NCBI RefSeq assembly: GCF_000373965.1
Contig: NZ_KB892839.1
Coordinates: forward strand, 121,722 to 178,317
Direction: 5' to 3'
Length of the DNA stretch: 56,596 bases
Source of the DNA: Uliginosibacterium gangwonense DSM 18521
Lineage (GTDB): Bacteria; Pseudomonadota; Gammaproteobacteria; Burkholderiales; Rhodocyclaceae
Shown here: positions 1 through 56,596 of the stretch, piece by piece
How the letters are laid out: every line of letters starts with the position of its first letter
Position numbering within the stretch: position 1 is the stretch's first letter
Position numbers and translations under genes: made by a program
Notes under the pieces: model-generated
What the model was told of the DNA's origin: nothing
Seen by the model: the letters and a program-made list of their open reading frames with translations, nothing else
Database searches by the model: none

Positions 1-3000
1 CCCCAACCATGCTTGAGATGAGTTTCGGCCAGAAAGCGTTCTTCGGTAGCGGTGACCTCATGCCTCAAAGTCAGACCTAATCCCAAACCATGCCCGATGG
101 TGTTGCCCTCATTGTTTTTGGCGCAATGCACGACGCAGTGATAATTCATGGGCTCTGATTCCATGATGTTCATGATCTGCTCTGCACTGAGGCGGATGTT
201 GTCTTGGTGGTTTGATGGAGAGCCCTCTTCTGCCTCCAAACGGGCGTTTTGTTCTGTGCTGAGCGTCGAGCGTGGAACGCCTAAAATCATCAGACGGTTG
301 GCGAGGTTGACCTTGCGTGGATCCATCTCGAACACCAGGCGTGTCTCGTTGTAGCCCCTCAGACTGGCATAGGCAGCCTTAACATCCTTGATGCCTGGGA
401 TGGCTGCTTCCACTTCGCGCGCCTTCTTCATGACCGTGCCGAGCTTGAGGTGCGAAGAGACATTATGCTGGGTAGGGTCTTTTTTGGGAACGTTGAGTTC
501 GATGCGGGCTGAATCCTGGACCATGGGTAGGTCCAGTTCGGCAGCGTGGCTCTTTAAGAGCGTTGATTCGGCATCTAGCATGAACTTGCAGGCCAAATGC
601 TCATCCACGTGCTTTGCTTCTGTCGCCAGTGTTTTCATTTGTGCCTTTTTCGCAGGGTCCGCGACCTGTTCGATATTATCTCCATGGCATACTGCCGACT
701 CCATATCCTGCAGTTTGCTGACCCAGGCGCTCAATAGTGTGCGCATGGCATGGCGACCTTCCGTGCTGGTGACGTCAAGAGATTCCAGATTCTCCGCGCC
801 AATTCCAGTCGGCAGAACCCCTTGGGGTATTTCCAGTTTTAGGCCAGGCACTTTGCGAGCATTGTCCAGCAAACTCTTCCAATCGCTGTTTGCAATGGGG
901 GCCGTTTTGACGAAATCCGCTGTGCGTTTGTAGTGAGAGTTCCAGCTTGTTTGCAATTCGGCCGCGGAGACATCCAGCCCCAGGCTCGCGGCTCGGGCAC
1001 TGGCGACTCCCGCGTCAGCTTTTCCTGTCTGGATATTCGGTGCATTGCCGAATCCATAAGCGGTCAAGCCAAGCGATGCACGTGGGCCGGAGTCCCCCTG
1101 ATATTCAAAACCATTGCCTTTGGCGAAGCCCAAGCGCAAATGCAGTTCCATGGCGACTTTGTGATAGATTTCTAAGCCGAGTGCAGCCCGTAGCCCGAAA
1201 TTGCCATTGAATTTTCCCCGCTTGCCCGCGTCCTGGCCTGGGTTCCATGATGCAGGGTTATGTGCGCCAAATTCTTTATCTTTAGCAAACCAGTCCTGAC
1301 GGGCGACGATTCCTGCACCGCTTCGAATGACGCCTTCGGTTTGCCTCAGATTCAGGCCGATCCCCCCTTGATCGATACCCATCTTCATCAGTTCGAGGGG
1401 AGCGACCTTGTCATCAAAGAGCATGCGGCCAAACTCGTGAACTTTTTCTGGGAGCAATACAATTGCTCCGCCCTTGGCGCGGGTATGCGTACCTTCAAGC
1501 ATAGCATTGGCATAGCCGCCAAAGTGTTTGTTAAGCTCTTCGTTGTGTAAACGCCCGGTTGAGGTTGGGGTCGGCTTTTGCACTGTGGGGGCTATGCCGA
1601 GGTTAGCGCCCATGCTCGCCGTTCCAGCCATGCCGCGCGTCATGAACACGATGACGGGGCCTTGTTCGGTCTGGTTGTGGTTGGAGCCGATGGCTTCTAC
1701 GCCAACGAAGCTTGAGCGGTTGCCGCCAAGGTTGAGGATTCCGCCGTAACTCAGGGTCGCAAGTATGCTGTCATGTTTACCGCCACAAGCGAGGTAGGTG
1801 CCTGCCCCAAGGTTTTTCTGGATGGACCAGCCAAACACCGTGCGTGGGTTGAGCGAATTGACGGTTTCCGCCCATTTGTTTGCCCCGAGTGCGACAAATT
1901 CTTCCTTGGGCATGGTCTTGGCCTGTTGGAGATCGAGATCTGTCTTGACTAACTCGTAAAGTGGGGATCCCGGGGTCAGTCTTGTGCCACGGTTGTTGAT
2001 TTGATCACGCAGATCGGTAACGGCTTCTACCATGGCCTCATAGGCATGCCAGCCTGAAAAACCGCAGTGCGCTAGTTGATTGGCGCGTGCTGTTTTGTGA
2101 GTGGTTTCAATTTCCTTGAGGGCTGATTCTGCCGTAGATGATATTTGCGTAGTGCCAGTGCCGCCTTCCGTTGCATGGACAGTGCCGAAGGTACGAACCT
2201 GAACTGCTTCGGCAAAATGTTTCATGGAAGCGATCAGGGCGGCGGATTGAATCGAATGGCTACCGTGATAGGCGGTGAAGTTCGATAGCGCGCCACGGCG
2301 TCCATCCCAGAGCTTGATATGGTTCTTTTCAAGCAGTCCGATGCAGGTCTTGATCTTGTTGATCGATTGTTGTTCGGCGGGCGAGAAGAAGTGCAGTTTG
2401 TCCTGCCCGATGCTGTCCCAGAACTTCTTGACTTGCGGGAGTGCATCACGGCTGTTGAGAGTGGTCTTGTTCAGTGAATGTGCCGCGAGGCTGGCTACCT
2501 TTCTCATCCTCTCAGGGCTACGTTCCGTGGTGCGGTCCGGTCCCAGCACGTGCGCCGTAATACACATCTGCTCGAGAGCTTCCAGGCAGCTACCCAGGGT
2601 ATCGGCCACGACTCTATTGGCGACCGGGTGAGTCAGCATGTCAGGTTGAGGCGTGGTGATTTTGGCTAGATTGTCGGAGATCGGAGATTGGATATTCGGG
2701 AGACTTTTCATCGTCTCCCGTATCGCCGCATAATCCTTGGCGAGCCCCTTGCGCCCCCACAGGTCTTGCTTGAGGCGTACCAAGGCCATGGGGGGCTCTT
2801 GCACGGTGAGCCGACCGAGCTGATAGACTCGTCGCCCTAAGGCCCGGATCGGTAGTGTGCCGTAGTGAGCCAGCTTTTTGGCGGTGGAGGCGCCTTTCTC
2901 CAGATGCCGGTTGATTGCCGCGTACTGCCCTCCAAGCACCGTCCACTTCAGTGCCGTGCGTTGAGTGCCTAGTACAGGAGGGCGGAATGCATCGTTGCGG

Positions 3001-5714
3001 TCCATCCCAACACGAGGGTCTTCTCGACTTGTGCTGACATCCTTGAGGGTATATCGATGTTCGGTAGTGGGAGCGTATTTACGCACCTTGCCCGGCATAT
3101 GTCCCAGGAATTTGTTCACAGATTTTGGAAGGCAGCGCAGCATTGATTTTGGCTGTGTGCTGTTTGCTTCCGTCGTATGCACGGGGACTTGCAGGATACG
3201 ATAGCGGTCAACGGCTTCACCACCGTTTGCTTCGGCACGTTTCACCTCGATTACGGGGGTGCCGTAAAGCGAGGTCGAGAGCTGGGCGCTATGTTTGCTT
3301 TCATCTGGAATCTCTTTGCCCTGGGCATCTTTCCATTCCAGTGCGCGGTTGACCCACGTTCCCTTGAATTCGTGTGATGCGCTGCCATCCGTATGAGGAT
3401 TCGGCACAAATTCGAGCAAGGCTGGCGGGGTATTTGTGTGTGCGCCATCCTTTTGGGCTAAAGCGAACAATCTCCCGTTGTCGCCAGAGACGGTGATTTG
3501 CTTCGGTGTAAAGGATTGGTCGCCAATCTTTGCTGGAGGCAGATCGAGTCGCTTTCCTTCTGTACCATTACTGGCTCGTTCTGTTTTGGAGATGCTACCG
3601 TGTTGTGTCAGCTGATACATTGCGCCACTTTTGTCGGCGGAGAGGTCAACAATTGGTGAATCGTTTGCATGCTCGGTGATTTCAGCGTGACTGGCGTGCG
3701 TGACATGGGCGTTGGCGATTGCTGGACCAGGGTGGGCCGTCAGGCGATTGGGGCTCAGCCAGGCGGAAGGCGCAGCACCGCCCAGCTCGTTAACCTCGCT
3801 GTGGGCAGGCAGTTGTTTCATGCGTCCACCAATATTAATTTCGTGGATCGAGGTTCGCTCGCCTTCTCCCAGCAAAGCGTAGACTCGCTTGCCGAAGGTT
3901 AATTCGTTTGCTCCGGTAACGATTTTCTGCACATTCTGCATTGGTGAGCCATCGTGCATCCTGAGTTGTTCCCAGCGGCCAATGCCTTGATGCTTGATGC
4001 AGAGTTCCCCCTTGGTGTTCGTTGCCAGATAGGTATTCTGGTCATACTGGATTTTCGTTTCCGGCTTGATGGTTTCCGATTGCAGGCCTTGTTCGCTTTG
4101 CATGATCGTGGCATCGGCTTTGTATTGTGGCACCCATTTCTGCTGGTCATAGACCATAGAAATCCGGTGCCCCTGGTCGCTGGCCAATACAGCATGCAAC
4201 AGCGGGGTGGCAGCTCCAGATGGGGTGTCATAACCGACCGTTTGAACATGCCATTGATGGCCGATATCCAGCGGAATCTGAGTGGCAAGTTTGGCGAACG
4301 CAGCATGCTCACTGGCCTCGGCACCAGTGAGGCGTTGCCAGTGTTGCGTGCCATCCAGGGCTGCAGCCTGGTGCAAGGCTACAAATTCACCGCCCGTCGT
4401 GTGGCCGCACATAAGCTGCCCGCCCGGTACTGGCACGAGGTTTTTGAGCCCGGGCACTTCGGCGAGGAATGTTGCCTGACCATTACTGGTGAGCTGGAAG
4501 GCTTTGCCCGCATGATCGACTGCCACTGCTACAGCTGTTGAGGTGTTCTCGGTGCTCGGCAATACGTGTACGGACTGGTAGCGATCCAGGTTCTGCAGCG
4601 CCGGGCTCAGGGCGGCCTTCCCCAGTTCCAGCGGGTGACAGCGCATAAGCGCATGACCCACATGGGCGTAAAGATTGCCATCGGCATGTTGACTTAATGC
4701 CTGGGCTTCTCCTTGGTGTTGCCAGCTTGGGGGTTCGCCGCCCTTGTTCCAGACATACAGTTTGCCTTGTTCCAAACGCCATGCGGTGCCTTGTTTTTGC
4801 CCTTGGGGTGTGGGCAATTCATATATCCCGCTGAGAAGGCTGATGGGAGGCGCCTGAAGCTCACCCTTGGCCGTCGATTTGACCGCATCGAATGCAGCAA
4901 AGGGAATGTGCTCCCCACGACTGCCGATCCAGCGTCGGCCTCCATTTTTGTATTCCGCCAGGGCGCCATGACTCATGGCGTGAGGTTCAACGTCCCGGCA
5001 GCGGTGACCATCCATTGTCTTCAACGCATTCTGTACGATTTTTGCACGGGCACGCTGCTGTTTGCGTTGGGCACGGTTGAGCTTGCCCAGCCCCGTAGCA
5101 CTGACCTTGACTCGCCCTTCTTTCACGGTGATATGCGGGCCACGGAAGGCAAACTGGCGGTGGGGGCGTTGGGCAAAACCCTGCAATTCAGGCGCATTTC
5201 GTTTGGCAGCCCGTCCGGTTTTCTTGTCGACCGCATGCCCGATCTTGTTGGCTACCACCAACATGTTATGGGTGAGATTGATCGCGGGCCCTTCTACCTT
5301 GAGTCCATATACGCCTTGGTGCTGGAATTTGAGCTGGGCACCCTCAAGTGGTTTGATGCCGACATCGCTGTTCTTGCCGGTGATGGCTGCAGCCAGGTGC
5401 TTGCTTGCAGGAACCAGGGTATCCGCTGCCCGATGCTTGATAGGTTTGACTACGGCGCGCTCCAGGCTCTTCGCAGCACCTTGTACGCCTTTGGCAACAG
5501 CCTGGGCGGCTGATGCGTTGGATGAGGGGGAACTGGTTTCTTCTGGGGATGGGCTCACTTTGCGTGAATGGCGCAAGAGTCCTCCCAGGCGCCCGCCACT
5601 CTGGGTGCGTGCCCTGGTTGGGTTTGATGCTCCCGGAGGAGTTTGAGGTGCTTCGTGTGCCACGCCATGGCCTGTAAAGCAGGATTTGATGCCGGTCAGA
5701 ATCTTGTTTGCCAT
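1..5714 (-). CDS. AvrE/DspE-family-like giant type III effector (partial, C-terminus outside window)
   Basis: This open frame of 1,904 codons reaches the left edge without a stop. I read it as an AvrE/DspE/WtsE-type effector. Known members have about 1,800-1,950 residues, are injected into host cells by the type III system, and have been described as membrane channels that release water and solutes to the apoplast. Seen here: residues 1-90 are Ser/Pro/Thr/Gln-rich like type III signals. Short blade-like blocks recur between about 340 and 760 (DGNLYAHVG near 343, KGELCIKH near 568, DNGRLFAL near 745), which fits a beta-propeller. There is a WxxxE motif (WHAYE) at W1222, and Gly-rich alternating strands lie near 1310-1370. 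ATG 5714 has AAGGA 7-8 bases upstream. The gene lies 134 bases behind a chaperone gene under a PIP box. The family call rests on size, layout and context, not on an alignment. Confidence 0.72.
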   Translation of the reverse strand, partial: MANKILTGIKSCFTGHGVAHEAPQTPPGASNPTRARTQSGGRLGGLLRHSRKVSPSPEETSSPSSNASAAQAVAKGVQGAAKSLERAVVKPIKHRAADTLVPASKHLAAAITGKNSDVGIKPLEGAQLKFQHQGVYGLKVEGPAINLTHNMLVVANKIGHAVDKKTGRAAKRNAPELQGFAQRPHRQFAFRGPHITVKEGRVKVSATGLGKLNRAQRKQQRARAKIVQNALKTMDGHRCRDVEPHAMSHGALAEYKNGGRRWIGSRGEHIPFAAFDAVKSTAKGELQAPPISLLSGIYELPTPQGQKQGTAWRLEQGKLYVWNKGGEPPSWQHQGEAQALSQHADGNLYAHVGHALMRCHPLELGKAALSPALQNLDRYQSVHVLPSTENTSTAVAVAVDHAGKAFQLTSNGQATFLAEVPGLKNLVPVPGGQLMCGHTTGGEFVALHQAAALDGTQHWQRLTGAEASEHAAFAKLATQIPLDIGHQWHVQTVGYDTPSGAATPLLHAVLASDQGHRISMVYDQQKWVPQYKADATIMQSEQGLQSETIKPETKIQYDQNTYLATNTKGELCIKHQGIGRWEQLRMHDGSPMQNVQKIVTGANELTFGKRVYALLGEGERTSIHEINIGGRMKQLPAHSEVNELGGAAPSAWLSPNRLTAHPGPAIANAHVTHASHAEITEHANDSPIVDLSADKSGAMYQLTQHGSISKTERASNGTEGKRLDLPPAKIGDQSFTPKQITVSGDNGRLFALAQKDGAHTNTPPALLEFVPNPHTDGSASHEFKGTWVNRALEWKDAQGKEIPDESKHSAQLSTSLYGTPVIEVKRAEANGGEAVDRYRILQVPVHTTEANSTQPKSMLRCLPKSVNKFLGHMPGKVRKYAPTTEHRYTLKDVSTSREDPRVGMDRNDAFRPPVLGTQRTALKWTVLGGQYAAINRHLEKGASTAKKLAHYGTLPIRALGRRVYQLGRLTVQEPPMALVRLKQDLWGRKGLAKDYAAIRETMKSLPNIQSPISDNLAKITTPQPDMLTHPVANRVVADTLGSCLEALEQMCITAHVLGPDRTTERSPERMRKVASLAAHSLNKTTLNSRDALPQVKKFWDSIGQDKLHFFSPAEQQSINKIKTCIGLLEKNHIKLWDGRRGALSNFTAYHGSHSIQSAALIASMKHFAEAVQVRTFGTVHATEGGTGTTQISSTAESALKEIETTHKTARANQLAHCGFSGWHAYEAMVEAVTDLRDQINNRGTRLTPGSPLYELVKTDLDLQQAKTMPKEEFVALGANKWAETVNSLNPRTVFGWSIQKNLGAGTYLACGGKHDSILATLSYGGILNLGGNRSSFVGVEAIGSNHNQTEQGPVIVFMTRGMAGTASMGANLGIAPTVQKPTPTSTGRLHNEELNKHFGGYANAMLEGTHTRAKGGAIVLLPEKVHEFGRMLFDDKVAPLELMKMGIDQGGIGLNLRQTEGVIRSGAGIVARQDWFAKDKEFGAHNPASWNPGQDAGKRGKFNGNFGLRAALGLEIYHKVAMELHLRLGFAKGNGFEYQGDSGPRASLGLTAYGFGNAPNIQTGKADAGVASARAASLGLDVSAAELQTSWNSHYKRTADFVKTAPIANSDWKSLLDNARKVPGLKLEIPQGVLPTGIGAENLESLDVTSTEGRHAMRTLLSAWVSKLQDMESAVCHGDNIEQVADPAKKAQMKTLATEAKHVDEHLACKFMLDAESTLLKSHAAELDLPMVQDSARIELNVPKKDPTQHNVSSHLKLGTVMKKAREVEAAIPGIKDVKAAYASLRGYNETRLVFEMDPRKVNLANRLMILGVPRSTLSTEQNARLEAEEGSPSNHQDNIRLSAEQIMNIMESEPMNYHCVVHCAKNNEGNTIGHGLGLGLTLRHEVTATEERFLAETHLKHGW

Positions 5715-5848
5715 TTGAATTTCCTTGTTCGACGCTCTTCCCCTGGAAATCAAGAACAAGGAGATAGTGGTCAAAACTCAACGGATGGTCGTAATATGTT
5801 ATATAGATAAGCTCTCAATATGGCATCGCTGACGATGCCTGTGGGGAG

Positions 5849-6346
5849 TTACGAGGGATCCATCGCTTCGAAGAGATAGTCGCGTATCACCGCATCAATC
5901 ACATCGCAGGCTGCTTCGACAGTACTTGCAAGAGTCATAGGATTCAGATGGCTGCCTGCGAGTTGCTTGACCAGCACCAGGCCATGCTCGTCGTCGACAG
6001 CCAAAGAGAAACCTGTGTTGGCTACAAGCATCAGATTGAGTTCCAGCATGTAAACTGCCCAGGGTTCGTCACCAATTGCAATAGGCAGGCGCATCATGTA
6101 GCAGGCATTGACTAGCTCTGTCTCAGACACGTCCGGATCAGCGGGCAGCAAATAGTGATCGTGACCCGCAAAGCTGAAGCACCCCGCCTCATCGTTCCAG
6201 TTCGCAGCATTGTTCTGAAGCAGACGCGAGGCGTCCTTCAATAGCTGAAGACAATATTCGGAAGCCGGGCCGTATTCGGCGAACTCATCTTCGTCTGGTG
6301 AAAGAAGGGAGGGCGTTTGTGTGAGTTCAGTATTTGGCGAAAGCAT
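5849..6346 (-). CDS. Type III secretion chaperone, CesT-like, probable partner of the giant effector
   Basis: A small acidic protein of 165 residues, the size and charge of class I (CesT/Tir-type) effector chaperones, which dimerise in the cytosol and hold the N-terminus of one effector ready for secretion. It is the first gene after the PIP box at 6498-6522 and sits directly before the giant effector, as AvrF and DspF pair with AvrE and DspE. ATG 6346 is preferred over a TTG 30 bases upstream; it has only a weak GGGA site. Visible features are an acidic N-terminal stretch (SPDEDEFAEYG) and alternating hydrophobic segments in the middle (WAVYMLELNLMLVANTGFSL). This class has little sequence conservation, so the call leans on size, charge and position. 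Confidence 0.62.
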   Translation of the reverse strand: MLSPNTELTQTPSLLSPDEDEFAEYGPASEYCLQLLKDASRLLQNNAANWNDEAGCFSFAGHDHYLLPADPDVSETELVNACYMMRLPIAIGDEPWAVYMLELNLMLVANTGFSLAVDDEHGLVLVKQLAGSHLNPMTLASTVEAACDVIDAVIRDYLFEAMDPS

Positions 6347-6844
6347 TGTTATGTTCCCATTCAGTATTTGCTGCAAAGCTCAGGCAGTACCGATTAGGGT
6401 GCATTGGGCGCTGCGTGAGTGAGCGGATATAAGCTACGAATATTTAATTACATGGCATGTATTTGACACTTGCACCGATACGGGGTGCTACTGTGGTGCG
6501 AATACCAGGTTGGCCATGCGAAGATTTTATATTTGACGATTGCGGGCTACTATTTATCCGCAAATAATATGGATAGACAAAGGGCGTTTTTGAAAGGCGA
6601 TGATGAAGGGAGTAAGTGCTTGAGTGTCAGAAAGCGAGCGAGTTTTTTGTAGCGACAACAGCTTACGGAGGAGATTAAATTCGCTGTGAATAACGTTAAT
6701 GCTGTATGCATTGATGCGTGTTTTGATGGTTGTGTGGCGGATCAGGTGTTGCCTGTAGCATTCATCGCACAAGAGGCAGTGGGAGCCAACGTAGAATGCG
6801 CTGCGCAGTATGGCAACATGCGCAGCGTATGCTTTGATAAACTC
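6347..6844. other. Non-coding gap of about 500 bases
   Basis: The gap separates the 121-residue protein gene from the effector-chaperone gene. Besides the PIP box at 6498-6522 I see nothing firm. A 72-codon minus-strand frame at 6554-6772 has no ribosome site or recognisable composition. The stretch is AT-richer than the genes beside it. Confidence 0.5.
6498..6522 (-). promoter_or_regulatory. PIP / hrpII box upstream of chaperone-effector operon
   Basis: Read on the minus strand the site is TTCGC-N15-TTCGC, a perfect plant-inducible-promoter box (equally TTCG-N16-TTCG, the hrpII box bound by HrpB). Thirty-one bases further lies TCAAAT (6461-6466), which differs from the YANNNT -10 consensus at one position. 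The first downstream start codon is ATG 6346. Confidence 0.8.
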
Positions 6845-7210
6845 CTACGCTAGATCCAGTGCCGGCCACACTAGCGTATGAGAGGTCCCCGCTTTTGGCA
6901 GGCTGTTATTGAAAAGCGGGGAATGCTTTGGCTCGAACAGAGTAGAGCGGGACTGTTTGGCGCTTCGTCTGTACAAGGGAGCTGTTTTTACAGTCTCCCC
7001 AGAGCGCTGTACCGCCTGCCTGGCTCGGATGTAGACTTCGAAAAGGCGATCCTTCTTGGCTTCGGGGCTTTCCAGATAGTCAATGATAAGTTGGGCCGTA
7101 GGCGCTTCCTCAATGCGGGAAAGAAGGTATTCCCATACCTTGAGTTCCATTGCGGATTTTTTCTGGTTGGAAGGAGAAAAGCTACGGTACAAATCGAATA
7201 TTGAGTTCAT
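6845..7210 (-). CDS. Hypothetical 121-residue protein of the type III island
   Basis: I do not recognise this protein. It is basic and has no cysteine. Residues 1-75 are predicted helical by eye (MNSIFDLYRSF, then KVWEYLLSRIEE and AQLIIDYLESPEAKKDRLFEVYIRAR). A Ser/Lys/Arg-rich tail follows. ATG 7210 is chosen because the longer reading upstream has no ribosome site and is Cys- and His-rich; GAGAA lies about 10 bases before the ATG. It is the second gene after the PIP box at 7839-7863, 179 bases behind the 104-residue gene, so it is probably co-regulated with the secretion genes. It could be an effector, a chaperone or a regulator; nothing in the sequence decides this. Confidence 0.55.
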   Translation of the reverse strand: MNSIFDLYRSFSPSNQKKSAMELKVWEYLLSRIEEAPTAQLIIDYLESPEAKKDRLFEVYIRARQAVQRSGETVKTAPLYRRSAKQSRSTLFEPKHSPLFNNSLPKAGTSHTLVWPALDLA

Positions 7211-7389
7211 TGTGTTCTCATTTCTCGATGTCGCAGATGGAGTGCAGATGGGTTCTTGCTTTGCGTGGGTTTCACAATGCCTGCGTGTTCCGCGTGTTTC
7301 AAAATTGCCAGAGAAGACGCTATTGCATTTGCGAACGAAGTGATAAGGATTTTCGGATGGATACATCATCGTTTCTCTTGAACGATGAA

Positions 7390-7704
7390 TTACTTGAGCT
7401 TCAGTGTCGGGGTGTCGTCATCACCGTCATCCTCGTCAGGATCTTTGCTCTTTGGTATATCCAGCTGCTTGGGCTTGTTCTGTTGATAGATATTCATCAG
7501 TTGTTGTTCTGCATACGAATTGAACGCCTGGGCGAAGGCTTCGTTTTGTGTGCCTGAATTTGTTGTAGTAGTGTTGTTTCCGTCGTTTTTCTTGTTATTG
7601 GGTTCTTCGGGCTTATTGTTGTGACTATTGTTTTTGCTCGGTTTTTCTGGAGTTGATGTGTCGTAACTGTGGTGATGCGAAGAGGATGAAGAAACTCGGT
7701 TCAT
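7390..7704 (-). CDS. Small polar Asn/Ser/His-rich protein, candidate type III secreted protein
   Basis: A protein of 104 residues that I do not recognise. It opens with a Ser/His run (MNRVSSSSSHHH), continues with an Asn/Lys/Thr-rich disordered stretch to about residue 55, has one amphipathic helix (EAFAQAFNSYAEQQLMNIYQQ, about residues 55-75), and ends with an acidic DEDDGDDD tract. It has no cysteine and almost no aromatic residues outside the helix, which is typical of secreted type III substrates and harpin-like proteins. ATG 7704 is chosen over a TTG 15 bases upstream because AAGGA sits 7-8 bases before it. A perfect PIP box (7839-7863) with a -10-like element lies about 100 bases upstream, so it heads its own HrpB/HrpX-controlled unit. 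Confidence 0.6.
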   Translation of the reverse strand: MNRVSSSSSHHHSYDTSTPEKPSKNNSHNNKPEEPNNKKNDGNNTTTTNSGTQNEAFAQAFNSYAEQQLMNIYQQNKPKQLDIPKSKDPDEDDGDDDTPTLKLK

Positions 7705-7838
7705 GATGATATCCTTCAATTCGATTTTGAATGAAATGTAAGAGTCCAGCTTTTTCCGTAATAATCTGCAGTTACGAACAACGGCAAGATGGATTCATTT
7801 GCAGCGTAACGCGGGGCCGTTCTGGCCTTGATGGAAAG

Positions 7839-7863
7839 ACGAATCATCGATACGAAGTGCGAA
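7839..7863 (-). promoter_or_regulatory. PIP / hrpII box inside the 3' end of the transglycosylase gene
   Basis: On the minus strand the site reads TTCGC-N15-TTCGT. Thirty bases further is TACGCT (7803-7808), a full match to YANNNT. The box overlaps the last codons and stop of the upstream transglycosylase gene and drives the 104-residue gene starting at 7704. Confidence 0.8.
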
Positions 7864-8326
7864 GTTCAACGACCTGCTTTTGCGTGCCGAGTTGGTCGAT
7901 CAGCGCCTTGATGCTGTTAGAGTATTTATCGCGTTCAGATGCGCTCTCTGAATGATAGGCTCCGACGGCTTTCCAATTATTGCCATACTTGTTCATCATT
8001 CTTCTAAGATGCCATGCTCCGATATAAACACTGCTGCAAGAATTCATCAGGTGTTGGCGGGTTATGCCATAGTGTGATAACTCCGGCAGATGAATGGAGT
8101 TGATCTGCATCATGCCGTAGTCGGTTGAACCATTATGATTGACATGGACTGCGTCAGGATGGCCACGAGACTCTTGCCAGGCAATGGCACGTAATACCAG
8201 GTAGTTGACGTGGTGATAGGTAGCGGCTTGCTGAAAACAGTCTGTTGCTGCATATAATGGCTGTGTCAGAAGAAGAGTGGCGGCTATGATGAATGCACGT
8301 GCCAAATGTGTTTTGATAGATCTCAT
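7844..8326 (-). CDS. Periplasmic lytic transglycosylase of type III system (IpgF/HrpH-like)
   Basis: A protein of 160 residues with a Sec signal peptide (RSIKTHLARAFIIAATLLL then QPLYA) and one SLT domain. The catalytic Glu is in AIAWQESRG, followed by the DYGMMQINS signature and later the GAYHSE segment. Such small enzymes open local holes in peptidoglycan so the secretion apparatus can pass. ATG 8326 forms an ATGA overlap with the stop of the upstream chaperone gene, which implies translational coupling; an ATG 12 bases earlier is possible but would add MDSR before the signal peptide. It belongs to the unit led by the repeat protein at 8863-9888. Cysteines near the mature N-terminus and in NSCSSVY could form a disulfide. 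Confidence 0.85.
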   Translation of the reverse strand: MRSIKTHLARAFIIAATLLLTQPLYAATDCFQQAATYHHVNYLVLRAIAWQESRGHPDAVHVNHNGSTDYGMMQINSIHLPELSHYGITRQHLMNSCSSVYIGAWHLRRMMNKYGNNWKAVGAYHSESASERDKYSNSIKALIDQLGTQKQVVELRTSYR

Positions 8327-8778
8327 GCGCGAATCCATAGGAAGGAGCCTTGTGCGAGTTGTTCGAACATTTCATCAGTGGTTTGAAGAATGTTGTCACG
8401 CCAATATCTGCCGTGTTCAGAATAGTGCGCGAGCAAATCTGCCAGCCAAGAGCCATCGATATCGTCATTGAGGTCCACCCGTGCCAGCAGGATGATGCCG
8501 CCTGTGCCTTCGTCGACCCCCATTTGCGCCTGGTCTTGAGCATAAATGGTGATATTGGCTTCAAGCATCAGGCGGAATACAGTCAGTGTCCGTCCTCCGG
8601 TCACGATTCCATATTGGAAGTGGACATACATGGTATCTGGATCGTCATCATAGTTTTCCAGTATGACGTCAAATCCTTCAACCACGATGGCACGTGTCTT
8701 AAGCACGTGGTCAACGGCAGGGATACTGAGTTCATGACAAAGTTCCGTGACGACGTCTGTATAGCGCTGTGTGCTCAT
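8323..8778 (-). CDS. Type III secretion chaperone-like protein (CesT-like)
   Basis: An acidic protein of 151 residues. It starts with an amphipathic helix (TDVVTELCHELSIPAV), continues with beta strands (RAIVVEGFDVILENY; MYVHFQYGIV), and ends with a second helix pair (TTDEMFEQLAQGSFLWIRA). Size, acidity and alpha-beta layout match class I type III chaperones. It lies 84 bases behind the repeat protein gene and overlaps the transglycosylase start by four bases, so the three genes form one unit. Its client may be the repeat protein upstream; that is inference from position. No PIP box with a usable -10 lies immediately before it. Confidence 0.58.
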   Translation of the reverse strand: MSTQRYTDVVTELCHELSIPAVDHVLKTRAIVVEGFDVILENYDDDPDTMYVHFQYGIVTGGRTLTVFRLMLEANITIYAQDQAQMGVDEGTGGIILLARVDLNDDIDGSWLADLLAHYSEHGRYWRDNILQTTDEMFEQLAQGSFLWIRA

Positions 8779-8862
8779 GAAGGACGAAATTCAGTATTGC
8801 GGTATGAAACAGGCGGGTACTGGGCAATATGCTAGCCTGTGTGAACCGGAGGTAACGGCAGC

Positions 8863-9888
8863 TTAACCACCCTGAGAAGATCCTTTGATGTTGGAACTGA
8901 CCGTTTTTGTGATGTTTGCGAGTGATGAGGCAAGGTTCAGCATCTGCTGGTTTTCGGCTGTTACCAGGGTTTGTTTGGTTCCCTCTTCGGCTAAGCGGCG
9001 CATTTCCTGGATGGTAGTGTTCATATCGTTGTGCTCCGTAGGACTCGCGGACGGCGGTGTGCCTGAAGGCTGACGGTGTGCTTTGCTGTGCGCGGGTGAT
9101 GACCCGAATTTCAGACGTGGCTTGACGGAAATGCCAATCGGTTTTTTTTCTTTGTCTGTGTTGTGCCGTGTCTGGGGGATTTTCGTCTTCGGTTCTGTCC
9201 TCGACACGCTGGGTGAGCCCGCAGATTGTTCCCTGTGTGGGGATTCTGGTTGAACCGGTGCCTGGGGTTTCGCTGTTTGCGTGTCAGCAATGGTAGGTTC
9301 GGTCAAATGCGGGGTCGTGAGTGGTGCGTTTTTTAAGCTTGTATTGATCGATATGTCTTTGGGTTTCTGCATTGCATGTGTATCAGAAGTCGTCCCATGC
9401 TTGATGGGATGGCGATTCATAAATCCCGCAATTTTCAGGCGGGGTTTGACACTTATTCCATGGGCTTGTGCTTTGGTTGGCTTAAATGTCTTTTGAGCCG
9501 TTGAGGTCGGGCTTGTAGAGCTTGGTGTTTCAGCTGCGTGAGAGGGCGTGGGCGGTGTTGCAGAACTGCGCTGTAACAATGCAGCGATCTTCAAGCGTGG
9601 TTTGACAGACAGGCCTGATGCAAATGTGGTTTTGGGGGCAGCGGGAGTATTTTGTGCCGGAGGTGCCGCATTTTTTGAGTTGAAAATGCGTGCTGCCAAT
9701 GCCGGGATTTTGAGTTGTGGCTTGACTGAAATGCCCTTGAACTTTGCTTGAGGCGTCAATCCTGAAAGCAGGCCAGAAGGCTGCGTGGCTTGATGGCGAG
9801 CGGGTTCTTGCGGCGTGACTTCAGCGTTGTGATGTTGAGCTTCACTGGGTATCCCATGTATGGACGCATTGTTGATTTTACTGACCAT
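8863..9888 (-). CDS. Pro/Lys-rich repeat protein with pilin-like C-terminal module, candidate type III substrate
   Basis: A protein of 341 residues. Residues 1-285 are disordered (Pro, Ser, Thr, Lys, Gln) and carry a decamer of the form GISVKPRLKI at about 52, 92, 144 and 252, with a worn copy (DISINTSLKN) at 178. Residues 287-341 form a helical module that matches the C-terminal 55 residues of the 72-residue protein at 10249-10467 at 28 of 55 positions, including a shared SLANI core and the final SQGG. There is no cysteine, signal peptide or membrane segment. ATG 9888 is chosen over a GTG 18 bases upstream because AAAGG lies 8 bases before it. It has its own PIP box (10006-10030). I know no described protein with this layout; a filament-associated or translocated protein is inferred. 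Confidence 0.65.
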   Translation of the reverse strand: MVSKINNASIHGIPSEAQHHNAEVTPQEPARHQATQPSGLLSGLTPQAKFKGISVKPQLKIPALAARIFNSKNAAPPAQNTPAAPKTTFASGLSVKPRLKIAALLQRSSATPPTPSHAAETPSSTSPTSTAQKTFKPTKAQAHGISVKPRLKIAGFMNRHPIKHGTTSDTHAMQKPKDISINTSLKNAPLTTPHLTEPTIADTQTAKPQAPVQPESPHREQSAGSPSVSRTEPKTKIPQTRHNTDKEKKPIGISVKPRLKFGSSPAHSKAHRQPSGTPPSASPTEHNDMNTTIQEMRRLAEEGTKQTLVTAENQQMLNLASSLANITKTVSSNIKGSSQGG

Positions 9889-10005
9889 GGTGTTTGCCTT
9901 TCTCACGCTGATTGTTGGCTCAGCTAAAGCGCCTGTTACACTGGCATGAACATTTCCTATTGGTATGTAGTCTAGGTGTCAAGGTGATTGCGAGTGGTAG
10001 AGGTT

Positions 10006-10030
10006 GCGAAGGAATGTCTAGAGTTCCGAA
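10006..10030 (-). promoter_or_regulatory. PIP / hrpII box upstream of repeat protein
   Basis: On the minus strand this is TTCGG-N15-TTCGC, followed after 31 bases by TAGACT (9969-9974), a full YANNNT match. The start codon is ATG 9888, about 80 bases beyond the -10. Confidence 0.85.
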
Positions 10031-10248
10031 TCGCAAGCACTATCCAGGGGGGGCTCGTGATACGCTATTGCCAAGGCATATGATCCTTGCAGTCGAACGA
10101 ATTGGCATGCCTTTTGGCGAAGAGGCGCCTGCAAATGGAGGTGGAATTTCTCAAAGCGAAGCAGGCCGATTGTGAAAAAAGTGCTTGCCACAACCGGCCT
10201 TTGCAACAGACCACACAGATGTGTGGCGGTGAATACCAACGGTAATGC

Positions 10249-10467
10249 TTAGCCGCCTTGCGAAGCACTCTTGATGTTGGAGCCAACACCCTTCATGATG
10301 TTGGCCAGACCTGCAGCGAGGGACAGTTGCAGTTGGTCTTGGGCGGTGGCGATGGTCTGGGCGACACCTTGTTGGGCCATTGAGTGCATGGCGCCGATTG
10401 CTGCGTTGGTGTCGAGGGATGTGCCTAGAGCTGCTGCGCCGGAAGCGCCTACAATGGTTCCTGCCAT
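10249..10467 (-). CDS. Small helical pilin/needle-like protein of the type III system
   Basis: A protein of 72 residues beginning MAGTIVGASGAAALG, with a small-residue-rich N-terminus and an amphipathic helix over residues 20-65 (NAAIGAMHSMAQQGVAQ; LSLAAGLANIMKGVGSNIK). It has no cysteine, tryptophan, tyrosine or phenylalanine. Size and composition resemble Hrp pilus subunits (HrpY, HrpE, HrpA), which are short, helical and poorly conserved, but I cannot assign a family. The start ATG 10467 has AGGAG 7 bases upstream; a TTG two codons earlier is less likely. It stands alone with its own PIP box (10640-10664), as expected for an abundant subunit. Its C-terminal 55 residues recur at the end of the 341-residue protein next door. 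Confidence 0.68.
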   Translation of the reverse strand: MAGTIVGASGAAALGTSLDTNAAIGAMHSMAQQGVAQTIATAQDQLQLSLAAGLANIMKGVGSNIKSASQGG

Positions 10468-10924
10468 GATCAATCTCCTAAAGTTAAAGTACGCAGTACA
10501 TCTGTTCTGAAATGAACACCTTCGTCAGCATCGCTTTGCGATCAAGTGAGTGTTGAACCCCTGCTGGAGAAACCCAACCGAACCGGTGCTTGACGTGAGG
10601 CTAGAATAACGAGTTGTTTTTCCTGCGTAACTCGGCATTACGAAGAAACCGTATTTTATGCGAAGCATCAGAGCGTGTTTCTCTTTGGGTTTTACGCAGC
10701 GGAATTTTCGGTATTCTGACTTGAAGCTTTGAATGTAAGCGGTAGGAAGAATGAGATTGTATTTTATGTAATTAACATATACGGTATGCCTGATTCAATC
10801 GTGGTGCGCATGTTTGCGTAATCGTACCAAGATCAATAAATGGCTTGGCATGCCGTGACACGCCGGAGTATTTTCTGGTTAAGTAATTTATACGTCATTG
10901 TGCTTTTTTAAGCTTGCATGTAAA
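10468..10924. other. Non-coding gap marking the edge of the type III island
   Basis: About 450 AT-rich bases between the pilin-like gene and the lptA terminator. It contains the PIP box at 10640-10664 and no convincing gene on either strand. I see no direct repeats or insertion-sequence ends. Confidence 0.55.
10640..10664 (-). promoter_or_regulatory. PIP / hrpII box upstream of pilin-like gene
   Basis: On the minus strand this is TTCGC-N15-TTCGT, followed after 31 bases by TATTCT (10603-10608), a full YANNNT match. The start codon is ATG 10467, so the leader is about 130 bases. Confidence 0.85.
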
Positions 10925-10968
10925 AATGGGAAGTCCGAACCACCTTGCGATGGCTTGGACTTCCCATT
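10925..10968 (-). terminator. Intrinsic terminator of the kdsD-kdsC-lptC-lptA operon
   Basis: Perfect 12-base-pair stem (AATGGGAAGTCC with GGACTTCCCATT) and a 20-base loop. On the minus strand it is followed by a T tract. It starts 36 bases after the lptA stop. Confidence 0.85.
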
Positions 10969-11004
10969 GTAGAAAATGAGTGGCTTTTTAAACGGTGTAA
11001 ATGC

Positions 11005-11592
11005 TTAAGGTTTGGAAGGCTCTTTGTTTGTATTTTTGGTTGTTGCCTTGGGCTTGGGTTGCAGAATGACTTCAGTCTGCTCGCCACCCGAAATGGAGGT
11101 TCCGTTCGGGCCGTTGGTGACGCGGAAGGTTTCGGAATAGCCGTCGCGCTCGATATAGCGTCCGCGTACATCTCCGTCGGATTTTTTGATGTGGGCGCGC
11201 TCGAAGAGTTTGGCTTTTTCGCTGCGGGTGTCAAACTCGATGCGTTCTGCTTCGCCTTCGATATATTCGTTGCGCCCTTCCTGCTTTTCGCGGAAGTGGG
11301 CCAAGCCACCTGCACCGCCTGTGGCGACGCCCTGGTAATAGCCGTCCGGGTCTTCTTTGACTTCGAGCTTGTCGGTGAGGATCTGGCGCGTGCCTTGGGT
11401 CAGGATGACGTTGCCTTGGTAAACCTGGGTTTTACTGCGGTCATCGGTGAATGAGGTGGATGACTTGATCCGCACAGGTTGGTCGCGGTCTGCGGGTTCG
11501 GCCAAGGCTATGTGGGGCAGGTATGCCAGCATGGCAATCAGTGTGGCACGCAATAAGGGAGTGGATGCAAGACCTGTTTGTTTGGTAGTCAT
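11005..11592 (-). CDS. lptA: LPS transport periplasmic bridge protein LptA
   Basis: A protein of 195 residues that shuttles lipopolysaccharide across the periplasm between LptC at the inner membrane and LptD at the outer membrane. A signal peptide ending near HIALA is followed by the OstA/LptA domain with its repeated strands (KTQVYQGNVILTQGTRQILTD; RNEYIEGEAERIEFDTRSEKAKLFERA; DVRGRYIERDG). The C-terminal 25 residues are Lys/Thr/Pro-rich. It follows lptC by 36 bases and ends the operon at a strong terminator. In most beta- and gammaproteobacteria lptB and rpoN follow; here they do not. Confidence 0.93.
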   Translation of the reverse strand: MTTKQTGLASTPLLRATLIAMLAYLPHIALAEPADRDQPVRIKSSTSFTDDRSKTQVYQGNVILTQGTRQILTDKLEVKEDPDGYYQGVATGGAGGLAHFREKQEGRNEYIEGEAERIEFDTRSEKAKLFERAHIKKSDGDVRGRYIERDGYSETFRVTNGPNGTSISGGEQTEVILQPKPKATTKNTNKEPSKP

Positions 11593-11628
11593 GATGGTTC
11601 TATTTGGAATATTGGGCTTGACAATGGC

Positions 11629-12210
11629 TTAGCGCTTGCCTGCGTGGGTGGGACTTTCCAGTGTTGCGTCAACTTGATGCATGCGCAGGGTGCCTTGGAC
11701 ATTGTCCCACTCTGCTCCCGTACCATCAATTTTGGTGGCACCCTGAGTCATGGTGACAGGGCCTTCTGCTGTAACGATTTCGTCGTCTACCCGAACAAGC
11801 ATCGTCTCCGCCTTGAGCACTTGTATCTTGGGGTCGTTGGTGATTTGACGGGTGGCGACTACATTGCCATTGAGTGTGACTTCGCGGGTCATGTTTGAGC
11901 CGTGCCCGCTCTTTGCACTCAGGTGCATGACGCGCTGGTCACGGTTGAATATCAGCCGTGGCTCTGTGAAGGTGGCGGTATCGTTTTCTGCGTAGTGCTG
12001 CATTGTGTCGGCGACGAGGTGGAATTGGTGCTTGCCGTCGACATTGAAGTGGTCGAGTTCAAGTTTCTCTACAATCGCATCGGGTGCCCGGGGGTCACTG
12101 CGCAAGCCGGATGTTTGTTCATTGTTGACCACAAATTGCAGCCAATAGGTGGAGGCGGCCAGAAAAGCGGCAACAGCGAGTGGAAAGAAGTGGCTGAGGC
12201 GTTTGATCAT
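11629..12210 (-). CDS. lptC: LPS export protein LptC
   Basis: A protein of 193 residues with one N-terminal membrane anchor (LSHFFPLAVAAFLAASTYWL) and a periplasmic beta-jellyroll. It passes LPS from the LptBFG transporter to LptA. Typical segments are the GKHQFHLVADTMQHY strand and the RVDDEIVTAEGPVTMTQG region near the C-terminus. ATG 12210 overlaps the kdsC stop by ATGA, which fixes the start; the longer frame upstream lies inside kdsC. Confidence 0.92.
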   Translation of the reverse strand: MIKRLSHFFPLAVAAFLAASTYWLQFVVNNEQTSGLRSDPRAPDAIVEKLELDHFNVDGKHQFHLVADTMQHYAENDTATFTEPRLIFNRDQRVMHLSAKSGHGSNMTREVTLNGNVVATRQITNDPKIQVLKAETMLVRVDDEIVTAEGPVTMTQGATKIDGTGAEWDNVQGTLRMHQVDATLESPTHAGKR

Positions 12211-12731
12211 GCGAGGTAGGCTTCCAGCATGGCTTCGAGTTTGTTCTGAGTGCGCAGGATATGATCGCACACTTCGCGCACGGCACCTTTGCCGCCGCCT
12301 TTGAGGGTGCAGTAATCTACGTGCTGTTTTACAAAGTCGTGACCATCGGCCACGGTGGCTGAAAAGCCACAGGCGCGCAGGATGGGGAGGTCTACCACAT
12401 CGTCTCCCATGTAACCGATCTGCTCACGCTGCAGGCCAAGCGAGGTGGCCAGTTCGAGCATGACCTCGCGTTTGTTGTGAACACCTTGGTAGATGCGGGT
12501 GATCCCCAGGTTTTCAGCACGGCGCGCCACCATTTCGGATTGGCGCCCGGTGATGATGACGACTTTGATGCCTGCTTGTTGCAGCATTTTCAGGCCATGA
12601 CCATCCAGGCTGGAGAAAACCTTGATTTCGTCTCCGGCGGGGGTGAAATACAGATCCCCCGTTGTGAGTACACCATCCACATCAAAGCCCATCAGGCGCA
12701 GTTTGGCAGCAGTGTTTGTGGCGTGGCTCAT
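12207..12731 (-). CDS. kdsC: 3-deoxy-D-manno-octulosonate 8-phosphate phosphatase KdsC
   Basis: A HAD-family phosphatase of 174 residues that makes free KDO for lipid A core synthesis. HAD motif I is FDVDGVLT (residues 15-22), motif II includes IITGRQS, and motif III/IV is GYMGDDVVDLPIL. The length matches KdsC tetrameric enzymes with no cap domain. The start overlaps the kdsD stop by one base (TGATG), and the stop overlaps lptC by four, so the four genes are translated as a coupled unit. Confidence 0.95.
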   Translation of the reverse strand: MSHATNTAAKLRLMGFDVDGVLTTGDLYFTPAGDEIKVFSSLDGHGLKMLQQAGIKVVIITGRQSEMVARRAENLGITRIYQGVHNKREVMLELATSLGLQREQIGYMGDDVVDLPILRACGFSATVADGHDFVKQHVDYCTLKGGGKGAVREVCDHILRTQNKLEAMLEAYLA

Positions 12732-13750
12732 CAGATGACTTTCGCGTCCATGAGGTCGTGCGTATTCAGGGCTCCGACCAGTTTGCGCTCTGCATCGCAG
12801 ACCAGTACCTGGGTGATGTGGAATTTGTCCATCATCTGCACGGCTTCAACGGCCAGCGCTTCAGGGCTGATCACGCGTGGGTTGGTGTGCATCACGTCGG
12901 CAATGGACACGCTCCGGATGTCGCCAATGCGCTCTAGCAGGCGGCGCAGGTCACCATCCGTAAATATACCCAGTACATGGCTGTCGTCGTCGCAGATGGC
13001 GGTCATCCCCATGCCTTTGCGAGAGATTTCCAACAATGCTTCGGCGAAGCTGGCGGTGGGGGGGACGCGGGGAAGCTCTTCGCCTGTGCGCATCAGATCC
13101 CGTACCCGGGTGAGCAGCCGCCGCCCCAAGGCACCACCTGGGTGGGAGCGGGCGAAATCATCCGGCCCGAAGCCACGCGCCGTCAGCAGTGCCACGGCCA
13201 ACGCATCACCAAGCGCCAATGCGGCAGTGGTACTGGCTGTGGGGGCCAGATTATGCGGACAGGCTTCTTCGGTGACGGCTGCGTTCAGGTGGACATCGGC
13301 CAGTTCTGCCAGGGGGGAGTCATCCCGCCCGGTGATGGCAATCATCTTGACGCCCAAGCGCTTGATGATCGGGACGATAGTCAGGAGTTCTTCTGTGCCG
13401 CCTGAATAGGAAAGCCCTATGAATACGTCGTTGTGGTCGATCATACCAAGATCGCCGTGGGCCGCCTCGCCAGGGTGAACGTAGTAGGCCAGGGTGCCGG
13501 TCGAAGCAAGGGTGGCGGCAATTTTGCGGGCGATATGTCCTGACTTGCCTACGCCGCTGACGATGACGCGCCCTTTGCTTTCGAGCACGATGCGTATGGC
13601 GCTGGCAAAGCGTTCATCCAGGCGTTCGGCAAGGGCCGCGACTGCTTCAGACTCGATGCGCAGGGCGCGACGGGCTGTGTCCAGCAGAACGGCGCTGGAG
13701 GGAATTTCATACTGCCCTCTGGGCAGTTTTTGTTGGAGGTTTTGGCTCAT
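12731..13750 (-). CDS. kdsD: D-arabinose 5-phosphate isomerase KdsD
   Basis: A protein of 339 residues that converts ribulose 5-phosphate to arabinose 5-phosphate, the first step to KDO. It has an N-terminal SIS domain (VIVSGVGKSGHIARKIAATL; SYSGGTEELL; ITGRDDSPLA) followed by two CBS domains from about residue 210 (LPRVPPTASFAEALLEISRK; VLGIFTDGDLRR; NTHDLMDAKVI). It heads the kdsD-kdsC-lptC-lptA operon and is divergent from the antiporter gene at 13852. Confidence 0.95.
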   Translation of the reverse strand: MSQNLQQKLPRGQYEIPSSAVLLDTARRALRIESEAVAALAERLDERFASAIRIVLESKGRVIVSGVGKSGHIARKIAATLASTGTLAYYVHPGEAAHGDLGMIDHNDVFIGLSYSGGTEELLTIVPIIKRLGVKMIAITGRDDSPLAELADVHLNAAVTEEACPHNLAPTASTTAALALGDALAVALLTARGFGPDDFARSHPGGALGRRLLTRVRDLMRTGEELPRVPPTASFAEALLEISRKGMGMTAICDDDSHVLGIFTDGDLRRLLERIGDIRSVSIADVMHTNPRVISPEALAVEAVQMMDKFHITQVLVCDAERKLVGALNTHDLMDAKVI

Positions 13751-13851
13751 TGGTTTGCAGCGGTTAAACTAGTGAAAGAGTATAGCAAAGCTGTAAGCCC
13801 AATCCCTGGTTTGCTTTGCGGCCTGATTTTCAGAAAAAAGACAACGACCCC

Positions 13852-15822
13852 ATGCATGGAACCCTTGAAATCGTGCTCGTGCTTCTGGCTGTGGCTGTCT
13901 GCGTGGTCATTGCCTTTCGCGCCTTGAGCCTGCCGCCTGTCCTTGGCTACCTGCTGGTCGGTTGCGTGCTCGGACCGCATGTGGCGGGAGTGGTTCCCGA
14001 TACCGTGCAGGTGCGTTATCTGGCCGAGTTCGGTGTGGTGTTCCTGATGTTTTCCATCGGGCTGGAGTTTTCCCTGCCGCGCTTGTTTGCCATGAAGCGT
14101 ATTGTGTTGGGGCTGGGGGGCTTGCAGGTGCTGACGGCCTTGGTGGTCTTTACAGTGCTGGGGCGTTTCTGGAGTTTGAACTGGGCTGGCAGTTTTGCCG
14201 TGGCCAGTGTGTTGACCATGTCCTCTACAGCGGTGCTGTCCAAGTTGCTGGTTGATCGCTTGGAGCTGGAGTCGGCCCATGGTCGTCAGGTAATTGGTGT
14301 GCTGCTTTTCCAGGATCTGGCCGTGGTGCCTTTGTTGATCCTGATCCCTGCCTTGGCTGAACCCGCTGATCGCTTGGTGCCGACCTTGTCTATGGCCGCG
14401 CTGAAAACAGTGGGTGTGTTGGCGCTGATCCTGTATATCGGCCATCGCCTGATGCGGCGCTGGTTCTTGGTGGTGGCCCGGCGCAAATCTTCTGAACTGT
14501 TCATGTTGAATGTGTTGCTCATCACCTTGGGTTTGGCCTGGGTGACTGAGCGTGCTGGCCTGTCTCTCGCGTTAGGGGCGTTCCTGGGCGGAATGTTGAT
14601 TTCAGAAACCGAATACCGCTTCCAGGTGGAGGAAGACATCAAGCCATTTCGGGATGTGCTCCTGGGGCTGTTCATGGTCACCGTGGGGATGTTCCTCGAT
14701 GGCGGGGTCATTCTGCACAATTTCCTCTGGGTGGCGGGGCTGTTGCTGATCATGCTTGCCTTCAAGTTCGTACTGGTGGCGCTGGCTTCCCGTTGGCTGG
14801 AGGGGCAGGCGGGGGCTGCCGTGCGGTCTGGTTTGTGGTTGTGTGCGGGCGGGGAGTTTGGCTTCGTGCTGCTGACTATGATCTCGGACGTAAAGCTGGT
14901 GCCCGATAGCGTTTTGCAGATCGTGATGGCGACCTTGGTGCTCTCGCTCCTGATCGCCCCCCTGATTGTGGCCGCCAGCGACAAAATCGTGCTGCGCTTT
15001 GTGGCGTCCGAATGGCTTTTGCGCTCCATGGAGTTGACTCGCGTGGCGGCGCAATCGATTGCAACGGATCGCCATGTGATCATTTGTGGGTATGGCCGTA
15101 CCGGGCAGTATCTGGCGCGCCTGCTGGAGCAGGAAAACATTGGGTATGTGGCGCTTGATCTGGACCCCGACCGCGTGCGGGAGGCGGCGGCGGCGGGTGA
15201 CACGGTTGTGTATGGGGACTCAGTGCGCCATGAAACCCTGGTGGCCGCAGGGCTGATGCGTGCAAGTGCGGTTGTGATCTCTTATAAGGACACGGCGGCG
15301 TCAGAAAAGGTGATGCACCATGTGCAGCAGGCTCGCCCGGATATTTCCATAGTGGCGCGTGCGCGCGATGAACGGGACATGGAGCGACTGTTTGAGCACG
15401 GGGCGGCTGAAGTGGTGCCAGAGACCCTGGAGACGGGCATCATGCTGGCAACCCATACATTGGCCCTGATCGGGCTGCCCTTGAGCCGGGTGATCCGCCG
15501 CATGCGGGTGATCCGCTCACAGCGTTATGAGACCATGCGGGGATACTTTGTCGGCGCATCGGACGTGGATGAACGCCCCGATGCTCTGCTGGAGCGGCTG
15601 CATTCCCTGACCCTCTTGCCTGCGGCCTATGCGGTAGGAAAAACGCTGGGTGATCTGGTGCTGGAGCCTCTGGGCGTAAAAGTGGTCTCCATCCGTCGCA
15701 AAGGGGTGCGCCGTGTTTCGCCGGAAGAGCATACGAGCCTGGAGTCCGGGGATGTGTTGGTATTGCTGGGTGTGCCCGAGGATTTGGCGATAGCCGAGTT
15801 GCTCTTGCTCAAAGGGGGCTGA
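13852..15822 (+). CDS. CPA2-family cation:proton antiporter with TrkA domains (KefB/KefC/YbaL type)
   Basis: A protein of 656 residues. The first 380 form about 12 membrane helices of the CPA2 exchanger family (LPPVLGYLLVGCVLGPH; SAELG-type core near GLSLALGAFLGGML). They are followed by a TrkA-N NAD-binding domain at about 405-520 (HVIICGYGRTGQYLARLL, then DLDPDRV) and a TrkA-C domain at the end (VKVVSIRRKGVRR to SGDVLVLLG). Such proteins exchange K+ or Na+ for protons and protect against electrophiles or alkaline stress. ATG 13852 starts the conserved MHGTLEIVLVLLAV; an ATG 36 bases earlier would add a charged tail. No strong ribosome site is seen for either start. It is next to kdsD, a frequent arrangement in betaproteobacteria. 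A terminator follows. Confidence 0.88.
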   Translation: MHGTLEIVLVLLAVAVCVVIAFRALSLPPVLGYLLVGCVLGPHVAGVVPDTVQVRYLAEFGVVFLMFSIGLEFSLPRLFAMKRIVLGLGGLQVLTALVVFTVLGRFWSLNWAGSFAVASVLTMSSTAVLSKLLVDRLELESAHGRQVIGVLLFQDLAVVPLLILIPALAEPADRLVPTLSMAALKTVGVLALILYIGHRLMRRWFLVVARRKSSELFMLNVLLITLGLAWVTERAGLSLALGAFLGGMLISETEYRFQVEEDIKPFRDVLLGLFMVTVGMFLDGGVILHNFLWVAGLLLIMLAFKFVLVALASRWLEGQAGAAVRSGLWLCAGGEFGFVLLTMISDVKLVPDSVLQIVMATLVLSLLIAPLIVAASDKIVLRFVASEWLLRSMELTRVAAQSIATDRHVIICGYGRTGQYLARLLEQENIGYVALDLDPDRVREAAAAGDTVVYGDSVRHETLVAAGLMRASAVVISYKDTAASEKVMHHVQQARPDISIVARARDERDMERLFEHGAAEVVPETLETGIMLATHTLALIGLPLSRVIRRMRVIRSQRYETMRGYFVGASDVDERPDALLERLHSLTLLPAAYAVGKTLGDLVLEPLGVKVVSIRRKGVRRVSPEEHTSLESGDVLVLLGVPEDLAIAELLLLKGG

Positions 15823-15823
15823 A

Positions 15824-15858
15824 AAACACATGGCCCCGGAGTACGGGGCCATGTGTTT
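15824..15858. terminator. Bidirectional terminator hairpin
   Basis: Perfect 15-base-pair stem (AAACACATGGCCCCG with its complement) and a 5-base loop. It lies between the convergent antiporter and pilin-like genes and can serve both. Confidence 0.85.
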
Positions 15859-15871
15859 GAGGCAATGAAGC

Positions 15872-16543
15872 CTAGAAACTGGCGCAGATAGTGTAAAGCG
15901 TGCTTTCTGCGGGGGCAGATGACGAGGCAACCGGGGTGATGGTTCCATCGCTATTCGATATTCCGAAGCGCACTGAGCCTTTGTCTGAGCTGCCATCATC
16001 CATGGTGGTGTCGACCTGCTGGGCAATCCGCCCGGAAATATTGCTTTGACACACGAACAGGCGCCCCGGCCACCCAGCTACAGGGACTGTACTTTGCACG
16101 CCGATACGCCCGCCTTCTGTGTTGCGGGGGAGCCAGTCTGTGAGGGACGCGGCACTTGCCGGGTCTGTTGTATCGCCAGCCGCCAAGCCTGCCAAGCGTA
16201 AATGTTGCCACAGCAGTACAGACTCATCTGTTGCTGTGCTTGAATTCCAGACTCCGCCAATTAGGCCGTCGCCCGGTGTGCCGGTTGCATTGACTGCTCC
16301 GCTCAAATGCTTGGCAGCATTGGCGTCATCGCCGGGCAGGGCGCGGAAACGATCCTGGTAAGCGGCAATCATGGTGGCGGTATTGCGGAAGTCACTGATC
16401 ACAGCCTTGGATTTGGCGCTGTTGATCAGCTCCTGCCCTTTCAGTACGCCACCGAGCAGCAGGCCGATAATGACCAGCACAATGGCGATTTCAACCAAAG
16501 TGAAGCCCGATTGTTGGTGTCGGGCAAGGCGATAATTTTTCAT
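15872..16543 (-). CDS. Type IV pilin-like / pseudopilin protein
   Basis: A protein of 223 residues with a class III prepilin signal: a short basic leader, then GFTLVEIAIVLVIIGLLLGG with Glu at position 5 of the mature protein. It then has the alpha1 helix (KGQELINSAKSKAVISDF) and a globular domain with two cysteines (FVCQSN and YTICASF) that probably form the C-terminal loop disulfide. It stands alone, with no pilus or type II secretion genes beside it. The GLLLGGVLKGQELINSAK pattern is common in minor pilins and pseudopilins of betaproteobacteria. ATG 16543 has a GGAG site upstream. Confidence 0.85.
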   Translation of the reverse strand: MKNYRLARHQQSGFTLVEIAIVLVIIGLLLGGVLKGQELINSAKSKAVISDFRNTATMIAAYQDRFRALPGDDANAAKHLSGAVNATGTPGDGLIGGVWNSSTATDESVLLWQHLRLAGLAAGDTTDPASAASLTDWLPRNTEGGRIGVQSTVPVAGWPGRLFVCQSNISGRIAQQVDTTMDDGSSDKGSVRFGISNSDGTITPVASSSAPAESTLYTICASF

Positions 16544-16750
16544 TCTCTGATTCTCCACAATCCAGGCGATCAAGCGCCCTCATACGGGGCGGAATGATAG
16601 GGGATTAGCAAGTAAAATGCCTGATATGTGGAGAGAAAATTCTGCCCTTTTGGGCTTCCTGATCCTGATGGCCTGTCAGATTTCTGACGTTCTGGTGAAA
16701 GAATGGCGCCCTGTGTTTTTTACTGACGCAAAGTGGAAAGGTTCGCGCAC

Positions 16751-18475
16751 ATGAGGCTCAAACGCGAAACGCTCATGCTTTTGCTGGTACTGGGCTCATT
16801 CCACCTGGGGCTTCTGCAAGATCCTGCCACGCCTTTGAGTAAGGCGATACTGTTGGTCCACCTGGGGCTGGTATTGCTGTGGCAGCGTTTGGTCAGCCCC
16901 AATTATCAGGTGTCTGGCCGGACGCTGGCGGGGATTGTGGCTTTGATCGGTTTGATCGGAGTTTTTATTTCCTGGGGGATGGTACTGGTCTGGAGCCTGA
17001 TGCTGGCGGGCGCAATCGGTGGGCGTTTGTTTGTGCATAGTCAGCCCAGGGCACGGGTACCTTATTGGCTGGCACTGGTCGCCGTGGTGGTCGGGCAGGT
17101 GGGGCTGGTGGTGCCTGAGCTGCTCAAGCTTCAAGGGCAGACAAGTGGCGCCTTGACTATGATAGCTGCCTGGGGTGTGTGGCCACTTTTTCTGCTCATT
17201 ATGGTGATGCCATTGCAAGAGGATGAAACAGCGCAGTCTGGCGAAATGGACTTGGTTGGCAGCCTTTTGATTGTGTTGGTGTTCACGGGCATTATCCTGG
17301 GGGCACTGGCGCTGATGTTCCTCTATAAGCTTGATTATCTGAGCGCCCTGTTTTCTGCCTTGGGGCTGATGGCGGCCTGTCTGCTGATTTTGGCGTGGTT
17401 GTGGGCGCCGCATGGCGGCTCGGCTGGTTTGGGGTTGGAGGTGACTCGCCGCATGCTCTCCGGTGGTGGCGATATGCCATTGGATCGATGGTTGGATCAG
17501 TTGGCGGATCTTGCCATGCAGGATATCAGTCCTGAAAACTTTCTGCGTAGCATGTCGCAGGGCTTGCTGCATTGGCATGGTGTCTGTGGAATGCGTTATG
17601 CGTATGGGGCAGGTGCATGGGTGGTTTGTGGTGAGGAAAGCGCGCAGGGCTATCGATTTGAGCATCGGGGCTTGGTGATTCAAACCTTTACCCGTCAGCC
17701 CCTGGCTAATACTGTGCTCTGGCAGTTGAATCTGCGTTTGCGGATGATGGTGGAAATCCATGCTGCCAAGCTGCAGGCCCGTCAGTTGCAGGCAGATTCC
17801 TACTTGCGTGCGGTCCATGAGACGGGCGCACGCGTCACACACGAGATCAAAAATCTGCTGCAATCTCTGCATGGTTTGTGTTTTGCGGTGATATCCGCAA
17901 AAGACTCAAAGGATGATCGCGCCTATCAGTTATTGCTCAAGCAATTGCCGGTTATTGTGGAACGTCTGGAACAGGCTACGGCCCGGATTCGCAAACCCAG
18001 TGCGCAGAGCATGCGCATGGAGGCAGTGGCGCGCTGGTGGCCGCGTCAGCAGGAACGTTATGCCGATAAGATGATCGTGTGGTGCGGCAATGCCACAGGT
18101 GATCTGGACGGTGAAATACCCGCTGCATTATTTGACAACGTGCTTGATAACCTGTTGGAAAACGCTCTATGCAAAGCAGGCGTGTTGGTCACCGTCACAC
18201 TGTCGGGGAATGTCGCTGGCTGGGAACTGGAGGTGAGTGACGACGGGGCTGCCATCGCTGTTACGCAGGCAGAATCCCTGTTTTTGGCGCCCATGCCTTC
18301 AGATAGCGGGATGGGGATCGGTTTGTATCAGGCGGGGCGTTTGGCCGAATCAGCAGGCTATCACCTGCGATTGCTCCGCAACCGAGATGGCGAAGTCTGC
18401 TTTAGTTTGAAAATGGCCGGAAAGGAACCCCCTCCGGCCATGAGCGATCAAAATACTTCGTGTTCGCCCAGATAG
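16751..18475 (+). CDS. Orphan membrane sensor histidine kinase
   Basis: A protein of 574 residues. About seven hydrophobic segments fill residues 8-225, followed by a GAF-like linker ([18 protein letters not shown]) and a kinase core. The H box is [13 protein letters not shown] with the phospho-accepting His at about 364, the N box is LDNLLENAL, and the G box is [16 protein letters not shown]. It would sense a membrane or intracellular signal and phosphorylate a response regulator, but no regulator gene is adjacent. ATG 16751 has AAAGG 9 bases before it and is preferred over a GTG 18 bases upstream. The 3' end overlaps the convergent rluF-like gene by 28 bases. Confidence 0.85.
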
Positions 18476-20409
18476 CGCCACATGCCAACGGGTAGTTTGG
18501 AGAGCGTGACGCGACCAATGCGGATGCGCTTGAGGCCCACAACGCGCAGCCCCACCAGCTCACACATCCGGCGGATCTGGCGCTTGCGCCCTTCGCGCAG
18601 CACGAAGCGGAGCTGATCCTCATTTTGCCAGCTGACTTTGGCGGGCATCAGTTCGACCCCATCCAGTTCCAGCCCGTGGTTGAGCATCTTCATGCCTTCA
18701 GCGCTCAGATTGCCTTCCACACGCACAAGGTATTCCTTCTCCACCTCGCTGCGTTCCCCGATGATCTGTTTGGCAACTCGCCCATCCTGGGTGAGAACCA
18801 GCAGGCCAGTGGAATCGATATCCAGGCGCCCTGCGGGGGCCAGCTTACGCAGGAAGCGTGACTCGATACGGATCTTGCACGGGTCTTCTTCCCAATGATT
18901 TTCATTGGTGACCAGGACACTGGCGGGCTCATAGCCATCTTCAGCCTGACCGGAAACATAACCAATCGGCTTGTTAATCAGGATGGTGATGCGTTGGTTT
19001 TGCGCTGATTCCGCCTGGATGCTCAACTCGATCTTCTGTTCGGGCTGCACCTTGCTTCCCAGTTGATCCACGACCACGCCATCCACCTTGACCCAGCCGC
19101 GCTCGATGTACTCGTCGGCTTCCCGGCGCGAGCACAGGCCCAGTTCTGTCATGCGTTTGGACAGGCGAACAGAACCTTCCTGATCATCTTCCCGAGGTTT
19201 TGGGAGGCGTTCAGCTTGGCGGGGGCGCCATTCCGAACGCCAATCCTTGCGCTCTTCGCGGGGAGCGGTTTCGTTGTTGGAATACTCGGTTCGCTGGTAT
19301 TTATCTTCTTCCTCCCGGAAGCGCGGCGAACGGCTTGGGCTGCGGCGTTCCTCGGTGAATTGGGGCGCCTCATCACGTCGATCACTGCTGAATCGGCGGC
19401 CTTCGCCGCGTGGGGTATCGCCAGCGGGACGGCGGTCATCAAAGCGTGGGCGGTCTTCGCCGTGAGGGCTGCTTGGACGTTCGTCACGACGGAAGCTGGG
19501 GCGCTCGCCAGAGCGAGAATCCGAATCGGTGCGTGGGCGACGATCTCCGTCAAAACGGCGGCCTTCACCGCGTGGAGCATCATCGTGCGAACGGGCAGGG
19601 CGATCACCAAAGCGTGGGCGGTCTTTGCCTGCGGGGCGACTGGGACGTTCGTCACGACGGAAGCTGGGGCGCTCACCCGTGCGCGAATCGACATCTGTAC
19701 GCGGGCGACGATCTCCATCAAAGCGCCGCCCTTCACTGCGTGAGGCATCACCGTCTGGACGACGATCACCAAAGCGTGGGCGGTCTTCACCGTAGGGACG
19801 GCTGGGGCGTTCGTCACGGCGGAAGTTGGAGCGATCACCAGAACGTGAATCGGAGTCGGTACGCGGGCGACGATCTCCCTCAGAGCGACGACCTTCGCCA
19901 CGTGGAGCATCATCATTCGATCGGGCAGGGCGGTCGCCAAAGCGTGGCCGGTCTTCGCCGTGAGGGCGACTGGGGCGTTCATCACGGCGGAAGTTGGAGC
20001 GATCACCAGAACGTGAATCGGAGTCAGTACGCGGGCGACGATCTCCCTCAAAACGACGGCCTTCACCGCGTGGGGCATCATCATGCGGTCGGGCAGGACG
20101 GTCCCCAAAACGTGGCCGATCTTCGCCATAGGGGCGGATGGGGCGTTCGTCACGACGGAAGTTGGAGCGATCAACGGAGCGAGAATCACCTTCCCGGCCT
20201 GAGCGCGCATCCGAATAGGGGCGACGGCTGTCATCCCTACGCGGGCCTCTTTCCTCTTCATTGCGAGGGCGGGGACGTGGGCGGGGTGTGGAACCGTCAC
20301 GTGCCTCCAGTGCCTTGTTGGCGCCACGAATGGGGCGGCGCGGTGTTTCGCGCTCAGAGCCTTCGGTTTTGGCGGGAAGAGAGAGTCGGCGTGGTTTGGA
20401 GTCAGTCAT
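18448..20409 (-). CDS. rluF: 23S rRNA pseudouridine synthase (RluF-like) with long repetitive N-terminal tail
   Basis: A protein of 653 residues, more than twice the usual size. Residues 415-653 are a normal synthase: an S4 RNA-binding domain ([20 protein letters not shown]), the [10 protein letters not shown] strand, the catalytic Asp530 in [15 protein letters not shown], and the C-terminal [17 protein letters not shown] motif, closer to RluF than to RluB or RsuA. Residues 1-410 are an Arg/Asp/Pro/Gly/Ser-rich, disordered tail with 4.5 tandem units of about 56 residues. The tail resembles RGG/RD-type RNA-binding tails and may tether the enzyme to ribosomal RNA or assembly particles; this is inference. 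ATG 20409 has no strong ribosome site. Confidence 0.88.
19375..20151 (-). repeat. Tandem 168-base coding repeat (4.5 units) in rluF-like gene
   Basis: Units begin at codons 87, 143, 199, 253 and 309 of the protein, each with DERPSRP or close to it, and contain [15 protein letters not shown] and [11 protein letters not shown]. Units are 56, 56, 54, 56 and about 37 residues. DNA identity between units is high by eye, so copy number could vary by recombination. Confidence 0.9.
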
Positions 20410-20472
20410 CAAAAGCTCAATAGACCGCAGCAGGCTCCTTTGGAAAAGGCCCGAATGCGGTAAAAAAGGGGA

Positions 20473-21114
20473 TCAGGGGGTTGGGGCGCCCGTGCCTGCC
20501 TGGGCAAACCGCATGGGCTGATAGTCCCAGTTCTTTTGCCAGGCGGCACGAACCATGTTGGGATACTCAGGCCGACCCAGGCTGCCGTTATAGCGGCCCA
20601 GCGCACGGAAGAGGTTGCCCTTTTCAATGTCCAGATAGTAGCGCAGGATGGTGCAGCCGTAGCGCAGATTGGTACGCAGATGGAACAGATCCTGATCTGG
20701 TTTGCCAATCGAGCGAATCCAGAAGGGCATGACCTGCATCAGCCCGCGAGCCCCCGCGCCGGACACTGCGTACTTGCGAAAGCCACTTTCAACCTGGATC
20801 AAGCCCAGCACAAGCTGGGGGTCCAGCCCGGCACGTTGGGCCTCGTAATACACGGTCTTGAGGAAATCGACGCGCTCCTTTGTGTCTGGGAAGCGCTTGG
20901 CGAGTTTGGGCGACATGGCATCCAGCCAGTGCAGCTTGGCTTCCTGGCTGGTGAACACGGGCTCGGGTGAGGCCATGTCGGCCACGGCACTATGCAAGGC
21001 AGCCTGTACGCTGGCTGCAAGCACTTCTTCACGTTGGGCGCCTGCCTGCGCTGCCTGGCTGAACAGGAGTACAGTTGAGAGCAGCACAGAGGGGAGCAGG
21101 CGCAGAACTTTCAT
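20473..21114 (-). CDS. Soluble lytic murein transglycosylase (Slt/MltE-type domain)
   Basis: A protein of 213 residues with a signal peptide (KVLRLLPSVLLSTVLLFSQ, cleaved near AAQA) and an SLT domain. The catalytic Glu is in LGLIQVESGFRKYA, followed by GARGLMQVMPFW, the NLRYGCTILRYYL helix and the GRYNGSLG segment. It cleaves peptidoglycan in the periplasm. It lies 11 bases behind proS on the same strand, and a proS-transglycosylase pair with divergent rppH is a familiar arrangement in betaproteobacteria. Confidence 0.92.
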   Translation of the reverse strand: MKVLRLLPSVLLSTVLLFSQAAQAGAQREEVLAASVQAALHSAVADMASPEPVFTSQEAKLHWLDAMSPKLAKRFPDTKERVDFLKTVYYEAQRAGLDPQLVLGLIQVESGFRKYAVSGAGARGLMQVMPFWIRSIGKPDQDLFHLRTNLRYGCTILRYYLDIEKGNLFRALGRYNGSLGRPEYPNMVRAAWQKNWDYQPMRFAQAGTGAPTP

Positions 21115-21125
21115 AGGCGTACAGG

Positions 21126-22832
21126 TTAGAGCAACTTGGATTTGACGTGGGCGGCGATCTCGCCAACAGCGATTTTGGCGGCGGCCGCGTCACGGCGGCC
21201 CTGATACTCGGCCATGCCTTCTTTCAGACCACGGTCACCAATGACCACGCGGTGCGGCACGCCGATCAGTTCCCAATCGGCAAACATCACACCAGGGCGC
21301 TCATCACGGTCGTCAAGAATCACTTCGATCCCCGCTACGGACAATTCATTGTACAGGGCCAAAGCGGTGTCGCGTACCGCTTCAGACTTGCTCCAGCCCA
21401 ACGGTACGATCACCAGTTGGAAGGGGGCGATGGCATCCGGCCAGATGATGCCGCGCTCGTCGTTGTTCTGTTCGATGGCTGCAGCCACGATACGGGTGAC
21501 GCCGATGCCGTAGCAGCCCATTTCCATGACCTGCTCTTTGCCATCTTCGCCGATGAACTTACAGCCCATGGCTTCAGAATAGCGCTTGCGCAGCTGGAAG
21601 ATATGGCCGACTTCGATGCCGCGACAAATGGCAATTTCCCCCTTGCCATCCGGTGAGGGGTCACCCGCCAACACATTGCGGATATCCACCACCTCGCACT
21701 CGGGGAAATCGCGCCCGATATTGGCACCCGTGTAGTGGTAGTCGCTTTCGTTGGCGCCGATCACAAAGTCAGCCATCGCGGCAACGGTGCGATCCATGTA
21801 GATGCGGCCTTTGAAGCCGATGGGGCCGAGCGAGCCGGGTTCTGCACCAAACGCATCGCGGATCGAGGCGGGGGCGGCAAAACGCAGCGGCGAGAACACG
21901 CCAGCGAGCTTGCCAGCCTTCACTTCGTTGAGTTCATGGTCACCACGCAGTATCAGCAGGACGGGCACCCCATCATCGCCTTCCACCACGACGGCCTTGG
22001 CGGTGCGCGTGGCATCAATCTTGAGGAAATTGGCCAGCTGTTCGATGGTCTTGATGCCGGGGGTGTGGATTTTGCTCAGTGCCTCTTGCGGAGCAGGGCG
22101 GGCGGTAGCTGGTGCCACGGCCTCGGCCAGTTCCACGTTGGCAGCAAAATCGGAATCCGGGCAATAGGCGATGGCGTCTTCACCCGTTTCGGCAATCACG
22201 TGAAATTCATGTGAGCCTGTGCCGCCAATCGCGCCGGTATCTGCTGCCACGGCGCGGAATTCCAGGCCCAGGCGGGTGAAGATGCGCGAGTAGGTATCAA
22301 ACATGTTCTGATACTCGCGCTTCAGATCTTCAAAACTCACATGGAAGGAGTAGGCATCCTTCATCGTGAATTCGCGGCCACGCATTACGCCAAAGCGGGG
22401 GCGGCGTTCGTCGCGGAACTTGGTCTGGATCTGGTACAGGTTCTTGGGCAATTGGCGGTAGCTGCGCACTTCCTGACGCACGATGTCGGTAACGACTTCT
22501 TCGGAGGTCGGCTGCATCACGAAGTCACGCTCATGGCGATCCTTGAAGCGCAGCAGTTCGGGACCCATCTTCTCGAAGCGGCCGGTTTCCTGCCACAGCT
22601 CGGCAGGCTGTACGATGGGCATCAGCAACTCGACCGCGCCAGCGCGGTTCATCTCTTCACGGATGATGTTCTCCACCTTGCGGATGACCCGCAGCCCCAT
22701 CGGCATGTAGTTATAGATGCCTGCACCAAGCTTCTTGATGAGGCCAGCACGCATCATCAGCTTATGGCTGACGATCTCAGCGTCGTTGGGGGCTTCCTTG
22801 AGGGTAGAGATGAAGAACTGGCTGGCGCGCAT
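21126..22832 (-). CDS. proS: Prolyl-tRNA synthetase
   Basis: A bacterial-type ProRS of 568 residues that charges tRNA-Pro in the cytosol. Class II motifs are visible in order: motif 1 around [15 protein letters not shown], motif 2 ([20 protein letters not shown]), the INS/YbaK editing domain at about 230-390 ([20 protein letters not shown]), motif 3 ([17 protein letters not shown]) and the anticodon-binding domain at the end. Start and length match the family. It is divergent from rppH. Confidence 0.97.
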
Positions 22833-22975
22833 GATCAGATTTCATTGAAAAGCAGAGATAACCCATTATTGTACCTGAGCTTCCGGTTAAATGTCGTGAT
22901 TCGCCACGAGGTGGTTTCATTGTTGGGCAATCTGTGAAAGAATTGCTTCAACTTCATGATATTCAGGTGGTTGTT

Positions 22976-23521
22976 ATGCTCGACAGGGACGGATACCGGC
23001 CCAATGTCGGCATCGTCATCATCAACGCACGCAACGAGGTGTTCTGGGGTAAGCGCATTCGTGAACATTCCTGGCAGTTTCCGCAAGGGGGCATCAAGCA
23101 AGGGGAAACCCCCGAGCAGGCTATGTTCCGGGAGCTCCATGAGGAGGTCGGTTTGCGTCCCGAGCAGGTGCAGGTGGTTACCCGCACGCGCGATTGGTTG
23201 CGTTATGACGTGCCCAAGCATTGGATCAAGCGCGAATGGCGCAGCACTTATCGTGGACAGAAGCAGATCTGGTTCCTGCTCCGCTTGCTGAGCAAGGATA
23301 CGGCCATCAATCTGCGGGCCAGTGGTCACCCCGAATTTGATGCCTGGCGGTGGACCAACTTCTGGGTGCCGCTTGATTCGGTGATTGAATTCAAGCGCGG
23401 TGTATATAAGCTTGCCTTGAATGAGTTGGCCGATATCCTTTTCCAAGGGGATATCCGCGAACGGCCCAAGAGCTACGCTCTGTCTTCTGAGTCGATTTCG
23501 CCAGAGGTTGGCAATGCTTGA
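22976..23521 (+). CDS. rppH: RNA pyrophosphohydrolase RppH
   Basis: A Nudix hydrolase of 181 residues that removes pyrophosphate from mRNA 5' ends and so starts decay. The N-terminus [14 protein letters not shown] matches the E. coli enzyme. The Nudix box is [22 protein letters not shown], given here in two parts: [11 protein letters not shown] and [12 protein letters not shown] 22976 is chosen by family alignment and AGGTGG 5 bases upstream; the GTG at 22934 would add a foreign 14-residue tail. The stop overlaps the coq7 start by eight bases. Confidence 0.95.
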
Positions 23522-24140
23522 CCTGGATAACGCCATCGTTCAATTCGACCGTGCCCTGCAAACCCTGGCGGCCCGCCCATCCAGCACCCGCCCGGTGCCA
23601 GGGACAGGTTTGCCTGAGTGTGAGTTGAGCGAAGCCCAACGCAAGGAAATCGCCGGACTCATGCGGGTCAATCATGTGGGCGAGGTGTGTGCCCAGGCGC
23701 TCTATCAGGGGCAGGCGATGACGGCCCGGCAGGCTTCGCTGCGCCAATCGCTGGCCCATGCTGCTGACGAAGAGGTTGAGCATCTGGCCTGGACCCAGCA
23801 ACGCATTGAGGAAATGGGTGGGCGTACCAGTCTCCTCAATCCCCTGTGGTATGGCGGGGCGCTGAGCATCGGCGTGGTTGCGGGCATTCTTGGTGATCGC
23901 TGGAATCTGGGTTTTCTGGCAGAAACCGAAACCCAGGTTGAACGACATCTGCAAGGGCATTTGACTCGGGTGCCAGAGGATGATCTGCGCTCCAAAGCCA
24001 TTCTGGACCAGATGAAGCAGGACGAAGCCGGGCACGCCGCCCTGGCCCGGGAATTGGGCGCTGCGGAACTCCCCGCGCCTGCGCGCTTCGCAATGAAGCT
24101 CGCTGCCAAGGTGATGACTACCGTAGCATTCAGAATCTAG
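23514..24140 (+). CDS. coq7: COQ7-type 2-polyprenyl-3-methyl-6-methoxy-benzoquinone hydroxylase
   Basis: A di-iron monooxygenase of 208 residues that performs the C6 hydroxylation of ubiquinone synthesis in place of UbiF. Iron ligands are visible as the Glu in [12 protein letters not shown], the ExxH in [10 protein letters not shown], a Glu in [10 protein letters not shown] and the final ExxH in [11 protein letters not shown] short hydrophobic surface helix ([16 protein letters not shown]) should attach it to the membrane. ATG 23514 lies inside the last codons of rppH, so the two genes are coupled. Confidence 0.94.
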
Positions 24141-24166
24141 CCTGCATTTTCAACTTGTTTTGATTT

Positions 24167-24194
24167 CAGACGCCCCTACGAAGAGGGGCATCTG
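24167..24194 (+). terminator. Stem-loop after coq7
   Basis: An 11-pair stem with one mismatch (CAGACGCCCCT with AGGGGCATCTG) 26 bases after the coq7 stop. It lacks a clear T tract, so it may be a weak terminator or an mRNA-protecting hairpin. Confidence 0.5.
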
Positions 24195-24404
24195 TGTTGA
24201 TGCAGGATAACTTTGGCTTGCTGGTTTGATAGGCGAAGTGTCTGTTGCAATGGTGGGGTCTCTGGTTTGAGTCCTGCCAAGCTCAGCATCGGCATAAAGT
24301 TCAGAGAACATGCAATCTGCAAACAGTGAGTCACTGAACTATTCGAGACGCTTACAGCTTTCAGCAGTGCCCCGTATGGCAGTAGGGGCATAGTCGAATG
24401 TCAA

Positions 24405-24842
24405 TCAGTTGCTGTCTGAACGCTCACTCGTTTCTACAATTTCAAAATCATGGGTGATTTCTGCAGTTTTGCCCAGCATGATGGAAGCTGAGCAATATTT
24501 GTCTGCAGAGAGCTTGATGGCGCGTTCAACCACCTCGGGTTTGAGTTTACGACCAGAGACCACGTAGTGGTAATGGATCTTGGTGAAGACTTTGGGGTCG
24601 ATTTCTGCGCGTTCGGCCTGCAGTTTGACTTCGCAGCCTTCCACGGCATGGCGGCCACGTTTGAGGATCAGGACCACGTCGTAGGCCGTGCATCCACCCG
24701 CACCCGCGAGGATCATCTCCATGGGGCGGGGGGCGAGATTTTTCCCGCCCAGGTCCGCCGCTCCTTCCATGATAAGTGCGTGCCCGCTGCCTGTTTCTGC
24801 GATGAATTGGGCGTTGCCGGCCCATTTGACTGTGCATTCCAT
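24405..24842 (-). CDS. OsmC/YhfA-family protein
   Basis: A protein of 145 residues of the OsmC family, cytosolic thiol-dependent peroxidases. The N-terminal strand MECTVKWAGNAQFIAE and the NLAPRPMEMILAGAGGCTAYDVV segment carry the first catalytic Cys, and the second is in LSADKYCSASIMLGK. The layout fits the YhfA subgroup, whose substrate is unknown. ATG 24842 is chosen; a TTG 9 bases earlier is less likely. Monocistronic. Confidence 0.9.
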   Translation of the reverse strand: MECTVKWAGNAQFIAETGSGHALIMEGAADLGGKNLAPRPMEMILAGAGGCTAYDVVLILKRGRHAVEGCEVKLQAERAEIDPKVFTKIHYHYVVSGRKLKPEVVERAIKLSADKYCSASIMLGKTAEITHDFEIVETSERSDSN

Positions 24843-25165
24843 AATTTTCAATCTCGTCTGCTAGGGTGGAGTAGGGGATATTGGAAACGGTCTACGATCT
24901 TACTGCAAGGGCGTTTAGCCGCAAAAGGGTGGATTGATAGGTAGATCGTAAAACAGATTTGTAGTGCGGTATGAATGGTCTCTATTTGTTGCACTGCAAA
25001 ATTCGGGTGCTACAATACCAAAAAGAAGAAGTTTAAATACTCCTTATTCATTCATAAAACAAGTTGATAAATGGTGGAAAAATCCATGTTTTAAAAGGAT
25101 TTAATGCCCATAAGTCTGTTTGATTTATAGATAGAAATATTCAGTCTGAAACGCGCAAAAAAACC
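24843..25165. other. Non-coding AT-rich gap
   Basis: Between the OsmC-like gene and the small-RNA promoter. I see no gene, strong hairpin or repeat in it. Confidence 0.5.
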
Positions 25166-25194
25166 TTGCAACGCACAAGTCGATTGCGCATAAT
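25166..25194 (+). promoter_or_regulatory. Sigma-70-type promoter of candidate small RNA
   Basis: TTGCAA (25166-25171), a 17-base spacer, then CATAAT (25189-25194). Transcription would start at about 25201. Confidence 0.65.
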
Positions 25195-25200
25195 GAAATT

Positions 25201-25313
25201 GTTGATTCGACGGACACACAGTTTCAAGTCAGTCGTAATCGTTTGATTGTCTCCTCCACCCTCCTCCTTTGGTGTGGACTTGGCGCAGCTCTAAGTGAGC
25301 TGCGTTTTTTTTT
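25201..25313 (+). ncRNA. Candidate trans-acting small RNA with CCUCC motifs
   Basis: A stretch of about 113 bases framed by a well-spaced promoter and an intrinsic terminator (8-pair stem CGCAGCTC/GAGCTGCG at 25284-25304, then nine T). It encodes no plausible protein. At 25250-25270 there is a pyrimidine run with two CTCCTCC copies, complementary to Shine-Dalgarno sequences. Such anti-SD loops are typical of small RNAs that repress translation. The family is unknown to me. Confidence 0.68.
25284..25313 (+). terminator. Intrinsic terminator of candidate small RNA
   Basis: Stem CGCAGCTC/GAGCTGCG with loop TAAGT, followed by nine T (25305-25313). Confidence 0.9.
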
Positions 25314-25435
25314 GCCTTTTCGTCTTGAGGCATGGCAGAGTCGGCGATTGGCGCAATCTCCAGCAATGTCTATGGCAATCCATCTGAAGACCTGATTTAA
25401 ATCCTGTTTCGATACCAAGGTCGTAGTAGATAAAG

Positions 25436-25472
25436 AAAATCGGGAGTCCGACGTTTGCGTACCCCCGATTTT
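25436..25472 (-). terminator. Terminator downstream of the GH94 gene pair
   Basis: Nine-pair stem AAAATCGGG/CCCGATTTT. On the minus strand a T-rich tract follows. It is 78 bases past the stop of the second GH94 gene. Confidence 0.75.
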
Positions 25473-25549
25473 GCCTGCTGAAATCTGCACAGATAAACAG
25501 ATTTGCTACCGACGGCAGCGTTTCGGCTAATATGATCTTTGCTAATCGC

Positions 25550-27961
25550 TTATCCGAGTGTGACCACAACCTGATGGCGTCCTTCACCTAAAAGCGGCAA
25601 GGTACTTCCCGTGATGGGGGAGCCATCGACAGTGATGCTCTGGATGCCTTTGCAGACGTGGTGCGGGTTGCGTACCTCGATCTCGTAGATTGCACCACGG
25701 AATTTGCGGGTTGCACTGAAACCTTCCCAGGTGCTGGGGATGCACGGATTGATTTCTAACCCACGGTAGCTTGGCTGGAGGCCCAGAATGTGTCGGGTGG
25801 CAGCCTGATATGTCCAGGATGAGGTGCCCGATAGCCAGCTGTTGCGGCCCAGGCCAAATTGCGGGTGCTCATCCCCCAACATATTTTGCGGGTAGCAGTA
25901 GGGTTCCGCTTCGAATTCATCGATACACGTATTCTTGAACGCCGGATTGATCTGGTTGTAGTACTGGTAGGCCCGGTCGCCGTTACCGATGACTGTTTCG
26001 GCAATCATGACCCAAGGGTTGGTGTGCAGGAAGATGCCGCCATTTTCCTTGGCGCCCGGCGGGTAGGTGGAAACGCCGCCCAGGTTGCGGTCATAACCGT
26101 TGAAACCCGGTGCAGAGAGTTTCAAACCGTTTGCTGTGTTCAGATGCTTATTGACCGAATCTAGCGCTGTTTGGGCGCGTTCCGCTTCAGCAAAACCGCA
26201 AAGCACGTTCCAGCTTTGTGAGTTGATATAGATTTTGCCGTGGGTGTTTTTGTGCGAACCCAGTGGGCTGCCATCGTGATCAAAATAGCGGATGTACCAT
26301 TCGCCGTCCCAGGTTTCACGATTGACTGCCTCTTTCATCTCAGCGTAATAGCCACGATAGCGCTGGGCAGCCCCCGTGTCCTGCAGGGAATCGGCTAGTT
26401 CGATTATTTCCAGCAGTGCTTTGCCAAACTGCGGGGCGATGAAGTTGGATTCGGCACCGGTGCGCAGGTTGACAGTGTCATTCCAGTCGGCAAATCCCAG
26501 TAGCGGCAATCCGTGTTGGCCGCGATGGGTCCAGGTGAATTCGATGGCGCGTTGCAAGTGCTCCAGCACCGTAGCGTCTTCAAGCGGCAGGTGCTTCTCG
26601 TCCTTGTCATAGAAGGGGATTCGCTGGTCAAGGAAAGAGAAATCGCCGGTTTCCTTTACGTAAGCGCAAACAGCCAGGATGATCCACAAGTGGTCATCGC
26701 CATAAAAATGTGGGCGGTCAGGGAATTCATGTGAATCGCCTGAGCTGGCTTCCATGGTGGATGGATAGAACTGATGCATGGCGGAACCGTCACGTTTTTG
26801 CACGTGCAGCAGCTTGGTGATCAGCCCCCGCGCACCGTCAGGATCGTTGGCGACCATGCCCATGGAATCCTGCGAACTGTCTCGAAAACCAATTCCCCGG
26901 CCGCCAAAGCCCAGTTGGTACAAGGAGAGATCCCGCGACCAGTTCTTGGTGGTGTTGCATTGGCGGGGGTTGTGAATGTTGATCATGCTGTTGAAATTCG
27001 CATCTGGCGTCTTGACCTGCAAGGTGGCCAGATATTCATCCCAGAACTTTGCTAGTTCAACCAAGGCTGCATCGACCTGTGCCGGATTGCGGAAGCGCGC
27101 GATGGCTTTGGCGTCGGCTTCGATTGATTCAGCCTGGGATAACTGAGTGATCAGGCGTGTGGTCTGCCCTGGGGCCACGCTGCCCAAGTGGTGGAGGAGG
27201 GCTGCGATGTTGTCGCCACGGTGCGCTTCGTAGTTGAGCAGTTCTTGTGCTTGCAGGGCCAGGGGCGAGCGCCAGCTACCGTATTCATTGTCGCCCAGGA
27301 AGCGTCTGCGGTCGGATTCGAAAGACGATACAGGCCGGTTGGACGTGAAATAATTGACAGCCACATCGCGCTTCATGAAGGCATACTGGGTCAGTGCCAA
27401 CAAGCCTTCCGGCTGGCGTATGGCACGGCTCTGCATGGTTTGCGGCACCCAGTCTGCATTGGTGAATTGCTTGAGTGCATCAAAGTGGGTGTATTCCACG
27501 ACCGGAATGGCATCAATCTCCAGCGCAGTGTCACGCAGGTTGGTGATCTTGATGTCACGAATCACGCGGTGTTCGCCAAAGGGCACAAACACGGTGACTT
27601 CGGTACGGATGCCGTAAAATTCTGAAATGTAGGTGGAATACCCTAGACCGACATGGCACTCGTATCGATCATACGGATCAAGGGTCGGCACAAAGAAAGG
27701 CGAAAAAATCTTGTAGCTGCCGTCAGTCTGCATGAAGCGCAAATAGAGGGTTTCGCCCTTGAAATCGGAGGCAGGCGCTTGAGGTAGATATTTGACGATG
27801 CGGTTCAAGGCCGGGTCGCCCTTGCAGATCAGCGCGCCTCCTGTCTGATCCACGAAACCACCAAAGTTCAGGCCCCCAATATAGTTGATCCACTTGACTG
27901 GAGTCTTGGGATTGGTGATCACATACTCACGACGAGCATCGTCGAAATATCCATAATTCAT
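25550..27961 (-). CDS. GH94 disaccharide phosphorylase of unassigned specificity
   Basis: A GH94 enzyme of 803 residues, which splits a beta-linked disaccharide with phosphate to give a sugar 1-phosphate. It opens with the family's N-terminus (MNYGYFDDARREYVITNPKTP). The catalytic acid is Asp492 in GFADWNDTVN. Other family blocks are GIGFRDSSQDSMG, FYGDDHLWIILAV, GWxx-type STYPPGAKENGGIF and SWLSGTSSWTY. It differs from its neighbour in the subsite region (DWNDT instead of DWNDC) and in the GFRDSSQDS block, so it is a paralogue with another substrate. Chitobiose, cellobionate, laminaribiose or longer cellodextrins are options I cannot separate. ATG 27961 is chosen for the conserved start. Second gene of a two-gene unit. 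Confidence 0.88.
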   Translation of the reverse strand: MNYGYFDDARREYVITNPKTPVKWINYIGGLNFGGFVDQTGGALICKGDPALNRIVKYLPQAPASDFKGETLYLRFMQTDGSYKIFSPFFVPTLDPYDRYECHVGLGYSTYISEFYGIRTEVTVFVPFGEHRVIRDIKITNLRDTALEIDAIPVVEYTHFDALKQFTNADWVPQTMQSRAIRQPEGLLALTQYAFMKRDVAVNYFTSNRPVSSFESDRRRFLGDNEYGSWRSPLALQAQELLNYEAHRGDNIAALLHHLGSVAPGQTTRLITQLSQAESIEADAKAIARFRNPAQVDAALVELAKFWDEYLATLQVKTPDANFNSMINIHNPRQCNTTKNWSRDLSLYQLGFGGRGIGFRDSSQDSMGMVANDPDGARGLITKLLHVQKRDGSAMHQFYPSTMEASSGDSHEFPDRPHFYGDDHLWIILAVCAYVKETGDFSFLDQRIPFYDKDEKHLPLEDATVLEHLQRAIEFTWTHRGQHGLPLLGFADWNDTVNLRTGAESNFIAPQFGKALLEIIELADSLQDTGAAQRYRGYYAEMKEAVNRETWDGEWYIRYFDHDGSPLGSHKNTHGKIYINSQSWNVLCGFAEAERAQTALDSVNKHLNTANGLKLSAPGFNGYDRNLGGVSTYPPGAKENGGIFLHTNPWVMIAETVIGNGDRAYQYYNQINPAFKNTCIDEFEAEPYCYPQNMLGDEHPQFGLGRNSWLSGTSSWTYQAATRHILGLQPSYRGLEINPCIPSTWEGFSATRKFRGAIYEIEVRNPHHVCKGIQSITVDGSPITGSTLPLLGEGRHQVVVTLG

Positions 27962-28050
27962 GCTTGCCTGCCTCCTTGTTTTAATATCCCCTTTGTTGGG
28001 GCTTGTCGCGTCTGTAGGACACCTTCTTCTGTGCAATGCTATTCCACATG

Positions 28051-28103
28051 TCTGCCCAAAGTTGGGCAGAATTGGCATCCGGAGCGAAACAATCGCTCCG
28101 GAT
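28051..28103 (-). repeat. Two inverted repeats between the GH94 genes
   Basis: The first is TCTGCCCAA-AG-TTGGGCAGA (28051-28070). The second is a perfect 11-pair stem ATCCGGAGCGA/TCGCTCCGGAT with a 5-base loop (28077-28103). Neither has a T tract, so they are likely mRNA-processing or protective hairpins, or an attenuator, in the 152-base gap. Confidence 0.7.
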
Positions 28104-28113
28104 TTGGGCCGTT

Positions 28114-30582
28114 TTACCCTAGAACAACTTCAACCTGGTGGGTCTTGCCGTCGCCAGCGAAGGGAATGGGCAGGGCCGCATCAAGCTCACGTCCGTCTAT
28201 CGAGAGCTTTTTCACACCCTTGCATACGCCATTTGGATTTTTCACGGTGATGTTGTAGGTGTCGCCCCGGAATCGACGGGTTGCGGTAAAGCCGCTCCAG
28301 CTCTTGGGGATGCAGGGATCAACACGCAGGCCGCTGTAGTCGGGCTTGATGCCCAGCAGGCCTTGGCTGACCACGACGAAAGTCCAGGCTGCCGTGCCGG
28401 TGAGCCAGTTGTTCTTGGCTTCGCCAAAGCAGGGGGCATCCTTGCCCGCAATCATCTGGGCGTAGACATATGGTTCGCCACGGTAGGTTTCAATCTGATC
28501 CTGTTTGGCAGACGGACAGATGGATAGGTAATACTCCAACGCGCGTTCGCCTTCACCCAAAATACACCAGCCCAAGTGGACCCAGGTGTTGTTGTGGCTG
28601 AAAATCCCGGCGTTTTCCTTGACTCCAGGTGGGTAGGAAGTGACTTCGCCCAGGTTTTTGTCATAGGTGGAGTAGGCGGGTTGTTGCAGCACCACGCCAT
28701 TCTTGGTGAATAGGTGTTTGTGGACCGATTCCATTGCCTGACGGGCACGGCCATTCTTTTCGCCGGCGCCGCCCAGCACACACCAGCCTTGGCTTTCGAT
28801 GAAGATTTTGCCTTCTTCGTTGGTCTTGGAGCCGACGACTTTGCCTTGTGCATCGTAGGCACGGGTGTACCATTCCCCGTCCCACGCTACCCGTTCTACT
28901 GTTTCCAGCATCTCGGCATGGTGGTCGCGCATGCGCTTGGTTTCATCTGCCTTGCCCAGGAAGTCGTACAGGTCACTCATGTCGCGGGCGGCGTAAAGGA
29001 AGAGGCCTGCAATCATCACTGATTCTGCTTTGGAATCCTTCACGTCGCCTGCGGTCTGGAAGGATTCGTTGGGTTCGGTGGAGAAGCAGTTCAGGTTCAG
29101 GCAGTCATTCCAGTCAGCGTGTCCGATCAGCGGCAGTCCGTTGGGGCCGCGCTTCTTCATCGTGTAGGCGATGGAAGTTTCCAGGTGATGCAGCAAAGTG
29201 TGCGTGGCTGTGCCGGTGACATATTGGATGTCTGCATACCCGCAAGGTTCTTGCAGGATGGAGGTGTCGCCGGATTCCTTGATATAGGAACAGGTGGAGA
29301 GGACCAGCCACAGGTGATCGTCATAGAAGTCACCGCCGATATCGGCATTGCCCTTCTTGGTGAGTGGTTGATACTGGTGGTAACAGGTGCCGTCAGAGAG
29401 CTGTGTGGCGGCGATATCCAGAATGCGTTGGCGGGCACGGCTGGGAATCATGTGCACAAAGCCGAGCAAATCCTGGTTGGAATCACGGAAGCCCATACCA
29501 CGGCCAATCCCGGTTTCATACATGGAGGCCGAGCGGCTCATGTTGAAGGTGGCCATGCATTGATACTGGTTCCAGGTATTGAGCATGCGGTTTGCATGTT
29601 CGTTCGGGCATTCTGCCTGGAAGTTGCCCAGCAGGTCGCTCCAGTACTTGGCCAGCGAGGCAAATGCAGCATCCACCGCACCAGGGGCGGAGTATTTGGC
29701 AAGAATTTCGCGTCCAAACTTCTTGTTCATCACGAAGGGCGCGTCGAACTTTTCTTCCTCACCTTGCTCGACATAGGCCAGCACGAAAGCAAAGGTTTCT
29801 TCGGCGCCGGGGGCAAGATCCAGATCGACCTGATGTGAACCGATCGGGTTCCAGCCAAAAGCCATGGAGTTGGTGGCTTGGCCCGCAAAGGGCACCTTGG
29901 CTTCATGCAGACCTTCATGGATACCGACGAAAGCGTCACGCGAGGTGTCAAAACCGGCGATGGGGCGCGTACAGGCGAAAAGCGTGTAGTGATTGCGGCG
30001 CTCACGATATTCGGTCTTGTGGTAGATGGCCGAGCCTTCAACTTCCACTTCACCAATCGAGTAGGTGCGCTGGTAGTTGGTCATGTCATTGAGCGCTTCG
30101 AAGAAGCAGAACTCCTGATAGGAGAACAGCTTGGGGCGCTTGTGCGCTTTGCTCTTGTTGCGCACGGTGACTTTCCACACTTCCAGGTTTTCACCTGGGG
30201 GAACAAAGAACAAGGTCTCGACTTCCAGCCCATCACGCTCGCCTAGGATGCGGGTGTAGCCCAGCCCGTGGCGGCATTCATAGCGCGTCCCCTTGGCCTT
30301 GACTGGTTTCCAGCCAGGGTTCCATACCGAGCCTTCATCATTGACGTAGAAATAGCGGCCACCCAGGTCATACGGCACGTTGTTGTAGCGGTAGCGCGTC
30401 AGGCGACGCAGCTTGGCGTCTTTCCAGAAGGTGTAGCCGCCAGCCGTGTTGGTGCACAGCCCGAAGAATTCGTCCTGCCCCAGATAGTTCAGCCAGGGTA
30501 AGGGCGTGTCAGGACGTGTGATAACGTATTCACGCGCTGCATCATCAAAATAGCCGAAGGCATTTGGGGCCTTGTCATTCAT
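28114..30582 (-). CDS. Cellobiose phosphorylase (GH94)
   Basis: A cytosolic enzyme of 822 residues that converts cellobiose and phosphate to glucose 1-phosphate and glucose, saving one ATP per disaccharide. It closely follows the Cellvibrio gilvus enzyme as I recall it: FGYFDDAAREYVITRPDTP at the start, RRLTRYRYNNVP, YHKTEYRERRNHYT, NMSRSASMYETGIGRGMG, FRDSNQDLLGFVHMIP and YHQYQPLTKKGNADIG. The catalytic acid is Asp490 in GHADWNDCLNLNCFS. The length is that of the C. gilvus enzyme. ATG 30582 is chosen by this match. LacI-type operators lie 113 bases upstream. No cellobiose transporter is in the window. Confidence 0.95.
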   Translation of the reverse strand: MNDKAPNAFGYFDDAAREYVITRPDTPLPWLNYLGQDEFFGLCTNTAGGYTFWKDAKLRRLTRYRYNNVPYDLGGRYFYVNDEGSVWNPGWKPVKAKGTRYECRHGLGYTRILGERDGLEVETLFFVPPGENLEVWKVTVRNKSKAHKRPKLFSYQEFCFFEALNDMTNYQRTYSIGEVEVEGSAIYHKTEYRERRNHYTLFACTRPIAGFDTSRDAFVGIHEGLHEAKVPFAGQATNSMAFGWNPIGSHQVDLDLAPGAEETFAFVLAYVEQGEEEKFDAPFVMNKKFGREILAKYSAPGAVDAAFASLAKYWSDLLGNFQAECPNEHANRMLNTWNQYQCMATFNMSRSASMYETGIGRGMGFRDSNQDLLGFVHMIPSRARQRILDIAATQLSDGTCYHQYQPLTKKGNADIGGDFYDDHLWLVLSTCSYIKESGDTSILQEPCGYADIQYVTGTATHTLLHHLETSIAYTMKKRGPNGLPLIGHADWNDCLNLNCFSTEPNESFQTAGDVKDSKAESVMIAGLFLYAARDMSDLYDFLGKADETKRMRDHHAEMLETVERVAWDGEWYTRAYDAQGKVVGSKTNEEGKIFIESQGWCVLGGAGEKNGRARQAMESVHKHLFTKNGVVLQQPAYSTYDKNLGEVTSYPPGVKENAGIFSHNNTWVHLGWCILGEGERALEYYLSICPSAKQDQIETYRGEPYVYAQMIAGKDAPCFGEAKNNWLTGTAAWTFVVVSQGLLGIKPDYSGLRVDPCIPKSWSGFTATRRFRGDTYNITVKNPNGVCKGVKKLSIDGRELDAALPIPFAGDGKTHQVEVVLG

Positions 30583-30694
30583 TTGTCTTCTCTTCCTTGA
30601 AGTATGGATAGCTGGCACAGTGTTTTCGGCGGACCACGGCACGATGACAAATGCACTTGGCACACACCTCGATAGTGCTACACTCATATTTATA

Positions 30695-30725
30695 CATGAA
30701 AACGTTTTCACATTGCAAACGGTTT
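30695..30725. promoter_or_regulatory. Paired LacI/GalR-family operators before the GH94 operon
   Basis: A perfect 14-base palindrome TGAAAACGTTTTCA at 30695-30708, with the central CG typical of LacI-family sites, and an imperfect second copy TGCAAACGGTTTCA at 30712-30725. Centres are 17 bases apart. They lie between the divergent GH94 operon and the epimerase-like gene, so one regulator may control both. The regulator is not in the window. Confidence 0.75.
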
Positions 30726-30920
30726 CAGCTTGAAATCGGGTTAACCCGGATCAATCGGATCTGTGCTGGATGGGTAGGGTCTGGCTGTGCTGCCAAGAAG
30801 GGTATAAACCCTGTCGGCTCAGGCCATTTGGCTCAGCAGCGGGCTTTCGTGGCGTGTCCGGGTTAAACTCTAGGTTCAAAATTACATATCGATTCAGTCT
30901 TGGAAATAAGGGAGGGGGCT

Positions 30921-31745
30921 TTGAATAGCAAGCATCTGGTGTTGCAGGCGGGTAATCTGAGCATGGCGATTGATCCGATGGTGGGGGCCCGTATCGTGTC
31001 ATTTGCACTGGAGAGTAGCGAGTTGCTGACGCCCGCCTCTGTGCACGCCAATTACGGTTCCACTTTCTGGGATTCTCCGCAAACCAACTGGAACTGGCCG
31101 CCTCGGGCTGCATTGGATGCCAAGCCCTATGCGGTTGCGCAGGGTAAAGGGTGGGTGGAACTCACCAGCGAGGTGGATGCCTGCGGGCTGCAATTTGTGA
31201 AACGCATTCAGGCCAATGCTCAGCTTGGGCGGTTCGAGATTGATTACCGGATGATCAATCATTCCACGCAGCCCCTTAAGGCCGGGCCTTGGGAGGTGAC
31301 GCGGGTGGAGGGTGGCTTGAGTTTCTTCCCCTATGAAAGTGTTCCGGGGCTACCCCCAACCGCCCTGGAGCCAGTGGTGTATCAGGATGGGATCTGCTGG
31401 TATCCCTTTGATGCGGCCTATCTGGAGGTCGGGCACAAGCTTTTCAGCGGTGCTCGTGAAGGATGGCTGGCGCATGCGGGGCCTGCGCGTACCTTGTTCA
31501 TCAAGACTTTTCCAGATACCCAGCCCCAGGACTACGCGCCCGAGCAGGCCGAGGTGGAAATCTGGGGGCACGACAAGGGGGCTTATATTGAGCTGGAGAA
31601 CCACGGCGTCTATCAGACAATAATGCCAGGGCAGCAAACCAGCTACAAAGTGAATTGGTATCTTCGTCGCTTGGCTGATGGCGTGAATGCCACAGTGGGC
31701 AACGCCGAGTTGGTTAAATTGGTGAGGCAGATCATCGCCGCGTGA
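30921..31745 (+). CDS. DUF4380 / aldose-epimerase-like protein
   Basis: A protein of 274 residues with a beta-sandwich pattern like galactose mutarotase-type proteins (LSMAIDPMVGARIVSF; YGSTFWDSPQTNWNWPPR; EIDYRMINHSTQPLKAGPWEVTR, given in parts). No signal peptide. The family's activity is unproven; proteins of this fold often interconvert sugar anomers. TTG 30921 is chosen because GGAGG lies about 5-8 bases before it; no ATG fits without losing conserved residues. It is divergent from the GH94 operon with the LacI-type operators between them, which suggests a role in the same sugar pathway. Confidence 0.75.
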   Translation: MNSKHLVLQAGNLSMAIDPMVGARIVSFALESSELLTPASVHANYGSTFWDSPQTNWNWPPRAALDAKPYAVAQGKGWVELTSEVDACGLQFVKRIQANAQLGRFEIDYRMINHSTQPLKAGPWEVTRVEGGLSFFPYESVPGLPPTALEPVVYQDGICWYPFDAAYLEVGHKLFSGAREGWLAHAGPARTLFIKTFPDTQPQDYAPEQAEVEIWGHDKGAYIELENHGVYQTIMPGQQTSYKVNWYLRRLADGVNATVGNAELVKLVRQIIAA

Positions 31746-31783
31746 TCAATGCACGACAGCAACTGAAATCCACGTCAGGGCGT

Positions 31784-32644
31784 TTAGTTGTGGGTTTTGC
31801 CCACTCCCTTGCGCTGATCATCATAGTAGCTGCGTATCTCGGGTGGCAGCCATGCCCGGTAAGCTTTGAGCGCGGCTTCCGCTCCGCCGGTACGGATGAT
31901 CTCATTGATCTGCGCAATGGCCTTTTCCCCCAGCGGGGACCTGGAACAACTGATGTGTCCGGCCAATAGAGAGGTGTCTTCCGCAATCGGAAGAAAAACA
32001 TATTGGCTCGGGTCGCGCCCGATACGCCGTGCTGCGAATGACAGTTCGACGGCGTAGCCGATGACAGCATCCATCGATTGCCTGTTTGCCATACGGGTAA
32101 AACCGCTCAAAAAAATGTCGGATGCGGCAAAGGGCACCACAAATGAGCGTGCATTTTCTGCTTGCAGGAGGCTGTCGATGGTTGTGCCAAAACTGCGCCC
32201 CGAAGCGACGCCGACGCGGAATTTATGGCTGGCAAGGAGTTCCGACAGGCGCAGCTCCCCGTTTTCGTTCATATAGGGGCGGATACTGGCCAAACGTGAT
32301 TGCAGGGTAATCAGCCCGTTGGGGAGCAGATCAATGATCCTGTCTGAGAAGAGAGCGTTTTTCTCCCTCGTCGGGGTCTTGATCATGGCTGGATTGCACA
32401 CGTTGTCCCTGTGCTTGATCTCCTCCAGCGTGCGCAGGGTATTGGCTTCGGCCAGATCATGCTGGAATTGCGGCATCCGTGAGCGGATATAGGCTTCCCA
32501 TTGATCTGCCGCACCGGTTTGTTTGTCAGGCCCACTGAGGATGGAGATCGGGGGGAAGTCAGAGTGATACCAGACAATCGTATCTGCCGCCCAGGCAAAG
32601 AGGGGCAGGGTAAAGAGCAGCAGGTATGCCAAGACTTGCTTCAT
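31784..32644 (-). CDS. Periplasmic solute-binding-like protein (TIGR02285-like)
   Basis: A protein of 286 residues with a signal peptide (QVLAYLLLFTLPLFAWAA) and a type 2 periplasmic binding fold (SBP family 3). Landmarks are VWYHSDFPPISIL at the start, KFRVGVASGRSFGTTID in the middle and IAQINEIIRTGGAE near the end. No ABC permease or kinase domain is adjacent, so it may be a stand-alone sensor or scavenging protein. Convergent with the epimerase-like gene, stops 38 bases apart. Confidence 0.8.
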   Translation of the reverse strand: MKQVLAYLLLFTLPLFAWAADTIVWYHSDFPPISILSGPDKQTGAADQWEAYIRSRMPQFQHDLAEANTLRTLEEIKHRDNVCNPAMIKTPTREKNALFSDRIIDLLPNGLITLQSRLASIRPYMNENGELRLSELLASHKFRVGVASGRSFGTTIDSLLQAENARSFVVPFAASDIFLSGFTRMANRQSMDAVIGYAVELSFAARRIGRDPSQYVFLPIAEDTSLLAGHISCSRSPLGEKAIAQINEIIRTGGAEAALKAYRAWLPPEIRSYYDDQRKGVGKTHN

Positions 32645-32699
32645 GGGCTTACGTCATCAGACGATAGATCACAAGGACAGTCTTCAGGGTAGCCGTCTT

Positions 32700-32731
32700 C
32701 AGGCCAAGGTTCCAGTGTAATCCTTGGCCTG
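32700..32731 (-). terminator. Stem-loop after ycaO
   Basis: Perfect 10-pair stem CAGGCCAAGG/CCTTGGCCTG with a 12-base loop, 19 bases past the ycaO stop. No T tract. Confidence 0.55.
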
Positions 32732-32749
32732 CAGGTTCATTCAAACACT

Positions 32750-34477
32750 TTATGCCCGTTTGGCTGCCTGAACTTTGGCATATGCAGCAAGCAGGCGCGC
32801 ATGCATTTTGCAGCCTTCAAGCTGGGGGCCGGGCGCCTTGATACCAAAGAAGCGTTCCTCCCCGCCCAAGAGCTGTATGGCCTGGGCGACAGTGCCCTCG
32901 CCATACAGCGCGTGAAGTGCCTCGTCATAATGCTTGTCTTCTTCCAGTGCCAGGAGTGTTTCGATGCAGTGGTACACCTTGCGGCGAGATGGCGAGATTT
33001 GTTCGAAGTGGCGGACCCAATCCAAGCCCTCACGAATCGCGTTTTCGTCCCCGATCGAAAGCGCCAGCATGGTCTTGAGTTCGCCGATACGCAAATCCTC
33101 CCACACCGACCCGGCGTCGGCTGCGAGACCGATCACTGCGGCGACCAGCCGCTGGTCATCCAGCCCCTGGTCTTGCAGTGCTTCGAGCAGATCAGCCACT
33201 TCTTCGTCGTCGAGCTGGTCGAGGAGCAGGATGCTGGGCCGCAGATCGTTGCCGAGACTGTTGTTGTCATACTCCAGTTCATCAATGGGATAGATTTCAG
33301 ACAGGGTAGGCACAAGAATGCGGCAGGCATACACACCCAGATGGGTGAAATCTGCAATATAGATGTCGTGGCCCGTGGCGTGGATCAATTCGCACAGGCG
33401 GTCGAATTCCTGCTGTGTATTGCCGGAGAAATCCCAGTCGCAGAATTCATAATCCGGTGCATCGGCGAGAAAATTCCAATGCACGATGCCGCTGGAGTCG
33501 ACGAAATGAATCTCCAGGTTGGGCACCGAAGCCGCTTCTTCACGGTCGTGCCCAGGGGGTGGGAAGCCATCCAGCGCAGCCAATGCACGGCCTTGCAGCA
33601 ACTCGGTCAGCGCCCGTTCGAGGGCTACCTCGAAACGCGGGTGTGCGCCAAAGCTGACGAAGCAGCCCTGGTCATGTGGATTGAGCAGGGTGACATTGAC
33701 AACCGGATATTGTCCTCCCAGCGACGCGTCGCGTACCAATATGCCAAAACCTGCTTCGCGCAGACCATGAATGCCTGCGGCGATATGTGGGAAACGGGCG
33801 ATCACCTCTTCTGGCACGGCAGGCAGACACAGGCATTCGCGGATCACGCGGAATTTCACGTGGCGTTCGAGCACTTCGGAGAGTGCCTGGGTACGTGCTT
33901 CGGTTGCGGTATTGCCCGCTGACATGCCATTGCTGACATACAGATTGCTGATCACGTTGACCGGGAAATACACCGTTTCACCATCGCGCTGGCGCACGTA
34001 GGGGATCGCGCAGATGCCTCGAGCCAGATTGCCGGAGTTCAGGTCAACCAGTGTTTCGGCATCAATATCTCCTTCAGGGTTGTAGATATCCTGCAACTCT
34101 GGCGTGAGGAGTTCTTCGGGCCATTCGTAAGCCCCCTCCAGGTCAAACCACCGCTCTTGCGGATAATGGCAGAAAGGCGCCTGCGCATTGGCTTCACCGA
34201 GGTAGTAGTGCGACCAGAAGTAATTACATGACAGGCGCTCAAAGAATTCACCCAATGCGCTTGCACGGGCAGCGAGTTCAGAGGCGCCTTTGCCATTGGT
34301 GTAGATCAAGGGGCAGTCCGCATCGCGCAAATGTACTGACCAGACGTTTTCCACCGGGTTGAGCCAGGATTGTTCCTCCGCACGGAACCCCAAGGCTGCA
34401 AGTTTGCCCTGCAAGGTGGCAATGGTGGATTCGAGCGAAGCGTCTTTGCCCGGAATGAAGTGTTCGGTCGAAGTCAT
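32750..34477 (-). CDS. ycaO: YcaO-domain protein (E. coli YcaO type)
   Basis: A protein of 575 residues. The YcaO ATP-dependent cyclodehydratase domain fills about residues 60-390 (GKGASELAARASALGEFFER; EARTQALSEVLERHVK; FEVALERALTELLQGRAL). A helical TPR-like C-terminal domain follows (DLLEALQDQGLDDQRLVAAV). The E. coli homologue (586 residues) is linked to beta-methylthiolation of ribosomal protein S12 with RimO. No precursor peptide, dehydrogenase or RimO gene is next to it, so it is a housekeeping-type copy rather than part of a peptide-antibiotic cluster. ATG 34477 is chosen by family length. Confidence 0.92.
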   Translation of the reverse strand: MTSTEHFIPGKDASLESTIATLQGKLAALGFRAEEQSWLNPVENVWSVHLRDADCPLIYTNGKGASELAARASALGEFFERLSCNYFWSHYYLGEANAQAPFCHYPQERWFDLEGAYEWPEELLTPELQDIYNPEGDIDAETLVDLNSGNLARGICAIPYVRQRDGETVYFPVNVISNLYVSNGMSAGNTATEARTQALSEVLERHVKFRVIRECLCLPAVPEEVIARFPHIAAGIHGLREAGFGILVRDASLGGQYPVVNVTLLNPHDQGCFVSFGAHPRFEVALERALTELLQGRALAALDGFPPPGHDREEAASVPNLEIHFVDSSGIVHWNFLADAPDYEFCDWDFSGNTQQEFDRLCELIHATGHDIYIADFTHLGVYACRILVPTLSEIYPIDELEYDNNSLGNDLRPSILLLDQLDDEEVADLLEALQDQGLDDQRLVAAVIGLAADAGSVWEDLRIGELKTMLALSIGDENAIREGLDWVRHFEQISPSRRKVYHCIETLLALEEDKHYDEALHALYGEGTVAQAIQLLGGEERFFGIKAPGPQLEGCKMHARLLAAYAKVQAAKRA

Positions 34478-34660
34478 GTCAGCCTCGCGCAGTGAATGTG
34501 AAATGGCAGCGCATTGTACGGTATAGCCGCCTGGCACAGCGTGTCAAAGCGCTGTAGCGCGAAGATTTGTCTCAAATCGACCAGCGAGGCAGGGCCGCTA
34601 TGCGTCAGTTTCCAGAATATTGCGAGATTGTTCCTGTGCCAAGGTGAGGGGCTGGCCGCT

Positions 34661-34701
34661 AAACCCCCACAATAGAAATAGCTGGTATATTGTGGGGGTT
34701 T
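34661..34701 (-). terminator. Strong terminator hairpin downstream of binding-protein gene
   Basis: Perfect 14-pair stem AAACCCCCACAATA/TATTGTGGGGGTTT with a 13-base loop, 5 bases after the stop at 34707. Confidence 0.85.
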
Positions 34702-34706
34702 GGTAA

Positions 34707-35438
34707 TTATTGGAAGCTGATCGCCTTGTTCAGTTTTTCAATGACTTCTGCGCCAACCTGTTTGCTGCACATGATATAGCGATATTCGCCTTGTGGCACA
34801 TCAGGGAAATTCAGCGTTTTGACGTCATTGCTGGATAAACCTGCCTGAGAGATGAAGTAGCTTGCTTCTTCGGGCGAGACAAAGGTGAGGTCAGCCCGAT
34901 CTGCCTTGATCATCTGGATCATCTGCGGTGACTCCAAGGTGACGGCAGTTGTGGTGGGTTTAATTTTTTTCACCAGATCGTCAATAAAAGTGCCGTAGGA
35001 GTAGCTCTCCTTGACGAGGAGCCGAGTCTTTTTGTCAGCCAGCAGGTCGGCCAGCTTGACGCCAGCGGGCGCTTTGAAATTGGCATTGGTCAATGCGGTC
35101 CAGGGTTTGTCTCGATAAATTGGTTTGGTGAACAGTGCAAACGCTTCACGGGCAGGGGTTTTGAACCACCCTACCGCGCAATCCTTTTCTGCATTTTGTT
35201 CCAGGATGGCCAATTGGCGATTTGATGGGGTCTTGGCCCATTTGAAGGCAATACCTGCTTTTTTGAAGGCTTCACCAGCAGGGCTCGCCGTTAGGCCACT
35301 GGCACCACCATTGGCCTCAGAGACGAGGTAGGGCGGGCGTTCGTTGTAATGCAGAGTGATTTCCCCTGCAGCCCAAGCGCCTGAGCTTGGGGCAAGAAAG
35401 AGCATACCCCATATAAATCCGCGAAGCTTATAAGACAT
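34707..35438 (-). CDS. Periplasmic solute-binding protein, family 3-like
   Basis: A protein of 243 residues with a signal peptide (FIWGMLFLAPSSGAWAA) and a family 3 solute-binding fold. It opens with EITLHYNERPPYL and contains a SGLTASPAGEAFKKAG segment, AVGWFKTPAREAFALFT, the KESYSYGTFIDDLV hinge region and DRADLTFVSPEEA. Two cysteines (DCAVGWF, IMCSKQ) could pair. Monocistronic, without transport partners; of the same broad type as the protein at 31784-32644. Confidence 0.82.
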   Translation of the reverse strand: MSYKLRGFIWGMLFLAPSSGAWAAGEITLHYNERPPYLVSEANGGASGLTASPAGEAFKKAGIAFKWAKTPSNRQLAILEQNAEKDCAVGWFKTPAREAFALFTKPIYRDKPWTALTNANFKAPAGVKLADLLADKKTRLLVKESYSYGTFIDDLVKKIKPTTTAVTLESPQMIQMIKADRADLTFVSPEEASYFISQAGLSSNDVKTLNFPDVPQGEYRYIMCSKQVGAEVIEKLNKAISFQ

Positions 35439-35641
35439 AGCGTTCTCTCCGTAATTGGAATCGAAACTGCCTTTTGAGTCTAGCCTCGTGCGGGCGGTGA
35501 TTGTATGTCCTCAAGTGAATTCATCCATACCCATAAGGGTGAGGTTCAATGCGGACGCGCACCCTGCTGTAACCGGGAATCTAGCCTTGGCGCAAATCGG
35601 CACGCTTCCTGGTATGGCCGTGCTCGCAGCAATGCCTGAGA

Positions 35642-36883
35642 ATGAGCGCCATTGCATCAAATCAGGTTCGCCCCACTATGTCTTCTACACCCGTGTCGCC
35701 GCAAGCTGCGCGTTTTTCTACCAACAGCTTGTTCTTTGTGTGCGGTCTGCTGTTTGCCACTTGGGGCGTGCATGTCCCGACGGTGAAAGCACTTTATGCT
35801 CTGAGTGATGCCGGACTTTCCTGGCTGATGCTATCTGCGGGGGTAGGGGCTTTGCTTGGGCTCTCCCAGGTAGGGCAGATGGTGGCCCGATATGGCACGC
35901 GGCCCGTGATTTGGGCAACGGGTATCGGGATGTGTATTTCGCTTGCGGTGTTGCTTTTTGCTCCGGGATATCCGGCGCTACTGGCTGTACTCTTTGTGTA
36001 TGGGCTTTGCAACGGTTCATTTGATGTAGCCATGAATGCAGAAGCGGTGGCGGTGGAGCATGCTTATCGGCGCCCGATCATGTCCTCTTTCCATGGGTTT
36101 TTCAGCCTGGGTGGTTTCGCCGGGGCTTTGGCGGGCTCCATGACGGCTGCAATGGGCATCGCGCCATGGCTGCACCTGGCGGGGAGCGCTGTGGGGGGAT
36201 TTGTTGTGATTGCAGTGGCCTCCAGGTGGATGTTGCCACCCGAGGCGACGCATTCACCTGAGGAGGCAGGGCGTACTTGGAGCCTGCCCAAAGGGATTAT
36301 CTTGCTGATCGGTGTGATGGGGGCGCTGGGCATGGTTGGAGAAGGTGCCATGTACGACTGGAGCACCCTGTACATGCGTGATGAACTCCACAGCACGCAA
36401 CAAATTGCAGCTTTGGGGTATGGCGCATTTTCGGTTGCGATGGCGCTTGCCCGTTTTGGTGGCGATTGGGTGCGGGCGCGCCTGGGGTCCAGCGAGGCGT
36501 TGCGGCTATCGGCATGGGTTGCTGCCGCTGCGATGACGCTGACATTGGTTCTCGGTTTGCACTGGACAACTCTGCTGGGTTTTGCCGTGGTCGGCCTCGG
36601 GTTTGCCAATGTTGTGCCGGTGTTGTTTTCTGCTGCGGCGCGGGTTCCAGGGGTGACACCTGCCAAAGGGATTGCCGGGGTTTCCGCTGTCGGTTATGTT
36701 GGATTCATGATGGGGCCACCCGTTATCGGGGCCATCGCCCACCGTTTCAGTTTGTCTTCGGCATTGTTTATTGTGGCGTTATTTGCGATGGCCGTTGCCT
36801 TACTTACCCGTCGTGCTATGGCACAGGTGGGCGAGGAGCCAGGGGCCGAAGCTGTTGGGCTTCCCCAGATGTCGCAGGATTGA
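35642..36883 (+). CDS. MFS permease, YbjJ-like
   Basis: A permease of about 401-413 residues with 12 membrane helices. Resemblance to E. coli YbjJ is seen in the FATWGVHVPTVK start, the FDVAMNAEAVAVEH segment, PIMSSFHGFFSLGGFAG and SAVGYVGFMMGPPVIG. The substrate is unknown. Two starts are possible: ATG 35642 (no clear ribosome site) and ATG 35678 (MSSTPVSPQ, AGG 11 bases upstream). The second is closer to the first helix. The 200-base leader is discussed in findings. Confidence 0.85.
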   Translation: MSAIASNQVRPTMSSTPVSPQAARFSTNSLFFVCGLLFATWGVHVPTVKALYALSDAGLSWLMLSAGVGALLGLSQVGQMVARYGTRPVIWATGIGMCISLAVLLFAPGYPALLAVLFVYGLCNGSFDVAMNAEAVAVEHAYRRPIMSSFHGFFSLGGFAGALAGSMTAAMGIAPWLHLAGSAVGGFVVIAVASRWMLPPEATHSPEEAGRTWSLPKGIILLIGVMGALGMVGEGAMYDWSTLYMRDELHSTQQIAALGYGAFSVAMALARFGGDWVRARLGSSEALRLSAWVAAAAMTLTLVLGLHWTTLLGFAVVGLGFANVVPVLFSAAARVPGVTPAKGIAGVSAVGYVGFMMGPPVIGAIAHRFSLSSALFIVALFAMAVALLTRRAMAQVGEEPGAEAVGLPQMSQD

Positions 36884-36954
36884 TGTCTGTTCCTATCTCG
36901 CAAGGTGTTTGGCCGCATTCTGGGTTGGCAAATTGGAACAGAAGAGCGTCGATG

Positions 36955-36980
36955 AAAAAAAGCCCTCGTTGCCGAGGGCT
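36955..36980 (-). terminator. Intrinsic terminator of ulaG
   Basis: Stem AGCCCTCG/CGAGGGCT with a 4-base loop, followed on the minus strand by seven T (36955-36961). It lies 57 bases past the ulaG stop. Confidence 0.85.
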
Positions 36981-37036
36981 TGTCAATTGTCTGAGGCAGC
37001 TTAGAGGCTATTTCATGCTACGTACAGACAAGGTTC

Positions 37037-38101
37037 TCACAGGAACGAGGTATAGGGCAGGTCGGGCTCCCCGGTAAAGCAGTCATCAAAACCACGGGGG
37101 TAATGGTATTCCATCTTGTCCTTGTCGGCGGGGAAGGTGAATTTGCCACCCACCTGCCAGATGTAGGGTTTGAACTTGTACTGCAGGCGGTCTTTCTTCA
37201 TGTTCCACAGCATGGTGATTTCCATCGGGTCCGCTTGGAAGTTTGACCAGATGTCATGGTGGAAGGGGATGATCACCTTGGTGTTCAGGGCTTCGCCCAT
37301 ACGCAGGATATCTGAAGCGGTCATCTTGTCGGTGATGCCACGTGGGTTTTCCCCATACGAGCCCAGGGCTACATCAATCTGATGTTCGTTGCCATGCTTG
37401 GCGTAGTAGTTGGAGTAGTGCGAATCGCCGCTGTGGTAGAGGTTCCCCCCCGGGGTTTTGATCAGGTAGTTGACCGCACGGTCATCCATGTTGCCTGGCA
37501 TCTTGTCCTTGGCGGTTTCTTCCTTCGGCAGGGTGACCAGCACGGTGCGGTCAAAGGACTCCAGCGCGACGATTTCAAGATCCTTGATCTTGACCACATC
37601 TCCCGGCTTGACGACGATGCAGCGTTCAGCAGGCACGCCCCACTTTTTCCAGAGTTCCACACAGGTCTTCGGGCCAATGAAGGGAACGGAAGGATCACAG
37701 TTCTTCATGACCGCTGCGGCCACGTTAACGCAGATGTGGTCGTTGTGATCGTGAGTAGAGAGTACGGCGTCGATATTCTTGATGGCAAACGGATCAATCA
37801 CAAAGGGTGAAACACGCAGATTGGGTTGCAGGTTTTTGCAACCACACATGCGAGCCATTTGGTGATGCGGGTCCATCAGCGGGTTCTTCATTGAGCGCTT
37901 GCCCGTGCCGCACCACAAATCGATACAGATGTTGGCGCTCCCCGGAGTTTTGACCCAGATGCCCGTACAGGCCAGCCACCACATGGCAAAGCTGCCTGGT
38001 GCGACGACTTCGCGCTCAATTTCTTCATTGAGCCATGTGCCCCATTGCGGGAATGTGCTGAGTACCCAGGAATCACGGGTAATTTCATCTACTTTTGCCA
38101 T
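37037..38101 (-). CDS. ulaG: L-ascorbate-6-phosphate lactonase UlaG
   Basis: A protein of 354 residues, the same length as the E. coli enzyme. It opens the lactone ring of ascorbate 6-phosphate delivered by the PTS. It has a metallo-beta-lactamase fold with the metal motif STHDHNDHI, further ligands in [12 protein letters not shown] and the C-terminal PFHHDIWSN. It is divergent from the ulaCDEF operon and has its own promoter region with an inverted repeat at 38236-38262. Confidence 0.96.
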
Positions 38102-38235
38102 GCTCTGTTTCCTTTCAACTGATCAGTTCAAACTGTTTTACTGAGTTGCCAAGCAATCGCTGGGGATGCCTTGATAACCTAAAACGCACAATAACGTGCA
38201 ATTCGATCTAATGGTATGAGCAAATATAGAGCAAA

Positions 38236-38262
38236 TCAAGATCGTTTTTGTTCTGATCTTGA
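38236..38262. promoter_or_regulatory. Inverted repeat in the ulaG-ulaC divergent region
   Basis: Arms TCAAGATC (38236-38243) and GATCTTGA (38255-38262), 11 bases apart and 135 bases upstream of ulaG. A possible UlaR operator; no experimental consensus is available to me. The rest of the 390-base region is AT-rich and holds the FNR box at 38407 but no gene. Confidence 0.45.
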
Positions 38263-38406
38263 GTGACATGAATGCTCTTTAGCCAAAAGCTTGAGGCTTT
38301 TTAAGCTAAGGAGATTCACGATTTTATACAGTTAAAACATATAGATAGGGTGTTTATGCGACTTCTTTCCAGGTCTCGTATACACTATCAATCCAATCGA
38401 TCCTTC

Positions 38407-38420
38407 TTGATTTTGATCAA
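38407..38420 (+). promoter_or_regulatory. Perfect FNR/ANR box upstream of ulaC
   Basis: TTGAT-TTTG-ATCAA, an exact match to TTGAT-N4-ATCAA. It is centred 80 bases before the ulaC start codon, a distance that suits activation if the leader is about 40 bases. Confidence 0.75.
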
Positions 38421-38493
38421 AAACATTCTTTTTTGCCACAAAACAATCTTTTCGATCACTACAATTGAACAAAATTCGAACACGGAGACAGGC

Positions 38494-38946
38494 ATGAACT
38501 TGACCAAGCAGTTGTTGGAACTGAACACCATCCAGTTGCAGGCGCAGGCCACCAATTGGCAGGAGGCTGTTCGCGTCGGGGTGGATCTGCTGGTGAAGGC
38601 AGATACCGTTGAGCCCCGGTACTACGACTCCATTGTGCGAATGACCGGTGAGTTGGGTGCCTGGTATCTGTTGGCTCCAGGGATTGCAATGCCGCATGCC
38701 CGCCCGGAAGAAGGGGTGAAGAAAACCAGTTTTGCCTTGGTGACTTTGGCTACACCGGTGAATTTTGGCGATCCAGACAATGACCCGATTGACATTCTGA
38801 TCACGCTGGCCGCCACCGATGCCAAGACCATGAATGAAGAGGCCATCGTCGAGGTGGTCACGCTGCTCGAAAACGAAGACACCGTCAGCCGTATCCGTGC
38901 AGCCAAGACGCGTGCAGAGATTGAAACCATTTTTGCTGAACTATAA
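38494..38946 (+). CDS. ulaC: Ascorbate-specific PTS IIA component UlaC
   Basis: A protein of 150 residues that passes phosphate from HPr to UlaB. It is a PTS EIIA type 2 (mannitol/fructose-like) domain with the phospho-His in [12 protein letters not shown] (about residue 70) and the [15 protein letters not shown] block. ATG 38494 has GGAG 6-9 bases upstream; the longer frame upstream lies in the promoter region. It heads the operon ulaC-ulaD-ulaE-ulaF-HPr-EI-ulaR. Confidence 0.94.
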
Positions 38947-38959
38947 GAGGAGACACACG

Positions 38960-39616
38960 ATGGCACTACCCATGTTGCAATTGGCACTGGATAACAAGAC
39001 CCTGGCCGATGCCCTGCAAGCAACCCGCATTCTGGCCAATGAAGTGGATGTGCTTGAAGCCGGTACGATCCTGGTCTGCGCAGAGGGGATGCAGGCGGTG
39101 CGTTGTCTGAAGGCACTTTACCCGAATCGCATTGTGTTGGCAGACATCAAGGCCGCAGATGCTGGCTCCATTCTTGCCAATATGTGCTTCTCCAACGGAG
39201 CAGACTGGATGACGGTGATTTGCTGTGCGCCGATTGCCACGGTTGAAACCGCCATGGCCGAAGCCCGTAAGCGCAGTGGTGATCTGGATGTTCAGATTGA
39301 ATTGACTGGCTCCTGGACTTGGGAAGAAGCGGATGCCTGGCGCAAGGCTGGCGTCAAGCAAGTGGTTTATCACCGCGGGCGCGATGCCCAGGCTGCGGGC
39401 CAGTCCTGGTCAGAAGATGATCTGGCCAAGATCCGTCGTCTGGCAGACATGGGGTTTGAGCTTTCCATCACAGGTGGGCTGGTGATTGAAGACCTGCCTC
39501 TGTTCAAGGGTATCCCGGTCAAGGTGTTCATCGCTGGCCGTTCCATCCGTGATGCACAAGACCCGGCTGGCGCCGCCCGTGCCTTCAAGGCTCGTATTGC
39601 CGAATTGTGGGGCTGA
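38960..39616 (+). CDS. ulaD: 3-keto-L-gulonate-6-phosphate decarboxylase UlaD
   Basis: A TIM-barrel enzyme of 218 residues of the orotidine-phosphate decarboxylase suprafamily. It turns 3-keto-L-gulonate 6-phosphate into L-xylulose 5-phosphate. The catalytic block is [11 protein letters not shown], and other blocks are [27 protein letters not shown] and the phosphate-binding SITGGL and IAGRSIRDA loops. ATG 38960 has AGGAG about 8 bases upstream; one base separates its stop from ulaE. Confidence 0.95.
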
Positions 39617-39617
39617 G

Positions 39618-40493
39618 ATGAACACGGCGGTACAGCATCCTCACCCTTGTCTGGGTATCTACGAGAAGGCGTTGCCAGGCGGCCTGAGCTGGCATGATCT
39701 GCTGGTGGCTGCTCGCGTGGCAGGGTACGACTATCTGGAGATGTCCATTGACGAGTCGGATGAGCGTTTAGCGCGTATCGCATGGTCGGCGGCACAGCGG
39801 GCGGAGTTTCGTCGTGCTGTCGAAGAGACCGGCATTCCGGTCAAGTCCATTTGCTTGTCTGCGCATCGGCGTTTTCCGTTTGGTAGTGCAGATCCGGCGA
39901 TTCGCCAAAAAGCGCGCGAGATCATGGCCGGTGCCATTGAGTTGGCGGCGGACACTGGTATCCGTACCATCCAGTTGGCAGGCTACGACGTGTACTACGA
40001 GTCATCCACGCCTGAGAGTCTGGCCCGCTTCGACGAGGGGCTGGCCTGGGCAACGGAATGGGCTTCGCAGGCACAAGTGGTGCTGGCGATGGAGATTATG
40101 GATACGCCTTTGATGGGGTCTATTTCCAAATGGCTGGTGTATGCCGCCAAGATTCGCAGCCCCTGGTTCCAGGTCTACCCGGATCTGGGGAACCTCTCTG
40201 CATGGGGCAACCATGTGCCGACCGAACTGGCTTGTGCGGTGGACCGGATTGCAGCGGTCCACGTCAAGGATACCTACGCGGTGACACCGGATTTCCCCGG
40301 CCAATTCCGAAATGTGCCTTTTGGCAGTGGCTGCGTTGATTTCGTTGCGGCGTTCAGAGCTTTGGCGGCGGTAGGGTATCGAGGATGCTTCCTGGTTGAG
40401 ATGTGGGCAGACAAGTCCCCGGACCCCATTGGTGATGCGATCCGCGCCCGTGAATGGGTGATCGGCAAGATGATTGAAGGAGGTTTGTGGTGA
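39618..40493 (+). CDS. ulaE: L-xylulose-5-phosphate 3-epimerase UlaE
   Basis: A protein of 291 residues, a TIM-barrel sugar epimerase that makes L-ribulose 5-phosphate. Blocks typical of the family are [29 protein letters not shown], the metal-site strand [35 protein letters not shown] and GSGCVDF. The start lies one base after the ulaD stop, and the stop overlaps ulaF by GTGA. Confidence 0.95.
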
Positions 40494-41191
40494 CATTAGA
40501 GCAATTAAAGGAGCATGTGCTGGCGGCCAACCTTGATCTGCCGCGTTACCGACTGGCACTGTTTACCTGGGGTAATGCTTCAGGCATTGATCGTGAGCGC
40601 GGGCTGGTCGTGATCAAACCCTCTGGCGTTGATTACGATTGCATGACAGCTGACGATATGGTGGTTGTGGGACTGGATGGTACGGTAATGGAAGGCGCTT
40701 ATCGGCCTTCATCTGATCTGGCCACCCATCTGGCAATCTACAAGGCATTTTCCGAGGTGGGTGGGGTGGTGCATACCCATTCGTCTTACGCTACGGCTTG
40801 GGCGCAGACAGGCCAGGATCTACCTGCCGAAGGGACAACGCATGCAGACTATTTCTACGGCGCGGTGCCCTGTACCCGGCTCTTGAATGACACAGAGATC
40901 AAGGGTGCCTACGAGCTGGAAACCGGTAACGTGATCGTGGAAACTTTCCGTGAGCGCAAACTGGATGCCTTGCAGATGCCGGGTGTGCTGGTGGCAGGCC
41001 ACGGCCCCTTCACGTGGGGCAAGACCGCCAAGGATGCCGCCCACAACGGAGTGGTACTCGAAGAGGTTGCACGCATCGCCATCTTGTCGCGCCAGGCAGG
41101 CAGCCCGCGTATGATCAGCCAGACACTCCTGGATAAGCACTTCTTGCGCAAGCATGGCGCGGGTGCCTATTACGGTCAGAACAAAAAGTAG
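40490..41191 (+). CDS. ulaF: L-ribulose-5-phosphate 4-epimerase UlaF
   Basis: A class II aldolase/adducin-family enzyme of 233 residues that yields D-xylulose 5-phosphate for the pentose phosphate pathway. Motifs are [25 protein letters not shown], the zinc ligands in [31 protein letters not shown], and [15 protein letters not shown] at the end. GTG 40490 is chosen over GTG 40487 because AGGAGG then has 6 bases of spacing and the codon forms a GTGA overlap with the ulaE stop. Confidence 0.94.
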
Positions 41192-41215
41192 CAAGCCTTC
41201 CCTGAGGCAGGCTTG
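41192..41215 (+). other. Intra-operon hairpin between ulaF and the HPr gene
   Basis: Seven-pair stem CAAGCCT/AGGCTTG with a short loop and no T tract. It may slow ribosome or RNase passage and adjust the amount of the PTS proteins relative to the catabolic enzymes. Confidence 0.45.
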
Positions 41216-41234
41216 ATATAGGAGGAGATACAAA

Positions 41235-41495
41235 ATGCAAGTACGTGAAGTTGAAATCGTCAATCCGACCGGGCTGCATACCCGCCCAGGCAACCGTTTT
41301 GTGAAGAAGGCCAAGGAGTTCGCTTCGGAAATCCATGTGGTCAAAGGCGAGAAGCGGGTAAACGCCAAGAGCCTGCTCACGATCATGAAGGCCGGGATTT
41401 CGTTGGGTGACAAGATCTCTATCGAGGCAGATGGGCAAGATGAGCAGCAGGCGGTTGAAGAACTGGCTGCATTGATCGCTTCGTTCACGGAGTAA
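41235..41495 (+). CDS. ptsH: HPr-family phosphocarrier protein
   Basis: A protein of 86 residues that carries phosphate from Enzyme I to UlaC. The active site is NPTGLHTRPGNRFV with the phospho-His at 15; common HPr proteins have GLHARPA, so this copy is slightly divergent. The Ser-46 region is AKSLLTIMKAG as in canonical HPr. It has an AGGAGG site and lies inside the ula operon, directly before Enzyme I. Confidence 0.94.
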   Translation: MQVREVEIVNPTGLHTRPGNRFVKKAKEFASEIHVVKGEKRVNAKSLLTIMKAGISLGDKISIEADGQDEQQAVEELAALIASFTE

Positions 41496-41499
41496 GTCG

Positions 41500-43305
41500 A
41501 TGACTGCTTTAAAGGGTATTGCCGCCTCCCCAGGCGTTGTATTGGGCAGGGTGTTTGTCTACACCATGCCACGCCTGGAAGCAGTGGAAAGCCGTTGCCA
41601 CGCGTGCCACCGCTGTGCTTGGTTTGGCTGCGAAGCAGGTGTCGAGGTGGGCGAGGGGAGTGTGGCCGAGGCTGAACTCAAAGTGTTGCACGACGGGATC
41701 GCCGCCGCCCGCGACCAGCTTGAAAATCTGGTAGAGCGTGTGCGTGCCGAGCGTGGCGACGATCTGGCGGAGGTGTTCGAAGGCCACTTGGAAATTCTGA
41801 CTGATGAAGGCTTGGACGAAGAAATGTCTGCCGCCATCGTCGAGCGCAAGCTGTGCGCCTATGGGGCCATCCGCGAAGGTATCGAACATCAGCGCAATGA
41901 GTTTTTGGCTTTGGAGGATGAATATCTGCGCGAGCGTGCAGACGATCTGGCCGACATTGGCCGTCGGCTGCTCTACGCTACGGCTGGTGTGCCCTTCATG
42001 AGCCTGGGTGACATTCCCGAGGGGGTGATCATCGTTGCACGCGATCTGACCCCGTCTGATACTGCCCAGCTTGATCCATCGCGTGTGGGAGGCTTTGCGG
42101 TGGAAACCGGGGGGCGCACCAGCCATACCGCTATCATGGCGCGTACACTGGAATTGCCCGCTGTGGTGGGATGCGTCGGGATTCTGGATGCCGCGCAGCA
42201 CGCACTTGAAGGCAAGGGCGAACTGGTGCTGGATGGTGGCAAGGGGGAGGTTGTGTTCAACCCCAGCGATGCTGAAATTACACAATTTGAGCAACGACGC
42301 GCAGCTTACCTTGCCGACCGGGAAGCCATGCTGGCCCTGGCTTCCTTGCCTGCAACAACACGCGACGGGCAGACGGTGATGCTGGGGGTGAATATCGGCA
42401 CACCCGCCGATGCCAGTGCAGCCATCCCCTGGAATCCGGATGGTGTGGGGCTGTACCGTAGTGAATTCTTGTTCATGGATCAGCCCACGCTGCCCACTGA
42501 AGACCAGCAGTTCAAGGCGTATGCCACTGTTGCAAAGGTCATGAAGGGCAAGCCAGTGATCTTGCGGACGCTGGATGTGGGGGGCGACAAGCCTGTTGCG
42601 GCGATTCCCTTCCCCGAAGAGGACAATCCTTTCCTGGGCTGGCGTGGTGTGCGCATGTGCCTGTATGCCGAAGAAGGGAATCAGGGCGTGTTGCGTACCC
42701 AGTTACGCGCCGCGCTACGTGCGGCAGCTGAGGGGGATGTGTGGGTGATGTATCCCATGATATCCGCGTATGAAGAGGTGCTGGCGATCAAGGCTTTGCT
42801 CGCAGAGGTTCAGGCCGAACTGCATGCCCAGGGCAAGCGTTATGGTCAGGTCAAAACGGGCATCATGGTTGAAACGCCGGGTGCAGCGATGATTGCCGAC
42901 AAGCTCGCAGAGATTGTCGACTTCTTCAGCATCGGCTCCAATGACCTTACCCAATACACCTTGGCTGCGGACCGTGGAAATCAGCAGATAGCCCGTTGTT
43001 ACCAGACTTTCCACCCGGCTGTGTGGCGTCTGGTGGCCGAAGTCATCAAGGCAGGCAAGGCGCGTGGCATTCCGGTGGGCATGTGTGGCGAGTTGGCAGG
43101 CATTGAAGAAGCTGCGTTGCCTTTGTTGGGGCTGGGCTTGGATGAATACAGCATGAGTGCGCAGTCTTTGCCGCGCATCAAGCGCATTATCCGTGCTGCT
43201 AGCATGGATCAGGCATGCGCTGCCGCCCAGGCTGTGCTGCAAGCGCATACAGCGGCGGAGGCGCATGCTGTCGCGCATGCAGCCATGAGGGCTGTATTGG
43301 AGTGA
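41500..43305 (+). CDS. ptsI: PTS Enzyme I (phosphoenolpyruvate-protein phosphotransferase)
   Basis: A protein of 601 residues that takes phosphate from PEP and gives it to HPr. Blocks in order are GIAASPGVVLG, LTPSDTAQLD, the phospho-His in GGRTSHTAIMAR (about residue 208), LYRSEFLFMD, GGDKPVAAIPFPEEDNPFLG, MVETPGAAMIAD, SIGSNDLTQYTLAADRGN and MCGELAG with the catalytic Cys. Unusual: residues 31-45 are Cys/His-rich (SRCHACHRCAWFGCEAG) where other Enzymes I have a plain acidic helix. Four bases separate it from the HPr gene. A terminator hairpin follows. Confidence 0.94.
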   Translation: MTALKGIAASPGVVLGRVFVYTMPRLEAVESRCHACHRCAWFGCEAGVEVGEGSVAEAELKVLHDGIAAARDQLENLVERVRAERGDDLAEVFEGHLEILTDEGLDEEMSAAIVERKLCAYGAIREGIEHQRNEFLALEDEYLRERADDLADIGRRLLYATAGVPFMSLGDIPEGVIIVARDLTPSDTAQLDPSRVGGFAVETGGRTSHTAIMARTLELPAVVGCVGILDAAQHALEGKGELVLDGGKGEVVFNPSDAEITQFEQRRAAYLADREAMLALASLPATTRDGQTVMLGVNIGTPADASAAIPWNPDGVGLYRSEFLFMDQPTLPTEDQQFKAYATVAKVMKGKPVILRTLDVGGDKPVAAIPFPEEDNPFLGWRGVRMCLYAEEGNQGVLRTQLRAALRAAAEGDVWVMYPMISAYEEVLAIKALLAEVQAELHAQGKRYGQVKTGIMVETPGAAMIADKLAEIVDFFSIGSNDLTQYTLAADRGNQQIARCYQTFHPAVWRLVAEVIKAGKARGIPVGMCGELAGIEEAALPLLGLGLDEYSMSAQSLPRIKRIIRAASMDQACAAAQAVLQAHTAAEAHAVAHAAMRAVLE

Positions 43306-43311
43306 TGCCTC

Positions 43312-43340
43312 ATGCGGGTCTGGCTTGTCCAGGCCCGCAT
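43312..43340 (+). terminator. Hairpin between Enzyme I and ulaR genes
   Basis: Twelve-pair stem ATGCGGGTCTGG/CCAGGCCCGCAT with one G-U pair and a 5-base loop, then a weak T tract. It probably lets only part of the transcripts into ulaR. Confidence 0.65.
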
Positions 43341-43464
43341 TGCTGTTTAGCCACTTACTTTTTGATCCAGTTCTATTCAATACGAACCCCAAAAGAGCAG
43401 GAACGTTGAGTAATTTGAATGTTCCGGGTAGCATGAACACAAATATTAACAGGGTGAATCGATC

Positions 43465-44244
43465 ATGAGTGGCTTTGGCAGGATTACATCACAACGGCGG
43501 CAAAGGCTCCTGAACCGCTTGGAGCAAGGCCCGACCCGCGTGGTGGATCTGGCTGAGGAATTCGATGTGTCGGAAATCACCGTTCGGCGTGATCTTGACG
43601 AATTGGTGGAAGAAGGCTTGGTGGAGCGTTTTCATGGTGGCGCCCGCCTGGTCGGAGTACCTGTGCCGGAAACCTCTTTCGCCGAGAAACCCCGTTTGCA
43701 TGCGGATGAAAAAGAGAGCATCGGCAAGATGGTGGCCGGACTCATTGGCAACGATGAAACGGTTTTTCTGAATGCGGGTTCTACGACCTTGTCGGTGCTG
43801 CGCCACATGCATGGTCACCGTGTCCGCGTCGTCACCAATAATGCTGCGGCCCCGATGGAAGTGAAGGGGGATGCCAATCTGGAGTTGATTCTGGTGGGGG
43901 GGCTGTATCGCCCCAAGTCCAGTTCCTTGTACGGCGATCTGGCGGTGATGACGTTGTCACAAATTCATGCTTCATGTTGTGTGCTGGGCACCAACGGCGT
44001 GAGTGCGCGCACAGGGCTGACAAGCTCGGTCTATGGTGAGACCGTTATTAACCGTTTGATGGTCGAGCGCTGTCAGGGCAAGGTCATCGTGGTGGCCGAC
44101 GGCTCCAAAATTGGGGTGACTTCCAGTTTTGCCTGTGTGCCGCTGGATAAGGTGTCGATTTTGGTGACAGATCGTTCCGCCAGCCCTGACGAGCTGGCTG
44201 CGATTCGCGCGTTGGGCGTGCAAGTGATGATCTGTGATGATTGA
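43465..44244 (+). CDS. ulaR: DeoR-family regulator, probable UlaR
   Basis: A protein of 259 residues. The N-terminal DeoR helix-turn-helix is RRQRLLNRLEQGPTRVVDLA followed by FDVSEITVRRDLDELVEEGL. The sugar-phosphate sensor domain from about residue 75 has the KESIGKMVAGLI helix, NAGSTTLSVLRHM, TNNAAAPME and VVADGSKIG. E. coli UlaR is a DeoR-type repressor that releases DNA when it binds ascorbate 6-phosphate; position at the end of the ula operon supports the same job here. Confidence 0.88.
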   Translation: MSGFGRITSQRRQRLLNRLEQGPTRVVDLAEEFDVSEITVRRDLDELVEEGLVERFHGGARLVGVPVPETSFAEKPRLHADEKESIGKMVAGLIGNDETVFLNAGSTTLSVLRHMHGHRVRVVTNNAAAPMEVKGDANLELILVGGLYRPKSSSLYGDLAVMTLSQIHASCCVLGTNGVSARTGLTSSVYGETVINRLMVERCQGKVIVVADGSKIGVTSSFACVPLDKVSILVTDRSASPDELAAIRALGVQVMICDD

Positions 44245-44284
44245 CCGCCGCCGCATTTGAATTCGGGCAGTCAAAATGATTTCA

Positions 44285-44315
44285 GCCAAGCGCATCAGTT
44301 GCTGATGCACTTGGC
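44285..44315. terminator. Terminator hairpin between convergent ulaR and lipoprotein genes
   Basis: Fourteen-base arms (GCCAAGCGCATCAG with CTGATGCACTTGGC, one mismatch) and a 3-base loop. It can stop both strands. Confidence 0.7.
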
Positions 44316-44350
44316 GTGAGAGTCGAGGTGTGTCAATCTGCCAAGCGTGA

Positions 44351-45703
44351 TTACAGTTTGCAAGCCGCCACACGGCTGACCTTGATGTTCTGGCCACCAT
44401 CGCTGTGGGCCCAAACTACATCCCCGCTGGCTGTGCTTACAAAATCCTGAAATGTGCTGATCGGCGCGTTGGTGCTCACCGGCCCTTCGGTGATAGCTCC
44501 CGTGCTGGCGTTGGCTACGGCCAGAACAAGTTTCCCGCCTGATTTCCAGCCCAGCAACAGTTTGTTGCTACCTAATGCGGCCATATATGGGCGGAAGGGG
44601 TAGCTTGAATCCAGGCCCGTCGCACCGGCAATTGTAAGATCCGTACTGATTGCGCTGCCGCTGTTGGGCAACTTGGCAAGCTTGAGTACGAGTGCGCCGC
44701 TGCTGTTGGTCTGGATATAGTTCATCCAGAAGCCACTCCCGGTAATGGGGACCAAGCCGCCCAATGCTCGGCCCGATGCATCCGTGTCGTTCAGCCATTG
44801 CAGATCATTTTTTGCCGAGCTGCTGGTTGCCAGACGTGCCAGTTGCATGGCATTGGGATAGGCATCGCCATGGCAGGCAGCCCCCCAGGTGCCGTTGTAA
44901 CCCAGGCGTACTGACCAGCTATGGCTGCATCCCCAATCCCAGCCGCCGCTCTGTACCGCACCATCAGTGCCAACAAACTTCAGGGTGTCACCCGCGTGGA
45001 TATCTACTTCGCCTGTTACGTTGGGGCGCGCGGTCGACATGGCTCCCCGGTAATACACGCCATAGCGGCTTCCATCTGTAGCCAGCCGTGCAGTATGCCC
45101 ATACCACCAGATGAACTGGGCGCCTACGCTATCCGCATTGCCTTTCTTGGTCAGTGTGGTGCGGAAACGGCTTGCACCGGCGTTGTCGATGCCCACCAGA
45201 TCCATCTTGCCACAGACCGCATTGTCTGGCGTTGCGCTGGAATAGCAGTATTTTGACGAATAAATGTCAGGGTCATTGGAGACTATCGCCAGGACCGCGC
45301 CCTTGGCGTCAGCAAGTGCTGCATGCACCTGTAGCCCCGAAATATCCGGTAGGTAGCTTTTCAGAGTGTCGCTGGAACTCAGTGTGGCAAGCTTGATGAC
45401 TGATTTGCTGGCATCCGTCCATGCAAGCAGTGCGGTGCCATCTGATTTGGGGGCAATGACAGTTGGTGTATATTCGTCATTGACAGAAGCATCGTCGACA
45501 CTCACCGTCGTTGTGCGTATGCGATTCGCCAAAGTATCGCATGAACTGCTTGCCGCGTCGGTTGTGCTGCTTGTACCGGTACTGGCGTTTGTGCTGGTGC
45601 TACTGTCGGCGCTGCCTGTACCGGCGCTACCTCCACCACATCCGCTGGCAAGCGCCGCATAAACAAGTATGGCCAGAATACTCAGACGCGGAAAGTTTTT
45701 CAT
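44351..45703 (-). CDS. Secreted lipoprotein of unknown function
   Basis: A protein of 450 residues with a lipoprotein signal (KNFPRLSILAILVYAALASG then the lipobox Cys at 22) and a Ser/Thr/Gly-rich linker to about residue 55. The rest repeats blocks of the sort APKSDGTALLAWTDASKSV, ALADAKGAVLAIVSN and LGSNKLLLGWKSGGKLVLAVA, which suggests a beta-propeller or similar repeat fold. Several paired cysteines (SSKYCYSS, NAVCGKM, WGCSHSW, AACHGD) point to the outside of the cell. Function not recognised. ATG 45703 is chosen because it gives a short, clean signal. Between the two halves of the ula locus; a link to ascorbate is not shown. Confidence 0.75.
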   Translation of the reverse strand: MKNFPRLSILAILVYAALASGCGGGSAGTGSADSSTSTNASTGTSSTTDAASSSCDTLANRIRTTTVSVDDASVNDEYTPTVIAPKSDGTALLAWTDASKSVIKLATLSSSDTLKSYLPDISGLQVHAALADAKGAVLAIVSNDPDIYSSKYCYSSATPDNAVCGKMDLVGIDNAGASRFRTTLTKKGNADSVGAQFIWWYGHTARLATDGSRYGVYYRGAMSTARPNVTGEVDIHAGDTLKFVGTDGAVQSGGWDWGCSHSWSVRLGYNGTWGAACHGDAYPNAMQLARLATSSSAKNDLQWLNDTDASGRALGGLVPITGSGFWMNYIQTNSSGALVLKLAKLPNSGSAISTDLTIAGATGLDSSYPFRPYMAALGSNKLLLGWKSGGKLVLAVANASTGAITEGPVSTNAPISTFQDFVSTASGDVVWAHSDGGQNIKVSRVAACKL

Positions 45704-46010
45704 TTTTTGCACCAGTGAATTGTCGTGGAGTTGAAACATATTCAGTTCGGTTTGTTCCATACATATGGAATCAGGCCCCGACACCTTGTCAGGCGGATAC
45801 GAATGAATCTCAGTTGATATATTGTTACATGGTGTTTCACGTGTACGGCAGTTAAAGCCGATAAATGGCATGCGTTAAAAAACCAGGTTTTTGTCACAAA
45901 GTAGCCGCTATCCCGCTACTACATACATGCTGATGGCGAAAACCGTTTATCGGATAGTGCTTTTTGAAGCGTTTGTTACGCATTATCAAGAGAAATCATC
46001 TGGCAAAAAA
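45704..46010. other. Non-coding gap between lipoprotein and phosphatase genes
   Basis: AT-rich, presumably with the lipoprotein promoter. I see no gene or clear operator; the terminator at 46011-46038 bounds it. Confidence 0.45.
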
Positions 46011-46038
46011 AGAGGCGTCCAGCAAGTCGGATGCCCCT
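46011..46038 (-). terminator. Intrinsic terminator downstream of the HAD phosphatase gene
   Basis: Ten-base arms AGAGGCGTCC/GGATGCCCCT (one mismatch, one G-U pair) and a run of A just left of it, which is a T tract on the minus strand. Confidence 0.7.
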
Positions 46039-46152
46039 TTATGACCACGAGGTAAGAGGTTCTTGTTCATCTAGCCATGAGAGCGATCATTTCTCATATA
46101 TCCATGCTGGAATGGATGGTGTTCATCCATAAAACCATGCGAATAAAATGCT

Positions 46153-47004
46153 TCAGCGCAGCGCCAATACATAGCGTTGGAGTGCCAGGGCAATGGTGTT
46201 GCTGTCGTGATGTCCGATCACCTCATTGGCATGGGCTTGAACGGCAGGTACTGCATTGCCCATTGCAATCCCCATGCCTGCCAGCTTGAGCATACCAATG
46301 TCGTTGTGATTGTCACCAAAGGCGAGCACTTGCGAGGGGGCTATGCCTTGTACTGAAAGCCAATAGGCGAGGGTGCTTCCTTTGCTGTTGCCCTTTTGCG
46401 CCACGTCGAACCAATTACGCCCGGATTGCTCGAATTCCAGCCCTAGTTTTTGTGTGACCTCTATCGAGAATTGTTGATAGACCACGGGGTCTTGGGGAGA
46501 AACTATCATCTTCCAGACATTTTTTGCTTGGCTCACAAAGGATTCCAGGCTCTCAACGGCAGTGATCCCCTCGATAGCGGGGGTCTGCTTAGCGCCCCAA
46601 TCAAGCAGGCGCTGGATTTGGATATCCCGTTGTTCGTAGGCGATCTGGTCGTCCGCATAGATAAAGCCCCTCAGGCCATGTTTGCGCAAAAGGCTTAACA
46701 GACCCGACGCCTGCGCTGTGTCCAGTGGTTTCGCAAACAAGGTCCGGCGTTGTTTGAAATCGTAGATGTAAGTGCCATTACAGCAGATTGCCGGGGCGTC
46801 TAGCTCCAGTTGGGCGATATATGGGGCGGTGGTGATATGGTGGCGCCCGGTGATCAGCATGACCTGGAGTCCCCGCGAACGTACCTGCCTGAGTGCGGTT
46901 TGTGTTTCAGGATGGATGCCCAGTTGCGCATCAAGCAGGGTGCCGTCAAGGTCAAGAGCCACCAGGCGGAAATCTGGCAGCACTGGTTTTTGCATGGTGT
47001 TCAT
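46153..47004 (-). CDS. Cof-type HAD sugar phosphatase (YidA/YbiV-like)
   Basis: A protein of 283 residues of the HAD IIB group. Motif I is VALDLDGTLLDAQ, motif II is MLITGRH, and motifs III/IV are in KGSTLAYWL and AFGDNHNDIGMLKLAG followed by MGNAVPAVQAHANEV. These cytosolic enzymes remove phosphate from sugar phosphates and FMN-like molecules and often relieve sugar-phosphate stress beside PTS genes. It lies behind ulaA-ulaB but is separated from them by a terminator (47021-47056). ATG 47004 is likely; ATG 46995 is an alternative. Confidence 0.88.
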   Translation of the reverse strand: MNTMQKPVLPDFRLVALDLDGTLLDAQLGIHPETQTALRQVRSRGLQVMLITGRHHITTAPYIAQLELDAPAICCNGTYIYDFKQRRTLFAKPLDTAQASGLLSLLRKHGLRGFIYADDQIAYEQRDIQIQRLLDWGAKQTPAIEGITAVESLESFVSQAKNVWKMIVSPQDPVVYQQFSIEVTQKLGLEFEQSGRNWFDVAQKGNSKGSTLAYWLSVQGIAPSQVLAFGDNHNDIGMLKLAGMGIAMGNAVPAVQAHANEVIGHHDSNTIALALQRYVLALR

Positions 47005-47020
47005 AATGAGTTTCTGCAAT

Positions 47021-47056
47021 AAAAAGCCCAGGCACGCCGTATGGGTATGCCTGGGC
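47021..47056 (-). terminator. Terminator after ulaB
   Basis: Nine-pair stem GCCCAGGCA/TGCCTGGGC with five A to its left (T tract on the minus strand), 25 bases past the ulaB stop. Confidence 0.8.
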
Positions 47057-47080
47057 CATGGTATGAAGCGGAATGGACGA

Positions 47081-47362
47081 TCAGGCCAGACCGGCTGCCT
47101 TGATCTTGGTTTCGATCTCTTGCACTGAGAGCAGGTTCTTCAGGCCGATCACTTTGGTGCGTTCGGTCGCCTTGAACTGGTTCATCAGCGACTCGGAGCA
47201 GAACACCACATCAAACGACGAGGCCTGGCTCTTGGCTTCGCCTACCGACATATGATGCACATCGGCAGCGATGTTCAAGGTTTTGAATACTTGCGAGATC
47301 TTCATCTTGATGATCTGGGAAGAGCCCATGCCATTTCCGCAGGCAGCAACGACTTTTAACAT
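47081..47362 (-). CDS. ulaB: Ascorbate-specific PTS IIB component UlaB
   Basis: A protein of 93 residues of the lactose/cellobiose-ascorbate EIIB type. The phospho-Cys is Cys8 in VAACGNGMGSS, followed by the KMKISQVF helix and the DVVFCSESL strand. It takes phosphate from UlaC and phosphorylates ascorbate during transport by UlaA. ATG 47362 has AGGAG 8 bases upstream; 26 bases after ulaA. Confidence 0.94.
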   Translation of the reverse strand: MLKVVAACGNGMGSSQIIKMKISQVFKTLNIAADVHHMSVGEAKSQASSFDVVFCSESLMNQFKATERTKVIGLKNLLSVQEIETKIKAAGLA

Positions 47363-47388
47363 AGTGTGTCTCCTTGTTTAGTGCTGAA

Positions 47389-48837
47389 TCATTCCACTTC
47401 AGCATTCTTGAAATAAACGTCCTTGTTTCGAGCATATTGCACTTGCGGGATGATCAGCATTGCGATGATGGTAATCGGGATGACGATCAGGCCGAAGTGC
47501 TGCATCGCCCAGCCGATAGGTGGCCACAAGATGTCTTGGTCGAAATTGCCATGCCAGCCGCCGAACTCGGCCAGTCCGAACGCACCGGCGGCAAATGCAC
47601 CGCCCAGTACCTGGATGAGCCCTGAGGCGAAGCACATGATAGCCAGCGCCCGGAAACCCCCCATGCGATTGGCAAACACACCGATCGTGGCATTGTCGAA
47701 GAACACCGGCACAAACCCAGGGATGATCAGCACGGGGGAGTGGAACAGGATCAGCAAGCCGACTGCCAGGAACTGCCCCAAGGCACCGAATACGAAGCCA
47801 AACAGCACCGAATTGCCACCGGCAGCATCAAAACCATATGTAGCAGCGCAATCAATGGCCGGCAGGGATCCCTTGAGAATCTTGTCGGAAATCCCCTTGA
47901 AGGATTCGGTCATTTCCGCCACGAACATCCGTACACCAGCAGACAGGATGTAGAGATAGACTGCAAATTGCAGCGTGGTTTTGAATATGTACTTGATGAA
48001 CCATTCGCCAGAACCTGGGTTGTAGAACTTGTTCTTGGCCAGATATTCCGGTCCGAGCAGGAGCAGAATTGCGCCAAAGAAGATCAGCATCAGTGTGGCG
48101 GACGCTACCACGTTATCGTTGAAGATCTGCAAGGCCCCAGGAAGCTTGAGGTGTTCAACAGATTTTTCCGGATTTCCGATTTTGCGACCGAATTTGTGCG
48201 CAATCCACACCCCGAACATTTGTTGGTGACCCACGGCGAAGCCTGCATGATCGGTAAGCTCTTGAGTGGCTTCCACCGTCAGGTTGGAGAACACCGCCCA
48301 GTAAGTGCCAACGAGCATCCCGCAGGCGATGACGCCATAGATGTTGTTGGTCAAGAGCGGCACACCGATAAAGATCAGCCACAAGCCTGTGGTCGCTTGT
48401 TGCACCATGATGTGACCTGTGATGAACAGCGTGCGGATCTTGGTGGTACGGCGACAGGCAACCAGCAGAATGTTCCAGATGAAGGCCACTAGCAGCGCGA
48501 CCATGATCATCGAAGTGGTCCATCCTGCTTTCTCAAAAGCGGCATTGACTGCGTTGAAGCCAAAATACGGGTCAAGCACTGCGGCCTGCAATTGGAAGCG
48601 ATCTTTCAGACCTACCAGAATTGGGCGGAAGGCGTTCACCAAGCCACTTGAGCCAACTTGCAGAATATAGAAGCCAACGGTTGCCTTGATGAAACCGCTG
48701 AAGCATTCATGCCAGGGCTTGGAAAGTAGTGCATAGCCCACCAAACAGATCAAACCGATAAAGATGGCTGGTTCTGCAATGATGTTTGCAAACAGCCCCT
48801 TCCATGCGGGGATCACCATGCTCATTAAAAAGTCCAC
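47389..48837 (-). CDS. ulaA: Ascorbate-specific PTS IIC permease UlaA
   Basis: A permease of 482 residues with about 11 membrane helices. It aligns by eye with E. coli UlaA: LVGYALLSKP, GFYILQVGSSGLV, RTLFITGHIMVQQA, GFAVGHQQMFGVWIAHK, LKLPGALQIFNDNVVAS, GVRMFVAEMTESFKGIS, AIDCAATYGF and IPGFVPVFFDNATIGVFANR. GTG 48837 is chosen because AGGAGG lies 5 bases before it; the in-frame ATG 48825 would sit too far from that site. ulaC is in another transcription unit 9 kb away on the opposite strand. Confidence 0.95.
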   Translation of the reverse strand: MDFLMSMVIPAWKGLFANIIAEPAIFIGLICLVGYALLSKPWHECFSGFIKATVGFYILQVGSSGLVNAFRPILVGLKDRFQLQAAVLDPYFGFNAVNAAFEKAGWTTSMIMVALLVAFIWNILLVACRRTTKIRTLFITGHIMVQQATTGLWLIFIGVPLLTNNIYGVIACGMLVGTYWAVFSNLTVEATQELTDHAGFAVGHQQMFGVWIAHKFGRKIGNPEKSVEHLKLPGALQIFNDNVVASATLMLIFFGAILLLLGPEYLAKNKFYNPGSGEWFIKYIFKTTLQFAVYLYILSAGVRMFVAEMTESFKGISDKILKGSLPAIDCAATYGFDAAGGNSVLFGFVFGALGQFLAVGLLILFHSPVLIIPGFVPVFFDNATIGVFANRMGGFRALAIMCFASGLIQVLGGAFAAGAFGLAEFGGWHGNFDQDILWPPIGWAMQHFGLIVIPITIIAMLIIPQVQYARNKDVYFKNAEVE

Positions 48838-49391
48838 GTCTTCCTCCTCTTGGAACGCGTTACACCCAAACGACTACTGAATTTGTCTCCCCTGCGTGCG
48901 AAGTGTCGTGGCCGTTTGTATGGTGCCTGGGAAACAGACCCCTTGCCATCCCCTTTGCGCATTTTTGAGCAGGTTATGGACTTAGCTTAGCTCTTTTTGA
49001 ATGTTTGTGTTTGCTTTTTGTTCTATGTTTTTATCGATTTGATCGATTTGATATGTTTTTGAAAAGTTTTTTGATCGTGATCAAGTTTCACACGGAGGCT
49101 TTGATTTCCTGATTGCCTGTGATTATGGCATTGCCCGCTTGCTATTGAGAAACACGTAAAAATCTTGAGTAAAGTCAGTATATTATTGATTAATATGGTT
49201 GTTTTTGTTTTTTGTGTCTTCTTGAAAAACGCTGAAGAAGCGTCCATAAAGTGATAGGCTTTGCGTAAAGACGGCGGCACTATGCCGACATACGGAAGTC
49301 TTTTAAAACGATCAAAACAATCCATATTTTGATTGATATGCAAGACGCTGGATGGCGTTTCTTTATCCAAAAGCTACCAGAAGAGGTTGAT
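48838..49391. promoter_or_regulatory. Divergent control region between ulaA and the chemoreceptor gene
   Basis: A 550-base AT-rich region without a gene. It holds the FNR box at 49071-49084 and a tandem nine-base repeat (ATCGATTTG twice, 49033-49050). A related CAATCGAT lies near 38394 before ulaC, so it may belong to a UlaR operator. Confidence 0.5.
49071..49084. promoter_or_regulatory. Perfect FNR/ANR box upstream of ulaA
   Basis: TTGAT-CGTG-ATCAA, an exact match to TTGAT-N4-ATCAA, 234 bases before the ulaA start and 308 before the chemoreceptor start. It could serve either. Confidence 0.72.
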
Positions 49392-51017
49392 ATGAAGATC
49401 AAAGTGTACTTTGTTGTCGTTTTCTCTGGCATGTTGGCGCTCAGCGCGGTGCCTTTTCTGGTCAGTCATTTTGATGCTACCTCCCGCGAGCAGTTGACGC
49501 ACACTCTGCAAGGGCTCAAAACCTATAACGATTCCTTGGTTGCTGTAGGGGTTCAGATACGTGGCGTGCAAAATGCATTGGTCCGTGCCGTCTTGGAAAA
49601 GGCGGCGAGTGGCCCGGATCTGGATAAGCTGACTGCCGTGGTGGCACAGCGGAATGGCGATCTGGACAAAATGTTCAAAGATGCTGAAACCCAGTTCGAT
49701 CAATTGCAGCGTTTGCAAGACGCGGGAGGGAAGGCTTCGGGCAGGGAAAATTTTGAACGTTTCCTGAGTAATGCGCGGAGCTATTCGGGGGCCATTGCAA
49801 AGGTTTTGGCGGGTGGGGATTTGTCCGTCAAGGCCATCGATGAAGTCGCGCCATTCATCAATAACGGGCTGGGTGAGACGGGCAAGGAAATCAAGAACAG
49901 TAACGTTTTGATGGAGCAGGCATCGGCCTCCCTGCTCAGCAATGGTGAGCGTTACAGATTCATCTATATTGTCACCAGCTTGCTGATGGTGCTGGCCATT
50001 GCGGCTACATTTGTGCTGATCAATCGCAAGATCTTTGCCCGCTTGTTGTACTCGCTGTCTTTGCTCGAAGAGGTGAAATCCGGCAATTTGAGTGTTCAGG
50101 TTCGTGAGCGGGGCAGTGATGAGATTGCCCAATTGCTCAATGCCATTGGGCAGATGGCCGAGCAACTTGCCCTGATGGTTGGCAAGGTGCGAGACAATTC
50201 CCTGCGCGTGGTGCAAGAGACCGAGGAGCTTGAAGGTACTTCAAATGCAGTGCTCAATTCATCACGGCAGCAAGCGCACGTGGTAGAGGCTGCCGAAGAT
50301 GCGTTAATGCAATTATCTGCCAGTATTACCCGGATTTCAGAAGCCGTAGGCGAATTGCATGGCCGATCCAGGCAGAGCATGCAGATTACGCAAGATAGCA
50401 TGAGCAGTTTGCAGGAATTGGCCGGCGATGTAAAAACTGTTCAACATGCCATTGGCAATATCAATCAGTCCGTGGGTAACTTCATTGCCCAAACACGCTT
50501 GATTACCACGCTGACCCGGCAAGTGCGTGAAATAGCCGATCAAACCAACCTGCTGGCGCTCAATGCATCAATCGAAGCAGCTCGTGCTGGTGAGCAAGGG
50601 CGCGGTTTTGCTGTTGTTGCCGATGAAGTGCGGGTATTGGCTGAGCGATCAAGCGTGGCCGCCAACGAAATTGACAAAGTGACCATGGAATTGGGTACCC
50701 AGTCTGTTGCGGTTGAAGGCGCGATGTCTTCCGGGCTGACAGCTATTGAAGGAAGTCTTGCCAAGGTACAAGGGGTGAGCACTGCACTTGATCGAGCACG
50801 CGTTGCGGTTGAAATGGCCAATCAGGGGGTGGCAGAGATTGCAGATTCTGTTCGGGTACAGAAAGCCTCTACGACAGATATCTCTGGCCAGGTAGAAAAT
50901 GTTTCCAGGCTCGCCAAGGCAAGTTCTGCGGCGATGGAGGGAACTGTGGAAGCGTACGTTCGAATCAATCGTGATGCCAAGGACTTGGCTGTCGCGGTGA
51001 GGGTTTTCAAGGTGTAG
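49392..51017 (+). CDS. Methyl-accepting chemotaxis protein
   Basis: A receptor of 541 residues: membrane helix 1 (residues 3-22, [20 protein letters not shown]), a helical periplasmic sensor to about 190 (four-helix-bundle type), membrane helix 2 ([21 protein letters not shown] in part), a HAMP segment ([21 protein letters not shown]) and the signalling domain with the hairpin [20 protein letters not shown] and [18 protein letters not shown]. It steers swimming through CheA/CheW. ATG 49392 has AGAGG upstream. Position beside ulaA hints at sensing ascorbate or an anaerobic cue, but that is inference. No C-terminal CheR-docking pentapeptide is seen. Confidence 0.93.
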
Positions 51018-51074
51018 TTACATGCGTGAATGACAGCCAGACAACAATAAAGACCGGCTGAAGGGAGGAGACAC

Positions 51075-51485
51075 ATGGTTGCAGTAATCTACAAAAAAAC
51101 GCCAAAGGGATTGGAGGAAATTGAGCGCCACAGTTTTGGCCTGCACCGAAAGATACGGAGCGTGCTCATTATGGTGGATGGGCGTACTGATCTGCTGACC
51201 TTGAAGCAACGTGCCACGGCATTGGGCGAGCCGCCTGATGTATTCGATACTTTGATTGAACAAGGCTATATCGAACCTGCAACGCAAATATTGCTTTCTG
51301 AACAGCCGCCCAGGACGCCACCACATACACCCCCCGCACCACCAACAGCGTCACATCATTCCAGCGCTCCCGCTGTAGCCAAGGCCGCAACCAAGCTAAC
51401 GGTTGTATGTCCAATGCATAAACCAAAATGCATTGGTGCGGATTGTTCTATGAGTTATGGCTGCAAGGCCATGCGCCAAATGTAA
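51075..51485 (+). CDS. Hypothetical protein with Cys-rich C-terminus
   Basis: A protein of 136 residues, 57 bases after the chemoreceptor gene with a GGAGG site, so probably co-transcribed. Residues 1-75 look like a small helical domain (SFGLHRKIRSVLIMVDGRTD; FDTLIEQGYIEPATQ), of the winged-helix or DUF type found beside chemotaxis genes. Residues 76-105 are a Pro/Thr/Ala linker. The end holds four cysteines (VVCPMHKPKCIGADCSMSYG and one more) that could bind a metal or form disulfides. I do not recognise the family. Confidence 0.7.
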   Translation: MVAVIYKKTPKGLEEIERHSFGLHRKIRSVLIMVDGRTDLLTLKQRATALGEPPDVFDTLIEQGYIEPATQILLSEQPPRTPPHTPPAPPTASHHSSAPAVAKAATKLTVVCPMHKPKCIGADCSMSYGCKAMRQM

Positions 51486-51501
51486 AGCAAGCCAGACGTG
51501 T

Positions 51502-52608
51502 TTATTGTTGTGCAGTTTTGGTTGAAGACAAAGCAGCAAAACGGCGTTTGATCCATGAATTGGTCCAGCACCACATGCTGCTTTGCCTGATGATGCGCTT
51601 GACATCTGCCCGGCTGATCTTGAGTTTTTGGTCCGGCTTGAACAGCACCGTACCATTGCCAGCCCCCGTCAGGGTTTCCGCTGCCATCAACATCGGCCAC
51701 TGGCAAAATAGGCGCAGTCTGGGCTCTAGGGCGGGGATGAGAACCGTATAGTCAAGCGCGTCTTGCAGATGGCGCCACGCTTTGCTGATTATTTTGTGCA
51801 TGACGCGTTGTCTTGCTCCTTCGTCTGCTTGAGCCGAAAAAAGTTCTGCCGGATGCATGAAACCCTCTTCGCGTAGCCATTCCATCGGAATGAAACACAC
51901 ATTCCGGACGCTATCTTCCATGGCGTCTTTGATGATATTGACCAGTTGCAAGCCGAGGCCAAATGAAACCGCCAGTTGTCGCATACGTTGGTGGCGCGCG
52001 TTATTGATAAACGGGGACTGCGCATAAAACAAGTCACAAAGCATGTTGCCCACCACCCCGGCAACAAAATAGCAGTACTGATCCAGATCTGCTTCGTCCT
52101 CAATGGTCAGCCACTGGCCCGCTTGACTTTCCTGCCGCAAGGCAAAACGTCCCATGCCATCGCACATTTCACGCACACACTGCTCGATAGGCATCTGCAC
52201 TTTCTTGGGGAGGGCAAAGTACAAATCGATCACCCATGCACAATGTGCACAAAGAAATTCCTCATCATCTTCGCTCTGCAACCAGGAAGAGGGCAGGGCG
52301 GTAACGAAAGCGGCTGCAGCGTCATGCCATGAGAATTGGGTGTGGGAGAAGATCCGGGCAAAAAGCTCCAGCAGACGCACCTTCTCCTGCGCGGGCAGAT
52401 GGGGAGAGTCCTCCACCGTATCTGCCATCCGACAGAACAGATAGGCCAACAAAATTGGTCGCCCCAAGCGAACACCCGGCAAGACACGAATGTTCAGCGC
52501 AAAGGTCCGGGAGACACGCTGCAGCATCTCCTTGGCATACGCCCATGGATGGGTGCAGGTATTGCGCGTGCTATCGATACCAAAACGGGTAAGTTCTTCT
52601 GCAATCAT
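51502..52608 (-). CDS. Squalene/phytoene synthase family protein
   Basis: A protein of 368 residues with the two Asp-rich substrate motifs of head-to-head prenyl synthases: DTVED (FCRMADTVEDSP, about residue 63) and NIIKDAMED (about residue 225). It also has the MCDGMGRF helix and the DLDQYCYFVAGVVGNML segment. It resembles farnesyl-diphosphate farnesyltransferases (squalene synthases) more than phytoene synthases by the YCxxVAGxVG pattern. No other hopanoid or carotenoid genes are in the window. ATG 52608 is chosen; no strong ribosome site. Convergent with the small Cys-rich protein gene. Confidence 0.87.
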   Translation of the reverse strand: MIAEELTRFGIDSTRNTCTHPWAYAKEMLQRVSRTFALNIRVLPGVRLGRPILLAYLFCRMADTVEDSPHLPAQEKVRLLELFARIFSHTQFSWHDAAAAFVTALPSSWLQSEDDEEFLCAHCAWVIDLYFALPKKVQMPIEQCVREMCDGMGRFALRQESQAGQWLTIEDEADLDQYCYFVAGVVGNMLCDLFYAQSPFINNARHQRMRQLAVSFGLGLQLVNIIKDAMEDSVRNVCFIPMEWLREEGFMHPAELFSAQADEGARQRVMHKIISKAWRHLQDALDYTVLIPALEPRLRLFCQWPMLMAAETLTGAGNGTVLFKPDQKLKISRADVKRIIRQSSMWCWTNSWIKRRFAALSSTKTAQQ

Positions 52609-52705
52609 GAGCAATGGATATCTGGCCAGACGATTTCAAGACAACAAGTCATGCCCCAGTATATCGCATCACAACAGTCCTCTCCCAAAACAGGGATAAG
52701 GCTGT

Positions 52706-52711
52706 TATAAT
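52706..52711 (+). promoter_or_regulatory. -10 element of the tRNA-Leu gene
   Basis: A perfect TATAAT 29 bases before the mature tRNA. The -35 is not clear. Confidence 0.6.
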
Positions 52712-52740
52712 TCAAAGGCTCTGCTGCAACTCAGCGGCAA

Positions 52741-52825
52741 GCCCAGGTGGCGAAATTGGTAGACGCACCAGATTTAGGTTCTGGCGTAGAAATACGTGGG
52801 GGTTCGAGTCCCTTCCTGGGCACCA
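52741..52825 (+). tRNA. tRNA-Leu (anticodon UAG)
   Basis: An 85-base tRNA with an encoded CCA. Acceptor stem GCCCAGG/CCTGGGC, anticodon stem CCAGA/TCTGG around loop TTTAGGT, a long variable arm and the T arm GGTTCGAGTCC. Its 3' end is the probable attachment site of the phage remnant that follows. Confidence 0.96.
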
Positions 52826-52967
52826 TAGTAGTGATTCTCGGTTTTTTCTTCTGTTGGTCAAAAAGCCTCAAATACAGGTGTAGCAAGGCTCTTAGCCGGT
52901 TTGAGGCTTCTTTGTTTCTGTTACCTTCCCCTAGTATTTATCCCATTAGTGTCCCAAAATTATCCCC

Positions 52968-53908
52968 TTGATTGTCCCAAGGGAGTGGGCGATTGACCGT
53001 GAGCGCGAGCTGGCCGACTTGGCCGGTGGCGGCGTGCCTCGCAAGACTTTGCGAGAGGCGTTGACACGTTATTCGGAAGACGAGTCTCCCAAGAAGCGTG
53101 GGCACAAATGGGAGGCCACACGTATAAACGGGTGGATGGGGCGCATCAATTCCAAGACTGGGCTGCCCTCTGAACTGAGCATGTCGTGGCTGGATACCCA
53201 ACTGGCGGACCTGAGCGCGGATGATCTTTCTATTTGGAGAGATTCAAGGCTCAAATCGGTCACGGCGGGATCTGTACTGCGCGAGATGAACCTCTTGGGG
53301 GCGATTCTTGAAACAGCCAGGCGCGAGTGGCGCTGGTTGCTGAAGAACCCTCTGCGTGATGTACGGCGCCCAAGTCAGCCGGAAGCCCGCTCGAGACGGA
53401 TTGCACAGGCAGAGATTGATTCGCTCTGCCTTGGTCTTGGTTGGGATGAAGAGCCGGTGGGTACGCAGACACAAGAGGTCGCCGCCGCCTTTTTGCTGGC
53501 GATTGAAACGGCCATGCGTCAAGGGGAAATGCTCGGGCTGACCTGGGACACTGTTGATTTCGCAAGGCGGGTTGCGCGCCTGCCACGTACCAAAAATGGA
53601 TCAGCTCGCGCTATAAGGTGCCTTTATCATCCCGCGCCATTGAGATCCTCAAGCTGCTTGAGGGCAGGGATGAACAGCGGGTCTTTACCGTATCTTCGGC
53701 AAGCTGCGATGCACTGTTCCGCAAGGGAAAGGCACGGGCGATGATTGAAGGGCTGCACTTTCACGACACGCGCCGTGAAGCCACCAGCCGACTTGCCAAA
53801 AAGGTGGATGTGCTGACCTTGGCCCGGATTACCGGGCACAAGGACATAAGAATGTTGATGGTGTATTACCAGACTGACATGAGTGAGGTTGCTGGCCAGA
53901 TAGGGTAA
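52968..53908 (+). pseudogene. Tyrosine-type phage integrase, truncated and frameshifted
   Basis: The frame beginning at 52968 starts inside the N-terminal domain (REWAIDRERELADLAGGG; the usual 40 or so residues before this are missing). It runs through the core-binding domain and the first catalytic Arg (AIETAMRQGEMLGLTWD), then breaks at about 53607-53618. The remaining catalytic domain continues in another frame to 53908 with HDTRREATSRL, TGHKDIRMLMVYY and the nucleophile Tyr. Two lesions mean it should be inactive. It sits 143 bases behind tRNA-Leu in the usual integrase position. Confidence 0.88.
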
Positions 53909-54196
53909 TCACGAGCGAGAAGCACGCTTCCCATTCTGATTTTCTGCCCAATCCATAATCTCGGCAGCCTTCCAGCGAAGTGGCCCTGCCGGGATCTTGA
54001 TGGCGCTTGGAAATTTCGGCTGTGCAATGATGCGCTCGACCGTTGAGCTACTCACATCAAAATACACGCCGATGGATTTCTTATCCCACAGCCTCCGATC
54101 TGGCGGAATGCTGGTAACAGCAGTCACAGCCTCCACCAGCTTAATGCCGATACCGTCCAAAATATCTTTGCTAACCGTGTTGGTTTCAGTACTCAT
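53909..54196 (-). CDS. AlpA/excisionase-like DNA-binding protein
   Basis: A protein of 95 residues with a helix-turn-helix of the AlpA/MerR-like type (LWDKKSIGVYFDVSSSTVERI, then PKFPSAIKIPAGPLRWKAAE and IMDWAENQ). Phages and genomic islands use such proteins to control integrase genes and excision. ATG 54196 has GAGG 6 bases upstream. An open frame continues 80 codons further upstream and contains a hydrophobic segment; I treat that as outside the gene. The stop abuts the last base of the integrase remnant. Confidence 0.72.
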   Translation of the reverse strand: MSTETNTVSKDILDGIGIKLVEAVTAVTSIPPDRRLWDKKSIGVYFDVSSSTVERIIAQPKFPSAIKIPAGPLRWKAAEIMDWAENQNGKRASRS

Positions 54197-54317
54197 TCTG
54201 CCTCTCCGATAAAAAACTGTATCGCCGATCCATTCAACTACCGATAAAACCATTCCCACCGCGCAGCCGATTAACCCGACTGCCCCAATCAGGGCGTCGA
54301 TATCTCGCGGGGCTGCT

Positions 54318-54707
54318 TTAATCCAGGTACTCACCACCGCCACCGGGGTATAAAAACCCGACGGCCCGGTCGTATTGCTCCCAATCGTCATGGTCTGCCT
54401 TGAAAGTGGCAGGTTCAAAGCGGTCGATTTCATCATTCACCCCTTCGTTTTCAGCCTCCCCAACTCGGGGGGCCGTACAGTTATTGACACGAGTCCAAGC
54501 CGCGACCACCCGGATACGGGTGAGCGGATTCAAGGGCGCATCAATCATGAACGGCAGCAGCGAGCCGAATTCACGCCGGGCCACACAGGAACCCTGGGGC
54601 GTATTGAGAATCTGGCCGATGCACATCTGGATATGCGCCAGCCCCGAGACGGATAGGCCCGTTTCAGGGTGCATGCCGGTGGTGGCCATGACGGTGGAGG
54701 TACTCAC
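54318..54707 (-). pseudogene. P2 gpW-like baseplate protein, C-terminus replaced
   Basis: Codons 1-72 match phage P2 gpW / gp25-family proteins (HPETGLSVSGLAHI; TPQGSCVARREFGSLLPFMI; DAPLNPLTRIRVVAAW). After that the family's second half (the strand that should carry a RWEPR-type motif) is absent and the frame continues with unrelated acidic residues to codon 129. This looks like a deletion that fused the phage tail genes to other DNA. In another frame the joined segment (54197-54436) can encode a membrane-spanning stretch GAVGLIGCAVGMVLSVVEWI. Confidence 0.72.
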
Positions 54708-55408
54708 TGGGGGCCTCCCGTCGTACCCCCGCCCGTACCATGCTCAGGGTGCGTGTGGCCACGCTGGCTGATGTTCCCCGCGATGACATCGCCATCGGTC
54801 ACAAAGTCGCCCCCGGTTTGCTTGACCGGACCTGAGATGACCGTGCCCGCACCCCCACCCGAGCCAGACAACCCCGCCATGTAGGTGAGCAGTCCTATGA
54901 TCTTGGCGAATCCCTTCACCAAGAGATTGCCGCCGATCGTGACATTCCCCGTAAATTCGGTTTCCGGTACATCGACCAAGACTTTCTTGCTGGCAATGAT
55001 GGACAGGGTTTTGATACCGGAGATTTCCAGATGCCCCGCCGCATGGTCGTAACTTACCCGCGCCCCGTCGGGGTACTCGGTGACGTGCGTAGAGGGGGAG
55101 TCATCCGGGGGCGGAATGCCATCGGAATTGAGCGCAGGGATCACCACGCCCAAGGTCGGATCACCGCTTGGGCACAGCACGATGACCTGCTCGCCTTTCG
55201 TGGGCGGGTTCCAGGTGCGGGTCGTTCCACCGCGTAATTCCACCCAGGGCAACCAGGTGGTTTCAAGTGCAGACGCCCCCGCGCCAGATCGCACCCGCAC
55301 GCGGGGCGGCTTGGCGTGCTGCACCGCAAAGACTGAGCCGGTACGGATCAGGTTCTCAAAGCGGCGCAGCAGGTCGGAGAATTCGGCGTTGGGGGTATTG
55401 GCATCCAT
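54704..55408 (-). CDS. Phage baseplate assembly protein V (P2 gpV-like spike)
   Basis: A protein of 234 residues with the P2 gpV layout: an N-terminal helix (SDLLRRFENLIRTGSVFAV), an OB-fold (ETTWLPWVELRGGTTRTWNP; PTKGEQVIVLCPSGDPT) and a triple-stranded beta-helix of short repeats (EFTGNVTIGGNLLVKG; DFVTDGDVIAGNISQRG). It ends with the HTHPEHGTGGGTTGGPQ tip where HxH binds iron. It overlaps the gpW remnant by four bases. The gene itself looks intact. Confidence 0.9.
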   Translation of the reverse strand: MDANTPNAEFSDLLRRFENLIRTGSVFAVQHAKPPRVRVRSGAGASALETTWLPWVELRGGTTRTWNPPTKGEQVIVLCPSGDPTLGVVIPALNSDGIPPPDDSPSTHVTEYPDGARVSYDHAAGHLEISGIKTLSIIASKKVLVDVPETEFTGNVTIGGNLLVKGFAKIIGLLTYMAGLSGSGGGAGTVISGPVKQTGGDFVTDGDVIAGNISQRGHTHPEHGTGGGTTGGPQ

Positions 55409-55494
55409 GCAGATAGGATGCCAAGCACAAGGTCAGGTGTCGCGCGGTGGGTGTTGTAGGGTTGCGTAGAACGACAAAGCTATTCCTTTTGGAA

Positions 55495-56235
55495 TTACGC
55501 CTCGACGCCATTGTTGAGACTGAATTGAAATTTCAATTCCTGAATGGCAAAGTGCACCCGCCTGAAGACTGCATCATGTCCTTTCTTGTAGCTCACGATG
55601 ACCAGAATGCTAAATAGAAACAGCGTGAAAAGAAAAATAGAGCTTAAGAAGTTCTCAGATAGCATTTTTTGAAATTGTTCGGGCGCAAATTTTAGCGTTA
55701 TGTTGATGATTTGATTGACTGCGTATAGATATACGGCCCACGCCGTTGCAATAATCCACTGTAGGGACTTTATTCTTGCGAAGGCTCTTTCGGAAATATC
55801 TGAGATGTTGTCTTCTAGGTGCTTTAACTCATCTTCGCTACTAAATCCCAAAGACTCAATAAATTCTGAAAGAGAAGAAATTTGATTGTCTTTGATAGAG
55901 TCAAATACGAACGTGCTTGGCGGTGCAAAGATCACCAAAATCATTGGAATGATAATGCTAGAAGAAAATATGAATGATTTTGCTTCTTTCGGCACATCTT
56001 GGCCTGACATAACAATAGAGCACAGAGCTAGTGCGACGAAGCAAATAAAAGCCCACTTTGAGACTGGTTTGAATAGCTCGGAGACTCCAATAAATAAAAA
56101 AGGAACAGGATGCAGTATGGTCCGAATTACCATGTCTGGGATTTTTCCAAACGACCGGGCTGCTAGTAGCTGTCGTTCAGTCTCCTTAATGACTTGTTGT
56201 GTGATTGAAAATAGAAGTGGAGTACTTGAAGGCAT
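55495..56235 (-). CDS. Hypothetical membrane protein, AT-rich
   Basis: A protein of 246 residues with four hydrophobic segments (WAFICFVALALCSIVM; SSSIIIPMILVIFAPP; SLQWIIATAWAVYLYAVN; SIFLFTLFLFSILVIV) in two pairs, separated by an acidic helical loop (SLSEFIESLGFSSEDELKHL). I recognise no family. Base composition is clearly more AT-rich than the rest of the window, which suggests recent transfer, perhaps as phage cargo. The C-terminal tail (HDAVFRRVHFAIQELKFQF) is cytoplasmic by charge. Confidence 0.65.
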   Translation of the reverse strand: MPSSTPLLFSITQQVIKETERQLLAARSFGKIPDMVIRTILHPVPFLFIGVSELFKPVSKWAFICFVALALCSIVMSGQDVPKEAKSFIFSSSIIIPMILVIFAPPSTFVFDSIKDNQISSLSEFIESLGFSSEDELKHLEDNISDISERAFARIKSLQWIIATAWAVYLYAVNQIINITLKFAPEQFQKMLSENFLSSIFLFTLFLFSILVIVSYKKGHDAVFRRVHFAIQELKFQFSLNNGVEA

Positions 56236-56324
56236 GGTGAATGTTTAATAATGCTTGTCTTGTGTGGCGTGGGAGGTGCAGATAATTTTAATGTGCGTGT
56301 TTTGAATGTCTTTGAGTGTTTTTG

Positions 56325-56596
56325 TTAGAACCAATTTAAGCCTGATACTTTGCTTTTTAGCACGTTTGCCGCCGAGGTAAATCTCCTAAAATCCCCTCCG
56401 AACATCCCCGCTTTCAACGGTGGCCAGGACTCCTTATGAAAATTGGCGTCGTTGATGATTTTGGTAAGCGGATCGCTTCCTCTGTGATGTAGTTTCCATC
56501 CAAATCGACCTATAGGCCCCCAGCCACTTCCCCTTTTCTCTAAGTTTATGTCGCATGTTGCGATAGCAAATAGAACTTCAAATTCATCGAAGACTG
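56325..56596 (-). CDS. 3' end of an unknown gene (partial)
   Basis: An open frame runs from the right edge to a TAA at 56325-56327 and gives the last 90 or so residues of a protein. Visible blocks are FDEFEVLFAIATCD, SGWGPIGRFGWKLHHRGSD and AGMFGGDFRRFTSAANVL. The mix of Gly, Trp, Phe and basic residues and even codon use look coding. I do not recognise it. It may form a pair with the membrane protein gene downstream. Confidence 0.55.
   Translation of the reverse strand, partial: VFDEFEVLFAIATCDINLEKRGSGWGPIGRFGWKLHHRGSDPLTKIINDANFHKESWPPLKAGMFGGDFRRFTSAANVLKSKVSGLNWF

Follow-up and report, generated by a model that had tools for sequence, protein, structure and literature searches.

A putative N-terminally extended paralogue of the Hrp pilin encoded beside hpaB in Uliginosibacterium gangwonense

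Introduction

The pilin of plant-type (Hrp) type III secretion systems, SctF, is named HrpE in Xanthomonas and HrpY in Ralstonia. HrpE is reported to have a variable N-terminal half and a conserved, helical C-terminal half (PMC6026121), and the described Hrp pilins of plant pathogens measure 66–113 aa (PMC3973906). Rhizobia add a second pilus protein, NopB, which is itself secreted by the type III system, has a conserved C-terminus and binds the major pilin NopA (PMC3973906). Animal-type injectisomes possess a needle tip protein (PMC3459982).

Here we describe two neighboring genes of Uliginosibacterium gangwonense DSM 18521 that we compare with these systems. They lie in a window of 56,596 nt (the whole stretch of DNA analysed; contig NZ_KB892839.1, positions 121,722–178,317), in which all coordinates below are given. 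The first encodes a 72-aa protein (10249..10467, minus strand), which resembles the pilins of related loci in size, in its position on the hpaB side and in its profile matches; its likeness to HrpE and HrpY is by description. The second encodes a 341-aa protein (8863..9888, minus strand). Its C-terminus matches pilin profiles, and in HrpE too the conserved half is the C-terminal one, but it adds about 285 N-terminal residues with repeats to what the described Hrp pilins have. NopB offers a precedent, by description, for a second type III pilus component that binds the pilin. It differs in that its C-terminus is reported as FlgK-like, with no claim of a pilin module noted in the part of PMC3973906 at hand. 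HpaT, found in Xanthomonas translucens and others, has a PIP box, repeats and a location near hpaH in common with the 341-aa protein, again by description. It is reported from strains without HrpF (PMC5483457), whereas HrpF/NolX is present here.

Results

To the left of the window the genome encodes a type III secretion system of the plant type (Hrp2). HrpD5, HrpB1, HrpB2, an AraC-family regulator with a TPR-like N-terminal part and the translocon protein HrpF/NolX (PF05819, E 2e-190) were identified by family models. We take the AraC-family regulator to be HrpB, and the remaining structural genes of the cluster were recognised from the starts of their sequences, an assignment that we assume to be correct. 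The left end of the window carries an AvrE-family effector, which matches annotated AvrE-family effectors by tblastn at 23% over half its length, accompanied by a CesT-like chaperone. The gene order at the locus of interest is pilin, 341-aa gene, HpaB-like chaperone and HpaH/IagB-like transglycosylase. The HpaB-like CesT-family export chaperone (8323..8778, minus strand) matches the Pfam CesT family at E 4e-4, just under the cut-off, and is 53–61% identical to the proteins of 18 plasmid records, several of them annotated as CesT-family type III chaperones; we assigned the name HpaB by likeness of position and family. The HpaH/IagB-like lytic transglycosylase (7844..8338, minus strand) matches Pfam SLT at E 2e-20 and the NCBIfam IagB model at E 7e-33, its 113 bits falling short of the cut-off of 208. 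HpaB was found in 4 of 399 genomes of the order, our own included. We take the genera of its relatives, those of the 18 plasmid records and of the best 80 of 133 genome loci, to be Burkholderiales. As for a role as the inner rod SctI/HrpB2, we rejected it for the 341-aa protein, which has no HrpB2 match in a genome that encodes a separate HrpB2 (PF09487, E 1e-22).

The two proteins share a C-terminal module. Residues 288–341 of the 341-aa protein (8866..9027, minus strand) align with residues 19–72 of the 72-aa protein over 54 positions with no gap, 28 of them identical, and both proteins end in SQGG, which confirms a match that the earlier note had reported from the letters. The pair has a Smith-Waterman score of 137; shuffling the last 60 residues 2000 times gave a mean of 25.6 (sd 4.8) and never more than 50. 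Convincing matches to the 72-aa protein occur at only two places in the 5.02-Mb genome (E 7.1e-37 and 2.7e-11), and the remaining two of the four matches listed (E 0.53 and 1.07) have a stop inside. Among the 29 sequences compared, the closest to the module is the pilin of its own genome (50%), followed at 36% by the next; the 72-aa pilin itself is equally close (50%) to the pilin of a Paraburkholderia locus, L040. A small tree joins pilin and module with modest support (65), on branches of 0.13 and 0.61, respectively. Identity between the two is higher in the columns conserved among pilins than elsewhere (17/27 vs 11/28, p 0.04). At the DNA level codon positions 1, 2 and 3 are identical at 34, 40 and 21 of the 54 codons, which is the pattern of purifying selection.

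General searches returned little for either protein. No Pfam family reached its cut-off and neither NCBIfam nor PADLOC gave a family for the 72-aa or the 341-aa protein. No match to a solved structure was better than E 0.45 in a sequence search, and an alignment of pilins found none at all. Neither a tblastn search of plasmids with the two proteins nor a profile search of genome contigs with a two-sequence alignment gave a match. In the set of 101 genomes (our own and 100 relatives) the 72-aa pilin was found in our own genome and in none of the 100 relatives, and the 341-aa protein was likewise found in one genome only.

To identify the module we used the HpaB proteins of relatives as an anchor, which gave 86 loci: 6 regions fetched from the 18 plasmid records and the best 80 of 133 genome loci. 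In these loci the slot directly upstream of hpaB often encodes a protein of 54–89 aa. Of the six plasmid regions, that of Mycetohabitans endofungorum names the slot protein "type III secretion pilus protein SctF"; in the other five it is "hypothetical" or has no annotation. Two profiles were made from slot proteins. One comprises 44 distinct proteins from 50 loci, own genome excluded. As these 44 had been selected by an iterated search seeded with the 72-aa protein, we also built a profile from position only, using 59 distinct slot proteins from 69 of the 86 loci (which include the best 80 of 133). With this position-only profile the 72-aa protein scores E 4.5e-11 and the 341-aa C-terminus E 1.7e-6; of 36,744 decoys, made by shuffling or reversal, the best reached E 1.9. 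The module thus bears out the pilin-like character that had been proposed for it, and it is not the common unrelated helix that the earlier note had named as the refuting case.

The 44-protein profile gave E 2.6e-13 for the 72-aa protein and E 4.5e-7 for residues 292–340 of the 341-aa protein, with a best decoy of E 2.4. Its remaining matches outside the training set at E<3, among 9186 ORFs, are pilin slots, pilin arrays or tailed proteins. At least one match with E<0.05 lies within 2.5 kb of hpaB in 58 of the 86 loci and none in the other 28; 50 of those 58 loci had contributed training proteins, and the 86 include the best 80 of 133. Over 98 kb of the contig (985 ORFs), the pilin profile matched the 72-aa and 341-aa genes and nothing else at E<1. 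Profile–profile comparison (hhalign) of the module with pilins gave 88%, E 3.5e-6 over 50 columns, and the pilin profiles cover the last 49–53 residues of the 341-aa protein. The place expected of an Hrp pilin gene is between hrpD6 and hpaB; the 72-aa gene lies near hpaB with the 341-aa gene intervening, and an hrpD6-like gene, named by position and not by a family model, is about 39 kb away. From the profile matches and the position on the hpaB side we take the 72-aa protein to be, very likely, the Hrp pilin SctF of the HrpE/HrpY type. As the 341-aa protein carries the module and exceeds the pilin size range of 66–113 aa, we class it as an extended paralogue and not as an ordinary pilin. We conclude from the sequences that it is a putative N-terminally extended pilin paralogue, whose module would be related to the 72-aa pilin by duplication.

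The part of the 341-aa protein ahead of the module, about 285 residues, is polar (13% Pro, 12% Ala, 11% Ser, 10.5% Thr and 9.5% Lys), has a net charge of +24 and contains no Trp, Tyr or Cys. Judged from composition alone, it is probably disordered. It contains the GISVKPRLKI repeats that had been noticed before, in four copies that each keep 9–10 of the 10 letters: GISVKPQLKI (residues 52–61; 9706..9735), GLSVKPRLKI (residues 92–101; 9586..9615), GISVKPRLKI (residues 144–153; 9430..9459) and GISVKPRLKF (residues 252–261; 9106..9135), all on the minus strand. The best chance match to the repeat in 2000 shuffles of the N-terminal part was 6 of 10 letters. A possible degenerate copy, DISINTSLKN (residues 178–187; 9328..9357, minus strand), agrees at 4 of 10 letters, which is no better than chance. 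Searched as a degenerate DNA pattern, VKPxLK occurs in the whole genome in these four copies and nowhere else. The copies vary more in their codons than in the protein, where the residues are mostly identical, and this indicates selection on the protein. We also considered the repeat as the Xanthomonas translocation motif, a Pro followed by three basic residues (PMC6638074), and found no support for this. The N-terminal part showed no similarity to other ORFs of the fetched hpaB loci (best E 0.27).

Both genes are preceded by boxes of the form TTCG-N16-TTCG, which we take to be hrpII/PIP-type boxes, for which a −10 element at a set distance is usual. One box (10641..10664, minus strand) precedes the start of the pilin gene by about 174 bp, with a −10-like TATTCT 32 bp further on. 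Another lies about 119 bp upstream of the start of the 341-aa gene (10007..10030, minus strand), with a −10-like TAGACT 32 bp on; both −10-like elements were picked by eye. The 341-aa gene has a second box upstream (10098..10121, minus strand). The window contains 7 such boxes against 1.83 expected, with 7 reached by 1 of 100 shuffles, and none of the N15 variant. Of the 17 boxes in 98 kb of the contig, 15 fall within about 96.8–132.4 kb, the secretion cluster, some of them inside genes. With boxes of their own, both genes seem to belong to the HrpB regulon, each under its own promoter.

We then asked how the other hpaB loci are built. Eleven of the 86 loci (which include the best 80 of 133) have a minus-strand gene directly downstream of hpaB whose product ends in pilin-like residues. 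Ten of the 11 are from Paraburkholderia and one is from Burkholderia sp. OK233, and from their likely starts the products are 151–199 aa long. An hrpII box lies 61–169 bp upstream of the start in all 11. An alignment of this Paraburkholderia-type family (10 of the 11 members; L045 left out) matches one of 14 pilins over its last 30 residues (92%, E 5.6e-7), and the likeness of the family to pilins is confined to the last ~28–30 residues. The 44-protein profile alone finds 5 of the 11 tails at E<0.05 and 8 at E<0.5. Five further loci, four from Ralstonia and one from Burkholderiaceae bacterium 26, encode a pilin followed by a second pilin of 80–89 aa with its own N-terminal part. These second pilins sit in the 44-protein training set and owe their profile E-values to it, so that only pairwise tests count; in these, the Ralstonia-type pairs score 132–146, and none of 1000 shuffles exceeded 49. 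Pilin genes in tandem are present in Duganella, Telluria and Massilia (again within the 86 loci that include the best 80 of 133), and pilins of 54–57 aa are common in relatives among these loci. In one genome of the same order, G067, six pilin genes stand in a row, four of them identical in protein.

As with the Uliginosibacterium proteins, we compared tails with the pilins of their own loci, in 22 hand-chosen pairs of which some are nearly identical to one another. The tail scored above all 1000 shuffles in 14 of the 22. The pairs from L033, L049, L054, L069 and L094 were weaker (shuffle p 0.002–0.039), as was that from L078 (p 0.079), and the tails of L038 and L040 showed no likeness to their own pilins (p 0.63 and 0.76). 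In this test the tail of L057 began one codon too early and that of L094 one codon too late, and L049, L054 and L069 were started at GTG, read as V. For 11 of the 22 pairs the pilin of the same locus gave the top score, ties counted. The N-terminal parts of the tailed proteins show no relation to that of the 341-aa protein and do not contain GISVKPRLKI. A wider look at minus-strand genes with hrpII boxes downstream of hpaB also turned up boxes with no gene, unrelated genes and proteins whose ends are unlike pilins.

The Paraburkholderia- and Ralstonia-type genes are like the 341-aa gene in lying next to hpaB and in the pilin-like C-terminus of their products, with the hrpII box seen in the 11 of Paraburkholderia type. 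They differ in that the Paraburkholderia-type genes are on the opposite strand, downstream of hpaB, and in that the Ralstonia-type second pilins are merely 80–89 aa long compared with 341 aa. With doubled or tailed pilins at several hpaB loci, extended or doubled pilins beside hpaB look like a recurrent theme, of which the 341-aa protein would be the largest and clearest case.

Discussion

The arrangement is real and unusual: the module places the 341-aa protein in the pilin family, and the overall build sets it apart from that family. The common module, its pilin identity, the boxes, the neighborhood and the recurrence of related builds can be read off the sequences themselves. The earlier note knew of no described protein with this build. 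That holds for the literature searched (titles and the beginnings of abstracts), in which no Hrp pilin with an extension or tail is described; the build itself is not unique, as other Hrp clusters encode tailed or second pilins. A long protein with a pilin tail suggests an undescribed second component of the pilus.

An exported pilin adds at the end of the filament. We propose that the 72-aa protein is the Hrp2 pilin and that the 341-aa protein is an extended paralogue, co-regulated with it and exported, which docks in the pilus as a minor subunit with its N-terminal part outside; we hold this to be about an even bet. That the large protein may enter or cap the filament, as the earlier note suggested, is thus plausible. 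The HrpB-type AraC regulator would turn on the two genes from their separate hrpII-box promoters, and the 341-aa protein would be exported through the type III system with its N-terminus first. Its last 54 residues, the pilin module, would then dock into the growing Hrp pilus, in the shaft or at the tip, and the 285-residue basic, proline-rich repeat part would remain outside. Displayed in this way it could contact the wall or the membrane of the plant cell, or else mask the pilus. We infer expression, secretion, copolymerisation, a place at the tip or in the shaft, outward display and a role of the repeats from the arrangement of the genes and their products. The variable N-terminal and conserved, helical C-terminal halves of HrpE would fit an N-terminal side that tolerates additions. 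An extension of 285 residues may be incompatible with a filament, the described Hrp pilins being 66–113 aa long.

The N-terminal part also resembles that of a type III substrate, with a polar start and a richness in Pro, Ser and Thr, and this together with the adjacent hpaB gene and the pilin-like ends fused to unrelated N-terminal parts in other species could mean that the module is an export or chaperone tag of early substrates. The 341-aa protein would then be a secreted effector or regulator that acts outside the pilus. We consider this rather unlikely, as the common part lies at the C-terminus and its agreement is somewhat better at the columns conserved in pilins. Signals for type III secretion are normally N-terminal. 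The export signal of HrpE is reported to be N-terminal as well (PMC6026121), which also counts against a C-terminal tag.

An in-frame ATG, Met289 (9022..9024, minus strand), stands at the start of the module. Its Shine-Dalgarno pairing of −5.8 kcal/mol is the strongest of the 12 in-frame ATG, GTG and TTG codons, the annotated start having −3.5 kcal/mol. The 3' end could thus be translated also, or even mainly, as a second pilin of 53 residues from within the gene, the long ORF being a fusion upstream of it, and the small pilins and tandem pilin genes of relatives would fit such a product. However, about 6% of the positions in the 341-aa gene reach a pairing of −5 kcal/mol, and the N-terminal part retains repeats at the protein level, a start of its own and boxes of its own. 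A gene within the gene is therefore improbable in our judgement.

The restriction of the 341-aa protein to a single genome and the branch of its module, longer than that of the pilin, would also be expected of a decayed duplicate, a pilin copy accidentally fused to a low-complexity ORF and without function. Such a remnant is hard to reconcile with an open frame of 341 codons, four repeats kept more in the protein than in the codons, two hrpII boxes, the excess of third-position change and the related builds elsewhere, and we regard it as very unlikely. That the 341-aa protein is part of a translocon, or aids translocation in the manner of HpaT of X. translucens, is the least credible reading and hardly to be expected: the PIP-type box, the repeats and the nearby hpaH fit the description of HpaT (PMC5483457), but HpaT is reported there from strains that lack HrpF, HrpF/NolX is encoded here, the repeat motif is another one and hpaB separates the 341-aa gene from hpaH.

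Returning to the minor pilus subunit, the counterparts in other loci lead to a broader and more tentative idea. The Hrp systems of Burkholderiales might encode an overlooked, fast-evolving class of pilin-tailed proteins with variable and probably disordered N-terminal parts, expressed together with the secretion system and serving as tip or decorating subunits of the pilus; we think this possible, with the balance somewhat against it. We know of no tip protein for plant-type Hrp pili. If the idea is true, the pilin-tailed class would to our knowledge provide the first candidates for a tip or coat of the plant-type type III pilus. With its pilin module, its large displayable tail and its differently tailed counterparts elsewhere, the 341-aa protein would be a concrete candidate for the surface or the end of the Hrp pilus, and, if this is borne out, subunits that carry a long foreign segment would be acceptable to a type III filament.

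Other Genes in and Beside the Window

The left end of the window is occupied by an AvrE-family effector ORF of 2246 aa (3–5774, minus strand), which continues to C6:120755 on the same contig. It aligns with annotated AvrE-family effectors at about 23% identity across half its length; Pfam and NCBIfam models did not detect it. A 1240-aa protein adjoining the type III secretion cluster (C6:115623–119345) had no match in Pfam or NCBIfam and is possibly a large effector. At 7390–7719 (minus strand) lies the gene for a Ser/His/Asn-rich protein of 109 aa, with an hrpII box (TTCG-N16-TTCG) upstream at 7863–7840; this protein is a candidate secreted protein. The protein encoded at 18448–20412 (minus strand) resembles a pseudouridine synthase, and its N-terminal part contains an extended series of repeat units rich in Arg, Asp and Pro.

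Pilin-Like Genes Near hpaB in Relatives

In a genome from the same order (G067), six small pilin-like genes are arrayed in tandem upstream of the export-chaperone gene hpaB (loci L015/L016, contig C1, about 5072930–5074240), four of them identical at the protein level. Downstream of hpaB, by about 0.5–1.2 kb and on the opposite strand, 11 loci (L030, L034, L037, L043, L044, L045, L046, L052, L058, L071, and L076) have a gene with an hrpII box. The products are 151–199 aa long with a pilin-like C-terminus, and most of the 10 that were aligned share a mid-protein stretch such as RASFAAKP.
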